Positions 1-64,000 of a DNA stretch of 64,000 nucleotides are shown here, piece after piece. The position numbers were made by a program, and so were the translations under genes. Numbering within the stretch: position 1 is the first letter of the stretch; every line of letters begins with the position of its first letter. Source of the stretch: Baekduia alba (GTDB taxonomy: Bacteria; Actinomycetota; Thermoleophilia; Solirubrobacterales; Solirubrobacteraceae); NCBI RefSeq assembly GCF_028416635.1, contig NZ_CP114013.1:558001-622000 (forward strand). Reading direction: 5' to 3'. Below the pieces are notes generated by a model. It was given only the letters and a program-made list of their open reading frames with translations. It made no database searches and had not been told where the DNA came from.

Positions 1-1
1 C

Positions 2-190
2 GGCCCTCCGCGCTGGCTGGCGACGCGGCGGACGTTCCAGGACTGCGAGCAGGTGCGGATGCAGCAGTGGGTCGAAGCCTGCCAGGGCGACCGCACTCCG
101 ACGGTCACCACCAGGCACGCGCTGGTCGCGGCGCAGATGGCCCAGTTCCTGGCCACGGCGTTGAACCCGGCCCGGACCGGCGACGCCTGA
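2..190 (+). CDS. C-terminal end of an unrecognised protein (cut by window start)
   Basis: Only the last 62 codons are present; the frame is open from base 2 and stops at TGA 188-190. The visible tail has a Trp/Arg-rich stretch (PPRWLATRRTF), a charged middle containing two cysteines (QDCEQ, EACQG) and an Ala-rich helix (LVAAQMAQFLATAL). I do not recognise a family from this fragment. It precedes the sigma-factor gene on the same strand with about 90 bases between them, so co-transcription is possible but unproven. Confidence 0.5.
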   Translation, partial: GPPRWLATRRTFQDCEQVRMQQWVEACQGDRTPTVTTRHALVAAQMAQFLATALNPARTGDA

Positions 191-278
191 GGGTCACACC
201 GCAGTCGGTGGACCGAGCGATAGCAGACGCCGATTGGGCCTCGCGGCCACCGCGGGCACAATCGGCGCCGTGCCGGTC

Positions 279-1679
279 ATGACGACCACCCCGTACGAGC
301 AGCACCGGGACTACGTCCTGGCGGTGCTCGCCCGGCGCTGCCGGTGGCTCGACGGCGGCGAGCGTGAGGAAGTCCTTCACGACGCCTACGCCGTGTTCCT
401 GCAGAAGCAGCGCGACGGCGTCCTGGACACCGACGCGATGCGGCCCCAGCAGGTGCGGGCCTATCTCGTCCAGACCGCCATCAACAAGGCGATGGACGAC
501 GGCAAGAGCGCGCGTCGCAAGCGGTCGGTCGGCCTCGAGGAGGACGGTGGCCTCGAGGTCGCCGACCAGCGGCCCGAAGTGGTGGAGCGGCTTGCGCAGA
601 GCTACGACGCCGAGCGCGTGCGCGAGATCGTCGACGAGCTGCCGGCCCGCCAGCAGGTCGTCATCAAGCTGCGGTTCTTCCTCGACCTCTCGCCGACCGA
701 GATCCAGCAGTACCTCGGGATTACCGAGCGGGTCTACCGGCGTGAGCTCGAGCGGGCGATGCGGGCGCTGACCGATCACGTCGAGCTCGTGCAGCGCGGC
801 ACGTCGTGCGATCAGCGCCGGAGCCTGATCCTCGCGTACGTCGCGGGGATCGCCGGGCCCAACCGCCAGCAGGTCGCGCGGCGCCACCTCGCGACCTGCC
901 CGGCGTGCGCCGCGTGGGCGGGCCGACTGCGGACCGCGGCCCATCAGGCCGGCGCCGTCGTCCCGCTGCCGCTGGCCTCCCACGTGGCCCTCGGCGGCGA
1001 CGACCGCTGGTGGGCCGGCCTGGGCCACGTGCTCGAAGCGACCCGCGACCGGATCGTGGACGTCGCGTCCGGCGGGCGGGGGCACGTCACCGGCCTGGCT
1101 CTGCGCACCGACCCGGCGTCGACCGCGGTGCTCGGGGCGGCACGGCCCGGCACGATCGCCGCGGTCGTCGCCGGCTGCCTGACCGTGGGCGGCACGACGT
1201 ACTGCGCGGTGGACGGCGTCACCACGCCGCTGGGGCTGCTGGCCTCCAGCAAGGTGGAGACCCGGACGCACGACCACGCCGCCGCCACGCCGCGGCCGGC
1301 GCCGCGCCGGAAGCGGCACCAAGCCGCCGCGACGCCGGCTCGGGCGGCGTCGACGCCGACGTTGGCCGCGCCCACGACCAGCACGATCGCGACGACCACG
1401 CGGCGCACAGCGACGGTCGCCAAGCCGGCGGAGACGCCGGCGCACCGCGTCGCGCACCAGACCTCGAGCGAGTTCGGGATCGAGAGCGGCGGCACGAGCG
1501 TGTCGTCGGGGTCCTCGGGGTCGAGCTCGTCTGGCTCTGGCTCTTCGTCGGGGTCGTCGGCGACCGCGACCGCGGCCAGCGCGACGTCGACCGCCAGGTC
1601 GTCGCCGGCGCCCAGCTCCGGCTCGAGCTCGGGCCACGGCGCCTCCGAGGCGGCGGTCGCCGCCGAGTTCGGTCCCTGA
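279..1679 (+). CDS. ECF-type sigma factor fused to zinc-binding, membrane-anchored low-complexity tail
   Basis: The first ~170 residues look like a sigma-70 family factor: a region-2-like helical block (YEQHRDYVLAVLARRC ... VRAYLVQTAINKAMDD) and a region-4 helix-turn-helix (LPARQQVVIKLRFFLDLSP, then ITERVYRRELERAMRAL). After this comes an anti-sigma-like zinc finger, H203-x3-C207-x2-C210, a possible membrane segment near residues 290-310 (TIAAVVAGCLTVGG), an Ala/Thr/Pro-rich stretch and a Ser/Gly-rich tail. Sigma and zinc-finger/membrane parts on one chain suggest a factor tethered by its own tail, perhaps released by proteolysis; that is inference. The start is uncertain: ATG 279 is used, GTG 270 and ATG 234 are in frame upstream, and none has a clear Shine-Dalgarno. 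It leads two unknown genes on the same strand. Confidence 0.75.
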   Translation: MTTTPYEQHRDYVLAVLARRCRWLDGGEREEVLHDAYAVFLQKQRDGVLDTDAMRPQQVRAYLVQTAINKAMDDGKSARRKRSVGLEEDGGLEVADQRPEVVERLAQSYDAERVREIVDELPARQQVVIKLRFFLDLSPTEIQQYLGITERVYRRELERAMRALTDHVELVQRGTSCDQRRSLILAYVAGIAGPNRQQVARRHLATCPACAAWAGRLRTAAHQAGAVVPLPLASHVALGGDDRWWAGLGHVLEATRDRIVDVASGGRGHVTGLALRTDPASTAVLGAARPGTIAAVVAGCLTVGGTTYCAVDGVTTPLGLLASSKVETRTHDHAAATPRPAPRRKRHQAAATPARAASTPTLAAPTTSTIATTTRRTATVAKPAETPAHRVAHQTSSEFGIESGGTSVSSGSSGSSSSGSGSSSGSSATATAASATSTARSSPAPSSGSSSGHGASEAAVAAEFGP

Positions 1680-1743
1680 CCGCGTCTGCTCGGCACGCGG
1701 CACGGCGACCTCAGGAACGAGAGCCCTATGGCTCGCTAGAAGT

Positions 1744-1759
1744 GGCGCCCTGCGGCGCC
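1744..1759 (+). other. Small intergenic hairpin before unknown gene
   Basis: GGCGCC, a CTGC loop and GGCGCC form a 6-bp stem in the gap after the sigma-factor gene. It ends about 13 bases before the GAGAGGAA ribosome binding site of the next gene. A similar arrangement (hairpin, then GAGAGGAA) recurs before the following gene. There is no T-run, so a translational or processing role is more likely than termination. Confidence 0.4.
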
Positions 1760-1785
1760 TTCGGATGAAGCTGAGAGGAATCAGC

Positions 1786-2202
1786 ATGATCAGCAAAGGC
1801 AACACGCTTCCGCCCGTGGAACCCGACACGGCGCGGTTCCACGGGCGCGTGAAGGTCGAGGGCGTGGTCATCCACGCACTCGGCGTCCACGCGGTGATCG
1901 GGATCGACACCGAGTACGCCATCGCGCGCGTGCGGCTGGCGAACGGCCAGCTCATCGACGCGACGACGGTGTTCGCCAGCGAGCGGTGGGCGGCCGTGGT
2001 TGGCGGGGCGCGGGGTGAAAGCGCGCCGTTCGAGCCCTCGGGGCCGGCAGCCGAAGCGCTCAGCCTCGCGGCGGGCACGCCCGTGATCCGGGTGGTCTGC
2101 TGGAGGACCCTGTTCACCGGCAGGCTCGTCCTCGCTCGCTGGTCCTCCGAGGCCGGGGAGCAGTTCGGCGTCTTCGCCGCGTCGGCGCTGGTCGACCGCT
2201 GA
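1786..2202 (+). CDS. Hypothetical protein, 138 aa
   Basis: No family recognised. The start is ATG 1786 because GAGAGGAA lies at 1773-1780, five bases upstream; an in-frame ATG at 1765 lacks such a site. The protein is soluble, without signal peptide or membrane segment. It has a beta-rich first half (RFHGRVKVEGVVIHALGVHA, then YAIARVRLANGQLIDATTVF) and a second half with one cysteine (VIRVVCWRTLF). It sits between the tethered sigma factor and a second unknown gene, all on the same strand, and both unknown genes use the same ribosome-binding sequence, suggesting joint expression. Confidence 0.7.
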   Translation: MISKGNTLPPVEPDTARFHGRVKVEGVVIHALGVHAVIGIDTEYAIARVRLANGQLIDATTVFASERWAAVVGGARGESAPFEPSGPAAEALSLAAGTPVIRVVCWRTLFTGRLVLARWSSEAGEQFGVFAASALVDR

Positions 2203-2241
2203 ACGAGCCGGTCGAACGACACGGCACAGGCTTCGCTTCGC

Positions 2242-2266
2242 CAGCTCGCTGAACGGCAGCGAGCTG
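2242..2266 (+). other. Perfect 9-bp stem-loop between two unknown genes
   Basis: CAGCTCGCT (2242-2250), a 7-base loop GAACGGC, then AGCGAGCTG (2258-2266). It ends five bases before the GAGAGGAA site (2272-2279) of the next gene. Lacking a T-run it is not a typical terminator; it could set relative expression or control ribosome access. Confidence 0.6.
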
Positions 2267-2286
2267 CTCATGAGAGGAACACCGTG

Positions 2287-3936
2287 ATGCATCAAGAGCA
2301 CGGCGACGGATCACGCTTCGCGGCGATGATCGCCACCGCGATCCGCGAGGACGGGCAGATGTTCAGCGCGATGGCGGCATCGTCATCGGTGCAGACGTTC
2401 TGCGCCTTCGAGTCGCGCTACTCCGACGACCGCCTGACGGTCGAGGACCCGCTGTCGCTGATCCGCTTCGACCCGGCCGCCGTCTCCTTCGACACCGAGA
2501 CGGCGGCCGACTTGCTGTCCACCGCCCACCGGCGCGCCGACACCGTGATGCGCGGTCTGGTCGCCGCGTACTGCGCGCGCAAGCGGCTGGCGATCCCAGA
2601 CGACGCCGACAGCGATGCGATGTGGGAGATCCTCGCACGGATCCTGGCCGGCGGGCTGCCCAAGCTGTATGACTACGTGCAGAGCAGCGAGACGCTGCCC
2701 GACGCGACGCTGCACCTCTCCGACGTGCGTCTGGTCGACCGTCTCGGGGTCACGCTCCTGATCATCGCCGCTCGCGCGCTGACGGCCGATCGGTACACGC
2801 CCACCCAGGACGCCTCGGTCGTGGAGACGTCGGCGCCGCAACACGAGATCGACGCGATCATGGACGAGGCTCTCCGCGAGGCTTGTGAGCGCGTCGCCCG
2901 CGACCGCAAGCACCCGATCGCGCGTGGCGCCAGCGTCGGCGAGCGCGTGTTCGCGGCCTCCATGAACGTTATGCGGACCCTGTACCGGCAGGGTCGCGAC
3001 CAGGGCTTCCAGCGGCTCGCGCTGTACTCGGCTGCGTGGGACCTGCTCGCCCCGAGCGTCGCGCGCGCGGACTTCCGCGACGAGAAGGCGTACCGGTTGG
3101 CCAGGGCCAAGGCCGCGTTCGAGGCGTTCGCGGCGTACATGAACGAGCTGGTCGGGGCGAACCTCCGGTATCCGGGCCCAGACAAGCTCAACACGATGAT
3201 GCTCGCGCGGGACGCCTACGTTGCGGGCCGGGACCTCGAGACGCGCATGCAGCACCTGAAGTCGGTGCTCCTGACCATCACGACGACCCACGCCACGCGG
3301 CATTTCGTCGATCGCATCGCCGACGGCTCGCTGCGCTACAGCGACATCATGCGGGCGATGATGCAACTCGTCGTGCTGCCCCTGAGGGGGCGACCGGTCG
3401 CCGAGCTGCCGGAGGAGACGCTCGACTGGGAGGTGCTTCCGGCCGACGTCGACGGTCCGCGCGATGAGCCGCGCGCCGCGCCCACGGGCCCGAGGACGCC
3501 GATCCCGCTGGACATGTCCCGGATCGCCGCGCTCCAGGCCTTCGGCCGGGCATGGGAAGGCTCTCGGATCTTCCGCGGCACGCGTACCGCCGGGCTCGCA
3601 GGCGACTTCAGGGCGGACTACTACGTCCTGGTGCTGCCCGATGCGATCACCGGCCTGGAGCACGCCGTCGCCGACAGCCCGAAGCAAGGCCGTGGGCTCT
3701 ACGTGTTCCGCGGCGAGCAGGGGACGCTGTTCCAGCCGCCGATCACCTGGCGCGAGGCATTCAGCCAGGCACGTGGGGAGCCCGTCAAAGCGGTCGGGGC
3801 CCTGTGTCTGCGCCACGTGCCGACCCTCGCGCACAACCTGCTCGACGCGCTCACCTGCCCATCGGCGACGATCGAGCGCCGCCGCCGCTACCTGCTCGGG
3901 ATGAGGACGCGACGGCGGTCGGTGCACGCCGCCTGA
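2287..3936 (+). CDS. Hypothetical protein, 549 aa
   Basis: No domain recognised. The start is ATG 2287, seven bases after GAGAGGAA; GTG 2284 directly before it is an alternative. The sequence is mostly helical and soluble, with no signal peptide or clear membrane helix. It has long amphipathic stretches (AFEAFAAYMNELVGANL; MQHLKSVLLTITTTHATRHF), an Asp/Pro/Arg linker around residues 375-400, and a C-terminal part of about 140 residues with a beta-like segment (DYYVLVLPDAITGLEHAV) ending in a basic tail. It is the last gene of the opening group and is followed by a strong terminator. Its size and lack of recognisable motifs make it one of the least explained genes here. Confidence 0.75.
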   Translation: MHQEHGDGSRFAAMIATAIREDGQMFSAMAASSSVQTFCAFESRYSDDRLTVEDPLSLIRFDPAAVSFDTETAADLLSTAHRRADTVMRGLVAAYCARKRLAIPDDADSDAMWEILARILAGGLPKLYDYVQSSETLPDATLHLSDVRLVDRLGVTLLIIAARALTADRYTPTQDASVVETSAPQHEIDAIMDEALREACERVARDRKHPIARGASVGERVFAASMNVMRTLYRQGRDQGFQRLALYSAAWDLLAPSVARADFRDEKAYRLARAKAAFEAFAAYMNELVGANLRYPGPDKLNTMMLARDAYVAGRDLETRMQHLKSVLLTITTTHATRHFVDRIADGSLRYSDIMRAMMQLVVLPLRGRPVAELPEETLDWEVLPADVDGPRDEPRAAPTGPRTPIPLDMSRIAALQAFGRAWEGSRIFRGTRTAGLAGDFRADYYVLVLPDAITGLEHAVADSPKQGRGLYVFRGEQGTLFQPPITWREAFSQARGEPVKAVGALCLRHVPTLAHNLLDALTCPSATIERRRRYLLGMRTRRRSVHAA

Positions 3937-3956
3937 GCCTCGTCACACGCGCGACC

Positions 3957-4000
3957 CGCCCGCCTCTCGCACTGCGAGAGGCGGGCGTCGCTCTATTTTT
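3957..4000 (+). terminator. Strong intrinsic terminator after the opening unknown-gene group
   Basis: A perfect 14-bp stem (3957-3970 against 3974-3987) with a 3-base loop ACT is followed by TCGCTCTATTTTT. In DNA this GC-rich the T-run and the AT-rich stretch that follows to about 4018 are conspicuous. It closes transcription from the sigma-factor/unknown gene group. Confidence 0.9.
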
Positions 4001-4111
4001 GCTCCCAAATCATTTGCGTCGGCAAGTAGATGATCTCGAAGTGGACGAAAGCTGGGCTGCGCGGGCCGCGACGTCCTCTGGCGCCACCACGCCGAGCGCG
4101 GAGCGTTCCAG

Positions 4112-4144
4112 GCGCGGCTCGGGATCGACTGACCCGAGCCGCGC
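4112..4144 (-). terminator. Hairpin downstream of a secreted-protein gene
   Basis: GCGCGGCTCGGG (4112-4123) and CCCGAGCCGCGC (4133-4144) pair perfectly around a 9-base loop. It lies just beyond the stop of the minus-strand gene ending at 4172, so it may act as a 3' end or stabiliser. No T-run is visible on that strand. The rest of 4001-4111 holds nothing I can support. Confidence 0.5.
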
Positions 4145-4164
4145 CCGCGCCCGCGCCCGCGCCC
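4141..4164. repeat. GCGCCC hexamer repeated four times
   Basis: Four exact tandem copies of GCGCCC lie at 4141-4164, the first overlapping the right arm of the adjacent hairpin. It is a short simple-sequence repeat with no evident function. Confidence 0.8.
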
Positions 4165-4171
4165 AGGGGGG

Positions 4172-4729
4172 CTACGGCTTCAGCGCCCCGGTCCGGCCGA
4201 TGCGGTGCCCGCGCTTGTCGTAGGCGCTCACGCGCGTGACCGCGGCGGCGGTGGTCCCCAGCAGGTCGGCGCCGAAGTAGCGGACGTCCGTCTTCAGCAC
4301 GTGGCGCCAGGCCTTCGGGCCCGGCTTGGTGAGGACCTTCAAGTGCTTGCCGTCGGCGAAGGTGATCCGGACGTCGTGGGCGCGACGGTCCACGACGCCG
4401 GCCTCGATCGCCGAGGTCTTCGTGTCGCCCGAGGCGCTGCTGGAGCCGAGCGGGAAGATGCCGTGGTCGACGCTGAGGCTCCCGGCGGCGCAGCCGGTCG
4501 CCGTGCCGGGCGCGAAGCCGTCGGCGAGGACGGCGTCGACGTCGATGCAGATGCCCTTCACCGGGCCGATGTTCTGATGGTAGATCGAGAGCGTCCAGGT
4601 CCCGCCGGCGGCGAGGGTGCCGCTGAGGACCTGGGTGCCCTTGGCCGACGCCGGCCCGGCGAGCGCGAAGGTGAGGGCTGCGGTGGAGAGCGCGCAGACG
4701 ATGGTGCGGTGCAGGCGATGTGGGGTCAT
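4172..4729 (-). CDS. Secreted hypothetical protein, 185 aa
   Basis: The N-terminus is a classical signal peptide (basic MTPHRLHR, hydrophobic TIVCALSTAALTFALAG, cleavage near PASA-KG). The mature part is beta-rich with a pair of cysteines (GICID, GCAAG) and many Thr/Gly turns. I do not recognise the family. ATG 4729 is chosen because TAGGTT on this strand (4737-4742) ends exactly 7 bases upstream, fitting a leaderless start; the in-frame TTG at 4738 falls inside that box. It probably acts outside the cytoplasmic membrane. Confidence 0.75.
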   Translation of the reverse strand: MTPHRLHRTIVCALSTAALTFALAGPASAKGTQVLSGTLAAGGTWTLSIYHQNIGPVKGICIDVDAVLADGFAPGTATGCAAGSLSVDHGIFPLGSSSASGDTKTSAIEAGVVDRRAHDVRITFADGKHLKVLTKPGPKAWRHVLKTDVRYFGADLLGTTAAAVTRVSAYDKRGHRIGRTGALKP

Positions 4730-4736
4730 CGCCTGC

Positions 4737-4742
4737 AACCTA
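4737..4742 (-). promoter_or_regulatory. Putative leaderless -10 box (TAGGTT) for the secreted protein gene
   Basis: TAGGTT on the minus strand ends 7 bases before ATG 4729 and there is no Shine-Dalgarno. It fits the TAnnnT-N6-9-start pattern repeated across the window. Confidence 0.5.
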
Positions 4743-4765
4743 TCCAGCGGTCCCGCGTGCTGGTG

Positions 4766-5167
4766 CTACGCCGCCGCGAGCGCCTTGGCCTTGATGGCCT
4801 GGAACTCCTCCTGCGTGATCGCGCCGCTGTCGAGGAGCTGCTTGCCCTTCTCGATCTCGGCGGTCGGGCTGGAGGTGGCGGCGACCGAGCGGATGTAGTG
4901 GTCGGCCTGCTCCTGCTGGGCCTGCGCCTGCTTGGCGCCGCGCTCGGCCATCCCGTCGTGGTTGACGATCAGGTACACGAGCACGCCCAGGAAGGGCAGC
5001 ACGATCATGAACACGACCCAGACGGCCTTGGTCCAGCCGCCGATGTCGCGGCGCCGGAACACGTCGGAGAGGATCAGGATCATCATCCAGATCCAGATCA
5101 CCCACGCGAAGAAGATGATCATGCTCCAGAGGATGTTCAGGAACGGGTAGTCAGCGGCGAGAATCAC
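4766..5167 (-). CDS. PLDc_N/SHOCT small membrane protein
   Basis: 133 residues. Two membrane helices fill the first half (ILWSMIIFFAWVIWIWMMILIL and WTKAVWVVFMIVLPFLGVLVYLI), separated by a basic loop (SDVFRRRDIGG). This matches the phospholipase D-nuclease N-terminal (PLDc_N) module without any nuclease domain. A linker rich in Gln/Ala follows. The last ~30 residues are a SHOCT motif (EIEKGKQLLDSGAITQEEFQAIKAK). Such PLDc_N-SHOCT proteins are common in actinobacteria; their function is unknown. The start is GTG 5167. The neighbouring PASTA gene diverges from it. Confidence 0.85.
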   Translation of the reverse strand: MILAADYPFLNILWSMIIFFAWVIWIWMMILILSDVFRRRDIGGWTKAVWVVFMIVLPFLGVLVYLIVNHDGMAERGAKQAQAQQEQADHYIRSVAATSSPTAEIEKGKQLLDSGAITQEEFQAIKAKALAAA

Positions 5168-5299
5168 GCCACCGACTCTCGATGTCCGGAGGATGACCGC
5201 GCCTCACCCGTCGAGGATGATGTGGCGTTTCCTGCCACTGCGGGGGTGGGACGGCAGCGCTGCGCAACTTTGCGTACAGACGGCGGAGCGCCCGTCGCT

Positions 5300-5305
5300 T
5301 ACGTT
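5300..5305 (+). promoter_or_regulatory. Putative leaderless -10 box (TACGTT)
   Basis: TACGTT is followed by 7 bases and then GTG 5313, the chosen start of the PASTA protein gene. No Shine-Dalgarno is present. Confidence 0.5.
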
Positions 5306-5312
5306 GCGCGGC

Positions 5313-7091
5313 GTGAGCGGACGGCACGGACGGACGACCCTCGGGCTGAGCACGTTGTTGGCGGTGATGGGGATCTGGGCCGGAACGGCCGGCGCGGCGA
5401 CGTACACGTGGGTCGGCGGCAGCGGGTCGTACATCGACGCCGCGCATTGGAGCTCGCCGACGCCGGGGACGCTGCCGGGCTCCACCGACGACGTCGTCAT
5501 CGCGGGGTCGACCGACTACACCGTCAGCTACGTCGGGCCCCCGGGCGTGCAGCGCAGCGTCGCGTCGCTGACGCTCGGCGGCGGCTCGACCGGGACGCAG
5601 ACGCTGGCGATCAAGACCGCGGCGGGCACCGGCGACGGCCGCCTCGAGGTCAACGGCAACGCCACCATCAGCAGCCACGGCCAGGTGATCATCGACCAGG
5701 ACGCGAGCGGCCTGTCCTCGCCCGGCAACACGCCGCAGCTCAACGTCCAAGGCGCGTTCGCCAACGCCGGGACGATCGTCGCGCGCAACGAGGGGACGGT
5801 CGACCGGCGAATCGCGAGCCTCGGCGCCGGCACGCTGACCAACACCGGGACGCTCCACGTCACCGGCGGCGACTTCACGATCAAGCACGTGGTCAACGCG
5901 GGCGCGATCGTCGTCGATCCGGGGGCGCTGCTCTACGTGACCAGCGGCGGCGGGGCGACGGCCACGGGCGTCACCCAGAACGCGGGCACGGTGATCAACC
6001 ACGGTGACATCTACATCGCGAGCTCGCTCTGGGCGCAGAACGGCGGCGCCCTGACCGGCAACCCGATCCGGATCGGGACCGGCGGCCTCGCCGACAGCGG
6101 CGGCACCGGCACGTTCATCGTCAACGGCAACGGCACCAAGATCTCCGGGACGATCCCCGCGGGTCAGACGGTCCAGCTCGGCAACCGCGCCGAGGAGATG
6201 TCCAACTACTTCAGCATCCAGGCGCCGGGCCTGACGGTGGCGCCGGGCGGCACGCTGGTCGTCGACCCGTCGCCGGCCAACGGCGCCGGCATCTCCGACA
6301 ACCCGATCACCGTGCAGGGCACGCTCCAGGTCAAGGCCGGCGGGACGTCCGGCGTCGATCTGGACGGCGGGCTGACGGTCGCCGCCGGCGGCACGCTCGA
6401 CCTCCAGAGCGGGAGCCTGCGCGTCCGCCGCTCGCCGGTCAACCACGGCACGGTCGCGGTGGCGCCCGACGCGCGGATGCTGCTCAACGGCGACGGCACG
6501 ACGACGTTCACCACCGACGGGACGCTCGCGTTCGCCATCGCCTCGCCCACGAGCTTCGGCGCGATCGCGCGCCTCGGCCAGACGCCCGCCGCGTTGGCGG
6601 GGACCGTCAGCGGCGTCCTCGTCGGCGGCTACGTGCCGGCGACCGGGACGGCGTTCAAGGTCATCGACAACGCGTTCTCGGGGGCGTTCGGCGCGGTCGG
6701 CGGCGGCTTCGCGGCGCAGTACGCGGGCGACGGGTCGTCGGTCAGCCTGGTGTACGGAGGCCCGGCCGGCGGCGGCGCTGGCGGTGGCGCCTCTATCGTG
6801 ACGCCACCCAAGCCAGCCCCGACGCCGGCGCCCAAGCCCAATCCCACGCGCGGCGTCCGGTGCGTCGTCCCCGACCTCAAGAACAAGACCCTCGCCGACG
6901 CGAAGGCCGCCCTGAAGAAGGCGCACTGCGCCCTCGGCGCGGTCCACCGCCCGCGCTCCCGCGCCGCGCGGCGCAAGGCGACGCGCGTCGTCGCCCAGAC
7001 CAGGAAGGCCGGCGCGCAGGCCGCCCGCGGCACCAAGGTCACCGTGACGATGGGCAAGCCCGTCAAGAAGGCCAAGCGCAAGCACAAGTAG
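5313..7091 (+). CDS. Secreted beta-helix-like repeat protein with C-terminal PASTA domain
   Basis: 592 residues. GTG 5313 is chosen because it places a signal peptide at the N-terminus (basic VSGRHGRTTLG, hydrophobic LSTLLAVMGIWAGTAGAA); an upstream in-frame ATG would bury it. The mature protein is Gly/Thr/Asn-rich with short repeating beta strands (VNGNATISSHGQVIID; NAGTIVARNEGTV; VAAGGTLDLQSGSL), like autotransporter passenger or pectate-lyase-like helices. After a Gly then Pro/Ala/Lys linker (APTPAPKPNPT) comes one PASTA domain (VPDLKNKTLADAKAALKKAHC ... GTKVTVTMGKP) and a very basic tail (KKAKRKHK). PASTA units bind peptidoglycan in other proteins, so anchoring to the cell wall is likely. 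Partner and substrate are unknown. Confidence 0.8.
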   Translation: MSGRHGRTTLGLSTLLAVMGIWAGTAGAATYTWVGGSGSYIDAAHWSSPTPGTLPGSTDDVVIAGSTDYTVSYVGPPGVQRSVASLTLGGGSTGTQTLAIKTAAGTGDGRLEVNGNATISSHGQVIIDQDASGLSSPGNTPQLNVQGAFANAGTIVARNEGTVDRRIASLGAGTLTNTGTLHVTGGDFTIKHVVNAGAIVVDPGALLYVTSGGGATATGVTQNAGTVINHGDIYIASSLWAQNGGALTGNPIRIGTGGLADSGGTGTFIVNGNGTKISGTIPAGQTVQLGNRAEEMSNYFSIQAPGLTVAPGGTLVVDPSPANGAGISDNPITVQGTLQVKAGGTSGVDLDGGLTVAAGGTLDLQSGSLRVRRSPVNHGTVAVAPDARMLLNGDGTTTFTTDGTLAFAIASPTSFGAIARLGQTPAALAGTVSGVLVGGYVPATGTAFKVIDNAFSGAFGAVGGGFAAQYAGDGSSVSLVYGGPAGGGAGGGASIVTPPKPAPTPAPKPNPTRGVRCVVPDLKNKTLADAKAALKKAHCALGAVHRPRSRAARRKATRVVAQTRKAGAQAARGTKVTVTMGKPVKKAKRKHK

Positions 7092-7130
7092 GCGCGCCGC
7101 ATCCGTTGAGCGCCGTAGGTTGGGTCGGCC

Positions 7131-7898
7131 GTGACCGCCGACCCCGCACCCATCGAGTTCGACGGCCTCGTCAAGCGCTTCGGCCGCCGCACGGTGCTCG
7201 ACGATCTGTCGTTCACCGTCCCGGCCGGCAGCGTGGTTGGCCTGCTCGGGCCCAACGGCGCCGGCAAGTCGACCGCGATGCGCGTCCTGCTCGGCCTCCA
7301 GCGCCCGACCGCCGGTCGCGCCCGCATCCTCGGGCACGGCGACGACCACGTCGGCTCGTTCTCGCTGAGCATGCGCCACCGCGTAGGCATTGCCTTGACC
7401 CTCGCCGCCGACCCGTCGATCGTCGTCCTCGACGAGCCGACCAACGGGCTGGACCCCGAGGGCGCCGTCGACGTCCGGAACATCGTCCGGTCGCTGCCAC
7501 GACGTAGTCGCACGTGGCGACCGAGGACCTCGAGCGCGCACCGGCGATCGTCGGCGGCCTCGGCCTCGGCGCGCCCAGCCTCGTCGATGGCGAGCTCGTT
7601 ACGAGCAAGACGCCCGACGACCCGGCCGTCGTCACGCGCGCGCTGGCCGAGCACGGCATCTGGCGGCGGGATCGCGCTGGCGATGGTCTTCACCCTGGCC
7701 TTCGACGGCCTGGTGAGCTTCATCCCCGGCGCGGCCCACTACACGTTCGGGCAGCTCGGCGCCGACTTGAGCAACAACATCGGCGGGACCGGCGAGACCG
7801 AGAACGGGCTCGCCGTCTCGGCGCTCGGCGTGAGCGCATGGTGGGTCGTGATCGTGCTTCCGGGCTGGGTCCGCTTCCTGCGCGGAGACCTCAAGTAG
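7131..7898 (+). pseudogene. Decayed ABC exporter: ATPase remnant joined to a permease C-terminus
   Basis: The first ~120 codons are an ABC ATPase with an intact Walker A (LLGPNGAGKST) and Walker B/D-loop (SIVVLDEPTNGLDPEG). The Q-loop region between them is deleted, and the signature motif has become SFSLSMRHRVG instead of LSGGMRQR. From about 7505 the ATPase continues in another frame (ERAPAIVGGLGLGAPSLVDG ... VTRALAEHGI). At about 7665 the original frame resumes inside what looks like the last ~75 residues of an ABC-2 type permease (ALAMVFTLAFDGLVSF ... WVRFLRGDLK). One stop-free frame spans everything, so it can be mistaken for a single gene. Two frame changes and at least two deletions indicate a pseudogene. 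Confidence 0.8.
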
Positions 7899-7907
7899 CC
7901 CGGCCGG

Positions 7908-8675
7908 TCAGTCGGCCAGCGCGGCCGAGAAGAACGACAGCGCCTTGCGCGTCTTCGTCGACTGGCCGCGCGCGGGCTCGATCCCGCGCTCGGCCAGGAA
8001 GCCGCGCAGCACGGCGGCGACCTGGAAGGCCTCCGGCGGCAGGCACTTCGTCGACAGCTCCAGGATGCGGGCGCCGTCCGGGTAGAGCCACAGCTCGACG
8101 ACGAGCTTGCGGTCGAAGCCCTGCGGCGTGCCCTTGATCTTCAACACGAAGATCGGGCCGAGCTGGACGAGGTCGTCGAAGGTGACGCCGTCCGGCGCGT
8201 GCGCGTCGAAGTACGCGCGCTGCTCCTTGGTGAACAGCTTGCGCAGCGGCGCGCCGGCGGCCAGCGACTCGCGCACGGGCTGGCGGGCCAGGCCCTTCAG
8301 CGAGCCGGAGCAGACGTAGCCCGTGTGCATCGCGTCGACCTCGACGACGAACTCGCGCAGGCGGCGCAGCCGCTCCGGCAGCTCGTTGGGCACGACCGGC
8401 CGCAGCTTGACCACCGTGTCGTCGCCCTTGCCCTGGATCCGCCGCGCGCGGACGACCACGCCGGCCTTCTCGAGCGTGAGGTCCGGCGTGTCGAAGAAGT
8501 GCACGAGCCGGACCTGCGCCTCGAGCGGGTCGAGGCCGAGCGCGACGATGGCGGACCGCTGCTGGGCGTCGGCGACGCTCATCTTCAGCTCGACGCTGTC
8601 GGCGTCCTCGAGCAGCGCCAGCAGCTCGACCAGCTTGTCGTCCTTGATCGCGGGTGTGGTGGCGACCGGGCTCAT
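7908..8675 (-). CDS. CYTH-like (triphosphate tunnel) domain protein
   Basis: 255 residues, soluble. The pattern fits the CYTH superfamily: an N-terminal strand with an E-x-K remnant (DSVELKMSV, where the first Glu of the usual ExExK is Ser), the FFDTPDLTLEKAGVVVRAR block and the basic strand DTVVKLRPV. Later strands (FVVEVDAM, FVLKIKG, KLVVELWLY) could complete the tunnel. Known family members hydrolyse triphosphates or make cAMP; the altered ExExK leaves activity uncertain. The gene starts at ATG 8675 and overlaps the stop of the upstream DUF7144 gene as ATGA, implying translational coupling. An unrelated beta-barrel fold is the main alternative. Confidence 0.55.
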   Translation of the reverse strand: MSPVATTPAIKDDKLVELLALLEDADSVELKMSVADAQQRSAIVALGLDPLEAQVRLVHFFDTPDLTLEKAGVVVRARRIQGKGDDTVVKLRPVVPNELPERLRRLREFVVEVDAMHTGYVCSGSLKGLARQPVRESLAAGAPLRKLFTKEQRAYFDAHAPDGVTFDDLVQLGPIFVLKIKGTPQGFDRKLVVELWLYPDGARILELSTKCLPPEAFQVAAVLRGFLAERGIEPARGQSTKTRKALSFFSAALAD

Positions 8676-9121
8676 GCCGAGCCCCAGGCGACGGTCAGCT
8701 CGTACAGGATGACGACGTCGAGCGCGATGACGACGATCGCGACGATCGGGAAGGCCGACGCGACCGGGAACATCAGGATCGCGTGGAGCGTCACGAAGCC
8801 CACGGCGGCCCAGCGCGCGACGCCCATCTGCAGCGCGAGGCCGATCCCGGTCAGCACCATCACGATCCCGGTGACGATCCCGACCCAGCCCCAGGCGGTG
8901 AGGTCCCAGATCGCGGGGCCGCCGCTGCCGCCGACGGTGACGACCTTGTCGTTGAGGACCGCGGCGAACCCGAAGACGATGGTCATGCCGCCGCTCATGA
9001 ACAGCGTGACGGCGGCGAACAGGACCCAGCCGCTCGGGAACGCCGACCGCCGGGCGGCGAGCTCGCGATCGGTGGCGGAGGGCGTCGCGGTGAGGGGCGT
9101 GCCGTGCGGGGTGGAGGCCAT
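8672..9121 (-). CDS. DUF7144-type four-helix membrane protein
   Basis: 149 residues from ATG 9121; an in-frame ATG at 9166 would add 15 residues and cannot be excluded. Four membrane helices are clear (WVLFAAVTLFMSGGMTIVFG; LTAWGWVGIVTGIVMVLTGI; WAAVGFVTLHAILMF; FPIVAIVVIALDVVILYELT). The LTAWGW motif after helix 1 and the alternating helix/loop layout match the small actinobacterial DUF7144 membrane family, whose function is unknown. The N-terminus is Thr/Ser/Pro-rich. Its stop overlaps the start of the CYTH-like gene. Confidence 0.75.
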   Translation of the reverse strand: MASTPHGTPLTATPSATDRELAARRSAFPSGWVLFAAVTLFMSGGMTIVFGFAAVLNDKVVTVGGSGGPAIWDLTAWGWVGIVTGIVMVLTGIGLALQMGVARWAAVGFVTLHAILMFPVASAFPIVAIVVIALDVVILYELTVAWGSA

Positions 9122-9191
9122 GTCCGACGACGCTCCCGCGCGCCCGGGCGGGAGAGCATCACCCACTTCGGGTGAACTGCGGTTACCCGCC

Positions 9192-9747
9192 CCGGAAGGC
9201 CGAGCGCCAGCACCACCGCGACGAACATCGACAGCAGCGTCCCCAGCGACACATGGACCCGCCGGTCACCCACCTCGTGCGGCGCGGGTGGAAGCGCGGC
9301 GTCGCGGCGCTGACCGTCTTCGCGGGTCTGTTCGCCGCGGCCGTCGTGCTCGTGCTCGTGACCGCCGGGCCGCTGTGGGACCAGATCGTCGAGCTCGTCC
9401 ACGCGCTGCCCGGCTACTGGGACCAGCTGACGCACACCGACGGGTTCCAGCAGTGGATCGGGACCGCCGACGCCGACGACCAGATCAAGCAGGGGCTGAA
9501 GGAGCTCACGTCCGGGCTGCCCGACGCGGCGACGGCGATCCTCGGGATCGCGGGCGGGATCTTCGGCGGCGTGCTGTCGCTGGTGACGCTGACGTTCCTC
9601 GCGCTGTTCCTGCTGATGGAGCGCCCGACGATCACCGACTGGCTGTTCGGCTTCGCGCCGCCGGAGGCCGAGCAGCGCTGGCGGCCGATTCTGGAGGAGT
9701 CGGTCGGCGCGATCTCCTCGTCGCTGATCGGCAACGTCGCGATCTAG
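9192..9747 (+). pseudogene. AI-2E family transporter remnant with inverted N-terminal segment
   Basis: From 9253 the plus strand reads MDPPVTHLVRRGWKRGVAAL, a membrane helix, a soluble section and further helices ending at SSLIGNVAI-stop. This is the first half of an AI-2E family permease (usually about 350 residues), with the C-terminal half missing. The bases just upstream (about 9192-9250) encode the preceding family segment only on the opposite strand (SLGTLLSMFVAVVLALG). Turned round, it would read straight into MDPPVTHL. This looks like a small inversion inside the gene. The far N-terminus is also missing. A short peptide could still be made from ATG 9253, but the gene is not a functional transporter. 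Confidence 0.8.
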
Positions 9748-9752
9748 GACAC

Positions 9753-9758
9753 TAGGAT
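9753..9758 (+). promoter_or_regulatory. Putative leaderless -10 box (TAGGAT)
   Basis: TAGGAT lies 8 bases before ATG 9767 of the YbaK-type gene; no Shine-Dalgarno is seen. Confidence 0.45.
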
Positions 9759-9766
9759 CGGCGTCC

Positions 9767-10231
9767 ATGGCCGGCCGCCAGACCCCCGCGACGCGCGCCG
9801 CCGAGCAGGCGGGCATCGCCTACACCTTGCACGAGTACGACCACGACCCGCGCGCGGCGTCCTACGCCGGCGAGGCCGCCGCGGTGCTCGGGCTCGACCC
9901 TGAGCGCGTGTTCAAGACGCTCGTGGTCGCCGTCGACGACGACCTCGCGGTCGCGATCGTCCCGGCGGCCGACCAGCTCGACCTCAAGGCCGTCGGCAAG
10001 CGCGCCGCCCTGGCCGACACGGCGCGCGCCGAGAAGGTGACGGGTTACGTGGCGGGCGGGATCTCGCCGCTGGGCCAGCGCCGTGCGTTGCCGACGTTCC
10101 TCGACGAGACCGCGGAGCTGTTCGACACCATCTTCGTGTCGGCCGGTCGGCGCGGGCTGGAGATCGAGCTGGCGCCGAGCGACCTGGTGGCCTTGACCGG
10201 GGCCGACGTCCGGCCGCTGGCGCGTTCATGA
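9767..10231 (+). CDS. ybaK: YbaK-type Cys-tRNA(Pro)/aminoacyl-tRNA deacylase
   Basis: 154 residues, the usual length for the YbaK/ProX family. It keeps the family landmarks: the N-terminal TPATRAAEQAGIAYTLHEYDHD, the catalytic lysine region RVFKTLVV, the KAVGKRAALAD segment and the GGISPLGQ loop followed by LPTFLDE. These enzymes clear Cys wrongly attached to tRNA(Pro) in the cytoplasm. The stop overlaps the start of the following epimerase (ATGA), so the two are probably co-translated although their functions are unrelated. Confidence 0.9.
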   Translation: MAGRQTPATRAAEQAGIAYTLHEYDHDPRAASYAGEAAAVLGLDPERVFKTLVVAVDDDLAVAIVPAADQLDLKAVGKRAALADTARAEKVTGYVAGGISPLGQRRALPTFLDETAELFDTIFVSAGRRGLEIELAPSDLVALTGADVRPLARS

Positions 10232-11199
10232 AGGTCTTCATCACCGGCGCCCGCGGGTTCATCGGGGCGGCGCTGGCGCGGCGGTACGCGGCGGGCGGCC
10301 ACGACGTGCGGGGCGTCGACGTGGCGGCGTCGTCCGATGGCGCGATCGTCGCGGGCGACATCGCTGCGCCCGGCGCCTGGCAGGACCGCGCCGCCGGCTG
10401 CGACCTCGTGATCCACACGGCCGCGATCGTCTCGATGCGCGGCGACGACCCCGGCGCGGTCTGGCGGGTCAACGCGCTGGGGTCGCGGCACGTGCTCGAC
10501 GCCGCGGTGCGCGGCGGCGCGCGTCGCGTCGTCCACCTCAGCTCGGTCACCGTCTTCGGGTTCGCGTTCCCGGACGGCGTCGACGAGGCGTATCCGACCC
10601 GGCCCAACGGCGTGCCGTACGTCGACACCAAGGTCGCGAGCGAGGCGCTGGTGCTGCGCGCGCACGCCGCCGGCGAGGTGCCGTGCACGATCGTCCGGCC
10701 CGGCGACGTCTACGGCCCGGGCTCGCGGCCGTGGACGATCCTGCCGGTCGAGGAGCTCAAGCGGCGCCGGTTCATCCTGCCGGCGCGCGGGCGGGGGATC
10801 TTCAGTCCCGTGTACATCGACAACCTGGTCGACGGGATCGTCGCGGCGGCGGGGAGCGCGGCGGCGGCCGGCGGGGTGTTCACGCTCACCGACGGTGTCG
10901 GCGTGACGACCGCGGAGTTCTTCGGGCACTACGCGCGCCTGCTCGGACGCCGGCTGCCGACGGTCCCGACGCCCGTCGCCACGCGCCTGGCCTCCGCCGC
11001 CGCGTTCGCCGCCCGCGGGCAGACCGAGGTCAACGCGGCGGCCGCCCGCTACCTCGCCCGGACCGGGACGTACTCCATCGCCCGCGCGCGGGAGACGTTC
11101 GGCTACGCGCCGCGCTACGACCTGGAGGAGGGCATGGCGCGCACGGAGTGGTGGCTGCGCGAGCAGGGCCTCGTGCGACGCCACACCTCGCGCGACTGA
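10228..11199 (+). CDS. NAD-dependent epimerase/dehydratase (extended SDR)
   Basis: 323 residues. The Rossmann nucleotide motif TGARGFIG is at residues 6-13, followed by the acidic residue at the end of beta-2 (GVDVAA). The active-site YxxxK is YVDTK, with the preceding serines in HLSSVTVFG. RPGDVYGPGS is the usual substrate-side motif after the catalytic helix. The C-terminal half is the substrate domain. It probably acts on a nucleotide sugar or a 3-beta-hydroxysteroid-like substrate; the sequence does not decide which. It overlaps the ybaK stop by four bases. Confidence 0.85.
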   Translation: MKVFITGARGFIGAALARRYAAGGHDVRGVDVAASSDGAIVAGDIAAPGAWQDRAAGCDLVIHTAAIVSMRGDDPGAVWRVNALGSRHVLDAAVRGGARRVVHLSSVTVFGFAFPDGVDEAYPTRPNGVPYVDTKVASEALVLRAHAAGEVPCTIVRPGDVYGPGSRPWTILPVEELKRRRFILPARGRGIFSPVYIDNLVDGIVAAAGSAAAAGGVFTLTDGVGVTTAEFFGHYARLLGRRLPTVPTPVATRLASAAAFAARGQTEVNAAAARYLARTGTYSIARARETFGYAPRYDLEEGMARTEWWLREQGLVRRHTSRD

Positions 11200-11251
11200 G
11201 CGGCGCCGCGTAGTCCACCACCTTGCTCCAGCGCGGCGGCCCGCGGCGAAG

Positions 11252-11257
11252 TAGCCT
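11252..11257 (+). promoter_or_regulatory. Putative leaderless -10 box (TAGCCT)
   Basis: TAGCCT ends 6 bases before ATG 11264 of the aminotransferase gene, with no Shine-Dalgarno. Confidence 0.5.
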
Positions 11258-11263
11258 CGCCGG

Positions 11264-12628
11264 ATGGCCGACCTCGATCGCATCCGCCTCGCTGCCCTCC
11301 TGGCGCGGGAGCGCGCGGAGTTCGCCGCGTCGCACCCGCGCTCGCTCGAGCTGTCCCGGCGGGCGCGCGGCGCGCTGCTGCACGGCGTGCCGATGCCGTG
11401 GATGGCGAAGTGGGCGGGCGGCGCGCCGGTGTTCCTTGCCGAGGCGCGCGGCGCGCGGGTGACCGACGTCGACGGCCACGAGTACGTCGACGTCGCGCTC
11501 GGCGACACCGGCTCGATGCCGGGCCACTCGCCGCAGCCGACGGTCGACGCGATCGTCGCGCGCGTCGCGGGCCGCGGCGGCATCACCACCATGATGCCCA
11601 CCGAGGACGCGATCGCGGTCGGGGAGGAGCTCGGCCGGCGCTTCGGCGTCCCGGCCTGGCAGTTCGCGCTGAGCGCGACCGACGCCAACCGCTTCGCGCT
11701 GCGCATGGCCCGCCAGGTGCAGCGCCGCGGCAAGATCATGATCTTCCTGCACGCCTACCACGGCACGGTCGACGAGACGGTCGCGACGCTCGACGACCAA
11801 GGCAAGGTCATTGCCCGCGACGGCAACGTCGGCGCGCCGGTCGATCCGGCGCTCACGACCAAGGTGGTGCCCTTCAACGACCTCGACGCGGTGCGCGCCG
11901 CCCTGGCGCCGCGCGACGTCGCGGTCGTGCTCGCCGAGCCGGCGATGACGAACGTCGGCATGGTCCTGCCCACCGACGGGTTCTTGAAGGGGTTGGAGGA
12001 GGCGTGCGCCGACACGGGCACGCTGCTGATCTACGACGAGACCCACACGATGTCGATGGGTCCGGGCGGCTGCGTGCGCGCGTGGGGGCTGGCGCCCGAC
12101 GCGGTGACGCTCGGCAAGGCGCTGGGCGCCGGCGTCCCGATCGGCGCCTACGGGCTGAGCGCGGAGCTGCGCGACCGCGTCCTGGCCGACGACGAGGGCG
12201 ACTACCTGGACTGGGGCGGCGTGGGCGGCACGCTCGCCGGCAACGCGCTGTCGGTCGCCGCGGCGCGCGCGACGCTGGAGCACGTGCTGACCGAGGAGGC
12301 GTACGCGTCGATGCTGTTCACCGGCCAGCGCTACGTCGCGGGCGTGCGCGCGGTGTTCGCCAAGCACGGCGCGCCGTGGCACGTCGTCGGGCTCGGCGCG
12401 CGGGCGGAGTTCGGCTACACGCCGGCGCCGCACGCGACCGGCGGCGACGCGCACGCCGCGATCGACCCGCTGCTCGACGACCTGATCCACGCCGCGCTGC
12501 TCAACCGCGGCGTCATGCTGACGCCGTTTCACAACATGGCGCTGATGGGCCCGACGACCACGGTCGAGGACGCCGACCGCGTGGTCGGGGCCCTCGACGC
12601 GATCGTCGGGGAGATCTTCGGGTCCTAG
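11264..12628 (+). CDS. Class III PLP-dependent aminotransferase (glutamate-1-semialdehyde aminomutase-like)
   Basis: 454 residues. The family is clear from DVDGHEYVDVALGDTGSMPGH near the N-terminus, the PLP aspartate block LLIYDETHTMSMGPGG and the PLP lysine in VTLGKALGAGVPIGAYG. YDETHT is typical of the glutamate-1-semialdehyde 2,1-aminomutase branch and its amino-acid transaminase relatives. The usual acceptor-binding SGTEA-type motif appears as LSATDAN, so the substrate is unusual or different; true heme-pathway HemL is not claimed. It converges with the NHL-repeat gene, leaving 10 bases between stops. Confidence 0.85.
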   Translation: MADLDRIRLAALLARERAEFAASHPRSLELSRRARGALLHGVPMPWMAKWAGGAPVFLAEARGARVTDVDGHEYVDVALGDTGSMPGHSPQPTVDAIVARVAGRGGITTMMPTEDAIAVGEELGRRFGVPAWQFALSATDANRFALRMARQVQRRGKIMIFLHAYHGTVDETVATLDDQGKVIARDGNVGAPVDPALTTKVVPFNDLDAVRAALAPRDVAVVLAEPAMTNVGMVLPTDGFLKGLEEACADTGTLLIYDETHTMSMGPGGCVRAWGLAPDAVTLGKALGAGVPIGAYGLSAELRDRVLADDEGDYLDWGGVGGTLAGNALSVAAARATLEHVLTEEAYASMLFTGQRYVAGVRAVFAKHGAPWHVVGLGARAEFGYTPAPHATGGDAHAAIDPLLDDLIHAALLNRGVMLTPFHNMALMGPTTTVEDADRVVGALDAIVGEIFGS

Positions 12629-12638
12629 GGGCGGCGGC

Positions 12639-14909
12639 CTATGCGGTCGCCTGGATCCGCTCGGTCTCGCTCGTCGGCTGGCCGGCGGCCGCGGTCGCGG
12701 CGAGCTGCAGCGTGACGTCCAGGCCCTTGCGACCGGCGAGCGCCTTCTTCAGCTTCGCCGCCTGCGTCTTGGTGATCGTCAGGCGCACGATCTTCGACGT
12801 GCCCGCCGGGATGTTCACCTTGATCGGCGGCAGGTCGATCGACACCGGCTTGACGACCTTCTTCTTCTTGCCCTTGCCCACGGTCTTGGGCGTGCCGCGC
12901 TGGACGATCGTCGCCGTCGCGGTCAGGTCGCACGTCGTGTCGCAGCCGATCCGGACCGGCAGGTTGCGGGCGGTCAGCACGCCGGCCTGGCGCAGGATCT
13001 TGACGCTCAGCTGCGGGCCGAGCGGCTCGGGCAGCGTCGGGAGCTTCAGGACCGGCGGGCCGGCGGGCGCGGCGAGCAGGCCGCAGCCGGCGGGCGCCAC
13101 GTTGGTGGAGAGCTGGAAGGTCGACACGCGGTTGTTCTCGCTGTCGGTCACCGTCAGCTTGTTGTTGCAGTCGACCGCGACGCCCGTCGGGTGGATGAAC
13201 TCGCCGTCGCCGATCCCGCGCGTGCCCATCGACAGCAGGCGCTCGCCGTTGGGGCCGAACTGCTGGACGCGGTTGTTGCCACGGTCGGCGACCCACAGGT
13301 TCCCGCTCGGGTCCAGGGCGATCTGCGCGGGCGCGTTGAGCTTGCCGAGCTTGGAGCCGGTGCCGCCGAAGTCGTCGAGCTCGGTCCCGGCGTTGTCGTA
13401 GACGCGGATGTGGTTCGCCGAGTCCGCGACGTAGAACTTGGAGCCGTCGGGCGTGACCGCGACGCCGCGCGGCGACGCCTCGGTCGGGAACGAGCCGAGG
13501 TAGGCGCCGGCCGTGCTGAAGCGCGCGACGCGGTCGTTGCCGTAGTCGGCGACCGCGATGTTCCCGGCGCCGTCGATCGCGATCGCCTGGGGCGACTGGA
13601 GCTGGCCGGGGCCGGTGCCCTCGGAGCCGATCGTGCGCGGCGACTGCGCGGTGGCGCGGTCGAAGACGACGATCCGGCTGCGGCGGGCGTCCAGGACGTA
13701 GCCGTTGCCGGCGCCGTCGAAGGCGACGCCGACCGGGTCGGGCAGGACGGTCGGGCCCGGGTTGGGCGAGCCCCAGACGGTGGCGACGGAGCCGTCCGGG
13801 TTCAGGAGCTGGACGCGGCCGTTGACCGAGTCGGTCACCGCGCGCAGCCCGGCGGCGTCGGCGGCGACGCCGAGCGGCGCGTCGAACTGGCCGGTCGCGC
13901 GGCCGGAGGTCCCGAACGAGCGCTTGAGCGTGCCGGAGGCGTCGAAGACGTCGACGCGGTCGTTGCCGGTGTTGGCGACGAACAGCTCGCCGGCGTTGTT
14001 GGTGGCCGCGCCGCGCGGATAGGCGAGCTGGCCGGGCGCCGTGCCGTAGGAGCCCCAGCGGGCCTTGTACTGGTACTTGGTCGCCGGCGTGGAGTAGCGG
14101 ACGATCCGCTGGTTCATGTCGTCGGCGACGAAGACGCGGCCCTGCGGGTCGATCGCGACGCCGTAGGGGAAGTTGAGCTGGCCCGGTCCGGCGCCCTGGC
14201 CGAGGCCGATCGACGCGAGCAGGTGGCCGCCGGTGTCGAACGCGGCGACGCGATGGTGCTGGTCGTCGGCGACGAGCATGCGCGTGCCGCGGACGGCGAC
14301 GCCGCGCGGGTTCTGCAGGGTGCCGGGCGGGACGATCTCGGACCCGTTGTTGCCGTCGGCGGCGAAGCGCACCACGCGGTCGTTGCCGGTGTCGACGATG
14401 TACAGCGTCGAGCCGGCCGCCGCGAGGCCGCCGCCGGCCGCCGCGTCGTTGCCGCCGCCGGCGCCGAAGTGGAACTTGCCGAGGTCGGCGCCCGAGCCGC
14501 CCCACGAGCCGATCAGGTCACCGGTGTTGGTGAAGCGGACGATGCGGTTGGAGCTGCCGTCGGCGACGACGACCTGGTTGTCGCCGGTGACGGCGACCGC
14601 GCCGATCGCGCTGAGCTCCCCGGGCCGTGTCCCCGCGCTGCCGATGTCGCGCAGCCACGTGCCGTCGGGCTGGAACTGCTGGATCAGGTGCGAGCCCTGG
14701 TCGGTCACGTACACGTTGCCGTCGGGGCCGACCGCGACGGCCTGCGGGAAGCGCAGGACGCCGCCGCCGCGGGACCCGCTCTGGCCGACCGCGGAGTACG
14801 GGCACTGGGTCGTCGAGGAGGCGCCCGGGCAGTCGGCTTGCGCGCTGGCGGCCATCACGAGAAGGGCGCCGGCCGCGATCAGCGAGGGCAGGAGGCGTCG
14901 TCGGAGCAT
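12639..14909 (-). CDS. Secreted NHL-repeat beta-propeller protein
   Basis: 756 residues. A signal peptide (MLRRRLLPSLIAAGALLVMAASAQA) is followed by at least eleven NHL-like blades. Each has the signature P.gvAvd..GnvyVaD..n.Ri..f (for example FPQAVAVGPDGNVYVTD, YPRGAATNNAGELFVAN, QSPQAIAIDGAGNIAVAD). This is enough for two propellers in tandem. The last ~170 residues are a different Ala/Lys-rich domain with two cysteines (RIGCDTTCDLTATATI), resembling a beta-sandwich. NHL propellers bind proteins, RNA or glycans, and some have lyase activity; nothing here selects one. It is probably an extracellular protein. Its upstream neighbour diverges from it. Confidence 0.85.
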   Translation of the reverse strand: MLRRRLLPSLIAAGALLVMAASAQADCPGASSTTQCPYSAVGQSGSRGGGVLRFPQAVAVGPDGNVYVTDQGSHLIQQFQPDGTWLRDIGSAGTRPGELSAIGAVAVTGDNQVVVADGSSNRIVRFTNTGDLIGSWGGSGADLGKFHFGAGGGNDAAAGGGLAAAGSTLYIVDTGNDRVVRFAADGNNGSEIVPPGTLQNPRGVAVRGTRMLVADDQHHRVAAFDTGGHLLASIGLGQGAGPGQLNFPYGVAIDPQGRVFVADDMNQRIVRYSTPATKYQYKARWGSYGTAPGQLAYPRGAATNNAGELFVANTGNDRVDVFDASGTLKRSFGTSGRATGQFDAPLGVAADAAGLRAVTDSVNGRVQLLNPDGSVATVWGSPNPGPTVLPDPVGVAFDGAGNGYVLDARRSRIVVFDRATAQSPRTIGSEGTGPGQLQSPQAIAIDGAGNIAVADYGNDRVARFSTAGAYLGSFPTEASPRGVAVTPDGSKFYVADSANHIRVYDNAGTELDDFGGTGSKLGKLNAPAQIALDPSGNLWVADRGNNRVQQFGPNGERLLSMGTRGIGDGEFIHPTGVAVDCNNKLTVTDSENNRVSTFQLSTNVAPAGCGLLAAPAGPPVLKLPTLPEPLGPQLSVKILRQAGVLTARNLPVRIGCDTTCDLTATATIVQRGTPKTVGKGKKKKVVKPVSIDLPPIKVNIPAGTSKIVRLTITKTQAAKLKKALAGRKGLDVTLQLAATAAAGQPTSETERIQATA

Positions 14910-14966
14910 CGTTGTTGCAACACGCTACGAACCGGAAGTCGCGGTCTGTGCAGGTTGCGTCCCAGG

Positions 14967-14972
14967 TAGGCT
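14967..14972 (+). promoter_or_regulatory. Putative leaderless -10 box (TAGGCT)
   Basis: TAGGCT is followed by 8 bases to GTG 14981 (5 bases to the adjacent in-frame GTG 14978). It supports a start far downstream of the longest open frame. Confidence 0.45.
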
Positions 14973-14980
14973 CCGCGGTG

Positions 14981-15673
14981 GTGTCCGGGATCGGCGTCCT
15001 GCGCGAAGGGCCGCTGCATGCGGCGGTGAAGGATCTGCTGGCGCGTCCGGGGGACGCCGCGGAGGTCCGCGTCGAAGGGTTCGTGATCGATCTCGTGCGG
15101 GCGTCCGGCGAGCTGGTGGAGATCCAGACGGGCGGGTTCTCGCCGCTGGGGCACAAGCTCGACGCGCTGCTGGACGGGCACCGGATGCGGATCGTGTTCC
15201 CGGTGCCGGCCGAGCGGCGGATCGTGCGGATCGACGAGCACGGCGAGGTGCTGTCGTCGCGGCGGTCGCCGCTGCGGGGCAATGCGCTCGACGTCTTCGA
15301 TCGCCTGGTGTCGTTCCCGTCGCTGCTCGCGCATCCCAACCTCGTGGTCGAGGTGCTGCTGTGCCGGGAGGATCACGTGCGCGCGCCGGAGGCGGGGCGG
15401 TCGCGGTCCGGCCGGCGGCGTCGCGATCCGGGCGAGCGGCGGCTGGACGAGGTCGTCGGCTCGGTCGAGCTCGCCTCGCCGGCGGATGCGGCGGCGCTGC
15501 TGCCGGAGGGGCTCGGCGCGGTGGAGGCGTTCACGACGCGGGAGCTGGCGACCGCGGTCGGGTGCCGGATGATCCTCGCGCAGCGGATCGCCTACTGCCT
15601 GCGCGCGATGGAGGTCTTCGAGGACGCGGGCAAGCGGGGGCGGGCGCCGCTGCACCGGCTGGTCACGCGCTAG
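14981..15673 (+). CDS. Conserved protein with possible PD-(D/E)xK nuclease-like core
   Basis: 230 residues from GTG 14981 (GTG 14978 is equivalent). The sequence resembles a conserved hypothetical family I recall from Chloroflexi and actinobacteria (possibly DUF8091): HAAVKDLLARPGD, then VEGFVIDLVRASGELVEIQTG, RIVFPVPAERRIVRID and a C-terminal winged-helix-like FTTRELATAVGCRMILAQRIAYCLRAM. An acidic residue on one strand (VIDLV) followed by E-x-Q on the next (LVEIQTG) is the spacing of a PD-(D/E)xK nuclease core; that is inference. An Arg-rich linker (SRSGRRRRDPGERR) joins the halves. Its stop shares the CTAG tetranucleotide with the convergent transglycosylase gene. Confidence 0.65.
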   Translation: MSGIGVLREGPLHAAVKDLLARPGDAAEVRVEGFVIDLVRASGELVEIQTGGFSPLGHKLDALLDGHRMRIVFPVPAERRIVRIDEHGEVLSSRRSPLRGNALDVFDRLVSFPSLLAHPNLVVEVLLCREDHVRAPEAGRSRSGRRRRDPGERRLDEVVGSVELASPADAAALLPEGLGAVEAFTTRELATAVGCRMILAQRIAYCLRAMEVFEDAGKRGRAPLHRLVTR

Positions 15674-16611
15674 CGCTGGCGCTTCTTGGTGTTCTTCTTG
15701 GACGCCGCGAGCGCGGTGGCGTCGTCCTCGGCGGCCGGCGGCGCGGTCATCTCGGCGCGGACGGGCGCGCCCCACGCGGCGTCGACGGCGTTCTGCAGCG
15801 AGGCGTCGGTCGTGCAGTTGATGCAGAACGCGTGCTGGCCCCAGCCGATCGCCCGGGCGAGGACCTCGTTGGCGTAGTCGACGCCGGTCAGGTCGTGGCC
15901 GTAGTAGTCGTAGGCGGCGCGCCAGGCGGAGGCGTCGAGCCTGCGGCCGGCGCCGGAGTCCCGCAGCAGCGCGGCCGCGGCCATGATGGCGTCGTAGTCG
16001 TCGTAGACCGACGGATGCTTCGCGGTCTTGTGCGGGTAGTTGCTCGGCCGCGGCGCCTGCGCACCCGCGTTCTTGTACCGCGCCCACGTGGAGAGCGAGC
16101 CGCCCGCGCTGTTCTTGACGTTGAACTGCATCGGCCCGGCGCAGCAGTTCGCGAAGTTCAGGCCGTGGTAGGTCGTCGGATGCGTGCTGAACGCCGTCTC
16201 CTGCTTGTGGACCGAGGCGATCAGCAGCCAGTTGACGCCGTACGTCTTCTGGGCCTGGGCGTAGATCTCGTAGAAGCCGGAGACCCACGACGCGGGCACG
16301 TGCGCTTGGTCGTTGGTGGTGAACCGTCGCTCGTCCACGGTCTTCTGCGTGGCGCTCGGCGCGGGGGCCTGGGCGACCGGGGCGGGTGCGGAGGAGGTGG
16401 CGGCGGGAGCGGCGGAGGCGGGCGCCGGCGTGACGACCACCACCTGCGGAGCCACCGGCGGCGCGGCCTCCGCCGCCGCCGAGCTGTGCTGGTCGAACAC
16501 CCCGGAGAGCGCGAACCCGAGCAGCACCGACCCCACGGCGAGCGCAACCACCGCGACGACCATTGGCCATCGCTCTCTAGGCGGGGTGGGCAGAGACGGA
16601 ACGTGCGACAT
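15670..16611 (-). CDS. Membrane-anchored lytic transglycosylase-like protein
   Basis: 313 residues from ATG 16611; an upstream in-frame ATG at 16632 is possible. AGGAA precedes 16611 on this strand. A single membrane helix (WPMVVAVVALAVGSVLLGFAL) is followed by an Ala/Pro/Val-rich spacer of about 60 residues. The lysozyme-fold SLT-like domain comes next (YGVNWLLIASVHKQETAF with the catalytic Glu, then CCAGPMQFNV and YDAIMAAAALLRDSGAG). Two cysteine pairs (NCCAG; FCINCTT) are unusual for this fold. A basic tail ends the protein (KKNTKKRQR). It should cleave or remodel peptidoglycan outside the membrane. Confidence 0.8.
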   Translation of the reverse strand: MSHVPSLPTPPRERWPMVVAVVALAVGSVLLGFALSGVFDQHSSAAAEAAPPVAPQVVVVTPAPASAAPAATSSAPAPVAQAPAPSATQKTVDERRFTTNDQAHVPASWVSGFYEIYAQAQKTYGVNWLLIASVHKQETAFSTHPTTYHGLNFANCCAGPMQFNVKNSAGGSLSTWARYKNAGAQAPRPSNYPHKTAKHPSVYDDYDAIMAAAALLRDSGAGRRLDASAWRAAYDYYGHDLTGVDYANEVLARAIGWGQHAFCINCTTDASLQNAVDAAWGAPVRAEMTAPPAAEDDATALAASKKNTKKRQR

Positions 16612-16688
16612 CAGACGGAGGTTCCTGAGCATAGACCGCGACCCACGCTCCTTCGCCAGACCTCGGCCTCGGCACGGCGACCCGGCCG

Positions 16689-16882
16689 CTCTCGCACCGG
16701 TGCGTGGTCGCCTCGGCGTGGCGACCCTCGTCGCTCTCCGCCGCCCTCGGTTGACGCGTCTCGACCCCAGCCGGCACGGCGCCGCGTCCTTGGCCGCGGT
16801 CGGCCGCCACCTCTGCGCGACCGCTCCCGCACCGGTGCGTCGGCGTCTCGTGGTGGCGACCCCTGCCGTTCTCCGCCGGCGC
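16689..16882. repeat. Degenerate direct repeat in a gene-free stretch
   Basis: The stretch 16633-16882 has no credible gene. Two related blocks, about 16693-16744 and 16826-16880, share CGCACCGGTGCGT, then a diverged middle with GTGGCGACC, and end in TCTCCGCCG. They sit upstream of the transglycosylase and beyond the stop of the repair gene. The origin is unknown; a decayed duplicated promoter region or a small repeat is possible. Confidence 0.4.
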
Positions 16883-17617
<735 letters not shown>

Positions 17618-17677
17618 GCAAGTTGGAACGAACGACAGCCCATGCGCGTGAGATCGCCCCGTAGCATCGCCTCCGCC

Positions 17678-17998
17678 ATGGACGACCTCCTCAAGCTCGC
17701 CGCCGACGCCGGCCACGAGATCTCGAACGCCGAGGACGCCCTCGACGAGGGCGCACCCGACACCGCCCGCGACGCGCTCGACCGCGCCGCCGACCACCTC
17801 TCGACCCTCCGCACCCGCTGGCCCGACATGTCCGCGCCGGAACGCGCCGTCGTGGGCCCGGCCGCCAAGGCCATCCGCGAACGCCTCGACACCGCCGCCT
17901 CCCGCATCCCGAAACGCCAGACTCTCTCCGTGACCCCGGCCGAGGTCGACCCGGAGCAGGAGTCCGAGCCCGACGCGCCCCCACCCACCGCAGCCTGA
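17678..17998 (+). CDS. Small acidic helical protein, 106 aa
   Basis: No family recognised. ATG 17678 is used, preceded by TAGCAT ten bases away and no Shine-Dalgarno. The protein is predicted helical (LLKLAADAGHEISNAEDALDEG; TARDALDRAADHLSTLRTRW; AKAIRERLDTAASRI), with an acidic Pro-rich tail (EQESEPDAPPP). It has no membrane segment. It diverges from the Ada/MGMT gene with a 60-base gap between starts and may share its control region. Confidence 0.65.
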   Translation: MDDLLKLAADAGHEISNAEDALDEGAPDTARDALDRAADHLSTLRTRWPDMSAPERAVVGPAAKAIRERLDTAASRIPKRQTLSVTPAEVDPEQESEPDAPPPTAA

Positions 17999-18042
17999 GC
18001 CACCTGGCAGGGGCCCACGTTGTAGCTGCGCGACGCCTGATC

Positions 18043-18048
18043 TACGTT
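18043..18048 (+). promoter_or_regulatory. Putative leaderless -10 box (TACGTT)
   Basis: TACGTT is followed by 9 bases and ATG 18058 of the glycosyltransferase gene; no Shine-Dalgarno. Confidence 0.45.
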
Positions 18049-18057
18049 CGGCGGGCG

Positions 18058-19077
18058 ATGAAGATCGGGGCGGTCTACAACACCGGGGTCAGCAACGCCC
18101 ACTACCGCGCGATCTGGCCGCTGGCCGGCCTAGAACAGCGCGGTCACGAGGTCGGGTTCATGATCGAGGGGGCGGACGGCGGGCTAGACCCCCGTCCGCT
18201 TGAAGGGTGCGATGTGGTTCACGTGTACCGCACTGGGAATCCCGTCTTGGCAAAAGCGCTGGTGCGTTTCCGTCGGCAGGGCACCGCGGTGGTCTTCGAC
18301 AACGACGACGACCACCGCCTCATGCCGCACGGGACGCCGGATCGCGAGAAGTACGTCGGGTTCACCGGCCAGCGCGAGTTCCGCTTCCAGGCGCAGATGA
18401 TGAAGCGCGCCGACGTCCTCACGACGACCACTGCGCGGCTGGCCGAGCGCTTCGCGCACGAGTTCGACGGCCCGATCGAGGTCATCGAGAACCACCTCGC
18501 GCCCTTCCAGTTCGCGAAGGATCGACACGACCATGACGGCATCCTCATCGGCTGGGTCGCCGCCCAAGAGCATCGCGCCGATGTCCAGCAGCTCAGGCTG
18601 ACTGAGATGCTCCGTAGGGTGATGGAGCGCGACAAGCGCATCCGTGTCGAGACGTTGGGCGTGCGGCTGCACCTCGACCCTTCGCGGTACAACTTCGCAG
18701 GCGTTGTCCCTTTCGAGAGGCTCGCCGACCACATCGGTCGGTTCGACATCGGGATCGCGCCCATCGCCGACCACCCGATGAGTCATGTGCGGTCCAACGT
18801 GAAGGTGAAGGAGTACGCTGCCGCGGGCGTGCCATGGGTGGCCTCCGCGCGTGGGTCCTACCTTTCGCTCGGGCGCAATTGCGGCGGCGTCATCGTTGCC
18901 GACGACGCGTGGGAAGACACCCTTGTCGACCTCGCCGGCTCACGCCTCAAGCGCAGGTTGATGCGCCGCCAGGCCCAGGCCTGGGCCAAGACGCAGCGGA
19001 TCGAGAACCACCTCGACCGCTGGGAGGCCGTGATGAACCTCGCCGTCGAGTCGGCGGCGCGCCAGGTCGTCGCCTAG
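18058..19077 (+). CDS. GT-B fold glycosyltransferase-like protein
   Basis: 339 residues. The layout fits a GT-B enzyme of the GT1/GT4-like type. The N-terminal Rossmann half begins MKIGAVYNTG with an early HYRAIWPLAGLEQRGHEV donor-side helix and contains DVVHVYRTG and FDNDDDH. The C-terminal half has IGWVAAQEHRADVQQL, FAGVVPFERLADHIGRFDIGIAPI and a nucleotide-sugar site KVKEYAAAGVPWVAS, whose E corresponds to the usual EXXA/G glutamate. Parts use somewhat more A/T-rich codons than the neighbours, so transfer is possible. No surrounding cell-wall or capsule genes identify the product. Its stop overlaps the convergent small gene at CTAG. Confidence 0.8.
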   Translation: MKIGAVYNTGVSNAHYRAIWPLAGLEQRGHEVGFMIEGADGGLDPRPLEGCDVVHVYRTGNPVLAKALVRFRRQGTAVVFDNDDDHRLMPHGTPDREKYVGFTGQREFRFQAQMMKRADVLTTTTARLAERFAHEFDGPIEVIENHLAPFQFAKDRHDHDGILIGWVAAQEHRADVQQLRLTEMLRRVMERDKRIRVETLGVRLHLDPSRYNFAGVVPFERLADHIGRFDIGIAPIADHPMSHVRSNVKVKEYAAAGVPWVASARGSYLSLGRNCGGVIVADDAWEDTLVDLAGSRLKRRLMRRQAQAWAKTQRIENHLDRWEAVMNLAVESAARQVVA

Positions 19078-19319
19078 CCCGCCCGCGTCGCCAGCAAGGA
19101 CACCAGGTGCTCGGTCCGGGCGAACGGGTCGGCGATGACGGTGCCCGTCTTCAGCGACAGCGCCGCGCGGAGGGACCCGTCCTCCTCGGCCAGCAGGAAC
19201 GGGCCGGCGGGGAGGCGTTTGGAGTCGAGGGCGGCCAGTCGGTGCAGTGCAGCAGCGTCGTCGGGGTGGGACGGGCGCAGGGTCGTGCCGGCCAGGTGGG
19301 GGAGGGGGAGCGTGGTCAT
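19074..19319 (-). CDS. Small conserved protein, GNAT N-half-like, 81 aa
   Basis: ATG 19319 is used (an in-frame start at 19340 is also open). TTLRPSHPDDAAALHRLAALDS followed by GPFLLAEEDGSLRAALSLKTG and ADPFARTEHLVSLLATR recalls the opening strand and helices of a GNAT acetyltransferase, but the acetyl-CoA loop is missing. Such half-length proteins are frequent in actinobacteria, so this is probably natural rather than truncated. It diverges from the LysR gene and could be its target. Confidence 0.65.
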   Translation of the reverse strand: MTTLPLPHLAGTTLRPSHPDDAAALHRLAALDSKRLPAGPFLLAEEDGSLRAALSLKTGTVIADPFARTEHLVSLLATRAG

Positions 19320-19328
19320 GGGTTCACC

Positions 19329-19360
19329 TTGCGCTCGCAATCGCGATCGCGCAATGCGAA
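19329..19360. promoter_or_regulatory. Palindromic region between divergent small gene and lysR-type gene
   Basis: The divergent gap (19320-19401) contains TTGCG ... CGCAA as outer arms (19329-19333 and 19350-19354) and the palindrome CGCGATCGCG at 19342-19351. LysR regulators often bind dyads located between themselves and a divergent target, which makes this the natural operator candidate. Confidence 0.4.
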
Positions 19361-19401
19361 GATCAGCCGAGACTCATCACCGAACGCGATGGATACTCCC
19401 C

Positions 19402-20283
19402 ATGGACCTGCGCCAGCTCCGCTACCTCGACGCCGTCGCCCGCGCACGCTCGTTCACGGCCGCCGCGCTCGACCTCCACATCGCGCAGTCCGCGCTCTCC
19501 CAGCAGGTCGCCAAGCTCGAGCGGGAACTGGGTGTCGAGCTCCTCAAGCGCACGACCCGCAAGGTCGAGACGACCGAGGCCGGCGAGCTCGTCCTCGCCC
19601 GCGGCCGGCGCGCCCTCGCCGAGGCCGCCGCGATCCGCGAGGACCTCGACGCCCTCCACGGCCTGGTCCGCGGCAGCCTGAAGATCGGCGGCGTCCCGCC
19701 GATGTCGGGCCTGCATCCCGCACGGCTGATCGCCGAGTTCGGCGCACGCCACCCCGGCATCGACATCACGATCCGCGAGGATGTCGCCCAGCTCCTCATC
19801 GACGAGCTCGCCGCCGGACGGCTCGACCTCGTGCTCAGCCTCACCGACGTCCGGACCCTCCCGCCCAGCCTCACCGGCCGGCGCCTGGTCGAGGAGGAGC
19901 TGGTCCTGATCCTCGCGCCCGACCATCCGCTCGCTCAGCGCAAGCGGATCCCGCACGCCGCCCTCACGGGCGAGCGCCTCGTCGCCTACGGCGAGGGCTC
20001 GGTCCTGCGCGCCGAGCTCGAGCGCCTGGTCGACGAGCCCAACGTCATCGCCGAGGTCAACGAGCTCGTCACCCTCCGCGAGCTCGTCGCCCTCGGCCTC
20101 GGCGTCACGCTGATGCCCAAGGCGGTGGTCGCCGCCACACCGCCGACGACGCTCGCCGTCCGGCCGCTGCACCCGCGCCTCCGCGTCCCGGTCGCGATGA
20201 TCTGGCGCGCCCACGAGCAGCCGACCCCCGCGGCGGCGGCGTTCCGCGAGCACGTCCTGGCCGCCGTGGCACGTCACCCTTGA
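19402..20283 (+). CDS. LysR family transcriptional regulator
   Basis: 293 residues from ATG 19402. The N-terminal winged helix-turn-helix is canonical (MDLRQLRYLDAVARARSFTAAALDLHIAQSALSQQVAKLE). An effector-binding domain of two alpha/beta subdomains follows (GSLKIGGVPP; DLVLSLTDV; LVEEELVLILAPDHPLA; ELVALGLGVTLMPKAVV). It is about standard length. The likely target is itself and the divergent small gene; the effector is unknown. A potential partner in the downstream sugar operon is unlikely because a LacI gene lies between. Confidence 0.9.
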   Translation: MDLRQLRYLDAVARARSFTAAALDLHIAQSALSQQVAKLERELGVELLKRTTRKVETTEAGELVLARGRRALAEAAAIREDLDALHGLVRGSLKIGGVPPMSGLHPARLIAEFGARHPGIDITIREDVAQLLIDELAAGRLDLVLSLTDVRTLPPSLTGRRLVEEELVLILAPDHPLAQRKRIPHAALTGERLVAYGEGSVLRAELERLVDEPNVIAEVNELVTLRELVALGLGVTLMPKAVVAATPPTTLAVRPLHPRLRVPVAMIWRAHEQPTPAAAAFREHVLAAVARHP

Positions 20284-20321
20284 CAGCACCGCCCGGCCTG
20301 TGGTTAGTATCCGCAGGTCGG

Positions 20322-20343
20322 CTTCCAAAAACGTTTTCGGAAG
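20322..20343 (+). promoter_or_regulatory. LacI-type operator upstream of the lacI-family gene
   Basis: CTTCC, A, AAAACGTTTT, C, GGAAG: a nearly perfect 22-base dyad centred on CG, typical of LacI/CcpA-type operators. It lies 23 bases before ATG 20367. The same AAACGTTT core recurs before the binding-protein gene. Confidence 0.85.
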
Positions 20344-20366
20344 CGCCGGCACACCACCACACCACC

Positions 20367-21437
20367 ATGGCGAACGAGCGAACCACCATCCGAGAGCTGG
20401 CCCGCCTCAGCGGCGTGTCGATCGGCACCGTGTCGCGGGCGCTGAACGGCTACACCGACGTGAGCCCCGGGACCCGCGAGCGCATCGTCCGCCTGGCCGA
20501 GGAGCTCGACTACACGCCGTCGGCCTCGGCCCGCACGCTCGTCACGCAGCGCAGCCACGTCGTCGGCGTCTTCCTCGACACCGGCGAGGGCCACCCGGAC
20601 CTGCAGCACCCCTTCTTCCACGAGGTCCTCGTCGGCGTCCAGGAGACGGCCGGCGCCCAGGGCTTCGACCTGCTGCTGTTCGCGACCGAGCAGCCGGGCA
20701 ACGGCTACGGCCGCCACAACTACGTCAAGCGCTGCCGGCACCACAACGTCGACGGCGTGATCCTGATGGGCGTCGACCACAACGACGAGGAGGTGCGGCG
20801 CCTCACCGCGTCGACCATCCCGACGATCGGCGTCGACGTCCAGCTCACCGGCCGGGCGACCTCCTACGTCTGCTCCGACAACCTCGCGGGCGGCGCGCTC
20901 GCCGTCGATCACCTGGCCCAGCAGGGACACAGGCGCATCGCGGTCGTCCATGGCCCGACAGACACGCTCGCCGGCAACGACCGCCTCAAGGGCTACCGCC
21001 AAGGCCTCCAACGGGCCGGCCTCGCCTTCCGCGACGAGTACGTCACGCAGGGCGACTTCTACGTGGACTCGGGTCACGAGGCCGCGGCCAGGCTCCTCGA
21101 GCTCGACGAGCCGCCCACCGCGATCGTCGCCGCCTCCGACCTCATGGCCGTCGGCGCCATCCGCGCCGCCGCCGCGCGCGGCCTCGCCGTCCCACGCGAC
21201 CTCAGCGTCGTCGGCTTCGACGACATCCTGCTGGCCGCTCACCTCCAGCCGGGCCTGACCACCCTGCGCCAGGACAAGGCCGGCCTCGGCACCGCGGCCG
21301 CGCGCGCCCTGATGGCCATGAACGTCGACGCCGACCCGGCGGCCGACGCGGACGCCAACCCGGCGGCGCCCACCATCCTTCCGGTCCAGCTCGTGACGCG
21401 CGGAACTACCGCGCCCCCGCCCAGCGCGGGTCGGTAA
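20367..21437 (+). CDS. LacI family transcriptional repressor of the adjacent sugar operon
   Basis: 356 residues. The DNA-binding head is textbook (TIRELARLSGVSIGTVSRALNGYTDVSPGTRERI, hinge YTPSASARTL). The periplasmic-binding-protein-like core follows (VVGVFLDTGEG; NVDGVILMGVD; VVHGPTDTLAGNDRLKGYRQGL; ASDLMAVGAIRAAA; VVGFDDILLAAHL). The C-terminus carries an extra Asp/Ala/Pro-rich stretch. Operators with an AAACGTTT core precede both this gene and the next, so autoregulation plus repression of the importer genes until an inducing sugar arrives is the straightforward reading. ATG 20367 is chosen at the start of the head. Confidence 0.95.
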   Translation: MANERTTIRELARLSGVSIGTVSRALNGYTDVSPGTRERIVRLAEELDYTPSASARTLVTQRSHVVGVFLDTGEGHPDLQHPFFHEVLVGVQETAGAQGFDLLLFATEQPGNGYGRHNYVKRCRHHNVDGVILMGVDHNDEEVRRLTASTIPTIGVDVQLTGRATSYVCSDNLAGGALAVDHLAQQGHRRIAVVHGPTDTLAGNDRLKGYRQGLQRAGLAFRDEYVTQGDFYVDSGHEAAARLLELDEPPTAIVAASDLMAVGAIRAAAARGLAVPRDLSVVGFDDILLAAHLQPGLTTLRQDKAGLGTAAARALMAMNVDADPAADADANPAAPTILPVQLVTRGTTAPPPSAGR

Positions 21438-21486
21438 GGAGGCCGCCGCCACGATCGTCACCCCGGAACATCACTCCATCGCAGGG

Positions 21487-21505
21487 TCGTAAACGTTTTT
21501 GTAAA
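21487..21505 (+). promoter_or_regulatory. LacI-type operator upstream of the sugar-binding lipoprotein gene
   Basis: TCGTAAACGTTTTTGTAAA contains the AAACGTTT palindrome found upstream of the repressor gene. It is about 40 bases before ATG 21545, within promoter range. It should bind the product of the adjacent lacI-family gene. Confidence 0.75.
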
Positions 21506-21544
21506 GACCATCGCTTTTGTTGGGGAGCAGGAGGGAAGCCAGGA

Positions 21545-22939
21545 ATGCGCAAGAGCCGCACGACCGCCCTGATGGCGGTCGCTCTCGCCGTGTTGTCGTT
21601 CTTCGTCGCCGCATGCGGAAGCAGCAGCGACGACGCCGGCAACAACGACACCAAGTCGAACAGCAACGCCGCGCCGGCGAAGGACCTCAAGGGCCAGACC
21701 GTCCGGCTCTGGATCATGAACAACGGTCCCAAGCCGGTCGCCGACACCCAGAACATCGTCGCGCCGTTCGAGCAGAAGACCGGGATCAAGGTCAAGGTCG
21801 AGCTCGTCGGCTGGGACGTCCAGCTGGACCGGATCCGCAACGCGGCCGTCTCCGGCGAAGGGCCGGACGTCACGCAGGCCGGCACGACGCAGGTCCCGTT
21901 CTTCGCCGCCCTCGGCGGGTTCGAGAACGTGCAGGACAAGGTCAGCCAGATCGGCGGCGCCTCCGCGTATGCGCCGGGCATCTGGAAGACCAGCCAGGTC
22001 GAGGGCCAGGACGGCACGTGGGGCGTGCCGTGGTTCACCGAGGCCCGCACGATCTACTACCGCAAGGACGCGCTGCAGGCCGCGGGCGTCGATCCCAAGA
22101 CGGCGTTCTCCAGCCAGGAGGCGCTGAAGGCCACGCTCGAGAAGCTCAAGGCCGTCAAGGACATCGGCGGCAAGCCCATCGCCCCGTTCGGCGGCCCGGG
22201 CAAGAAGGCGTATGACCTGGTCCACAACCTGATGCCGTGGGTGTGGGACTCAGGCGGCGCCGAGCTGAGCAGCGACAACAAGAAGTCCACCATCAACTCG
22301 CCGCAGGCGGTCCAGGGCGTCAAGTTCGCCACCGACCTCGTCGGCGCCGGGTTGTGGGACAAGTCGATGCTCGAGCGCGACGGCCAGCAGGTCGAGGACC
22401 AGTTCAAGGGCGGCCGCCTGGCGGTCTTCATCGGCGGCCCGTGGGTCCTGCAGTCCGCCAAGCGCGCTGACGACGACACCTGGAGCGCCGCGGCCCGCAA
22501 GAACGTCGGCGTCGCGCCGATGCCCGGCGGCGCCAACAGCAAGGGCTTCACCTTCATCGGTGGCTCCAACCTGATGGTGTTCAAGTCCTCGCAGCACAAG
22601 GACGCGGCGTGGGCGCTCATCAAGTACCTGTCCGACGACAAGGTCCAGGCGCAGTACGCCAACCTGATGGGCATGTTCCCGGCGCGCCTGAAGCCGCAGG
22701 AGGCGGAGGGGACCGTGGACGCCGATCACGAGGCGTTCTACGCGGCGATCAAGGACCAGGGCCGCAGCTACGCGCCGATCGCGCAGTGGGCCCAGGTCGA
22801 GAACGCCTACAAGAACCAGTTCGGCCAGATCCTCGACGAGGCGGCCGGCAAGGGGCAGCTGAGCGACCAGGACATCCAGTCCGGGCTCGACAAGGCGGCC
22901 AAGGAGGCCGACGGCCTGCTCGCGCAGAGCGCGGGCTAG
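21545..22939 (+). CDS. Carbohydrate ABC transporter substrate-binding lipoprotein
   Basis: 464 residues. A signal peptide ends in the lipobox FVAAC; the Cys (about residue 24) begins the mature lipoprotein, followed by a Ser/Asn/Asp-rich linker. The body fits family-1 extracellular sugar-binding proteins: LWIMNNG, VAPFEQKTGIKVKVELVGWD, GEGPDVTQAGTTQVPFFAALG, GTWGVPWFTEARTIYYRKDAL, FKGGRLAVFIGGPWVLQ and WALIKYLS. GAGGG lies ten or so bases before ATG 21545. It is the first structural gene after the LacI-type operator, followed by two permeases, a GH1 glucosidase and an ATPase. The adjacent beta-glucosidase suggests uptake of a beta-glucoside such as cellobiose. Confidence 0.93.
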   Translation: MRKSRTTALMAVALAVLSFFVAACGSSSDDAGNNDTKSNSNAAPAKDLKGQTVRLWIMNNGPKPVADTQNIVAPFEQKTGIKVKVELVGWDVQLDRIRNAAVSGEGPDVTQAGTTQVPFFAALGGFENVQDKVSQIGGASAYAPGIWKTSQVEGQDGTWGVPWFTEARTIYYRKDALQAAGVDPKTAFSSQEALKATLEKLKAVKDIGGKPIAPFGGPGKKAYDLVHNLMPWVWDSGGAELSSDNKKSTINSPQAVQGVKFATDLVGAGLWDKSMLERDGQQVEDQFKGGRLAVFIGGPWVLQSAKRADDDTWSAAARKNVGVAPMPGGANSKGFTFIGGSNLMVFKSSQHKDAAWALIKYLSDDKVQAQYANLMGMFPARLKPQEAEGTVDADHEAFYAAIKDQGRSYAPIAQWAQVENAYKNQFGQILDEAAGKGQLSDQDIQSGLDKAAKEADGLLAQSAG

Positions 22940-22950
22940 CGATCACTCCC

Positions 22951-22986
22951 GGAGGGCGCGAGGCTGGCACCCGTCTCGCGCCCTCC
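22951..22986 (+). other. Intercistronic stem-loop between binding-protein and permease genes
   Basis: GGAGGGCGCGAG (22951-22962) and CTCGCGCCCTCC (22975-22986) form a perfect 12-bp stem with a 12-base loop. There is no T-run. Hairpins at this position in sugar ABC operons usually protect the upstream message or attenuate read-through, giving more binding protein than permease. Confidence 0.8.
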
Positions 22987-23002
22987 AACCCCTTCACGCC
23001 GC

Positions 23003-23986
23003 ATGAGCACCCACTCCCTCACACCCACCGAGATCGCGCCGCCCGACCCGCCGCCGCCGGCGACGCCCAAGCGCCGCAGCCGCCGCCCCGGCCGCCACCT
23101 CGCCTACTGGCTGATCGCCCCCGCGCTCACGTTCATGGTGCTCGTGCACCTGATCCCGTCGGCCGCCGGCATCGCGCTCAGCTTCAAGAACCTCAACACC
23201 TTCACCTTCAGCCAGCTGTTCGGCGCGCCGTGGACGGGGCTCAAGAACTACGACGCGATCCTCTTCGACTCGGCCAACCCGCTGCACTCCGGGTTCGTCG
23301 ACGCCGCGCGCAACACCGTCATCTACACCGCCGCGACCGTGACAGGGACGCTGGCCGGCGGCCTGGGCATCGCGCTCCTCCTCGCGCGGCAGTTCCCAGG
23401 CCGCCGCACCGTCCGCACGCTGATGCTCGCGCCCTACGTCGTGCCGAGCTTCGTCGTCGCGGTGCTGTGGGGGTTCATGTGGCAGTCCGACAGCGGGATC
23501 ATCAACAAGATCCTGGTCGACTACACCGGGATCCTCCACGACCGGCCGACGTGGCTGCTCGGCCACAACTCGCTGCTGGCGATCATCATCCCGTCGATCT
23601 GGCGCGGCATCCCGCTGGCGATGCTGATCTTCCTCGCCGGCCTGGAGACGATGCCGCGCGAGCTGCACGAGGCGGCCGCGATCGACGGCGCCGGCCCGTG
23701 GCGCCGGTTCCGCTACATCACGCTGCCGCTGCTGCGCCCGCTGATCGCCGTGCAGCTGCTGTTCGGCGTCATCTACAGCACCTATCAGTTCACCATCCCC
23801 TACGTGATGCTCGGGAGCAACCCGGGCAGCGACGCGGACCTGATCATGACCCTGATCGTCCGCCAGTCGTTCTCCAACAACCTGATCGGCTTCGGCGCCG
23901 CGGCGTCGACCCTGCTCATGTTGGTGATGTTGATCTGGGTGGCCGTCTGGTTCCGGGCCTTCCGCCGCGACCTGGAGGCGTCATGA
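23003..23986 (+). CDS. Carbohydrate ABC transporter permease, MalF/UgpA type
   Basis: 327 residues. A Pro/Arg-rich cytoplasmic start (DPPPPATPKRRSRRPGR) precedes about six membrane helices (LIAPALTFMVLVHLIPSAAG; YTAATVTGTLAGGLGIALL; YVVPSFVVAVLWGFMWQ; LLMLVMLIWVAVWF). The EAA loop that contacts the ATPase is ELHEAAAIDGAGPWRRFRYI. Its stop overlaps the next start (ATGA), coupling it to the second permease. Together they form the transmembrane channel of the importer. Confidence 0.93.
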   Translation: MSTHSLTPTEIAPPDPPPPATPKRRSRRPGRHLAYWLIAPALTFMVLVHLIPSAAGIALSFKNLNTFTFSQLFGAPWTGLKNYDAILFDSANPLHSGFVDAARNTVIYTAATVTGTLAGGLGIALLLARQFPGRRTVRTLMLAPYVVPSFVVAVLWGFMWQSDSGIINKILVDYTGILHDRPTWLLGHNSLLAIIIPSIWRGIPLAMLIFLAGLETMPRELHEAAAIDGAGPWRRFRYITLPLLRPLIAVQLLFGVIYSTYQFTIPYVMLGSNPGSDADLIMTLIVRQSFSNNLIGFGAAASTLLMLVMLIWVAVWFRAFRRDLEAS

Positions 23987-24831
23987 CCCCGCGCCGCAAG
24001 AAGCACCTGACCAACTGGGGGCTCAACGCCCTCACCTACGCGGTCCTGATCGTGATGCTCTCGCCGATCCTGTGGCTGATCGCGTCGAGCCTCCAGACGC
24101 GCGGCCAGCTCGCCTCCGGCGACTACGACCTGCTGCACCCGACCGTGTCGGCGTTCAAGCAGATGTGGGAGTCGGTGGACTTCGGCAAGTACCTCACCAA
24201 CAGCCTGATCATCTGCACGGCTGCGGCGCTGCTGGCGACCGCGTTCGCGGCCTCCGCCGGCTACGCGCTCGCGCGCCTGCCGTTCCGCGGGCAGAAGGCC
24301 TTCGGCGTCGGCGTGGTCGGGACGCAGCTCGTGCCCGGCTCGATGTTCCTGCTGCCGGTCTTCCTCGGCTTCATCTGGCTCAAGCAGAACACGCCGATCC
24401 ACCTGTTCGACACGCACATCGGCATGATCCTCATCTACACCGCGTTCTTCACGCCGGTCGCGATCTGGTTCATGCGGTACTTCTTCCTGGCGATCCCGCC
24501 GGAGCTGGAGGAGGCCGCGATGGTCGACGGCTGCACGCGCTTCGGCGCGTTCTGGCGCATCGTCCTGCCGAGCGCCGCGCCCGGCCTGGTCGCGACGTTC
24601 GTGTACGCCTTCCTCCTGGCCTGGGACGAGCTGCTGTTCGTCACCGCGCTCACCGCCAACCGGGCCGAGACGATCCCTGTCGGGATCCACAACTTCATTG
24701 GGAACTACAGCGAGGAGTACGCACAGCTCATGGCTGCCGGCGTCGTGTCCACGATCCCCGTCATGCTCGCCTTCTTCGCCACGCAGCGGTGGCTGGTGCA
24801 GGGCCTGACCGCCGGGGCGGTGAAGGGATGA
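23983..24831 (+). CDS. Carbohydrate ABC transporter permease, MalG/UgpE type
   Basis: 282 residues from ATG 23983. Six membrane helices are visible (ALTYAVLIVMLSPILWLIAS; LIICTAAALLATAFAASAGYAL; VGTQLVPGSMFLLPVFLGFIW; GMILIYTAFFTPVAIWFM and others). The EAA motif is ELEEAAMVDGCTRFGAFWRIVLP. It is flanked by four-base overlaps on both sides (upstream permease and downstream glucosidase), implying strict co-translation. Confidence 0.93.
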   Translation: MTPRRKKHLTNWGLNALTYAVLIVMLSPILWLIASSLQTRGQLASGDYDLLHPTVSAFKQMWESVDFGKYLTNSLIICTAAALLATAFAASAGYALARLPFRGQKAFGVGVVGTQLVPGSMFLLPVFLGFIWLKQNTPIHLFDTHIGMILIYTAFFTPVAIWFMRYFFLAIPPELEEAAMVDGCTRFGAFWRIVLPSAAPGLVATFVYAFLLAWDELLFVTALTANRAETIPVGIHNFIGNYSEEYAQLMAAGVVSTIPVMLAFFATQRWLVQGLTAGAVKG

Positions 24832-26207
24832 GCGCCACCGACGCCCGCGACGCCCTCGCGCTCGCGCCGCCGTTCACGCCGCCGCCGGGCTTCCGCTTCG
24901 GCGTCGCGACCGCGGCCTACCAGATCGAAGGCTCGACGCTGGCCGACGGGCGCGGCGAGTCGATCTGGGATCGCTTCGCCCACACGCCGGGCGCGATCGC
25001 CAACGGCGACACCGGCGACGTCGCGTGCGACCACTACCGGCGCTGGCGCGCCGACCTCGACCTGATGGCCTCGCTCAACGTCGAGTCCTACCGGTTCTCG
25101 ATCGCGTGGCCGCGGATCCTGCCCACGGGCAACGGCACCGTCAACCGGCGCGGCCTCGACTTCTACAAGCGGTTGGCCGAGGGCCTGCGCGAGCGCGGCA
25201 TCGAGCCGACGGCGACGCTCTACCACTGGGACCTCCCGCAGGCCCTGCAGAACGCGGGCGGCTGGTCGAACCGCGACACCGCGCTGCGCTTCGCCGACTA
25301 CGCGCGCGTCGTCGGCGCCGAGCTCGGCGACGTCGTCGGCGGCTGGATCACGCACAACGAGCCGTGGGTCACCGCGTTCCTCGGCCACGCCTACGGCACC
25401 AAGGCGCCGGGGATCCGCGACTGGTCGACGGCGCTGCGCGTCAGCCACCACCTGCTCTACAGCCACGGCCTGGCGACCGCGGCGCTGCGGTCGGTGCTGC
25501 CCGACACGGCCGAGGTGGGGCTCGCGCTCAACCTCTTCCCGGTCGTGCCGGCCGTCGACGACGACGCCCACCGCGCGGCCGCGACGATCCGCGACGGCTA
25601 CGTCAACCGCTGGTTCCTGGACCCGGTGTTCCGCGGGGCCTACCCGGAGGACATGGTCGAGCGCTACGAGCGCGAGGTCGGCCCGCTGGACGCGATCCAG
25701 GACGGCGACCTCCAGACGATCCAGGCCCCGATCGACTTCCTCGGCGTCAACTACTACAACCCGATGCGCGTCGCGCCGAGCGCGGTCTCCCCGCTGCACG
25801 TCGCCGACGCCGAGTCCGTCGGCCCGACCACCGGCATGGGCTGGGAGATCGAGCCCGCCGGCCTGCGACGGATCCTCGGCCGCGTGCGCGAGTACACGCG
25901 GCTGCCGATCATGATCACCGAGAACGGCTCGGCCTTCGAGGACGGCCCGGTCGTCGCCGGCGCGGTCGACGACCCCGACCGCCGCGCCTACCTCGCCGGC
26001 CATCTCGAGGCCCTCGGCCAGGCGATCGCCGACGGCTCCGACATCCGCCGGTACTACGTGTGGTCGCTGCTCGACAACTTCGAGTGGGAAGAGGGCTACG
26101 ACCAGCGCTTCGGGATCGTCCACGTCGACTTCGACACGCAGGCGCGCACGCCCAAGGCCAGCGCGCTGTTCTATCGCGACTACATCGACCGCGCACGGAA
26201 GGACTGA
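24828..26207 (+). CDS. GH1 family beta-glucosidase
   Basis: 459 residues from ATG 24828, no signal peptide, so it works in the cytoplasm on imported sugar. GH1 landmarks are all present: [15 protein letters not shown] at the start, [12 protein letters not shown], the acid/base glutamate in WITHNEPWV, the nucleophile glutamate in [12 protein letters not shown] and the aglycone-site [18 protein letters not shown]. It overlaps the permease stop (ATGA) and is followed 7 bases later by the ATPase. The position supports intracellular hydrolysis of a beta-linked glucoside brought in by this transporter. Confidence 0.95.
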
Positions 26208-26214
26208 GCGAGCC

Positions 26215-27369
26215 ATGGCGAGCATCGGGTTCGCGGGCGTCACCAAGACGTTCGACGACGGGACGACCGCGGTCGAGGCGCTGGACCTCGAGATCCGCGA
26301 CGGCGAGTTCATGGTGCTGGTCGGCCCGTCGGGCTCGGGCAAGTCGACGGCGCTGCGGATGCTCGCGGGGCTCGAGGAGTCCACGGGCGGCTCGATCCGG
26401 ATCGGCGACCGCGTCGTCGACGACATGGAGCCCAAGGACCGCGACCTGGCGATGGTCTTCCAGTCCTACGCGTTGTACCCGCACATGACCGTGGCCGAGA
26501 ACATGGGCTTCGCGCTGAAGATGCAGGGCGCGCCGAAGCGCGAGATCGGCCGTCGCGTCGCCGACGCCGCCGAGAAGCTCGGGATCACCGGCCTGCTCGA
26601 GCGCCGCCCCAAGCAGCTGTCGGGCGGCCAGCGCCAGCGCGTCGCGCTGGGCCGCGCGATCGTCCGCGACCCCGCGGCGTTCCTGATGGACGAGCCGCTC
26701 TCCAACCTCGACGCCAAGCTGCGCGTCGAGATGCGCGCCTACCTCGCGCGCCTGCACCAGGACCTCGGGACGACGACCGTCTACGTCACCCACGACCAGA
26801 CCGAGGCCATGACGATGGGCGACCGCGTCGCGGTGATGCGCGACGGCCGGCTCGCGCAATGCGGGCCGCCCGAGGAGCTCTACGACGCGCCGGCCGACCT
26901 GTTCGTCGCCGGCTTCATGGGTTCGCCGGCGATGAACCTGGTCCGAGCGCGCATCGTGGGCGACGACGTCGTCATCGGCAGCCAGCGCCTGCGCCTCACC
27001 GACGCGGTCCGCGTCCGGCGCCCGGGCCTGCGCGCCTACGACGGCCGCGAGGTCGTCGTCGGCATCCGGCCCGAGAGCGTCGCGCAGTCGCCCAACGGGC
27101 CCGTCGCGGGCCGGACGCTCGAGCTCGACGTCGTGCTGACCGAGGCGCTGGGCTCCGATCTGCTCGTCCACGCCGACATCGACGCGCCGGTCGTGCTCAC
27201 CGCCGATCAGGAGGAGCTGGCCGAGGAGGTCGTCCCGGCGGCGCTCTCGCGCATGACGCTGCGCCTGCCCCCCGGCGCTCCCGTGCGCGCGGGCGAGCGC
27301 GTGCGCGCGTTGATCGACGTCGAGCGCCTGCACTTCTTCGACCCGGACGCCGAGCACGCCATCCGATAG
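26215..27369 (+). CDS. Carbohydrate ABC transporter ATPase, UgpC/MsmK type
   Basis: 384 residues. Walker A is [11 protein letters not shown], the Q-loop sits in [13 protein letters not shown], the signature is [19 protein letters not shown] and Walker B/D-loop is [16 protein letters not shown]; the H-loop is [10 protein letters not shown]. The last ~140 residues are the TOBE-type regulatory domain ([12 protein letters not shown]). It starts 7 bases after the glucosidase stop. Many actinobacteria share one MsmK-like ATPase among several importers; here it is encoded with its own operon. Confidence 0.95.
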
Positions 27370-27402
27370 ACCGGCCCGCGACCTGGGTACCAAGGACCCA
27401 TC

Positions 27403-27786
27403 ATGGTCGCGATCCTCATCATCGTCGTGCTCCTCGTCGTCGTCGCCATCGGCGCGGGCCTGCTCTCTCGCCGGCGCGCCGCCGAGCGTGCACGGGTCGA
27501 GCGCGAGCGCCAGGTCATCGCCGGCGAGCTGTCCGGCCACCGCCAGGAGCAGGACGCCATCGTCTCGCGCGCCGGCGGTGTGGCGGACCAGGCGCGCGAG
27601 CACCGTGCCGCCGCCGAGCAGCACGAGGAGCAGGCCCGCCGCCACGAGCGCGAGGCCGCCGAGCACGCCGAGGCCGCCGACACGGCCGAGTCCCGCTTCC
27701 AGCGCGCCCAGGGCGCGGCCGCCCGCCACGGCGAGAAGGCCGAGGACGCCCAGCGCCGCCTCGCGGAGCTCGAGCAGAAGCGCTAG
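27403..27786 (+). CDS. Single-pass membrane protein with long coiled coil, 127 aa
   Basis: One N-terminal membrane helix (VAILIIVVLLVVVAIGAGLL) is followed by Arg-rich residues and about 90 residues of Ala/Glu/Arg/Gln heptads (VERERQVIAGELSGHRQEQ; EQHEEQARRHEREAAEHAEAA; KAEDAQRRLAELEQKR). A cytoplasmic coiled coil anchored at the membrane is predicted. No named family is assigned. It lies 33 bases after the ATPase gene but is probably unrelated to sugar uptake. Confidence 0.75.
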   Translation: MVAILIIVVLLVVVAIGAGLLSRRRAAERARVERERQVIAGELSGHRQEQDAIVSRAGGVADQAREHRAAAEQHEEQARRHEREAAEHAEAADTAESRFQRAQGAAARHGEKAEDAQRRLAELEQKR

Positions 27787-27939
27787 CGCCCGGGCGCCCG
27801 CCCGAACAACCGAATATCTGCCGGCCTGCGCACAGGACCGATGCACGCCGTTTGACGCTCCGACATAGTGGGTAGCGGCCGAAGGCCGTGCGGATCGGAC
27901 CCACCCGTCCGCTCGGTCACACCATCCCAAGGAGGATCG

Positions 27940-33294
<5,355 letters not shown>

Positions 33295-33298
33295 GCCG

Positions 33299-35203
33299 AT
33301 GGTCGAGGTCGATCCCGCACGCGTCCTGCTCGTCGACGACCGGCGTGAGAACCGGATCGCGCTCCAGGCCGTCCTGGAGCCGCTGCGCGTCGACGTCGTC
33401 GAGGCCGACTCCGGCGAGCAGGCCCTGCGCGAGGTGCTGGTCGACGACTTCGCGGTCATCCTGCTCGACGTCCAGATGCCCGGCATGGACGGCCTGGAGA
33501 CCGCGGAGCTCATCAAGGCCCGCGAGCGCTCGCGCGACGTCCCGATCATCTTCCTGACCGCCGCCGAGAGCGACGTCTCCGAGGTCTTCGCCGGCTACGA
33601 GGCGGGCGCGGTCGACTTCCTCCTCAAGCCGTTCGACCCGCTGGTGCTGCGGTCCAAGGTGAAGGTCTTCGCCGACCTCGACAAGCACCGCCGCCAGCTC
33701 GCGCGCAGCGACGAGCTGGTGCGCAACGCGTTCGCGGCGTCGCCGTCGGGGATGGCGCTGTGCGACCTGGAGGGCTTGGCCCTGGAGGTCAACCCGGCGC
33801 TGGAGGTCCTAACGGGCCGTCCGACCGCGATGCTCGCGCGGGCGCCGATCCAGGAGGTCCTGATCGAACGCGACCGCCCGCAGCTGAACGAGCGTCTCCA
33901 GGCCGCCTCGACGCATGGCGACGGCGGCGAGCCGTTCACCGCGCACGTCGCCGGGATGGACGGGCAGCCGTGGCCGGTCGCGATCAGCGTGACCGCCGTG
34001 CGCGACGTCCACGGCGCGCCGCAGCAGCTGCTGGTGCAGCTGGCCGACGAGCGCGACCGGCGCATCGCCGCGACGCTGCAGCGCGCGCTGCTGCCCGAGC
34101 GGCTGCCGAGCGTCGTCGGCGTGACGATGGCGGCGCACATCTCGCCCGGCGCCGGCGGGACCCGCGTGGGCGGCGACTGGTACGACGCGATCGCGCTGCC
34201 GGGCGGCCGGCTCGGCATCGTCGTCGGCGACGTCGCGGGTCACGGCGTGGACGCGGCGGCGCGGATGGGCGAGCTGCGCTCGGTCGCGCGCGCCTACGCG
34301 CTGGAGGGCCACGGGACGGTCGGGCTGGTCGAGCGGATGAACGGCTATCACGCCGCGTTGGGCGCCGACCTCATGACCACCATGTTGTTCGCGATCCTGG
34401 AGATCGACTCCGGGACGCTGCGCTTCGTGAACGCCGGGCACCCGCCGCCGCTGGTCGTCGAGCAGGACGGGACGACGCGCGTCTTCGAGGGCGCGGGGCC
34501 GCCGCTGGGCGTGCTGGACACATGGCGCTACGAGGAGCGCGTCGCGACGCTCGCGCCGGGCATGACCGCGCTGCTCTACACCGACGGGCTGGTCGAGCGG
34601 CGCGGCGAGCGGCTGGACGCGGGGCTGGCGCGCCTGCGCGACGCGGTCGCGCGCGGCGGCGAGCCGGAGGAGATGGTCGCCGCGGCGCTGGAGGCCACCG
34701 ACGCCGAGGGCGCCGACGACGACGTCACGCTCGTCGTGGTCCGCGGCGAGCCGCTGCTCGGGCCGGTCGCCCGGCTGAAGCTCTCGCCCGACCTCGACGC
34801 GCTCGTGTCGCTGCGCCGCCTGCTCGCGCGCTGGCTGCGCGAGGCGGGCGCCGAGGGCGACGAGGTCCACGACCTCGTGATGGCGGCGAACGAGGCGTGG
34901 CAGAACGCGCTGGAGCACGGGACCGGCTTTGCCCGCACGACCGTCGGCGTGGACCTCGAGGTCGACCAGCACGGCGAGGTCTCGATCACCGTCCGCGACG
35001 CGGGCTCGCGCGACCGCGCGCCGTCGGATCCAGACCGCGGGCGCGGCATCGAGCTGATGCGCGCGCTGGCCGACGAGGTGACGCTGGAGCTCGCGCCGCA
35101 CGGCTCGACCGTGCGGCTGCGCCGGGCGCTGCGCTCCCCGCGGCCGGCGGTTGCCGCGCGGTCAGAGGTCGACGGGGTGGCGGACGGTGAAGCCCGCGTA
35201 TGA
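33299..35203 (+). CDS. Receiver-PAS-PP2C phosphatase-RsbW-like ATPase fusion
   Basis: 634 residues, starting 4 bases after the kinase gene. A receiver (1-125) has D57 in LLDVQMPGMDG, the acidic pair VDD and the lysine in LLKPF. A PAS domain (~130-245; NAFAASPSGMALCDLEG) follows. A SpoIIE/RsbU-type PP2C domain (~255-480) carries GGDWYD, VGDVAGHGVDAA, FVNAGHPPP, YTDGLVE and a metal-binding ADDDVTL. The C-terminus (~500-620) is an RsbW-like HATPase (MAANEAWQNALEHG; VRDAGSRD; GRGIELMRAL). Anti-anti-sigma phosphatase and anti-sigma kinase activities on one chain resemble partner-switch control. A phosphorelay from the poly-HAMP kinase to its receiver is the likely input. Its 3' end overlaps the convergent lipoprotein gene by 42 bases. 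Confidence 0.93.
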   Translation: MVEVDPARVLLVDDRRENRIALQAVLEPLRVDVVEADSGEQALREVLVDDFAVILLDVQMPGMDGLETAELIKARERSRDVPIIFLTAAESDVSEVFAGYEAGAVDFLLKPFDPLVLRSKVKVFADLDKHRRQLARSDELVRNAFAASPSGMALCDLEGLALEVNPALEVLTGRPTAMLARAPIQEVLIERDRPQLNERLQAASTHGDGGEPFTAHVAGMDGQPWPVAISVTAVRDVHGAPQQLLVQLADERDRRIAATLQRALLPERLPSVVGVTMAAHISPGAGGTRVGGDWYDAIALPGGRLGIVVGDVAGHGVDAAARMGELRSVARAYALEGHGTVGLVERMNGYHAALGADLMTTMLFAILEIDSGTLRFVNAGHPPPLVVEQDGTTRVFEGAGPPLGVLDTWRYEERVATLAPGMTALLYTDGLVERRGERLDAGLARLRDAVARGGEPEEMVAAALEATDAEGADDDVTLVVVRGEPLLGPVARLKLSPDLDALVSLRRLLARWLREAGAEGDEVHDLVMAANEAWQNALEHGTGFARTTVGVDLEVDQHGEVSITVRDAGSRDRAPSDPDRGRGIELMRALADEVTLELAPHGSTVRLRRALRSPRPAVAARSEVDGVADGEARV

Positions 35204-35890
35204 GCGGGCCTTCGCGTCCTGCCAGCGCGTGCCGGTGACCTGCCGGCCCGAGGTGTCGAAGCGCAGGCCCGCGACGACCATGAACGCGTGGCCGGCGTTG
35301 GCGTAGATCGTCACCCACTTGCCGGGGCCGGGCTTGCCGAAGGACATCAACGTGCCCGACGTCTCCGGCCCCTTGAGGTAGCCGGCGGCCGCGAGCGCGT
35401 AGGACACGCTGCCGGAGCAGTCGTAGGCCGAGTCTGCCCAGATCTCGCCGGCGTTGCGGCCGTGACCGCCGCCGTAGACGTAGGGCTTGCGGGCGACGTC
35501 GTTGGCGGCGTGCATCAAGGCCACCAACTTGCGCGGCGCGGTGTCGGGCACGATCGCCAGGCCGCCGGCGCCGAGCGCGGCCTGGTCGAGGTTGGCGCCG
35601 CCCTTGCCGCCGTAGGCCTGCTCGAGGTCGGCCTGGACCTGCGCGTCGGTCGGCGCGCCGCCGGCCACGGCGGGCGCCTCGGGCAGCGCGTCCTTGGTCG
35701 CGGCGGCGGGCGTCGCCGACTCGGTCGTCGCGGTGCGCTTGGCGCCGGTGGGATCCGGCGGCGGCAGGTAGGGGTCGTCGACGTTCCAGGCCTGCACGGC
35801 GCCCGAGGACGACGTGCTCGAGCCGCACGCCGCGACGCCCGCGGCGAGGCAGGCGACGAGGGCGCAGGTGAGGGCGCGGTGCGACGCCAT
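35162..35890 (-). CDS. NlpC/P60-type lipoprotein
   Basis: 242 residues from ATG 35890. The signal peptide ends in the lipobox AGVAAC, followed by a Ser-rich and Pro/Thr/Ala-rich linker. The C-terminal ~130 residues fit an NlpC/P60 cysteine peptidase or amidase: YVYGGGHG then YDCSGSVSYALAAAG with the catalytic Cys, and NAGHAFMVV with the catalytic His. It should act on peptidoglycan or another amide outside the membrane. GATACT lies about 9 bases before the start, another possible leaderless box. Confidence 0.85.
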   Translation of the reverse strand: MASHRALTCALVACLAAGVAACGSSTSSSGAVQAWNVDDPYLPPPDPTGAKRTATTESATPAAATKDALPEAPAVAGGAPTDAQVQADLEQAYGGKGGANLDQAALGAGGLAIVPDTAPRKLVALMHAANDVARKPYVYGGGHGRNAGEIWADSAYDCSGSVSYALAAAGYLKGPETSGTLMSFGKPGPGKWVTIYANAGHAFMVVAGLRFDTSGRQVTGTRWQDAKARSYAGFTVRHPVDL

Positions 35891-35988
35891 CCGAGCCCCA
35901 GTATCGGCGACGCGCCGCGCCGGTGCGTCAGCGCGCGCGCCGCTTCGGCCAGCGGCGCCGCGCCGCGGCGCCGCACCGGTCGTCCGGA

Positions 35989-35994
35989 TACGGT
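35989..35994 (+). promoter_or_regulatory. Putative leaderless -10 box (TACGGT)
   Basis: TACGGT is followed by exactly 7 bases and ATG 36002; no Shine-Dalgarno is present. Confidence 0.5.
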
Positions 35995-36001
35995 CTCGCG
36001 C

Positions 36002-36859
36002 ATGCTGCCCGTCCTCGCCGTGGCCGCCGCGTCGATCGTCGCCGGCTGTCCCGTCTTCCCGGCCTCCAACCCGTGGAACCAGGACATCTCCCACGCGCCG
36101 GTCGCGCCGCGCTCCGCCGCCTACGTGAAGTCCATCGGGCTGCGCGCCGGCCTGCATCCCGACTTCGCGTCCACGACCTACGGGATCCCGTTCCGCGTGG
36201 TGCCCGAGACCCAGAAGCCGGTCCCGATCCACTTCACCGCCTACGGCGCGTCGAGCGACAAGGGCCCGTACCCGGTGCCGCTGACCGCGCCGGTCGAGGC
36301 CGGCTCGGACCGGCATGTCGTCGTCCTCCAGCGCGGCACGTGCAAGTTGTACGAGCTGTTCGGCGCGCATCGCGCGGGCCGCGGCTGGAACGCGGCGGCT
36401 GGCGCGCGCTTCGACCTGCGGACGGGCGCGCTGCGCCCGGCGCGGTGGACGTCGGCCGACGCCGCCGGCCTGCCGATCTTCCCCGGGCTCGCGCGCGCCG
36501 ACGAGGCGGTGGGCAACGGGGAGATCACGCACGCGCTGCGCGTCACGGTCCCGCGGACGCAGAAGGCCTACATCTCGCCCGCGCGCCACTACGCGTCGCC
36601 GTCCAGCAACCCCGACCTGCCGCCCATGGGCCTGCGGCTGCGGCTGAAGGCCAGCTTCGACACGAGCCGCTTCCACGGCCAGGCGCGCGTGATCCTCTCG
36701 GCGCTCAAGCGCTACGGGATGATCGTCGCCGACAACGGCTCGCCCTGGTACATCACCGGCGCGCCGGACCGCCGCTGGGACGACGACGACCTGCACGCGC
36801 TCGGCCAAGTGTCAGGATCCGCGTTCGAAGCTGTGCAAACCGGCGCAATCGAGCGCTGA
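36002..36859 (+). CDS. Secreted hypothetical protein, 285 aa
   Basis: A short signal sequence with a possible lipobox (LAVAAASIVAGC) is followed by PASNPWNQDISHAPVAP. The body has a conserved-looking core: FRVVPETQKPVPIHFTAYGASSDKGPYPVP, DRHVVVLQRGTCKLYELFGA, RARADEAVGNGEITHALRV-like and KAYISPARHYAS segments, then LKRYGMIVADNGSPWYITGAPD. I recall similar secreted proteins in actinobacteria and myxobacteria without a known function. A beta-sandwich or jelly-roll fold is my guess. It precedes the DUF1800-DUF1501-cupredoxin genes but has its own promoter candidate. Confidence 0.75.
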   Translation: MLPVLAVAAASIVAGCPVFPASNPWNQDISHAPVAPRSAAYVKSIGLRAGLHPDFASTTYGIPFRVVPETQKPVPIHFTAYGASSDKGPYPVPLTAPVEAGSDRHVVVLQRGTCKLYELFGAHRAGRGWNAAAGARFDLRTGALRPARWTSADAAGLPIFPGLARADEAVGNGEITHALRVTVPRTQKAYISPARHYASPSSNPDLPPMGLRLRLKASFDTSRFHGQARVILSALKRYGMIVADNGSPWYITGAPDRRWDDDDLHALGQVSGSAFEAVQTGAIER

Positions 36860-36885
36860 GCCCCGCACCGGCATCCGGTGCGAGC

Positions 36886-36891
36886 TACGGT
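36886..36891 (+). promoter_or_regulatory. Putative leaderless -10 box (TACGGT)
   Basis: TACGGT ends 8 bases before GTG 36900 of the DUF1800 gene. The same hexamer precedes the upstream gene at almost the same spacing. Confidence 0.5.
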
Positions 36892-36899
36892 GAGCGGCA

Positions 36900-38219
<1,320 letters not shown>

Positions 38220-38231
38220 GTCGACGCCTCC

Positions 38232-39581
38232 ATGCCCCGAACCCGCGCCCACGCCGCCTGCCAGGACTTCCACCGCGCCAGCGAGGCCGCGCGCCGCGAC
38301 GTGCTCACGCGCCGCCAGATGCTCAGGTGGGGCATCGGCGCCGGCGTCACGGTGTACGCGTCGTCGATGCTCCCGACCGGCCACCTGCTCGACGCGGCCG
38401 CCGCCGAGGCCGCGGCCGCGCCCGACGCGCCGGTGCTCGTCTCGGTCTTCCTGCCCGGTGGCCTGGACCTGCTCGACACGGTGATGCCGCTCAACCAGGA
38501 GGGGCCGCTGCGCGACCTGCGCGGCGCGGTCTCCCCGGCCGAGCCGGCGCTGCTGGGCAACGGCCTGGGCCTGCATCTCGCGCTCACGCGCGGCCCGGGC
38601 GGCGGCATCAAAGGCCTCTACGACCGCGGGCAGGTCGGCTTCCTGCCCGGCATCGACTACGCCAACCCCAACCTGTCGCACTTCGCCTCGCGCGCGTTCT
38701 GGGAGACCGGGATGGTCTCCCAGCAGTCGGTCTCCGGCTGGCTCGGGCGCTGGCTCGACCGCCACGGCTCGCGCGACAACCCGCTGCAGGGCCTGAGCGC
38801 GGGCTACGGCCTGTCGCCGACGCTGAAGTCCGTCGACGCGCCGGTCGCCTCGATCTCCGACGCCGGCGACGCGCAGTTGTCCATGTGGTCGGTCTGGGGC
38901 GACTGGGGCACCGCCGCGGTCGAGGCCTACGCCGCGCTGGCCAACTCGACGCCGCACGCCGCGGGGCCGGCCTCCGCCGCGCGCGCCGCCCGGTTGGCCC
39001 ACACGGTCTCCGACCGGCTGGCGCCGTTCCGGCGCAAGGACGACAAGTCGCCCGACCCGCTCGCCGGGCCGGTGACCTACCCGGCCGACAACGACACCGC
39101 CGACCGCCTGAAGGTCCTCGCCGGCCTGCTCGCCCAGCCGCTCGGGATCCGCGTCGCGACCGTCGACGCCGACGGCGAGTTCGACACCCACGAGGGCCAG
39201 GCCGCGACGCTCACGCGCGACCTCGGCGCCGTCGGCGAGGCGCTGGCGACCTTCCAGGCCGACCTCGAGGCGCGCGGCATCGCCGACCGCGTCCTGACGT
39301 TCGTGTGGTCGGAGTTCGGCCGCCGGCCGATCGCGAACAAGTCGGGCGGCACCGACCACGGCGCCGGCGGCGTCGCGTGGGTCCAGGGCCCGCGGGCGCT
39401 CGGCGGGATCCTCACCGAGTACCCGTCGCTCACCGACCTGGACCCGGAGAAGAACCTCAAGGTCACCGTCGACTTCCGCCGCGTCTACAGCTCGCTGCTG
39501 GCGCAGTGGCTGGGCACCGACCCGGCCGAGGTGATCCCCGGCGCCGCGCAGTTCGGCCAGGTCCAGATGGTGCGGACCTGA
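38232..39581 (+). CDS. DUF1501 family protein
   Basis: 449 residues. The N-terminus (DVLTRRQMLRWGIGAGVTVYASSML) resembles a twin-arginine export signal. DUF1501 motifs follow: VLVSVFLPGGLDLLDTVMPL, VGFLPGIDYANPNLSHFASRAFWETG and VLTFVWSEFGRRPIANKSGGTDHGAGGVAWVQG. The last motif recalls the metal site of the sulfatase/alkaline phosphatase fold. It lies 12 bases after the DUF1800 gene and shares its last base with the start of the cupredoxin gene. The three are probably one operon producing an exported complex. Confidence 0.92.
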   Translation: MPRTRAHAACQDFHRASEAARRDVLTRRQMLRWGIGAGVTVYASSMLPTGHLLDAAAAEAAAAPDAPVLVSVFLPGGLDLLDTVMPLNQEGPLRDLRGAVSPAEPALLGNGLGLHLALTRGPGGGIKGLYDRGQVGFLPGIDYANPNLSHFASRAFWETGMVSQQSVSGWLGRWLDRHGSRDNPLQGLSAGYGLSPTLKSVDAPVASISDAGDAQLSMWSVWGDWGTAAVEAYAALANSTPHAAGPASAARAARLAHTVSDRLAPFRRKDDKSPDPLAGPVTYPADNDTADRLKVLAGLLAQPLGIRVATVDADGEFDTHEGQAATLTRDLGAVGEALATFQADLEARGIADRVLTFVWSEFGRRPIANKSGGTDHGAGGVAWVQGPRALGGILTEYPSLTDLDPEKNLKVTVDFRRVYSSLLAQWLGTDPAEVIPGAAQFGQVQMVRT

Positions 39582-39925
39582 TGTTCGCGGTCGACTCGGC
39601 ACCGGCGCCCGCGCCCGCCACGTCTGTCGGGATCGGCGAGCGCGAGTTCTCGATCGCGGTCTACCGGCCGCGGGTCCGTCCGGGCCGCCTCAAGCTCAAC
39701 GTGCGCAACCTGGGCGAAGACGTGCACGACCTCGTCGTCCGGCGCGCCGGAAAGCGGGTCGGCGGCTTGACCACGGTGGTCAAGCCCGGCGCGACGGCCA
39801 CGCTGCGGCTGACGCTGCGCCAGACCGGGCGCTATCAGCTCATCTGCACGGTCGCCGACCACGAGGCGCGCGGCATGCAGGCCACGCTGGTCGTCAGCAG
39901 GCGTCGGACTTCGAACGGGACCTGA
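39581..39925 (+). CDS. Cupredoxin-like copper-binding domain protein
   Basis: 114 residues. ATG 39581 overlaps the DUF1501 stop as TGATG. The chain is a cupredoxin: FSIAVYRPRVRPGRLKLNVRNLGEDVHDLVVRR supplies the first His, and CTVADHEARGM supplies Cys, His and Met with the type-1 copper spacing. The N-terminus (MFAVDSAPAPAPAT) is short and lacks a signal peptide, odd for a protein expected outside the cytoplasm. Export might occur in complex with the Tat-type partner, or the start may be wrong. Its association with DUF1800/DUF1501 suggests an exported redox or copper role. Confidence 0.8.
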   Translation: MFAVDSAPAPAPATSVGIGEREFSIAVYRPRVRPGRLKLNVRNLGEDVHDLVVRRAGKRVGGLTTVVKPGATATLRLTLRQTGRYQLICTVADHEARGMQATLVVSRRRTSNGT

Positions 39926-39997
39926 CCGACCGGAGGGATTGAGGCGGCGGCCCATCGGTGACCCTTGTCGTACACCACGGTCCCGCAGTCCCTCATC

Positions 39998-40408
39998 ATG
40001 GCCCTCACCCGCTCCAGCACCGACATCCTCCTGGCCTTCGCACCGATCCCCGACGCGGTGCGCGCCGCTCGGCACGCGCTGCGCGAGCGCGGCCTGAACC
40101 CCGATCTCGACCACACCGTCGCGCTGCTGACGTCCGAGCTCGTAGGCAACGCGGTCCGGCACGCCGGGCCGCTGAGCCCGACCGAGCGGATCGTCTTCCA
40201 CGCGCGTCTGAGCGACGACCACGTGCGCGTCGAGGTCGCCGACCACGGGCCGGGCTTCGACCCCGAGGTCCGGCACGAGACGTCGGGCTTCGGCCTGCGC
40301 CTGGTCGACAAGCTGGCGTCCCGCTGGGGCGTCGAGCGCACCGCGCGCGGCTGCCGCGTGTGGTTCGAGGTGGACCGCCGGCGCGGTCGCTTCGAGCGCG
40401 ACGAGTAG
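39998..40408 (+). CDS. RsbW-like anti-sigma histidine kinase-fold ATPase
   Basis: 136 residues from ATG 39998; an in-frame TTG at 39965 would add 11 residues. GHKL ATPase boxes are present: the N-box in LTSELVGNAVRHA, the G1-type DHGPGFDP and GFGLRLVDKLA. It lacks a dimerisation/phospho-acceptor domain, as in RsbW/SpoIIAB-type serine kinases that hold sigma factors or phosphorylate anti-anti-sigma proteins. It may connect to the PP2C/RsbW fusion protein encoded about 5 kb upstream. The basic end is RRRGRFERDE. Confidence 0.85.
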   Translation: MALTRSSTDILLAFAPIPDAVRAARHALRERGLNPDLDHTVALLTSELVGNAVRHAGPLSPTERIVFHARLSDDHVRVEVADHGPGFDPEVRHETSGFGLRLVDKLASRWGVERTARGCRVWFEVDRRRGRFERDE

Positions 40409-40463
40409 CGCAGCCTGGCCGGTCCGGCAGGGCCGGACGTCCGCCCGTCGTACCGAAACCGCG

Positions 40464-40469
40464 TACAGT
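40464..40469 (+). promoter_or_regulatory. Putative leaderless -10 box (TACAGT)
   Basis: TACAGT is followed by 9 bases and ATG 40479 of the small membrane peptide gene at the head of the copper island. Confidence 0.45.
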
Positions 40470-40478
40470 CCCCTCGCG

Positions 40479-40826
40479 ATGCCCGTCCGCCGGGACCTCC
40501 GCCCCCTCCTCGCGATCGCCGTTCTCGGCGTCGTCGTGGCGTTGGCCGAGAGCGTCACCGGCCTGCACACGGGCCTCCTGCTGCTGTCGCCGGCGCTGGT
40601 GCTCGCGCTCCCGCTGCTGGCCGGTCGCTACTTCGGCGCCGATGCGCTGGAGCGCCTCGCCGCCCGTGCCGCCGTCCCGCGGCGTCGCCGCGTGGCGCCT
40701 GCCGGCGCCGGCCTCCCTCGTCGCCGCCCGCGCGCCAGCGCGGTCCGCGGTGGCCGCCTGATCGCGGCCGCGCTCGCCGAGCGCGGACCGCCGTCGATGG
40801 TCGCGTCGTCCACGACGACGTCCTGA
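40479..40826 (+). CDS. Small membrane protein with Arg-rich tail (copper-island paralogue 1)
   Basis: 115 residues. Two membrane helices (LLAIAVLGVVVALAESVTGL and LLLLSPALVLALPLLAG) lead into RYFGADALERLAARA, an Arg/Pro/Ala-rich segment (VPRRRRVAP ... PRRRPRAS) and RGGRLIAAALAERGPP. The order RY-x-G ... Arg-rich ... RGGRL(I/V)xAA(L/V)A matches the small protein at 43324, so the two are paralogues. The function is unknown; the position on both sides of CopC-CopD suggests a part in copper handling. Confidence 0.7.
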   Translation: MPVRRDLRPLLAIAVLGVVVALAESVTGLHTGLLLLSPALVLALPLLAGRYFGADALERLAARAAVPRRRRVAPAGAGLPRRRPRASAVRGGRLIAAALAERGPPSMVASSTTTS

Positions 40827-40895
40827 GCGCCTGACCCGCGCGCGGCCCTGCCGCGCGCCGCCGACCATCACCCATACCTTCGGAGGACCGCGCCC

Positions 40896-41630
40896 ATGCG
40901 CCGCCCCCTGGCCGCCGTTGCCGCCGTCGCGCTCGTCGCGACCGCGTCGATCGCGCCGACCGCCGCCCTGGCCCACCAGGGCAACCCGAACATGAAGTCC
41001 GTCGTTCGGGACCTCCAGCCGCACGTCCCCGGCGTGTCGCTGCAGGTCCTGTCCGGCGACGACCGCTTCCAGATCACGAACCGCAGCACGACCACCGTGC
41101 TGGTCCAGGGCTACGAGAAGGAGCCCTACGCCCGGATCACGCCCGACGGCACCGTGACCGTCAACCACAACTCGCCGGCGTTCTACCTCAACACCGACCG
41201 CTACGGCGCGGTGACGGTCCCCAAGACGGCGACCGCGAGGGCGACGCCCGACTGGCACGTCCTGGACAAGACCGGCGTGTTCGAGTGGCACGACCACCGC
41301 ATGCACTACATGGCGCGCGGCATCCCGTCGATCGTCAAGGACAAGTCGGCCAGGACCAAGATCTTCGACTACCGGATCCCGATCCAGATCGGCGGCAAGG
41401 AAGGTCAGATCCTCGGGACGCTGTGGTGGGCCCCGGCCAAGGACGGCGGCCCGCCGACCGGCGCGATCGTGGCGTTCGTCGTGCTGGTGCTGGCGGGCCT
41501 GGGCGCGGTGCTGGTCGCGCGGCGGCGCCGGCGCGGCGCGGACGACGGCGACGACGGCGACGGCGACGGTCAGCCGCCGGCGGGCGAGGCGCGCCCCGCG
41601 ACGGCCGGCTCCGCCGGCGAGGCCTGGTGA
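40896..41630 (+). CDS. Secreted His-motif protein with C-terminal membrane anchor, copper-linked
   Basis: 244 residues; GGAGGA lies 8 bases before ATG 40896. A signal peptide (MRRPLAAVAAVALVATASIAPTAALA) leaves a mature N-terminus HQGNPNM, beginning with His as in copper-binding proteins. The core contains VLVQGYEKEPYARI, FYLNTDRYG, VFEWHDHRMHYMARG (a His/Met-rich potential copper site), DYRIPIQIGGKEGQILGTLWW and a C-terminal membrane helix followed by an acidic tail. This family is repeatedly encoded beside CopC in actinobacteria but is not characterised. It couples to the next gene through a GTGA overlap. Confidence 0.8.
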   Translation: MRRPLAAVAAVALVATASIAPTAALAHQGNPNMKSVVRDLQPHVPGVSLQVLSGDDRFQITNRSTTTVLVQGYEKEPYARITPDGTVTVNHNSPAFYLNTDRYGAVTVPKTATARATPDWHVLDKTGVFEWHDHRMHYMARGIPSIVKDKSARTKIFDYRIPIQIGGKEGQILGTLWWAPAKDGGPPTGAIVAFVVLVLAGLGAVLVARRRRRGADDGDDGDGDGQPPAGEARPATAGSAGEAW

Positions 41631-43327
41631 AGCGGGCCGCGCTCATCCTCGGCGCGGTCCTCGCGCTGCTCGCGACGCTGCCGGCCGGCGCGCTCGCGCA
41701 CGCCACGCTGGAGCAGACCACGCCGGGCCGCGGCGCGGTCGCCCAGTCCGAGCCGCGGCAGGTCGTGCTGCGCTTCGACGAGTCGGTCGAGGGGAACTTC
41801 GGCGCCGTCCGGGTCTTCGACGCGCGCGGCGACCGCGTCGACGACGGGCCCGTCACGCATCCTGGCGGCACGGGGGCGAAGCTCGCCGTCGGGCTGAAGC
41901 CGGGCCTGAAGGACGGCACCTACACCACCACCTACCGCGTCATCTCGGCCGACTCGCATCCGGTGTCCGGCGGCTTCGTGTTCTCGATCGTCCGCGCCGG
42001 CGCGGCGCCGGCCGAGACCGTGGGCGACCTGCTCGCGGGCTCGTCGACGGGGCGCGTCACCGAGGGCGCGTTCGGGATCGCGCGGGGCGCCGACTACCTG
42101 GCGATCGCGCTCGTCCTCGGGACGTTGGCCTTCATCCTGCTCGCCTGGCCGCGCGGCGCGCCGATCGAGGCCGAGGCGGCGTTCGCGCGGAGGACGCGGA
42201 CGCTGCTGCTCGCCGGCGCCGCGATCGGCGTGCTCAGCGGGGCCGCCGGCATCGTGCTCCAGGGCGCGACCGCGGGCGGGACGACGTTCTGGACCGCGCT
42301 GGATCCCGGCACCGTGCGCGAGGTGCTCGGCACGCGCTTCGGGACCGTCTGGGGCCTGCGCGTCGTCGACTTCGTCGCGCTCGGCGCGCTCGCCCTGGCG
42401 GTCGGGCCGCCGCGCCGCGGCAACCCCTGGCTCTACGCCCTGCCCGCCGCGTTCCTCGCGCTCACGCCGGCGCTCGGCGGCCACGCGACCACGCAGCACC
42501 CGGTCGCGCTGCTCGCGCCGCTGGACGTCGTCCACGTGCTGGCGATGAGCGCGTGGGTCGGCGGGCTGGTCGTGCTGGTGCTCGCCGTGCCGGCCGCGAC
42601 GCGCGCGATCGGCGACGCCGCCGCCCGCACGCCGCTGCTCGCGTCGACGCTCTCGCGCTTCTCGGCCGTGGCGCTGACCTGCGTGGGCCTGCTGATCGCC
42701 TCGGGCACCGCGCAGTCGATCGTCCACCTGCGCTCGTTCGGCGACTTCCTCCACACCGCCTTCGGCCGCGCGGTGCTGATCAAGATCATCATCCTGCTCG
42801 CGCTGATCGGGCTCGGCGCGCTGAACCGCCGGCGCAGCGTCCCGCGCCTGCGCGCCGCGGCGGCCGCCGGCGCGACGCCGGGCGCGGCCGGCCGCGTGCT
42901 GCGGACCACGCTGCGCGTGGAGGTCGGCCTCGTCGTCGTCGTGCTCGCGGTCACCGCCGCGCTGGTGTCCTACGCGCCGCCGTCCGCGCTGTCGGCAGGC
43001 CCGTACTCGCACGCGACGCGCACGGGCCCGCTGGAGATCGAGATGACCGTCGACCCGGCGCGCGCCGGGATCAACGCCATGCACCTGTACGTGTTCGCTG
43101 CCAAGGACGGCGCGCCGTTCGACGGCACCAAGGAGCTGACGGTCGACGCGCAGCTGAAGAGCAAGGGCATCGGCCCGCTGCACGCCACGCTGCACCGTGC
43201 CGGCCCGGGCCACTACGTCGCCGACGCGATGACGCTCGCGCCGGGCGGGACGTGGACGGTCACGGTGACCGACCGCGTCTCGGACTTCGACGAGTACGCC
43301 GCGCGCTTCGAGGTGCCGGTGCAGTGA
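41627..43327 (+). CDS. CopC-CopD fusion copper resistance/import protein
   Basis: 566 residues, start GTG 41627. After a signal peptide the mature protein begins HATLEQTTPGRG with the N-terminal His of CopC. FDESVEGNFGAVRVFDARGDRV and VISADSHPVSGGFVFSI (second His) complete the CopC domain. About eight membrane helices of CopD follow (YLAIALVLGTLAFILLAW; VHVLAMSAWVGGLVVLVLA; VLIKIIILLALIGLGAL). The last ~100 residues are an extra beta-sandwich resembling YtkA (HATRTGPLEIEMTVDPARAGIN ... GTWTVTVTDRV). Fusions of this kind import copper or confer tolerance. Both ends overlap neighbours. Confidence 0.92.
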   Translation: MKRAALILGAVLALLATLPAGALAHATLEQTTPGRGAVAQSEPRQVVLRFDESVEGNFGAVRVFDARGDRVDDGPVTHPGGTGAKLAVGLKPGLKDGTYTTTYRVISADSHPVSGGFVFSIVRAGAAPAETVGDLLAGSSTGRVTEGAFGIARGADYLAIALVLGTLAFILLAWPRGAPIEAEAAFARRTRTLLLAGAAIGVLSGAAGIVLQGATAGGTTFWTALDPGTVREVLGTRFGTVWGLRVVDFVALGALALAVGPPRRGNPWLYALPAAFLALTPALGGHATTQHPVALLAPLDVVHVLAMSAWVGGLVVLVLAVPAATRAIGDAAARTPLLASTLSRFSAVALTCVGLLIASGTAQSIVHLRSFGDFLHTAFGRAVLIKIIILLALIGLGALNRRRSVPRLRAAAAAGATPGAAGRVLRTTLRVEVGLVVVVLAVTAALVSYAPPSALSAGPYSHATRTGPLEIEMTVDPARAGINAMHLYVFAAKDGAPFDGTKELTVDAQLKSKGIGPLHATLHRAGPGHYVADAMTLAPGGTWTVTVTDRVSDFDEYAARFEVPVQ

Positions 43328-43560
43328 GCCTCCTGCTCGAGCTCGTCCCGTTCCTGCTGCTGGCCGGCACGCTGCTGTGCGGCCGCTACCCGGGCGAGCG
43401 CACGCTCGCGACGCGCCTGCTCCGGGCGCGCCGCCCCCGCCTGCGCCGGCGGCGGAGGGGCGTCGTGGCCCGCACGCCGCGCCGCCCCTTCGCCGCCGCT
43501 CCTCGCGGCGGCCGCCTCGTCGGCGCCGCCGTCGCCTCCCGTCCTCCACCGCTGGGCTGA
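43324..43560 (+). CDS. Small membrane peptide with Arg-rich tail (copper-island paralogue 2)
   Basis: 78 residues, start GTG 43324 overlapping the CopD stop (GTGA). One membrane helix (LLLELVPFLLLAGTLLCG) is followed by RYPGERTLATRLLRA, an Arg-rich stretch (RRPRLRRRRRGVV) and RGGRLVGAAVASRPPP. The layout repeats that of the 115-residue protein at 40479. I recall similar RYPGE...RGGRL peptides beside YcnI/CopC genes in actinobacteria. It carries one Cys at the membrane edge. The role is unknown. Confidence 0.75.
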   Translation: MSLLLELVPFLLLAGTLLCGRYPGERTLATRLLRARRPRLRRRRRGVVARTPRRPFAAAPRGGRLVGAAVASRPPPLG

Positions 43561-43623
43561 CGTCCCTCACGCACCACCGAGCATCACCTACGTCAACCCC
43601 AGCAACACAAGGACATCAAGAAC

Positions 43624-44340
43624 ATGAAGCGCATCACCCTCGCCTCCGTGGCCGCCGCCGGCGCTCTCGTCGTGCCCGCCGCCGCCCAGGCCCACGTCAC
43701 GCTGCAGCCCAAGACGGCCGCGGCCGGCTCCTACGTCGTCGAGGACGTCCGCGTCCCGAACGAGACCGACGACGCGGTGACCACGAAGGTCGCCGTCCAG
43801 CTCCCGGAGGGCTTCGCCGAGGCCTCCTACCAGTCCGTTCCCGGGTGGACCGTCAAGGTCGTCAAGGAGAAGCTCGCCACGCCGGTCAAGACCGACGACG
43901 GCGAGGTCACCGAAGGCGTCAAGTCCGTCACCTGGACGGCGAAGACGAAGGCCGACGGGATCGCGCCGGGGCAGTTCCAGGACTTCCCGCTGTCGGTGCA
44001 GATCCCCGGCAAGGCCGGCGACACGCTGACCTTCAAGGCGCTGCAGACCTACAGCGACGGGACGGTCGCGCGCTGGATCGGCGCGCCGGACGCCGACAAG
44101 CCGGCACCGCAGGTGGCGGTGACCGCGGCGGCCGACGACCACCACGCGGCCGCGAGCGCGGGCACCGCGACGACCGAGGAGACCTCGGCGCCGGCGGCCG
44201 CGGTCAGCACGGCGTCGGACGGTTCCGACGGCGACGACTCCAACACGCTCGCGATCATCGCGCTCGTCGTCGGCGCGCTCGGCCTGGCGGCCGGCGGCGC
44301 GGGCCTGGCGTCTGCGCGGCGAGCCGGGCGTACCCTCTGA
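43624..44340 (+). CDS. ycnI: YcnI-like (DUF1775) copper-binding membrane-anchored protein
   Basis: 238 residues. A signal peptide ends at AQA, leaving HVTLQPKTAAAGSYV with the N-terminal His typical of YcnI. The domain continues with FAEASYQSVPGWTVKV, TWTAKTKADGIAPGQFQDFPLSVQIPG and RWIGAPDADKPAPQV, the Trp and His together forming the copper site in characterised YcnI. A Thr/Ala/Asp linker with two His and one membrane helix (TLAIIALVVGALGLAAGGAG) ends the chain. It acts on the outer face of the membrane. AAGGA precedes the start by about ten bases. Confidence 0.92.
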   Translation: MKRITLASVAAAGALVVPAAAQAHVTLQPKTAAAGSYVVEDVRVPNETDDAVTTKVAVQLPEGFAEASYQSVPGWTVKVVKEKLATPVKTDDGEVTEGVKSVTWTAKTKADGIAPGQFQDFPLSVQIPGKAGDTLTFKALQTYSDGTVARWIGAPDADKPAPQVAVTAAADDHHAAASAGTATTEETSAPAAAVSTASDGSDGDDSNTLAIIALVVGALGLAAGGAGLASARRAGRTL

Positions 44341-44349
44341 CGCACCGTC

Positions 44350-45168
44350 ATGTCTGACCCTTCCACCACACCCACCAAGCGCGAGCGGCGAGAAGCCGCT
44401 CGCGCCGAGCGCCAGGAGCGCGAGTCGGCCGCCGCGGCGGCCGACACGCGCCGCAAGAGGCTGCTCACGCTGCTCGGCCTGCTCGGCGCCGCGGTCGTGA
44501 TCGTCGTCGTCGCGATCGTGATCTCGTCCGGCGGCTCGAGCGACAAGCCGACGCCGGCCGCCAGCAGCGGCGGCGACGTCGCGGGGGTCGCCGAGACCAA
44601 GGCGCTGATCGGCGGGATCCCGCAGAGCGGCATCACGCTCGGCAAGGCCGACGCGCCGGTGACGATCGTCGAGTTCGCCGATCCGCAGTGCCCGTTCTGC
44701 AAGGAGTACACGTTGAACGAGATGCCGGCGGTCGTGAAGCAGTACGTCCGGACCGGCAAGGCCAAGATGGAGCTGCGGTACCTGACGTTCATCGGGCCGG
44801 ACTCGGTCACCGCCGCCCAGGCGCTGCAGGGCGCCGCCCCGCAGAGCCGGTTCTGGGAGGCGTCCGACCTCTTCTACCGCAACCAGGGCGAGGAGAACTC
44901 GGGCTACGTCACGGACGACTTCCTGAAGGGGATCCTGACCGGCGCGGGCGCCGACGCGACCAAGGCGCTGGCCGCGGGCTCGTCGTCGGCCGTGGCCGAG
45001 CAGCTCGGCGAGGCCAAGACGCTGGCCAGCCGCTACGGCGTGGACAGCACGCCGACGATCCTCGTCGGGCCGACCGGCGGGGAGCTGAAGAAGGACACCG
45101 AGAGCGCGCCGACCGCGGCGGGCATCGGGAAGCTGGTCGACGCGGCCGCCGCGAAGGGCGGCACGTGA
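44350..45168 (+). CDS. DsbA-like thiol oxidoreductase, membrane-anchored
   Basis: 272 residues. A charged cytoplasmic start (KRERREAARAERQERE), one membrane helix (LLGLLGAAVVIVVVAIVIS) and an extracytoplasmic thioredoxin-like domain with the active site FADPQCPFCKEY and the cis-Pro loop STPTILVG. It is about 10 bases after ycnI and overlaps the VKOR gene (GTGA). The VKOR product should re-oxidise it, giving disulfide formation outside the cell. Confidence 0.92.
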   Translation: MSDPSTTPTKRERREAARAERQERESAAAAADTRRKRLLTLLGLLGAAVVIVVVAIVISSGGSSDKPTPAASSGGDVAGVAETKALIGGIPQSGITLGKADAPVTIVEFADPQCPFCKEYTLNEMPAVVKQYVRTGKAKMELRYLTFIGPDSVTAAQALQGAAPQSRFWEASDLFYRNQGEENSGYVTDDFLKGILTGAGADATKALAAGSSSAVAEQLGEAKTLASRYGVDSTPTILVGPTGGELKKDTESAPTAAGIGKLVDAAAAKGGT

Positions 45169-45587
45169 GCGACCGCGCGCTGCGCACCGCCGGGCTCGTC
45201 CTGGCGGTGCTCGGCGTCGGCATCGCGGGCTACCTCGTCTACGTGCACTACGCGGACATCGACCCCGTGTGCAACATCGCGCACGGCTGCCACAAGGTGC
45301 AGACGTCGGACTACGCCGAGCTCGCCGGCATCCCGGTCGCGTTGTTGGGGTTGATCGGCTACGTCGTCATCCTGGGCGCGCTGGTGGCCCCGGGGGAGGC
45401 GGCGCGGATGGTCGCGGCGCTCACTGCCCTCGTCGGCTTCGGGTTCTCGATGTACCTGACCTACCGCGAGCTGTTCACGATCGACGCGATCTGCCAGTGG
45501 TGCGTCGGCAGCGCGATCCTGATGACCGGACTGGCAGGGGTGTGCACGTGGCGCCTCCTGCGTGAACCCGACACCATGGTGGCGTGA
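45165..45587 (+). CDS. Vitamin K epoxide reductase (VKOR) family disulfide-forming enzyme
   Basis: 140 residues, start GTG 45165. Four membrane helices, the loop cysteine pair in DPVCNIAHGCHKVQTSDYAELAGIPVALLGLIGY and the quinone-side CxxC in ICQWC are the family signature. Bacterial VKORs pass electrons from DsbA-like proteins to quinone, replacing DsbB. It is flanked on both sides by DsbA-like genes with four-base overlaps, giving a complete oxidative folding module. Confidence 0.93.
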   Translation: MSDRALRTAGLVLAVLGVGIAGYLVYVHYADIDPVCNIAHGCHKVQTSDYAELAGIPVALLGLIGYVVILGALVAPGEAARMVAALTALVGFGFSMYLTYRELFTIDAICQWCVGSAILMTGLAGVCTWRLLREPDTMVA

Positions 45588-46285
45588 GCCGCCGTCTGAC
45601 CGTCTTCTCCGTCCTGCTCGGCGCCGCCACGGCGATCGTGGTGGCGGCGGTCCTGATCAGCAGCGGCGGCAGCAGCGACCCGACCAAGCCGCGCAAGGCC
45701 TCGACGCGCGACGTCACGCGCATCCTGCGCGGCATCCCGCAGAACGGCCTGGTCCTCGGCGACCCCAAGGCGCCGGTCCTGCTGGTGGAGTTCGCCGACC
45801 TGCAGTGCCCGTTCTGCCGCGAGTTCGCCGCCGAGTCGTGGCCGGACATCGTGCAGCGGTACATCCGCAGCGGCAAGGTCAAGATGGAGCTGCGGCTGAC
45901 CAACGTCCTCGGCGAGGACTCGGTCAAGGCCAACAAGGCCGTGATGGCCGCGGCGCTGCAGAACCGCATGTGGGACGCGTCGATGCGGTTCTACGACGTC
46001 CAGGGCCAGGAGCAGAGCGGCTACGTCAACGACCGCTTCCTGCGCGGCGTGCTCAGCGGCGTCCACGGCCTCGACGCCACGCGCGCGATGCGCGACCGCA
46101 CGTCTCCCCAGGTCCTCGACCAGCTCGCGGCCGTCCACTCGATGATGTCGCGCTACGACGTGCGCGCCACGCCGACGCTGATGATCGGGACCGACGCCAA
46201 CGACCTCACGCAGCTCTCGGACGGCGTCGTGTCCTCCGACAAGCTGGCGCAGGCGATCAACGAGCAGCTGCTGAAGACGGTCTGA
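45584..46285 (+). CDS. Second DsbA-like thiol oxidoreductase
   Basis: 233 residues, start GTG 45584 overlapping the VKOR stop. One N-terminal membrane helix (LTVFSVLLGAATAIVVAAVLI), the active site FADLQCPFCREF and a cis-Pro loop ATPTLMIG. It resembles the first DsbA of the operon but lacks its long basic leader. The pair may serve different clients or a reduction/oxidation split. Confidence 0.92.
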   Translation: MSRRLTVFSVLLGAATAIVVAAVLISSGGSSDPTKPRKASTRDVTRILRGIPQNGLVLGDPKAPVLLVEFADLQCPFCREFAAESWPDIVQRYIRSGKVKMELRLTNVLGEDSVKANKAVMAAALQNRMWDASMRFYDVQGQEQSGYVNDRFLRGVLSGVHGLDATRAMRDRTSPQVLDQLAAVHSMMSRYDVRATPTLMIGTDANDLTQLSDGVVSSDKLAQAINEQLLKTV

Positions 46286-46309
46286 CAGCAGGGGTGGTGC
46301 GGGTGGTGC

Positions 46310-46326
46310 GTAGGGTGTTACCCTAC
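46310..46326 (+). promoter_or_regulatory. Perfect operator dyad upstream of vapBC
   Basis: GTAGGGT, GTT, ACCCTAC: a perfect 7-3-7 inverted repeat ending 8 bases before ATG 46335. Antitoxins of the ribbon-helix-helix type bind such dyads to repress their own operon. Confidence 0.8.
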
Positions 46327-46334
46327 ATCTCACC

Positions 46335-46583
46335 ATGCTGAAGAAGACCAGCATCTACCTCGACGAGGAGCTCGACCACGGGCTGGCTCGCCGGGCCGCC
46401 GAGGAGGGCATCACCAAGGCGGAGTACATCCGCCGGACGCTCTCGGGCGCGGTGCAGCGGCCGAAGCGGCCCAAGCCGACAGCGGTGGGCTTCATGGACG
46501 ATGGACCGACCGACGTCTCCAGCAACGTCGACAGATACCTCGCCGAGACGGGCTTCGGCGAGCCGCGCGAACCGATGAAGTGA
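46335..46583 (+). CDS. vapB: Ribbon-helix-helix antitoxin (VapB-like)
   Basis: 82 residues. The N-terminal ribbon-helix-helix is clear (KKTSIYLDEELDHGLARRAAEEGITKAEYIRRTLSGAV). The second half (VGFMDDGPTDVSSNVDRYLAETGFGE) is the flexible toxin-binding part. It overlaps the PIN toxin start by four bases (GTGA), as in most VapBC pairs, and a perfect dyad sits in its promoter. Confidence 0.9.
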   Translation: MLKKTSIYLDEELDHGLARRAAEEGITKAEYIRRTLSGAVQRPKRPKPTAVGFMDDGPTDVSSNVDRYLAETGFGEPREPMK

Positions 46584-46990
46584 CGATCGTCGCCGACACC
46601 TCGTTCATCCTCGCCGTCGTCCGCGGTCGCGACGAGCACCACGACCTCGCCACCGCGTGGATGCGGGAGATCGACGAGGAGCTCGTCACCTCGCCGCTGA
46701 CCCTCGCCGAGCTTGACCACATGGTCCCTCGGTTGTCCGGCGAGCGTGCGCAGCACGCCCTCTGGGACGACTTCGACCGCGGCGTCTACGGCGTGCGCTG
46801 GTGGGCGGACGCGCTCTCCGAGACGCTCGCCATCGCGCGCCGTCGCCCGTTCCTCGGCCTGGCTGACGCATCGCTGGTCGCGCTCTCGGGCCGTCTTCGC
46901 ACCAACCGCATCGCCACCTTCGACCAGCACTTCCGATCCATTTTGACTCCTGACGGGGAAGCCTTCGTGGTGCTCCCCGCCGATCGCTGA
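46580..46990 (+). CDS. vapC: PIN-domain toxin ribonuclease (VapC-like)
   Basis: 136 residues, start GTG 46580. The four PIN acidic positions are present: D in [10 protein letters not shown] in [10 protein letters not shown] in [11 protein letters not shown] and D in IATFDQHF. VapC enzymes cut tRNA or rRNA and are neutralised by VapB. It appears intact and probably active. Confidence 0.9.
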
Positions 46991-47004
46991 AAGGACCACG
47001 AACC

Positions 47005-49839
<2,835 letters not shown>

Positions 49840-49881
49840 CGGCCAGCGGCTCGCCGCCGACGCCGCGTAGCGCCTAGGCGA

Positions 49882-50277
49882 TCACGCGACCGCCGCCTCG
49901 GATGACGATCCGGGGCGGCGGCCCGCGACGCGGATCGCGTCGAACAGGGCGTCGACGTCGACGGCCTTGTCCACCAGCCCGCACGCGCCCGCGGCCTTGG
50001 CCGAGCGCTCGAGCGCCGGCGTCGGGTCGGCGGTGTACAGCAGCACCGACGGCGCGTCGGGCTCGGCCCGGACCGCGCGACACAGCTCGACGCCGTCCTC
50101 GTCGCCGAGCCGGTGGTCGAGGACGACGACGTGCGGCTGCCCGCGGCGGAGCAGCGTCCACATGGCCTCGCCGTTCTCCGCGCCGCCGATGCACCGGAAG
50201 CCGGGCTCGGCGCGGAGCACGGCCTCGAGGCCCGCGCGCAGCACAGGGTGATCGTCGACGACGAGGACGCGGATCAT
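49882..50277 (-). CDS. Stand-alone response regulator receiver
   Basis: 131 residues from ATG 50277. The receiver is of the NarL type: MIRVLVVDDHPVLRAGLEAVLRAEPGF, phospho-acceptor Asp in VVLDHRLGDEDGVELC, and the Lys in CGLVDKAVDVDALFDAI. The usual C-terminal LuxR helix-turn-helix is absent; the chain stops at GRRPGSSSEAAVA. It may signal through protein contacts. No kinase lies next to it. The GTP/T switch residue is in LLYTADPT. Confidence 0.88.
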   Translation of the reverse strand: MIRVLVVDDHPVLRAGLEAVLRAEPGFRCIGGAENGEAMWTLLRRGQPHVVVLDHRLGDEDGVELCRAVRAEPDAPSVLLYTADPTPALERSAKAAGACGLVDKAVDVDALFDAIRVAGRRPGSSSEAAVA

Positions 50278-50378
50278 GGGCGGTGGAGGAGACGATGCAC
50301 GACGCGAGCCCCCGTGTCGATGCGGAAGCTCCACTTCGCTGCAACGCCCGTGCGCGGAAATGGTTCCGGGCCAGGCGA

Positions 50379-50384
50379 TAACGT
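50379..50384 (+). promoter_or_regulatory. Putative leaderless -10 box (TAACGT)
   Basis: TAACGT is followed by 9 bases and ATG 50394 of the M42 peptidase gene, with no Shine-Dalgarno. Confidence 0.45.
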
Positions 50385-50393
50385 TGCTCGCCG

Positions 50394-51449
50394 ATGCCCC
50401 TCCCCGACGTCCTGCGCAGCCTGCTCACCGCCACCGGGCCCTCCGGCTACGAGACCGCGCCGGCGCGGGCGTTCGCCGAGGCGTGCGCGTCCTTCGCGGA
50501 CGTCGAGACCGACGTGATGGGCACCGTGACCGCGCGCGTGAAGGGCACCGGCGACGGGCCGACGGTCGCGATCGTCGGCCACATCGACGAGATCGGCCTG
50601 ATCGTCACGCACATCGATGAGAAGGGCTACCTGCACTTCATCGGCGTCGGCGGCTGGGATCCCGTGATCCTCGTCGGCCAGCGCGTCGAGCTCACGACCA
50701 AGGACGGCGTCGTCCCGGGCGTGGTCGGCAAGAAGCCGATCCACCTCCTCAAGGAGGACGAGCGCAAGCGCGCCGCCGAGCTGAAGGACCTGCACATCGA
50801 CATCGGCGCCAAGGACGGCGACGACGCCAAGGCGCTCGTCCGCATCGGCGACGTCGCGGTGATCAGCGCCGACCCGATCGAGCTGCCCAACGACCGCTAC
50901 GTCGCGCGCGCGATGGACAACCGCCTCGGGTGCTTCGTCGCCTACGAGGCCGCGCGCCTGGTCGCCGAGGCCGGCGGCGCGGTCGGCGACGTCGTCGCGG
51001 TCGCCGCGGTGCAGGAGGAGATCACCTTCGCCGGCGCCCGCACCGTCGCGCACGCGCTGCGCCCGGACGTCGCGCTCGTCGTCGACGTCACGCACGCGAC
51101 CGACGCGCCCGGCATCGACGAGAAGGAGAACGGCTCGCACCCGCTCGGCTCCGGCCCGGTCATCGAGCGCGGCTCGACGATGCACCCAGTCGTCTTCGAC
51201 GAGCTGGTCGCCGCGGCCGAGGCCGAGGGCCTCGACCACACGCTGTCGGCGTCCGCGCGCTTCACCGGCACCGACGCCGACGCGATCCACGTCTCGCGCC
51301 AGGGCATCCCGACCGGGCTGATCAGCCTGCCGCTGCGCTACATGCACTCACCGGTCGAGCTGGTCCAGCTCGACGACGTGCTCAACGCCGCCAAGCTGGC
51401 GGCCGCGTTCGCGCGCCGGCTGACCGCCGACACGAGCTTCGCGCGCTAG
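50394..51449 (+). CDS. M42 family metallo-aminopeptidase/glutamyl aminopeptidase
   Basis: 351 residues. Metal and catalytic residues match M42 peptidases: His and Asp in VAIVGHIDEIGL, Asp in VARAMDNRLGC, the catalytic Glu pair in AVQEEITFAGA, Asp in LVVDVTHATDAPG and His in RYMHSPVELV. The insert beginning GVGGWDPVILVGQRVEL is the PDZ-like dimer subdomain. These enzymes form large tetrahedral complexes that trim peptides in the cytoplasm. It converges on the sigma-factor gene with a shared CTAG. Confidence 0.93.
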   Translation: MPLPDVLRSLLTATGPSGYETAPARAFAEACASFADVETDVMGTVTARVKGTGDGPTVAIVGHIDEIGLIVTHIDEKGYLHFIGVGGWDPVILVGQRVELTTKDGVVPGVVGKKPIHLLKEDERKRAAELKDLHIDIGAKDGDDAKALVRIGDVAVISADPIELPNDRYVARAMDNRLGCFVAYEAARLVAEAGGAVGDVVAVAAVQEEITFAGARTVAHALRPDVALVVDVTHATDAPGIDEKENGSHPLGSGPVIERGSTMHPVVFDELVAAAEAEGLDHTLSASARFTGTDADAIHVSRQGIPTGLISLPLRYMHSPVELVQLDDVLNAAKLAAAFARRLTADTSFAR

Positions 51450-52024
51450 GCGGCGGCGACGAGCTCGCCCGTGGCGGCGAGCGCGCGCAGACCGCGGGAC
51501 ACGCGGGCCCGGACGACGTCCTGGGAGACGCCGAGCTCGGCGGCCAGGTCGTCGTACCCGCGCTCTTCGACCACGCGCTGCATGACCGCGTAGGCCTGCT
51601 GCGGGTGGATCCCGGCGATCGCGTCGCGCACGCGGCCGCGCAGCTCCGGCAGGCCGGCGAGCTCCTCGATCCGCTCGAGCTCGGACAGCGCGACGCACGG
51701 CGGGTCGAGCCCGACCTGCTCGAGCGCGCGCCGCTCGGCGACGCCGCGGCGCCAGTAGTGCGCGAGCTGGCTGCGGGCGATGGCGAACAGCCAGCCCTCG
51801 GCCTCCGCGTCGCTGCGCCCGCGGAACTGGCGGCGGCGCTGCAGTGCGGTGGCGAACGTCTCGCCGGTGAGGTCGAGCGCGACCTCGGCGTTCAGCGTTC
51901 GGCGCGTGAAGAACACGACCAGGCGCTGGACGTTCGCCAGGTAGAAGTCCTTGAACGCCTCGGCGTCCTCGGCGCTGCGCGCCAGCGCGGCCTCCCGCCC
52001 ACGACGGCGCGCCGGCCGCTCCAT
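51446..52024 (-). CDS. ECF RNA polymerase sigma factor
   Basis: 192 residues from ATG 52024; ATG 52048 is in frame upstream and equally possible. Region 2 is visible (AFKDFYLANVQRLVVFFTRRTLNAEVALDLTGETFATALQRR, then AEGWLFAIARSQLAHYWRR) and region 4 has LPELRGRVRDAI, with helix-turn-helix YDDLAAELGVSQDVVRARVSRGLRAL. No anti-sigma gene is adjacent. An AT-rich palindrome lies about 75 bases upstream. Confidence 0.88.
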   Translation of the reverse strand: MERPARRRGREAALARSAEDAEAFKDFYLANVQRLVVFFTRRTLNAEVALDLTGETFATALQRRRQFRGRSDAEAEGWLFAIARSQLAHYWRRGVAERRALEQVGLDPPCVALSELERIEELAGLPELRGRVRDAIAGIHPQQAYAVMQRVVEERGYDDLAAELGVSQDVVRARVSRGLRALAATGELVAAA

Positions 52025-52099
52025 GACCGTTCCGATCCCCGAATTCATCCCTGACCCAACACTCGCACAACTCGGCCCGCCCGACAACGTCGATCGCGG

Positions 52100-52112
52100 C
52101 TTTTTGAAAAAG
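52100..52112. promoter_or_regulatory. AT-rich perfect palindrome in a divergent promoter region
   Basis: CTTTTT, G, AAAAAG sits between the divergent sigma-factor and HAD genes. In this GC-rich context an 11-base A/T tract is striking. It may be an upstream promoter element or a bend. Confidence 0.45.
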
Positions 52113-52181
52113 ACAACCTGAGCATACGTGGATCACTCGCCGCGTGTGCGGGATCGCGCCTGATCTAATGCACGGGACACC

Positions 52182-52862
52182 GTGCTCCTGCTCTTCGACA
52201 TCGACGGAACGCTGCTGCTCAAGGCGTCGCGCGACCACGTGCTCGCGATCCACGCGGCGCTGCGGCGGGTGCACCGGCTGCAGGAGATCCCGGCGGGCAA
52301 GCTCGACGCGGCGGGGCGGACCGACCCCGCCATCGCGCGCACGTTGCTCACGCTCGTCGACGTATCGGCCGAGGAGATCGACGCGCGGGCCCACGACGTG
52401 ATGCTGGCGGCGTGCGCCGAGTACCAGCAGCGCTGTCCGGCCGACCTGCGCGAGCACGTCGCGCCCGGTGTGCCCGAGGTGCTCGACAAGCTCGCCGCGC
52501 GCGACGACGTCAAGTTGTCGGTGTTGACCGGGAACCTCGAGTGCGTCGCGCGGCTGAAGCTGGAGCGGGCCGGGCTGAGCGACTACTTCGAGTACGGCCA
52601 GGGCGCGTTCGGCAGCGACTCCGAGGACCGTTCCGAGCTGCCCGAGATCGCGCGCCGCCGGGCCGGCGACCACCCGCGCGAGCAGACCGTCGTCATCGGC
52701 GACACCCCACGCGACATCGCCTGCGCCCGCGCCGACGGCGTGCATTGCATCGCGATCGCGACCGGCCCCTACCGCGCGGCCGACCTCCACGGCGCCGACG
52801 TCGTCATCGACATGGCGCGCGAGATCCCGGCCGCGCTGGCGCGGATCCCGGGGCTGGTCTAG
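52182..52862 (+). CDS. HAD family hydrolase (phosphoglycolate phosphatase-like)
   Basis: 226 residues, start GTG 52182. HAD motif I is LLFDIDGTLL, motif II is LSVLTGN, motif III/IV is VVIGDTPRDIACARADG. The helical cap (SRDHVLAIHAALRRVH ... EYQQRCPADLREHV) is of the C1 type. The substrate could be phosphoglycolate or another small phosphate ester. Its stop shares CTAG with the convergent DsbA-like gene. Confidence 0.9.
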   Translation: MLLLFDIDGTLLLKASRDHVLAIHAALRRVHRLQEIPAGKLDAAGRTDPAIARTLLTLVDVSAEEIDARAHDVMLAACAEYQQRCPADLREHVAPGVPEVLDKLAARDDVKLSVLTGNLECVARLKLERAGLSDYFEYGQGAFGSDSEDRSELPEIARRRAGDHPREQTVVIGDTPRDIACARADGVHCIAIATGPYRAADLHGADVVIDMAREIPAALARIPGLV

Positions 52863-53707
52863 CTCGGCAGCGTCCAGAACCCGTCGAAGCCGACCGGGTG
52901 CTCGACCGCGACGCGGCTGAGCTGCTCGCGGGCCTCCTCGAAGGGGATGTCGCAGACCACCGCGACCTCGACCGAGGCCAGCGGCGTGCCCGTCCAGGCC
53001 AGGACCTCCTCGACCGACGCCGGGTTGGGGCGGCGGTCGAGCTTGGGCAGGAGGTTGGCGGTGACCACGTCGTAGACCGCGAAGGGCTGGAAGCCCGGGA
53101 CGGCGATCCTGACGCCGTCGGCGCGGCGCTCGATCTCGTAGGACGGGCAGGTGTAGCGGCGGCCGCCCGACCAGTTGGCGAGCTTGTCGTCGAGGACGCG
53201 CGCGGCCGGCGCGGGCTCGCGCGCGGCGGCCATGTCCTGGTCCAGCGCGGCCTGCACGTCGTCGCCCTCCATCCACGCGCGCAGCTGCGCCGGGTCGATG
53301 CCGGCGTCGGTCGCGGCGCCGTCCATGGTCCCCGGCGCGTCGAGGATCTCGCCGCTGAAGCTCCGGACCCGCAACCGGCGCAGCAGCGCGCGCATCCGGT
53401 CGGGCGCGTGCAGCTTGGCGGCGACGACCGCGCGGCAGGCCGGGAGCGACGCGGCGAGCCGCTCGCGCACGCGCGTGTCGATCGGCATCTTGTGCTCGCG
53501 GCTGATCCGCTTGTAGTGGCCGGACAGGACCTCGGGCGTGAAGCCGTGCTTCTCCATCGCCTTGGTGTCGTCGGACAGGCCGACCATCCGGACGTCCCAC
53601 TCCAGCTGGTCGCCGTAGATCCAGCTCAGCCGGTGCCGGAACGGCTCGGCGCTGTAGGCCCAGGGGCAGGCGGGATCGGTGTACTCGGTGATGACGACGT
53701 CGGCCAT
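52859..53707 (-). CDS. DsbA/FrnE-family oxidoreductase-like protein
   Basis: 282 residues from ATG 53707. It is a thioredoxin-fold protein of the DsbA/FrnE type: VITEYTDPACPWAYSAEPFRHRLSWIYGD at the start, with a single active-site Cys (CPWA, second Cys replaced by Ala), and a helical insert that includes LLRRLRVRSFSGEILD. A second conserved Cys is in YTCPSYEI. Loss of the resolving Cys argues against simple disulfide exchange; an isomerase- or glutathione-type role is possible. No signal peptide, so it is cytoplasmic. Its start faces a perfect palindrome shared with the tiny gene at 53744. Confidence 0.85.
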   Translation of the reverse strand: MADVVITEYTDPACPWAYSAEPFRHRLSWIYGDQLEWDVRMVGLSDDTKAMEKHGFTPEVLSGHYKRISREHKMPIDTRVRERLAASLPACRAVVAAKLHAPDRMRALLRRLRVRSFSGEILDAPGTMDGAATDAGIDPAQLRAWMEGDDVQAALDQDMAAAREPAPAARVLDDKLANWSGGRRYTCPSYEIERRADGVRIAVPGFQPFAVYDVVTANLLPKLDRRPNPASVEEVLAWTGTPLASVEVAVVCDIPFEEAREQLSRVAVEHPVGFDGFWTLPS

Positions 53708-53713
53708 GCCTTC

Positions 53714-53737
53714 GGTGCTACCCGGCCGGGTAGCACC
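53714..53737. promoter_or_regulatory. Perfect 24-bp palindrome forming a symmetric divergent promoter/operator
   Basis: Half-site GGTGCTACCCGG followed by its exact reverse complement. It leaves exactly 6 bases to ATG 53707 on the minus strand and 6 bases to ATG 53744 on the plus strand. On each strand TAGCAC then lies 7 bases before the start codon, so each half can serve as a leaderless -10-like box. There is no room for a Shine-Dalgarno. A dimeric repressor bound here would shut both genes. Confidence 0.8.
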
Positions 53738-53743
53738 AACCTC

Positions 53744-53836
53744 ATGGCCACCAACAGCAAGCAGCAGGACCTCATCGACCGGTTGCACGCGGACGGGATC
53801 CGCAAGCGTGTCGCGACGAAGAAGGCGAAGGCCTAG
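53744..53836 (+). CDS. Tiny basic protein, 30 aa
   Basis: The open frame ATG 53744 to TAG 53836 encodes MATNSKQQDLIDRLHADGIR plus RKRVATKKAKA-like basic residues. The part KQQDLIDRLHADGIRKRVA resembles the opening of longer small actinobacterial proteins I recall (SKQQELIDRL...GLRKKVA), so it may be a short form or a truncation. Its start abuts a perfect palindrome and its stop lies in the centre of another. Translation is unproven, but the symmetric promoter and the terminator support a real gene. Confidence 0.6.
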   Translation: MATNSKQQDLIDRLHADGIRKRVATKKAKA

Positions 53837-53845
53837 GCCTTCGCC
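53824..53845. terminator. Perfect 22-bp palindrome at a convergent gene end
   Basis: Half-site GGCGAAGGCCT followed by its exact reverse complement. It contains the TAG stop of the tiny gene and ends 10 bases before the stop of ettA. It can fold on either transcript and may serve as a bidirectional 3' end, though no T-run follows. Confidence 0.7.
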
Positions 53846-53855
53846 TCCGCGCCGA

Positions 53856-55514
53856 TCAGGTGCGGGTGAGCTTCTTGTAGGAGATGCGGTGCGGCCGGTC
53901 GGCTTCGTCGCCGAGCGTGTCGCGCCGCCACTGCTCGTAGGCCTCGAAGTTGCCTTCGAACCAGGTGACCTTCGAGTCGCCCTCGAACGCGAGGACGTGC
54001 GTGGCGATGCGGTCCAGGAACCAGCGATCGTGGGAGATGACCACCGCGCAGCCCGCGTAGTTCAGCAGCGCCTCTTCGAGCGCGCGCAGCGTGTCGGTGT
54101 CCAGGTCGTTGGTCGGCTCGTCCAGCAGCAGCAGGTTGCCGCCGGTGCGCAGCAGCTTCGCGAGGTGGACGCGGTTGCGCTCACCGCCCGACAGCATCTT
54201 GATCTTCTTCTGCTGCTCGGCCTTCTTGAAGTTGAAGCCCGAGGTGTAGGCGCGCGAGTTCATGACGCGCTCGCCGACCTTGATCTGCTCCAGGCCGCCG
54301 GAGATCTCCTCCCAGACGCTCTTCTCGCCGTCGAGCGCGTCGCGGCTCTGGTCGACGTAGGAGATCTGGACCGTGTCGCCGATGCGCAGCTTGCCGGCGT
54401 CCGGCTCCTCGCGGCCGGCGATCATCTTGAACAGCGTGGTCTTGCCCGCGCCGTTGGGGCCGATGACGCCGACGATGCCGCCGGGCGGCAGGTCGAAGGT
54501 CAGGTCGTCGATCAGCAGCTTGTCGCCGAAGCCCTTGCGCAGCCCGTCGGCCTGGACGACCGTGTTGCCGAGGTGCGTCGCGATCGGGATGTGGATCTGG
54601 ACGTCGTCCAGCTTGATGTTCTTCTCCTCGGCGACGAGGGCCTCGTAGTTCGAGATGCGCGCCTTCTGCTTGGTCTGGCGGCCCTTGGGGTTCTTGCGGA
54701 CCCACTCGAGCTCGGCCTTGATGATGCGCTCCTTGGCGAGGTCGCGGCGCTCCTGCATCTCCAGGCGCTTCTCCTTCTGGTCCAGCCAGGCGGAGTAGTT
54801 GCCCTCGTAGGGGATGCCGCGGCCACGGTCGAGCTCGAGGATCCAGCCCGCGACGTTGTCGAGGAAGTAGCGATCGTGGGTCACGGCCACGACGGCGCCC
54901 TTGTAGTCGGCGAGGTAGCGCTCCAGCCAGCCGACGGACTCGGCGTCCAGGTGGTTGGTCGGCTCGTCGAGGAGCAGCAGGTCGGGGGCGCTGAGCAGCA
55001 GGCGGCAGAGCGCGATGCGGCGGCGCTCGCCGCCGGAGAGCGTGGTGACGTCGGCGTCCGGCGGCGGGCAGCGCAGCGCGTCCATCGCGTAGTCGATCGT
55101 CGTGTCGAGGTTCCAGCCGTCGACCGCGTCGATCTTGGCCTGGACCGCGGCGAACTCGTCGGCGGTCTCGTCGGAGTAGTTCATCGACAGCTCGTTGAAG
55201 CGGTCCATGAGCGCCTTGGTCTCGGCGACGCCGTCGAGGACGTTCTCGCGCGCGTTCTTGGTCTCGTCGAGCTTGGGCTCCTGCTCGAGCAGGCCGACGG
55301 TCGCGCCGGGGGCGAGCATCGCCTCCCCGGAGCGGAAGTCGGTGTCGATGCCGGCCATGATCTTCAACAGCGTGGACTTGCCCGCGCCGTTGTAGCCGAG
55401 CACGCCGATCTTCGCGCCGGAGTAGAACGCGAGCGTGACCTCGTTGAGGATCGGCTTCTCCGGCCCGTAGGCCTTCGTGAGCCGCTGCATCTGGAAGACG
55501 TACTGAGGAGCCAT
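53856..55514 (-). CDS. ettA: Energy-dependent translational throttle protein EttA (ABC-F)
   Basis: 552 residues. Two ABC cassettes are present: Walker A GYNGAGKST and GPNGAGKTT, signatures LSGGERRRIALCRLL and LSGGERNRVHLAKLL, Walker B LLLLDEPTNHLDAESV and LLLLDEPTNDLDTDTL. The arm and P-site interaction regions between them (RLEMQERRDLAKERIIKAELEWVRKNPKGRQTK) and the C-terminal RISYKKLTR are typical of EttA. It binds the ribosomal E site and adjusts translation to the energy state. It follows murB on the same strand with 94 bases between. Confidence 0.97.
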   Translation of the reverse strand: MAPQYVFQMQRLTKAYGPEKPILNEVTLAFYSGAKIGVLGYNGAGKSTLLKIMAGIDTDFRSGEAMLAPGATVGLLEQEPKLDETKNARENVLDGVAETKALMDRFNELSMNYSDETADEFAAVQAKIDAVDGWNLDTTIDYAMDALRCPPPDADVTTLSGGERRRIALCRLLLSAPDLLLLDEPTNHLDAESVGWLERYLADYKGAVVAVTHDRYFLDNVAGWILELDRGRGIPYEGNYSAWLDQKEKRLEMQERRDLAKERIIKAELEWVRKNPKGRQTKQKARISNYEALVAEEKNIKLDDVQIHIPIATHLGNTVVQADGLRKGFGDKLLIDDLTFDLPPGGIVGVIGPNGAGKTTLFKMIAGREEPDAGKLRIGDTVQISYVDQSRDALDGEKSVWEEISGGLEQIKVGERVMNSRAYTSGFNFKKAEQQKKIKMLSGGERNRVHLAKLLRTGGNLLLLDEPTNDLDTDTLRALEEALLNYAGCAVVISHDRWFLDRIATHVLAFEGDSKVTWFEGNFEAYEQWRRDTLGDEADRPHRISYKKLTRT

Positions 55515-55523
55515 GAAGACTCC

Positions 55524-55529
55524 AGGATA
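55524..55529 (-). promoter_or_regulatory. Putative leaderless -10 box (TATCCT) for ettA
   Basis: TATCCT on the minus strand lies 9 bases before ATG 55514; no Shine-Dalgarno is seen. Confidence 0.45.
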
Positions 55530-55608
55530 GGAGGCCTACGCGCGATGCGGGTCCTGCACGCGCGGCGTGACCAGCATGCCCGCCGCGAGCGCGCCGCGAT
55601 CCAGAGGA

Positions 55609-56586
55609 TCAGGTCCGCACGAGGACGGGCTCCGGGACGAGGCGGATGCCGTAGGTGCGCAGCACGCCCTCGGTGACCTCGTCCGCCAGGGTCAGCAGCT
55701 CCGCGGTCGTCCCGCCACCGCGGTTGGTGAGCGCGAGGACGTGCTTGGTGGAGATCGCGATGTTGCTGCCGGGCGGCCGATGGCCCTTGGCGAACCCGGC
55801 GTGGTCGATCAGCCACGCGGCGCTGGTCTTGACGCGGCCGTCCGGCTGCGGGAACGCGGGCGCGCCGTCGGGGACGGCGTCGGCGTCGAGGATCGGGTTG
55901 GTGAAGAACGAGCCGGCGGACCAGGTGTCGTGGTCGCGGGGGTCGAGGACCATGCCCTTGCCCCGGCGCAGCGCGAGGACCGCGTCGCGGACCTGCTGCA
56001 GCGTGGGGGCGTCGGGGGTCGCGCGAGCCAGCTCGCCGTAGCGGATCGGCAGCGCGGTCTCGCTCGGGGTGAGGGCGAACGAGACGCGCAGCACCACGAA
56101 CGAGCCCGGCGACCGCTTGAACATGGAGTCGCGGTACGCGAAGCCGCACTGCGCCGGCGTCAGGTCGACGACGCGGTCGCCTCGGCGGTCGTAGACGCGC
56201 ACGTTGACGATGGTGTCGCTCACCTCCTGGCCGTAGGCGCCGACGTTCTGGATCGGCGTCGCGCCCACGGACCCGGGGATGCCGGAGAGGCACTCGATGC
56301 CGCCCAGGCCATGGGCGATGGCGTGGCGGACCACGTCGTCCCACCCCTCACCGGCCGCGACGTGCAGCGTGTCGCCTTCGCGCTGGATCCCGCGCGACGC
56401 GATCTTCACCACGGTGCCCGGGAAGCCGGCGTCGCCGACGACGAGGTTCGACCCGCCGGCGACGAGGAGGAGGTCGTCGTCGGGCGCGTCGCGCACGGCG
56501 GCGATCAGCGCGTCGTCGGTCGTCGCCTCGACGAACGTGCCGGCGGGCCCGCCGAGGCGGAGCGTCGTGAGGTCGGAGAGCAGCAA
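55609..56586 (-). CDS. murB: UDP-N-acetylenolpyruvoylglucosamine reductase MurB
   Basis: About 325 residues if TTG 56586 is the start; no ATG lies in a suitable place and the frame stays open upstream without family similarity. FAD-binding motifs are clear: VAGGSNLVVGDAGFPG, ECLSGIPGSVGATPIQNVGAYGQEV. The proton-donor serine lies in WSAGSFFTNPIL and the Tyr/Arg of the active site in FAYRDSMFK. The C-terminal glutamate is in LVPEPVLV. It makes UDP-MurNAc for peptidoglycan. TAGGCT lies about 10 bases before the TTG. It diverges from the J-domain gene. Confidence 0.93.
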   Translation of the reverse strand: MLLSDLTTLRLGGPAGTFVEATTDDALIAAVRDAPDDDLLLVAGGSNLVVGDAGFPGTVVKIASRGIQREGDTLHVAAGEGWDDVVRHAIAHGLGGIECLSGIPGSVGATPIQNVGAYGQEVSDTIVNVRVYDRRGDRVVDLTPAQCGFAYRDSMFKRSPGSFVVLRVSFALTPSETALPIRYGELARATPDAPTLQQVRDAVLALRRGKGMVLDPRDHDTWSAGSFFTNPILDADAVPDGAPAFPQPDGRVKTSAAWLIDHAGFAKGHRPPGSNIAISTKHVLALTNRGGGTTAELLTLADEVTEGVLRTYGIRLVPEPVLVRT

Positions 56587-56615
56587 GACGGCTAGGAGCC
56601 TATTGAGAGGGTCGA

Positions 56616-56621
56616 TACCCT
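56616..56621 (+). promoter_or_regulatory. Putative leaderless -10 box (TACCCT)
   Basis: TACCCT is followed by 8 bases and GTG 56630 of the J-domain/TPR gene, and there is no Shine-Dalgarno. Confidence 0.45.
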
Positions 56622-56629
56622 CGTGCGTC

Positions 56630-57877
56630 GTGCCGCAGGTCCTCGACATCGAACAGGCGCTCCTCCTGTTGGAGCTCGAGCCGCCCTTCGAGAAGCGCGA
56701 CGTCCAGCTCGCGCGGCGCCGGCAGGCCAAGGTCTGGCATCCGGATCTCGCGCCGCCCGGCAAGCAGATCGAGCACGAGCGCCACCTCAAGGCGATCAAC
56801 GAGGCGGCCGACCAGCTCGAGTCGCTGGCCGAGGGGTCGCGCGGCGGGCGGGTCTCCCGCAACGCGGTGAAGGTCAGCGCGGCGGCCGCGCGGGCCGCGC
56901 GCGCCGAGGCGGGCCGGAGGGCGTACGAGGAGGAGCAGGCGCGGCGGGCCCACGAGGCCGACGTGCGCAAGCACGACCCGTTCGGCTCGCGAGTGCCGGA
57001 CCACTCGGTCGTCCATCGCTACGCGCGCTGCCTGTCGTACCCGGAGTGGGGCGTCGGCGAGGTCGCGGGCATCTACTTCACGGGCTCCGAGGACGACATC
57101 CAGCAGTGGGCGCGCGTGCGCTTCCAGCCCGGCGTGCGGACGGTGCCGGCGGGGTCGCTGCAGTTCGTCGACTTCTCCAAGCCGGACCCCGGCCACGAGC
57201 GCGTCCAGTGGTTCATGACCGCGGCGCAGCACGCGATGGTCGAGGGCGACTACAAGCTCGCGGCGCAGCGGCTGATCTACGCGCGCGACGCCGAGCCGAG
57301 CAACATCTCCGTGCTGCGGCTGCTGACGCTGGCCTACTGGCAGGCCGGCTCGCTGAACGCAGCCGGTCGCTCGGTCCGCGACTGGATCCGCGCCGACCCG
57401 AGCCGTCCGGCGGCGCAGCGCTACGCCTCCCGGATCTACGAGGACATGCGGGCGTTCGACCTGGCCGCCGAGGCCGCGATGCGGGCGGCGCAATTGGGTC
57501 CGTCCGACGCGTCGTCGTGGGAGCGCGTCGGCCGGCTGAAGCTGCGGCTGATGGATCGTGCGGGGGCGCTCGATGCCCTGGAGCGCGCCCGCCGTCTCGG
57601 TCCGACCGTCGAGGGCCTGCTGGACCTGGCGCTGGCTCACCACCTCGGCGGCGACCTCGGCGGCGAGGTGACCGCGACCGAGCAGGCGACCCTGATCGAC
57701 GTCGAGCACCCCGCCGCCTGGTCGCGCTACGCCCACGCCCTCGCCCGCACCGACCGCATCTCCGACGCGATCGCCGCCGCCGAGCGCGCGCTGCGCCTGG
57801 CGCCGAAGGACGAAGAGGTCTCCGACCTCCTCGCGCGGCTGCACGCGGCGCAGCCGCGGGTGCTGCCGGCGGCGTGA
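56630..57877 (+). CDS. J-domain-like and TPR repeat protein
   Basis: 415 residues from GTG 56630. The first ~65 residues look like a J domain with the essential HPD (RRRQAKVWHPDLAPPGKQ, then HLKAINEAADQLES). An Ala/Arg/Glu coiled stretch follows, then a beta-rich insert (YPEWGVGEVAGIYFTGSEDDIQQWARVRFQPG) and TPR-like helical pairs to the end (MVEGDYKLAAQRLIYARDAEP; AAEAAMRAAQLGPSDASSWERVG; ISDAIAAAERALRLAPKDEEV). It could recruit DnaK to clients bound by the TPR part. The substrate is unknown. Confidence 0.8.
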   Translation: MPQVLDIEQALLLLELEPPFEKRDVQLARRRQAKVWHPDLAPPGKQIEHERHLKAINEAADQLESLAEGSRGGRVSRNAVKVSAAAARAARAEAGRRAYEEEQARRAHEADVRKHDPFGSRVPDHSVVHRYARCLSYPEWGVGEVAGIYFTGSEDDIQQWARVRFQPGVRTVPAGSLQFVDFSKPDPGHERVQWFMTAAQHAMVEGDYKLAAQRLIYARDAEPSNISVLRLLTLAYWQAGSLNAAGRSVRDWIRADPSRPAAQRYASRIYEDMRAFDLAAEAAMRAAQLGPSDASSWERVGRLKLRLMDRAGALDALERARRLGPTVEGLLDLALAHHLGGDLGGEVTATEQATLIDVEHPAAWSRYAHALARTDRISDAIAAAERALRLAPKDEEVSDLLARLHAAQPRVLPAA

Positions 57878-58084
57878 GGGGGCGGCGGGCCGCGGCGCCT
57901 CCGTCGCTTGCGGCGTGTCGACGTGGGGCGCGCGTGGTCCGGGCAGTGAGAGGGAGGTCGGCGTGGGGTGCCGGCGTTCGGCGTCCTCCGCGGGCCGTCT
58001 CGGGCTGGGGTTCGGGGCCGACTCCACGCTTCGGCGACCGCGCCGCGCCGATGAGTCCGCCGCAGCCAACTCGTCTCAAGCCAC
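57878..58084. other. Gene-free stretch
   Basis: About 200 bases between the J-domain gene and the PPOX-like gene. I see no convincing ORF, hairpin with T-run or operator. It presumably holds the promoter of the downstream gene, but no box could be chosen with confidence. Confidence 0.4.
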
Positions 58085-58618
58085 ATGACCGCTCGCACCC
58101 CGATCGAGACCGTCAACCTCGCCACCCTGTACGACGAGCCCGAGATGCCGTGGAGTCGCGCTGTCGAAGCGCTCGGCGAAGGCTCGCTCGGCCCGGACAC
58201 GGTGGCCTTCCTCGGGACGGTGGGTGCCGACGGGCGGCCGCACTCCGCCGGTGTCGGGGTCGTGGTGCTCGACACGGAGGTCCACTTCACCAGTGGGACC
58301 AAGGCCTACAAGTCGAGTCATCTCGCGGAGGATCCGCGGGCGACGGTGTCGCTGCGGCTCGACGGGATCGACCTCGTCCTGGAGGGCACGGCGGCCAAGG
58401 TGGCCGAGCGGGACACGTTGGAGCGTGCCGCGCAGCTCTACGCCGCGGGCGGCTGGCCGGCGAGCGTCGACGCGGAGGCGCCCGCGCTGATCGCGCCCTA
58501 CTCCGCCCAGAGCGCGGGGCCCGGGCCGTGGGCGCTCTACCGGTTCACCGTCGACAAGGCGATCGGCGTGGGTCTGCGACCGCCGCACGGCGCGAGCCGC
58601 TGGGTCTTCTCGGCCTGA
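58085..58618 (+). CDS. Pyridoxamine 5'-phosphate oxidase-like FMN/F420-binding protein
   Basis: 177 residues. The split-barrel fold of the PPOX class is recognisable: VAFLGTVGADGRPHSAGVGVVVLDTEVHFTSGTKAYKSSHLAEDPRATVSLRLDG, followed by VLEGTAAKVAERDTLER and the late Trp-containing strand WALYRFTVDKAIGV. Members use FMN or F420 to reduce or oxidise various compounds. No neighbour gives the substrate. Confidence 0.85.
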   Translation: MTARTPIETVNLATLYDEPEMPWSRAVEALGEGSLGPDTVAFLGTVGADGRPHSAGVGVVVLDTEVHFTSGTKAYKSSHLAEDPRATVSLRLDGIDLVLEGTAAKVAERDTLERAAQLYAAGGWPASVDAEAPALIAPYSAQSAGPGPWALYRFTVDKAIGVGLRPPHGASRWVFSA

Positions 58619-58636
58619 GCGACGCGCCGCGTCTCA

Positions 58637-58642
58637 TAGGGT
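58637..58642 (+). promoter_or_regulatory. Putative leaderless -10 box (TAGGGT)
   Basis: TAGGGT is followed by exactly 7 bases and ATG 58650. It overlaps the alternative GTG start at 58641, which argues for the ATG. Confidence 0.5.
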
Positions 58643-58649
58643 GCAGTCG

Positions 58650-59576
58650 ATGAGCGCCCCTGTCGTCGCCTGGATCCCGTCTTCGACCCGCCGCGACGAG
58701 CTCGGCGTGGCGTCGGGCAGCGAAGGGCGGTCGCGGATCGAGCGGACGCTGCCCGAGAACATCATCTTGGTCGACGAGCCGCGCCGGGACGTCCGGTTCG
58801 CCGTCCCGCAGTGGGGCATCGAGTTCGACCCGGCCCAGCTCCCGAACCTCGAGGTCGTGCAGGTGCGCTCGGCCGGCGTCGACTGGATCGTCGACAAGGT
58901 CCCGGCGCACGTCACGCTCTGCGGTGCGCGCGGGACGCGGGATCGGGCGATGGCCGAGTGGGTCGTCGCGGCGCTGCTCGCCGACCTCAAGGGCGTCCGG
59001 CCGTTCGCCGAGGCCCAGGCGGCGCGGCGGTGGAAGCGGCTCGACATCGGCGACCTGGCCAACATGAAGGTGTTGATCCTCGGCTTCGGCGCGTCCGGGC
59101 GTGAGGCCAGGCAGCTCCTCGAGCCGTTCGGCACCGAGGTCCGCGGCGTCGCCCGGCGCAAGCACCTCGACAACTACACCCTGGACGACCTCCCGGCTCT
59201 GCTGCCCTGGGCCGACGCCCTCGTCAACCTCCTGCCGCTCACCGACGCGACGCGCCACATCGTTGACGCCGACACGCTCGCCCTGCTCCCCGACGGCGCG
59301 TTGTACATCAACGTGGGTCGCGGGCCGACGACCGACACCGACGCCCTGCTCGCCGAGCTCCAGGCCGGCCGGCTGCGCGCGGTCCTGGACGTCGTCGAGC
59401 CCGAGCCGCTTCCCGAGGACCATCCGCTGTGGGAGGCTCCCGGCGTGCTGCTCAGCCCCCACGTCGCCGGTGACACCGCCTCCTCGGACCGCGCGGCCTG
59501 GGACCTCGTCGCCGAGCAGCTGCGGCGCTTCGCCGCCGGCGAGCCGCTGCTCAACGTCGTCGCCGACGGGTACTAG
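58650..59576 (+). CDS. D-isomer-specific 2-hydroxyacid dehydrogenase
   Basis: 308 residues from ATG 58650. The NAD Rossmann motif is LILGFGASGREARQLL. Catalytic residues appear in order: Arg in YINVGRGPTTDTDALL, Glu in VVEPEPLPEDHPLWE and His in VLLSPHVAGDT. The family reduces 2-keto acids or oxidises D-2-hydroxyacids. It is followed 6 bases later by a ThDP enzyme, and the pair may handle a common 2-oxo acid. Confidence 0.92.
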   Translation: MSAPVVAWIPSSTRRDELGVASGSEGRSRIERTLPENIILVDEPRRDVRFAVPQWGIEFDPAQLPNLEVVQVRSAGVDWIVDKVPAHVTLCGARGTRDRAMAEWVVAALLADLKGVRPFAEAQAARRWKRLDIGDLANMKVLILGFGASGREARQLLEPFGTEVRGVARRKHLDNYTLDDLPALLPWADALVNLLPLTDATRHIVDADTLALLPDGALYINVGRGPTTDTDALLAELQAGRLRAVLDVVEPEPLPEDHPLWEAPGVLLSPHVAGDTASSDRAAWDLVAEQLRRFAAGEPLLNVVADGY

Positions 59577-59582
59577 GCCACC

Positions 59583-61223
59583 ATGCCGACAGGCGGCGAC
59601 GAGCTGGTCGCGGCGCTCGAGCGCGCGGGCGTCGACACGGTCTTCGGCCTCCCCGGCGTGCACAACCTCCCGGCCTGGGAGGCGCTGCGCACCTCGCCGA
59701 TCCGGCTCGTCGGCGTCCGCCACGAGCAGGCCGCGGTCTACGCGGCCGACGGCTACGCGCGGGCGACCGGCAAGGTCGGCGTCGCGCTCGTCACCACCGG
59801 TCCCGGCGCTGCGAACACCCTCGGCGCGACCGGCGAGGCGTGGGCGTCGGGCTCGCCCGTCGTCGTCATCGCCACCGACATCCCGACGTCGCTCAAGCGC
59901 CGTGGCATCGTCGGCGGCGCGCTGCACGAGGCGGAAGACCAGCAACGGCTCTTCAGCACCCTCACCAAGCAGACGTTCCGGCTCGACGCGCCCGGCGACG
60001 TCGAGCGCGCCGTCAACACCGCCTACGAGGCCCCGCGGGGCCCGGTCTTCGTCGAGATCCCCACCGACCGGCTCTCCGCCGTCGGCCCGACCTGGGACGT
60101 GGGCGAGTTCGCGCCCGACGTCGTCGAGGACGAGCCCGAAGGCGTACAACAAGCCCTCGAGCTCCTGGCCGGGACCTGGAAGCCGCTGATCGTCGCCGGC
60201 GGCGGCGCGATCGACGCCGGCCCGGAGGTCGCCGAGCTGGCCCGCCGCCTCGGCGCGCCCGTCCTGACCACGTACTCCGCGCGTGGGCTGCTCGGCCGCG
60301 ACGACCCGCGCGCCGTCGACCTCCCGCCGCACCTGCCGGCGATCGGCGAGCTGTGGGACGAGGCGGACGTCCTGATCGCCATCGGCACCGACCTCGACGG
60401 CATGAACACCATGAACTGGCGGCTGCCGCGCCCGCCCAACGTGGTCGCCGTCAACGTCGACCCGGCCGACGCGAGCAAGAACTACCTGCCGGACGTCGTC
60501 GTCGCGGGCGACGCGGCCCTCGGCGCGCGCGCCCTCGCCGCCGGGCTGCCGCCGGCCGGCGCCGACGTCTGGGCCTCCGTGGTCACCGCCCGCCGCCGCG
60601 CCCGCGGCGCGGTGCGCGGCGACCACCCGCAGGAGATCGCGTTCCTGGAGACGTTCGCGCGCGTTGTAGGGGATGACGTGAACGTGGTCGCCGACATGTG
60701 CATCCCGGGCTACTGGCTCGCCGCGATGTACCAGCCGGCCGGCCCGCGGCGCTTCCAGTACCCGATGGGCTGGGGCACGCTCGGCTACGCGTTCCCGGCC
60801 GCGCTGGGCGCCGCGATCGCCGGCCCGACGCTGAGCGTCTCCGGCGACGGCGGCTTCCTGTTCGCCTGCGGCGAGCTCGCGACCGCCAAGCAGGAGCGCC
60901 TGCCGCTCACCGCGCTGGTCGTCGACGACGGCGGGTACGGGATGCTGCGCTTCGACCAGCGCCACTCGGGCACCGAGACCTACGGCGTCGACCTCGAGAC
61001 ACCGGACTTCGTCCGCCTCGCCGACGCCTTCGGGATCCGCGCGACCGCGGTCGACGGCCTCTCCGACGACTTCGGCACCACGCTCGCCTCCCACCTCGCC
61101 GACCCGGAGCCGACGCTGCTCGTCGCCCGCGCGGCCCTCACGCCACCGCCGACGACCTCGCCCCGCTGGCACCGCCAGGGCCCGCCGACCTGGGCCGACC
61201 CGCTCGCCGGCCTGGGCGGTTAG
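59583..61223 (+). CDS. Thiamine diphosphate-dependent enzyme (acetolactate synthase-like)
   Basis: 546 residues. The three ThDP-enzyme domains are present: PYR with the catalytic Glu in VGVRHEQAAVYAADGYARATG, the central domain (WKPLIVAGGGAIDAGPEVAEL) and PP with the metal-binding motif SGDGGFLFACGELATAKQ ... DDGGYGMLR. A full FAD-binding acetolactate synthase is around 550-600 residues with a regulatory partner; no small subunit gene is adjacent. Benzoylformate decarboxylase- or oxalyl-CoA-decarboxylase-like functions are alternatives. It is probably co-transcribed with the hydroxyacid dehydrogenase. Confidence 0.9.
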   Translation: MPTGGDELVAALERAGVDTVFGLPGVHNLPAWEALRTSPIRLVGVRHEQAAVYAADGYARATGKVGVALVTTGPGAANTLGATGEAWASGSPVVVIATDIPTSLKRRGIVGGALHEAEDQQRLFSTLTKQTFRLDAPGDVERAVNTAYEAPRGPVFVEIPTDRLSAVGPTWDVGEFAPDVVEDEPEGVQQALELLAGTWKPLIVAGGGAIDAGPEVAELARRLGAPVLTTYSARGLLGRDDPRAVDLPPHLPAIGELWDEADVLIAIGTDLDGMNTMNWRLPRPPNVVAVNVDPADASKNYLPDVVVAGDAALGARALAAGLPPAGADVWASVVTARRRARGAVRGDHPQEIAFLETFARVVGDDVNVVADMCIPGYWLAAMYQPAGPRRFQYPMGWGTLGYAFPAALGAAIAGPTLSVSGDGGFLFACGELATAKQERLPLTALVVDDGGYGMLRFDQRHSGTETYGVDLETPDFVRLADAFGIRATAVDGLSDDFGTTLASHLADPEPTLLVARAALTPPPTTSPRWHRQGPPTWADPLAGLGG

Positions 61224-61230
61224 ACCCCGC

Positions 61231-63438
61231 TCATCTCCGCCGCACCGTGATCTCGTGCGGCGCGATGCGCGCCACCAGCGTCTGCGCCGCCGCGATCACC
61301 AGCGGGCGGTCGTAGACCATCGCGAACGCGAAGCGGCGGTCGCGGTCGGGCACGTCGGCGTCGCCGAGGTCGCGGGCGACCAGCGCGCCCGCGAAGTGGG
61401 GGCCCAGGACGACGACCGACCACTCGCCGGCCAGCGCGTCGTCGGGCGCCAGGTCGGCGCCGCGGACGCCGTGGATCGGCTCGGCGGGCAGCCCGACGCC
61501 GAACGCCGCCACCAGCGACGCGCGGCGGGCCAGGGACTCGTAGCGCCGCCGCGTCGCGGGCGTGAAGCGCGCCGCGTCCTGGAAGGCGGACAGGATCACC
61601 GCGCCCTCGCCGATGCGCTGCGCGCGATGCTCCAGGTGGTGGCTGATGGGCAGCAGCAGGGCCTTGGTCGCCTCGGCCACGGCCTGCGCGCCGCGCGCCG
61701 CCTCGACCACCGCGAACGGCGTGTCGCCGGGCGGGCGCGGCATGACGGCGGCCGTCGCCCGCACGCGCGACACCGGCAGCGGCGCCACCAGCGGCCCCGG
61801 CCGGCCGAACTTCCAGCCCTGCCCGAGCGTCGCGCCCAGCGCGCGCGCCACCCGCTCGTGCTCGTCGTTCTCGATGCCCTCGGCCAGGATCCGCGCGCCG
61901 GTCCGCTCGCGCTCGGCGGCCACGGCGCTGACGATCGCCGCCTGGTCGGTGGAGGGCCGGTCCTGGACCAGGCTCAGGTCCAACTTGATGACGTCGGGAT
62001 CGATCAACGACAACAACGCCAGCGAGCGGACGTCGGCGCCGACGTCGTCCAGCGCGACGACGTGCCCGGCGGCCCGCTGGTCGCCGATCACGCGCGCCAG
62101 CTCGGCCGGCCGCGCCGTGATCGCCCGCTCGGTGATCTCCACCACCAGCGCGAGCTCGCGCTGGGCCTGCGACCACAGCGCCTCCAGCTCCGGCGGCGCA
62201 GGCGCGTCGATCACCGCCGGCTCGGTGTTGAGGAACAGCGACGCGCCCTTGCCCAGGCCGGCATCGAGCGCGCCGCGCACCGCTGCCGCGCGGCACGCCC
62301 ACTCCAGCTCCACGACGCGGCCGGCCGCGGCGGCCGCCGCGAACAGCCGGTCGGGCCGGTGCAGCGACGAGCCCTCGGGCCCGCGCGCCAGCGCCTCATA
62401 GCCGACGACCTCGCCGGACGCCAGCTCGACGATCGGCTGGTAGACCGCCGCGACGCCGGCGCCGCCGTCGGCGAGCACACGCCCCAGCTCGTCGCCCGCC
62501 GAGGCGGGGTCGAACGCGTCGTCGGGGACGAGCACGGCCTCGCCCGACACCGCGCGGTGCACCCGGACCGTGTCCTTGCCCGACGACTTCGCGGACTCGA
62601 CCGCGATGTCGGCGTCGTGCACGAGGTCCGACGCGCTGGTCGTCGTCCCCTGCCGGTACAGGCCGATCCCGATCGAGACCCGCGTCTCCAGCCGCAGGTC
62701 GCCGACGACGTGTGGCTCGTCGCGGACCGCGGTGAGGATCCGGGCGGCCAGCTCCTTGGCGACGCGCTCGCCCTCGCCGGGCGGCAGGTCCTTCAACAAC
62801 AGCGAGAACTCGTCGCCGCCGACCCGGGCGAGCAGATCCTGGGGCCGGACGACCGACCGCAGCCTGTCGGCCGCCACCCGCAGCAGCGCGTCGCCGGCCT
62901 GATGGCCCCACTTCTCGTTGACGCGCCGGAAGTCGTCGAGGTCGATGGCCAGCAGCGCGATCTCGCTCTCGTGCACGCGCGCGCGGTGCATCGCGGAGCG
63001 CAGCTCGTCGTGCAGCGCCGCGCGGTTGGCCAACCCGGTGAGCGTGTCGAAGTAGGCCAGCTCGTGCAGCCGGGCCGACACGCGCATGCGGTCGGTGACG
63101 TCGCGCTGGGTGCCGAGCCAGCGGACGATCTCGCCCGACGCGCCGTCTCGCTCCGGCGCGATCGCGACCTCGTTCCAGAAGGGCGTCCCGTCCGCGCGGT
63201 AGTTCAGCAGCGTGACGTAGGCGTCGCGGCCGGCGGCGATGGCCTCGGTCAGCAGCGAGATCGAGCGCGGGTCGGTGTCCGGCCCCTGCAGCAGCTTCGG
63301 GTTGCGCCCGAGCACCTCGCCCGCGCCGTAGCCGGTGAGCAGCTCGAAGCCCGGGCTCACCCAGCTGATCGGCAGGCCGTCGGCGCGGGCGTCGACGGCG
63401 ATGATCGCCGCGAGACCTTCCAGCTCTGGGGCGGACAC
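61231..63438 (-). CDS. LOV-like PAS-GGDEF-EAL-DICT cyclic-di-GMP signalling protein
   Basis: 735 residues. The PAS domain (~15-120) closely resembles a LOV domain: WVSPGFELLTGYGAGEVLGRNPKLLQGPDTDP and LLNYRADGTPFWNEVAIAPERD. The photoactive Cys of GRNCRFLQG is Pro here. The GGDEF domain has the intact motif RVGGDEFSLLL. The EAL domain has GYEALARGP, NTEPAVID, EITERA, DDVGAD and KLDLSLVQ. The last ~165 residues match a DICT sensory domain (FAVVEAARGAQAVAEATKALL ... AILSAF-like, FAGALVARDLGD). Both cyclase and phosphodiesterase motifs look intact. It is soluble. Confidence 0.92.
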   Translation of the reverse strand: MSAPELEGLAAIIAVDARADGLPISWVSPGFELLTGYGAGEVLGRNPKLLQGPDTDPRSISLLTEAIAAGRDAYVTLLNYRADGTPFWNEVAIAPERDGASGEIVRWLGTQRDVTDRMRVSARLHELAYFDTLTGLANRAALHDELRSAMHRARVHESEIALLAIDLDDFRRVNEKWGHQAGDALLRVAADRLRSVVRPQDLLARVGGDEFSLLLKDLPPGEGERVAKELAARILTAVRDEPHVVGDLRLETRVSIGIGLYRQGTTTSASDLVHDADIAVESAKSSGKDTVRVHRAVSGEAVLVPDDAFDPASAGDELGRVLADGGAGVAAVYQPIVELASGEVVGYEALARGPEGSSLHRPDRLFAAAAAAGRVVELEWACRAAAVRGALDAGLGKGASLFLNTEPAVIDAPAPPELEALWSQAQRELALVVEITERAITARPAELARVIGDQRAAGHVVALDDVGADVRSLALLSLIDPDVIKLDLSLVQDRPSTDQAAIVSAVAAERERTGARILAEGIENDEHERVARALGATLGQGWKFGRPGPLVAPLPVSRVRATAAVMPRPPGDTPFAVVEAARGAQAVAEATKALLLPISHHLEHRAQRIGEGAVILSAFQDAARFTPATRRRYESLARRASLVAAFGVGLPAEPIHGVRGADLAPDDALAGEWSVVVLGPHFAGALVARDLGDADVPDRDRRFAFAMVYDRPLVIAAAQTLVARIAPHEITVRRR

Positions 63439-63448
63439 GGACGGACTT

Positions 63449-64000
63449 CTACCCGCCGAGCCGGAAGTCCAGATCGGCGGCGACGTCCTCGACGTCCATC
63501 TGCGCCTTCTGGAGCTTGCCCGCGTAGTCCCAGTTCATGGACTGCCAGCGCGTGAACTGGTCCAGGACCCACACGCCGGACTGGCGCGAGCCGTTGCCCG
63601 AGCGGCCGTTGCCGCCGAACGGCAGGTGCGCCTCGGCGCCGGAGGTCGAGTTGTTGACGGACACCATCCCGGCGCTCACGCGCTCGCGGAAGCGCAGCGC
63701 GCTGGTCGGGTCGTTGGTGTAGATCGCCGACGACAGCCCGTAGCCGTGGCCGTTGGCGAAGGCGATCGCCTCGTCGAAGTCCTCGTACCGCGCGACGCCG
63801 ACGAGCGGGCCGAACGTCTCGGTGTTGGCGATGTCGTCGTCGATCCGGACGCCGGCGACGATCGTGGGGTGGACGAACAGCCCGCGGCGGTGGTCGCCGA
63901 CGAACCCGGCGCGCGGGTTGTCGTCGGTGATCCGCCCGACGCCGGTCGAGCCGCTGAGCGCGTGGTGGTCGCGCACGAGCGCGAGGTGGTCGTCGACGAA
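63449..64000 (-). CDS. Aldehyde dehydrogenase family, C-terminal part (cut by window end)
   Basis: The frame is open to the window edge; 183 codons plus stop are visible. It matches the ALDH catalytic and bridging region end: GLFVHPTIVAGVRIDDDIANTETFGPLVGVARYEDFDEAIAFANGHGYGLSSAIYTND and SVNNSTSGAEAHLPFGGNGRSGNG. The FGP Glu is present; the catalytic Cys lies beyond the window. The exact substrate cannot be told. It lies 10 bases from the start of the LOV-GGDEF-EAL gene on the same strand, so it is upstream of it and the two could share a transcript. Confidence 0.92.
   Translation of the reverse strand, partial: FVDDHLALVRDHHALSGSTGVGRITDDNPRAGFVGDHRRGLFVHPTIVAGVRIDDDIANTETFGPLVGVARYEDFDEAIAFANGHGYGLSSAIYTNDPTSALRFRERVSAGMVSVNNSTSGAEAHLPFGGNGRSGNGSRQSGVWVLDQFTRWQSMNWDYAGKLQKAQMDVEDVAADLDFRLGG

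What the first reader, a model, noticed from the sequence alone, without database searches (positions are those of the whole stretch)
53707..53845. Thirty-codon gene bracketed by two perfect palindromes with an exactly symmetric divergent promoter
A 24-bp perfect palindrome lies exactly 6 bases from the start codons of both divergent genes, each half giving TAGCAC 7 bases before ATG. A second perfect palindrome of 22 bp contains the tiny gene's stop codon. The unit of about 130 bases looks like a compact regulated microprotein gene, or possibly a small mobile palindrome-ended element.
Basis: partly seen in the sequence, partly recalled or inferred. Interest (0 to 1): 0.62.

Follow-up and report, generated by a model that had tools for sequence, protein, structure and literature searches.

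The report
Shortened gene between promoter and terminator
The tiny gene is what is left of a normal hundred-residue, DNA-binding-like protein gene after an internal deletion, and the two palindromes next to it look like an ordinary back-to-back promoter pair and an ordinary transcription terminator.

Summary
The sequence features are real: a perfect 24-bp palindrome (53714-53737) sits exactly 6 bp from both divergent ATGs, and a second perfect palindrome (24 bp, not 22: 53823-53846) holds the ORF's stop. Both exceed chance.

The interpretation changes. The 30-codon ORF is not a self-contained microprotein gene. Two congeners (one a Conexibacter MAG) have, at the same place between dsbA and an ABC-F gene, a 103-106-residue gene with nearly the same first 25 residues, a helical middle and a Lys/Ala-rich, histone-H1-like tail. 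Full-length relatives occur elsewhere in the class. This genome's only copy has lost about 73 codons in frame, probably between CGCGAC repeats. Two other congeners have no gene there.

Palindrome 1 is absent from both congeners that keep the gene. It fits two back-to-back leaderless promoters: this genome has a strong TANNNT signal peaking 7 nt before starts. The match is imperfect: TAGCAC lacks the final T and TANNNC is not enriched. Palindrome 2 fits a bidirectional terminator: both congeners have a different hairpin in the same convergent gap. Peptide and both 24-mers each occur once in the genome, so it is neither mobile element nor repeat family. Low interest; the unnamed full-length family is the more useful lead.

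The parts
53714..53737 (.). perfect 24-bp palindrome, read as two back-to-back -10 elements (TAGCAC on + at 53730-53735, on - at 53721-53716) of divergent leaderless promoters
   Evidence: promoter role inferred
53744..53836 (+). 30-codon ORF: first 25 codons of an H1-like small-protein gene joined to 5 codons of basic tail after an in-frame internal deletion of about 73 codons
53823..53846 (.). perfect 24-bp palindrome over the stop codon, reaching into the convergent gap to the ABC-F gene; likely bidirectional terminator hairpin
   Evidence: terminator role inferred
52859..53707 (-). DsbA-like thioredoxin-fold protein gene (PF01323), divergent neighbour
53856..55514 (-). double-ABC ATPase (ABC-F type; the name ettA used here is recalled, from no call), convergent neighbour, upstream of dsbA on the same strand

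Best explanation
The 30-codon ORF is the remnant of a ~105-codon gene for a small basic protein (conserved N-terminal motif DLxxRLxxxGxRKRVA, helical middle, Lys/Ala-rich histone-H1-like tail) that lies between dsbA and ettA in this genus. An in-frame internal deletion, probably slippage or recombination between direct CGCGAC repeats, joined residue 25 to the last few tail codons. The gene keeps its old flanks. Upstream is a 36-bp spacer in which two leaderless promoters stand back to back, so that each -10 lies 7 nt before its ATG and the spacer reads as a palindrome. Downstream is a hairpin in the convergent gap that can end transcription from both sides. RNA polymerase could hold only one of the two overlapping promoters at a time. 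Shown: homology, deletion, synteny, single copy, palindromes, genome-wide leaderless signal. Inferred: promoter and terminator activity, mutual exclusion, repeat-mediated deletion, and that the remnant has little or no function.
For: G064 and G065 encode 103- and 106-residue proteins whose first 26 residues are 88% and 85% identical to the ORF, with dsbA divergent and ettA convergent in both (in G064 only the last 21 ettA residues lie on the contig). Distant full-length relatives (G076, G002, G007, G126, G073, G215) show that the long form is ancestral. The own genome has no long copy. The ORF's last codons GCGAAGGCCTAG equal the end of the G064 gene, and CGCGAC recurs in the same frame at nt 69 in all three genes and again in the tail of G064 (nt 222) and G065 (nt 288). 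TANNNT peaks 7 nt before candidate starts: 92 of 6028, against 2-7 at 0-5 nt and 3-19 at 14-39 nt. dsbA of 7 of 17 relatives (G062, G063, G064, G065, G110, G189, G196) has TANNNT 6-8 nt before a candidate start. A second divergent pair in this genome, around G000:C1:2252047-2252082, has CATCCTACCC-ggt-GGGTAGGATG with TAGGAT 6-7 nt before both starts and, like the window, no regulator found beside it, while 3 of the 4 other such loci have a TetR or GntR gene. Convergent gaps carry arms of 10 or more in 10 of 170 cases, against 4 of 1334 mid-gene 80-mers. G064 and G065 have different hairpins (arms 10 and 9) in the same gap.
Against: TAGCAC lacks the last T of TANNNT, and TANNNC shows no enrichment at 7 nt (14 of 6028, against 17 at 4 and 15 at 10), so the promoter call is weak for both genes; the window locus counts as neither -10 present under the strict motif. 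In 10 of 17 relatives no TANNNT lies 6-8 nt before a dsbA candidate start (G077 has it at 10). Of the codons where G064 and G065 agree and this genome differs, 4 are synonymous and 1 is not: this hints that the N-terminus was still constrained, or that the deletion is recent. Ten of the 22 columns invariant in five full-length relatives lie in the retained part. The trees do not fix the order of gain, truncation and loss. An assembly error cannot be excluded without reads.
Confidence: 0.8

Rival explanations
1. The deleted gene is still a working microprotein: the conserved N-terminal helices with a short basic end are made and bind their partner or DNA, so the deletion created a functional mini-protein.
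For: Reading frame kept; 10 of 22 invariant columns retained; 4 synonymous against 1 nonsynonymous G000-specific codon change among 25 codons; the retained part covers the first helix and most of the second of four in a low-confidence model of the G064 protein; promoter-like and terminator-like elements in place.
Against: Among the genomes searched only this one showed the short form; two congeners have no gene at the locus; the substitution count is tiny and may predate the deletion; the two longest helices of the model (34-58, 68-102), including the basic tail, are lost.
Confidence: 0.15
2. Palindrome 1 is the operator of a dimeric regulator that represses both divergent genes, rather than a symmetric pair of -10 elements.
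For: A perfect 24-bp dyad in a 36-bp divergent spacer. Of the 5 other divergent loci with arms of 10 or more, 3 have a regulator gene on one side (TetR, GntR, GntR), so such repeats often are operators here. -10 match imperfect.
Against: Single site genome-wide with up to 3 mismatches; best other site in 2.46 Mb differs at 6 positions and lies in a gene; neither neighbour here is a regulator; not conserved in G064 or G065.
Confidence: 0.22
3. A small palindrome-ended mobile element (MITE- or REP-like).
For: Two palindromes about 109 bp apart bracket a short ORF.
Against: One copy of each 24-mer and of the peptide in the genome; the two palindromes are unrelated; the ORF is homologous to a longer gene at the same place in congeners.
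Confidence: 0.01

Closest known systems
Leaderless TANNNT promoters of Actinobacteria (Cortes et al. 2013, PMC3898074; Zheng et al. 2011, PMC3160421; passages read)
   Same: TA-starting hexamer about 7 nt before the ATG and no Shine-Dalgarno sequence; the same signal is strong in this genome.
   Different: Last base is C, not T, at both starts; two such elements face away from each other within a perfect palindrome.
GC-rich hairpin (intrinsic-type) bidirectional terminator between convergent genes
   Same: Hairpin over the stop codon and the roughly 20-bp gap to the stop of the ABC gene.
   Different: Perfect palindrome reaching into the last codons; no U run after the stem on the + strand, and only TTCTTC on the - strand.
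Histone-H1-like bacterial proteins with Lys/Ala-rich tails (for example AlgP; PMC9239181, seen in a search listing only)
   Same: The full-length relatives have a Lys/Ala/Arg-rich tail after a helical region.
   Different: Full-length relatives match no Pfam or NCBIfam model above cut-off; no sequence comparison with AlgP was made; the window copy has lost almost all of the tail.

Membership tests
Unnamed Thermoleophilia H1-like small-protein family (full-length form) | N-terminal motif DLxxRLxxxGxRKRVA | tested here: met
   E 1.8e-10 and 5.2e-9 to G064 and G065; E 3.7e-9 to the family profile over positions 1-31
Unnamed Thermoleophilia H1-like small-protein family (full-length form) | helical middle and Lys/Ala-rich tail | tested here: not met
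   Absent from the window ORF; 73 codons missing against G064. So it is a truncated derivative, not a full member.
Leaderless TANNNT promoter | hexamer ending about 7 nt before the start codon, no Shine-Dalgarno sequence | tested here: met
   absence of Shine-Dalgarno sequence read by eye
Leaderless TANNNT promoter | T-A-N-N-N-T | tested here: not met
   TAGCAC on both sides; TANNNC not enriched at 7 nt
Leaderless TANNNT promoter | transcription start at the ATG | not testable with these tools
   needs 5'-end mapping
Bidirectional terminator | strong hairpin in a convergent gap | tested here: met
   z -2.6 (+) and -3.7 (-) against shuffles; hairpins also in G064 and G065
Bidirectional terminator | ends transcription | not testable with these tools
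   needs 3'-end mapping
MITE/REP-like mobile element | several copies in the genome | tested here: not met

The most novel reading that the evidence does not exclude
The internal deletion made a functional 30-residue microprotein out of the conserved N-terminal module of a nucleoid-protein-like family, expressed from a perfectly symmetric pair of leaderless promoters that also serves as a switch between it and the dsbA gene.
Probability: 0.07. Interest if true: 0.5.

Novelty: new member of a known kind. Interest (0 to 1): 0.2.

Why it matters
As a warning: a neat short ORF framed by palindromes can be a deletion remnant, and comparison with congeners shows this at once. The side result may matter more: an unnamed, conserved family of small H1-like proteins in this class, with no Pfam or NCBIfam model found, and a number of very short divergent spacers with leaderless -10 signals on both sides in this genome (10 of 92 loci).

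Tried and rejected
Rfam scan of 53400-54200 gave three sub-threshold matches (best 21.7 bits against a gathering score of 70). A regulon around the half-site GGTAGCAC was sought: 16 sites in 2.46 Mb (two are the window's own), 6 outside predicted genes; besides the window's, two have a candidate start 6 or 8 nt after TAGCAC, two have one 19 or 34 nt after it, the rest none within reach. This is too few for a regulon, and at most faint support for TAGCAC as a -10. PDB sequence search with the five-row profile: 5 sequences at E up to 1, best E 0.009 to an unrelated chain over 24 positions. AlphaFold model of the G064 protein: all helix, mean pLDDT 72.9, pTM 0.31, too weak for a fold search, so none was run. 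Trees: of 15 dsbA proteins only G064+G065 firmly grouped, and of 7 ABC-F C-terminal parts the four of this genus near the window's are not resolved. Literature: searches for leaderless with Conexibacter, sequence-symmetric divergent promoters, TANNNT with leaderless, H1-like tails, palindromic/divergent/leaderless, and Conexibacter with nucleoid-associated gave no paper on this locus or family in the titles and abstract starts listed. Passages were read in PMC3898074 and PMC3160421 only.

Gene calls in the own genome are my own GC-by-codon-position predictions (80 codons or more) with all ATG/GTG in the first 180 nt as candidate starts, so start-based counts include false starts. For the genome-wide promoter and repeat work 2.464 Mb of 5.863 Mb were used (and the window). 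In one search, 13 of 29 genomes were left out of my family count because they match only the Lys/Ala-rich tail or lie inside long frames. In one search, 9 of 10 neighbours of the five other repeat loci were scanned; the tenth runs across a locus border and was not.

Full report
OBSERVATION. The palindromes and their geometry are as described, except that the second one is 24 bp (53823-53846), not 22. Palindrome 1 lies at 53714-53737, with 6 bases to the ATG of the dsbA-like gene (- strand, start 53707) and 6 to the ATG of the ORF (+ strand, 53744-53836). Perfect palindromes with arms of 12 or more number 6 in 864 kb of this genome, against 1.2 under a first-order Markov model. Two of the six within about 109 bp are therefore not expected by chance.

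COPIES. In the own genome (5.86 Mb, one contig) the peptide has one match. Each of the two 24-mers has one site even with 3 mismatches. In 2.46 Mb the next best site for the first 24-mer differs at 6 positions and lies within a gene. This speaks against a repeat family or mobile element.

WHAT THE ORF IS. A search of 232 genomes of the order with the 30 residues gave 53 with matches at E up to 1, the own genome included. Two others are strong, both in the same genus (G064, 88% over residues 1-26, E 1.8e-10; G065, 85%, E 5.2e-9); G076 follows at 3.4e-4 and the rest are weak. Reading on in the first two, the frame does not stop at codon 30: the proteins have 103 and 106 residues, with a middle predicted helical and a tail rich in Lys, Ala, Arg and Thr. 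G064 is, by an identical protein on a contig of the same length, a Conexibacter MAG (RYN_248). The same architecture occurs in other genera and families. With a five-row profile in 399 genomes of the class, 29 have a match at E up to 0.001. By my reading of the rows, 14 of these match from profile position 6 or earlier to 86 or later (G002, G007, G045, G065, G076, G117, G126, G127, G142, G204, G215, G220, G292, G321), G109 matches 1-62 near its contig end, G000 matches 1-31 only, and the other 13 match the tail alone or inside long frames. Four of the 14 (G002, G045, G142, G204) show one stop codon within the matched stretch; for G002 it is the one that ends the protein, the others were not checked. 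The long form is thus ancestral. The own genome holds no long copy; its only other match is a Lys/Ala-rich stretch aligned to the tail.

THE DELETION. Against G064 the ORF is 73 codons shorter, against G065 76. The first 74 nt match the start and the remainder the end of the G064 gene at 80 of 93 positions (76 of 93 for G065), and the last 12 nt including the stop equal those of G064. CGCGAC occurs in the same frame at nt 69 of all three genes and again in the tail at nt 222 (G064) or 288 (G065); G065 has one more at nt 150. Codon 25 of the window (ACG instead of ACC) is the one expected if the tail copy was joined, though a lone silent change would give the same. Repeat-mediated loss is therefore likely, but inferred. 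Where G064 and G065 agree and G000 differs within codons 1-25, four codons differ silently and one changes the residue. With so few sites this cannot tell a recent deletion from continued selection.

LOCUS HISTORY. In G000, G060, G063, G064 and G065 dsbA and the ABC-F gene lie on one strand close together. In G060 only 7 bases separate the ABC stop from the dsbA start, and in G063 43 bases, with no gene between (counted from the printed sequence). In G064 and G065 the long gene lies between them on the other strand, and in G000 the short one. In G062 the two are about 1 kb apart, and in G061 only a distant dsbA relative was found. G060, G061, G062 and G063 have no match to the long protein anywhere at E up to 0.01, but G061 and G063 are incomplete (81% and 68%). 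The trees leave the order of events open.

PALINDROME 1. Candidate starts in 2.46 Mb show TANNNT ending 6-10 nt upstream, peak at 7 (92 of 6028; 2-7 at distances 0-5, 3-19 at 14-39), about half of them TAGNNT. This is the leaderless-gene signal known from actinobacteria (passages in PMC3898074 and PMC3160421). Before dsbA it is found 6-8 nt from a candidate start in 7 of 17 relatives. TAGCAC at exactly 7 nt on both sides of the palindrome has the position and the first bases but not the last T, and TANNNC is not enriched there. Short divergent spacers with TANNNT on both sides occur at 10 of 92 loci with candidate starts 20-60 bp apart. Six of the 92 have inverted repeats with arms of 10 or more (0.065 in shuffles). 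Of the five besides the window, three have a TetR or GntR gene on one side; one has a transporter gene, its other side not scanned; the fifth has a HIT-domain gene and a gene without Pfam match. That fifth, around G000:C1:2252047-2252082, is a near-palindrome (10-bp arms, 3-bp centre) with the same CTACCC...GGGTAG core and TAGGAT 6-7 nt before both starts. So back-to-back -10 elements can by themselves yield such symmetry, and the window resembles this case more than the regulator-linked ones. The 24-bp palindrome is not conserved: the spacer of G065 is 35 bp with a longest perfect palindrome of 8 bp, and that of G064 is about 82 bp, longest also 8. If read through from the ABC-F gene, palindrome 1 would also form a strong RNA hairpin (z -5.9 on +, -7.3 on -); a role as such is not excluded. 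An operator remains possible (rival 2).

PALINDROME 2. It spans the last codons of the ORF and the start of the roughly 20-bp gap to the ABC gene's stop. As RNA it folds better than shuffles on both strands (z -2.6 on +, where 2 of 200 shuffles do as well; -3.7 on -, none), and on the - strand TTCTTC follows the stem. Inverted repeats with arms of 10 or more are present in 10 of 170 convergent gaps, against 4 of 1334 mid-gene 80-mers. G064 and G065 each have another hairpin in the same gap (arms 10 and 9). A terminator whose sequence turns over fits best.

VERDICT. Real and non-random sequence features, an ordinary origin. The 'microprotein' is a deletion derivative, and the promoter and terminator are of known kinds, the promoter with an off-consensus hexamer. 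The unnamed full-length family deserves separate study.

Noticed in passing
L002:1501-1812, L003:1258-1578 (-), L004, L005, L015, L034, L035, L038: Conserved ~100-residue family (DLxxRLxxxGxRKRVA plus Lys/Ala-rich tail); four members scanned match no Pfam or NCBIfam model above cut-off (members in 42, 43). A candidate unnamed nucleoid protein family.
   Followed up: partly
L053 (G117), 161-residue ORF on the - strand: The same N-terminal domain appears followed by a different C-terminal part (..KAKILESLKAGPKTASEIAKETGIGTGTVGSTLSKM..) that looks like a winged-helix or HTH domain by eye.
   Followed up: no
G000:C1 around 2252047-2252082: A second near-palindromic 34-bp divergent spacer (10-bp arms, 3-bp centre) with TANNNT on both sides, between a HIT-domain gene and an unassigned gene.
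   Followed up: partly
L126 near 15336-15389, L214 near 12783-12842, L143 near 17723-17778: Divergent spacers with inverted repeats (arms 12-14) beside a TetR or GntR regulator gene: candidate operators.
   Followed up: partly
L041 (G007), 546-1271: A DsbA-like gene (31% identical) lies upstream of the full-length H1-like gene also in another family of the order; may be coincidence.
   Followed up: no
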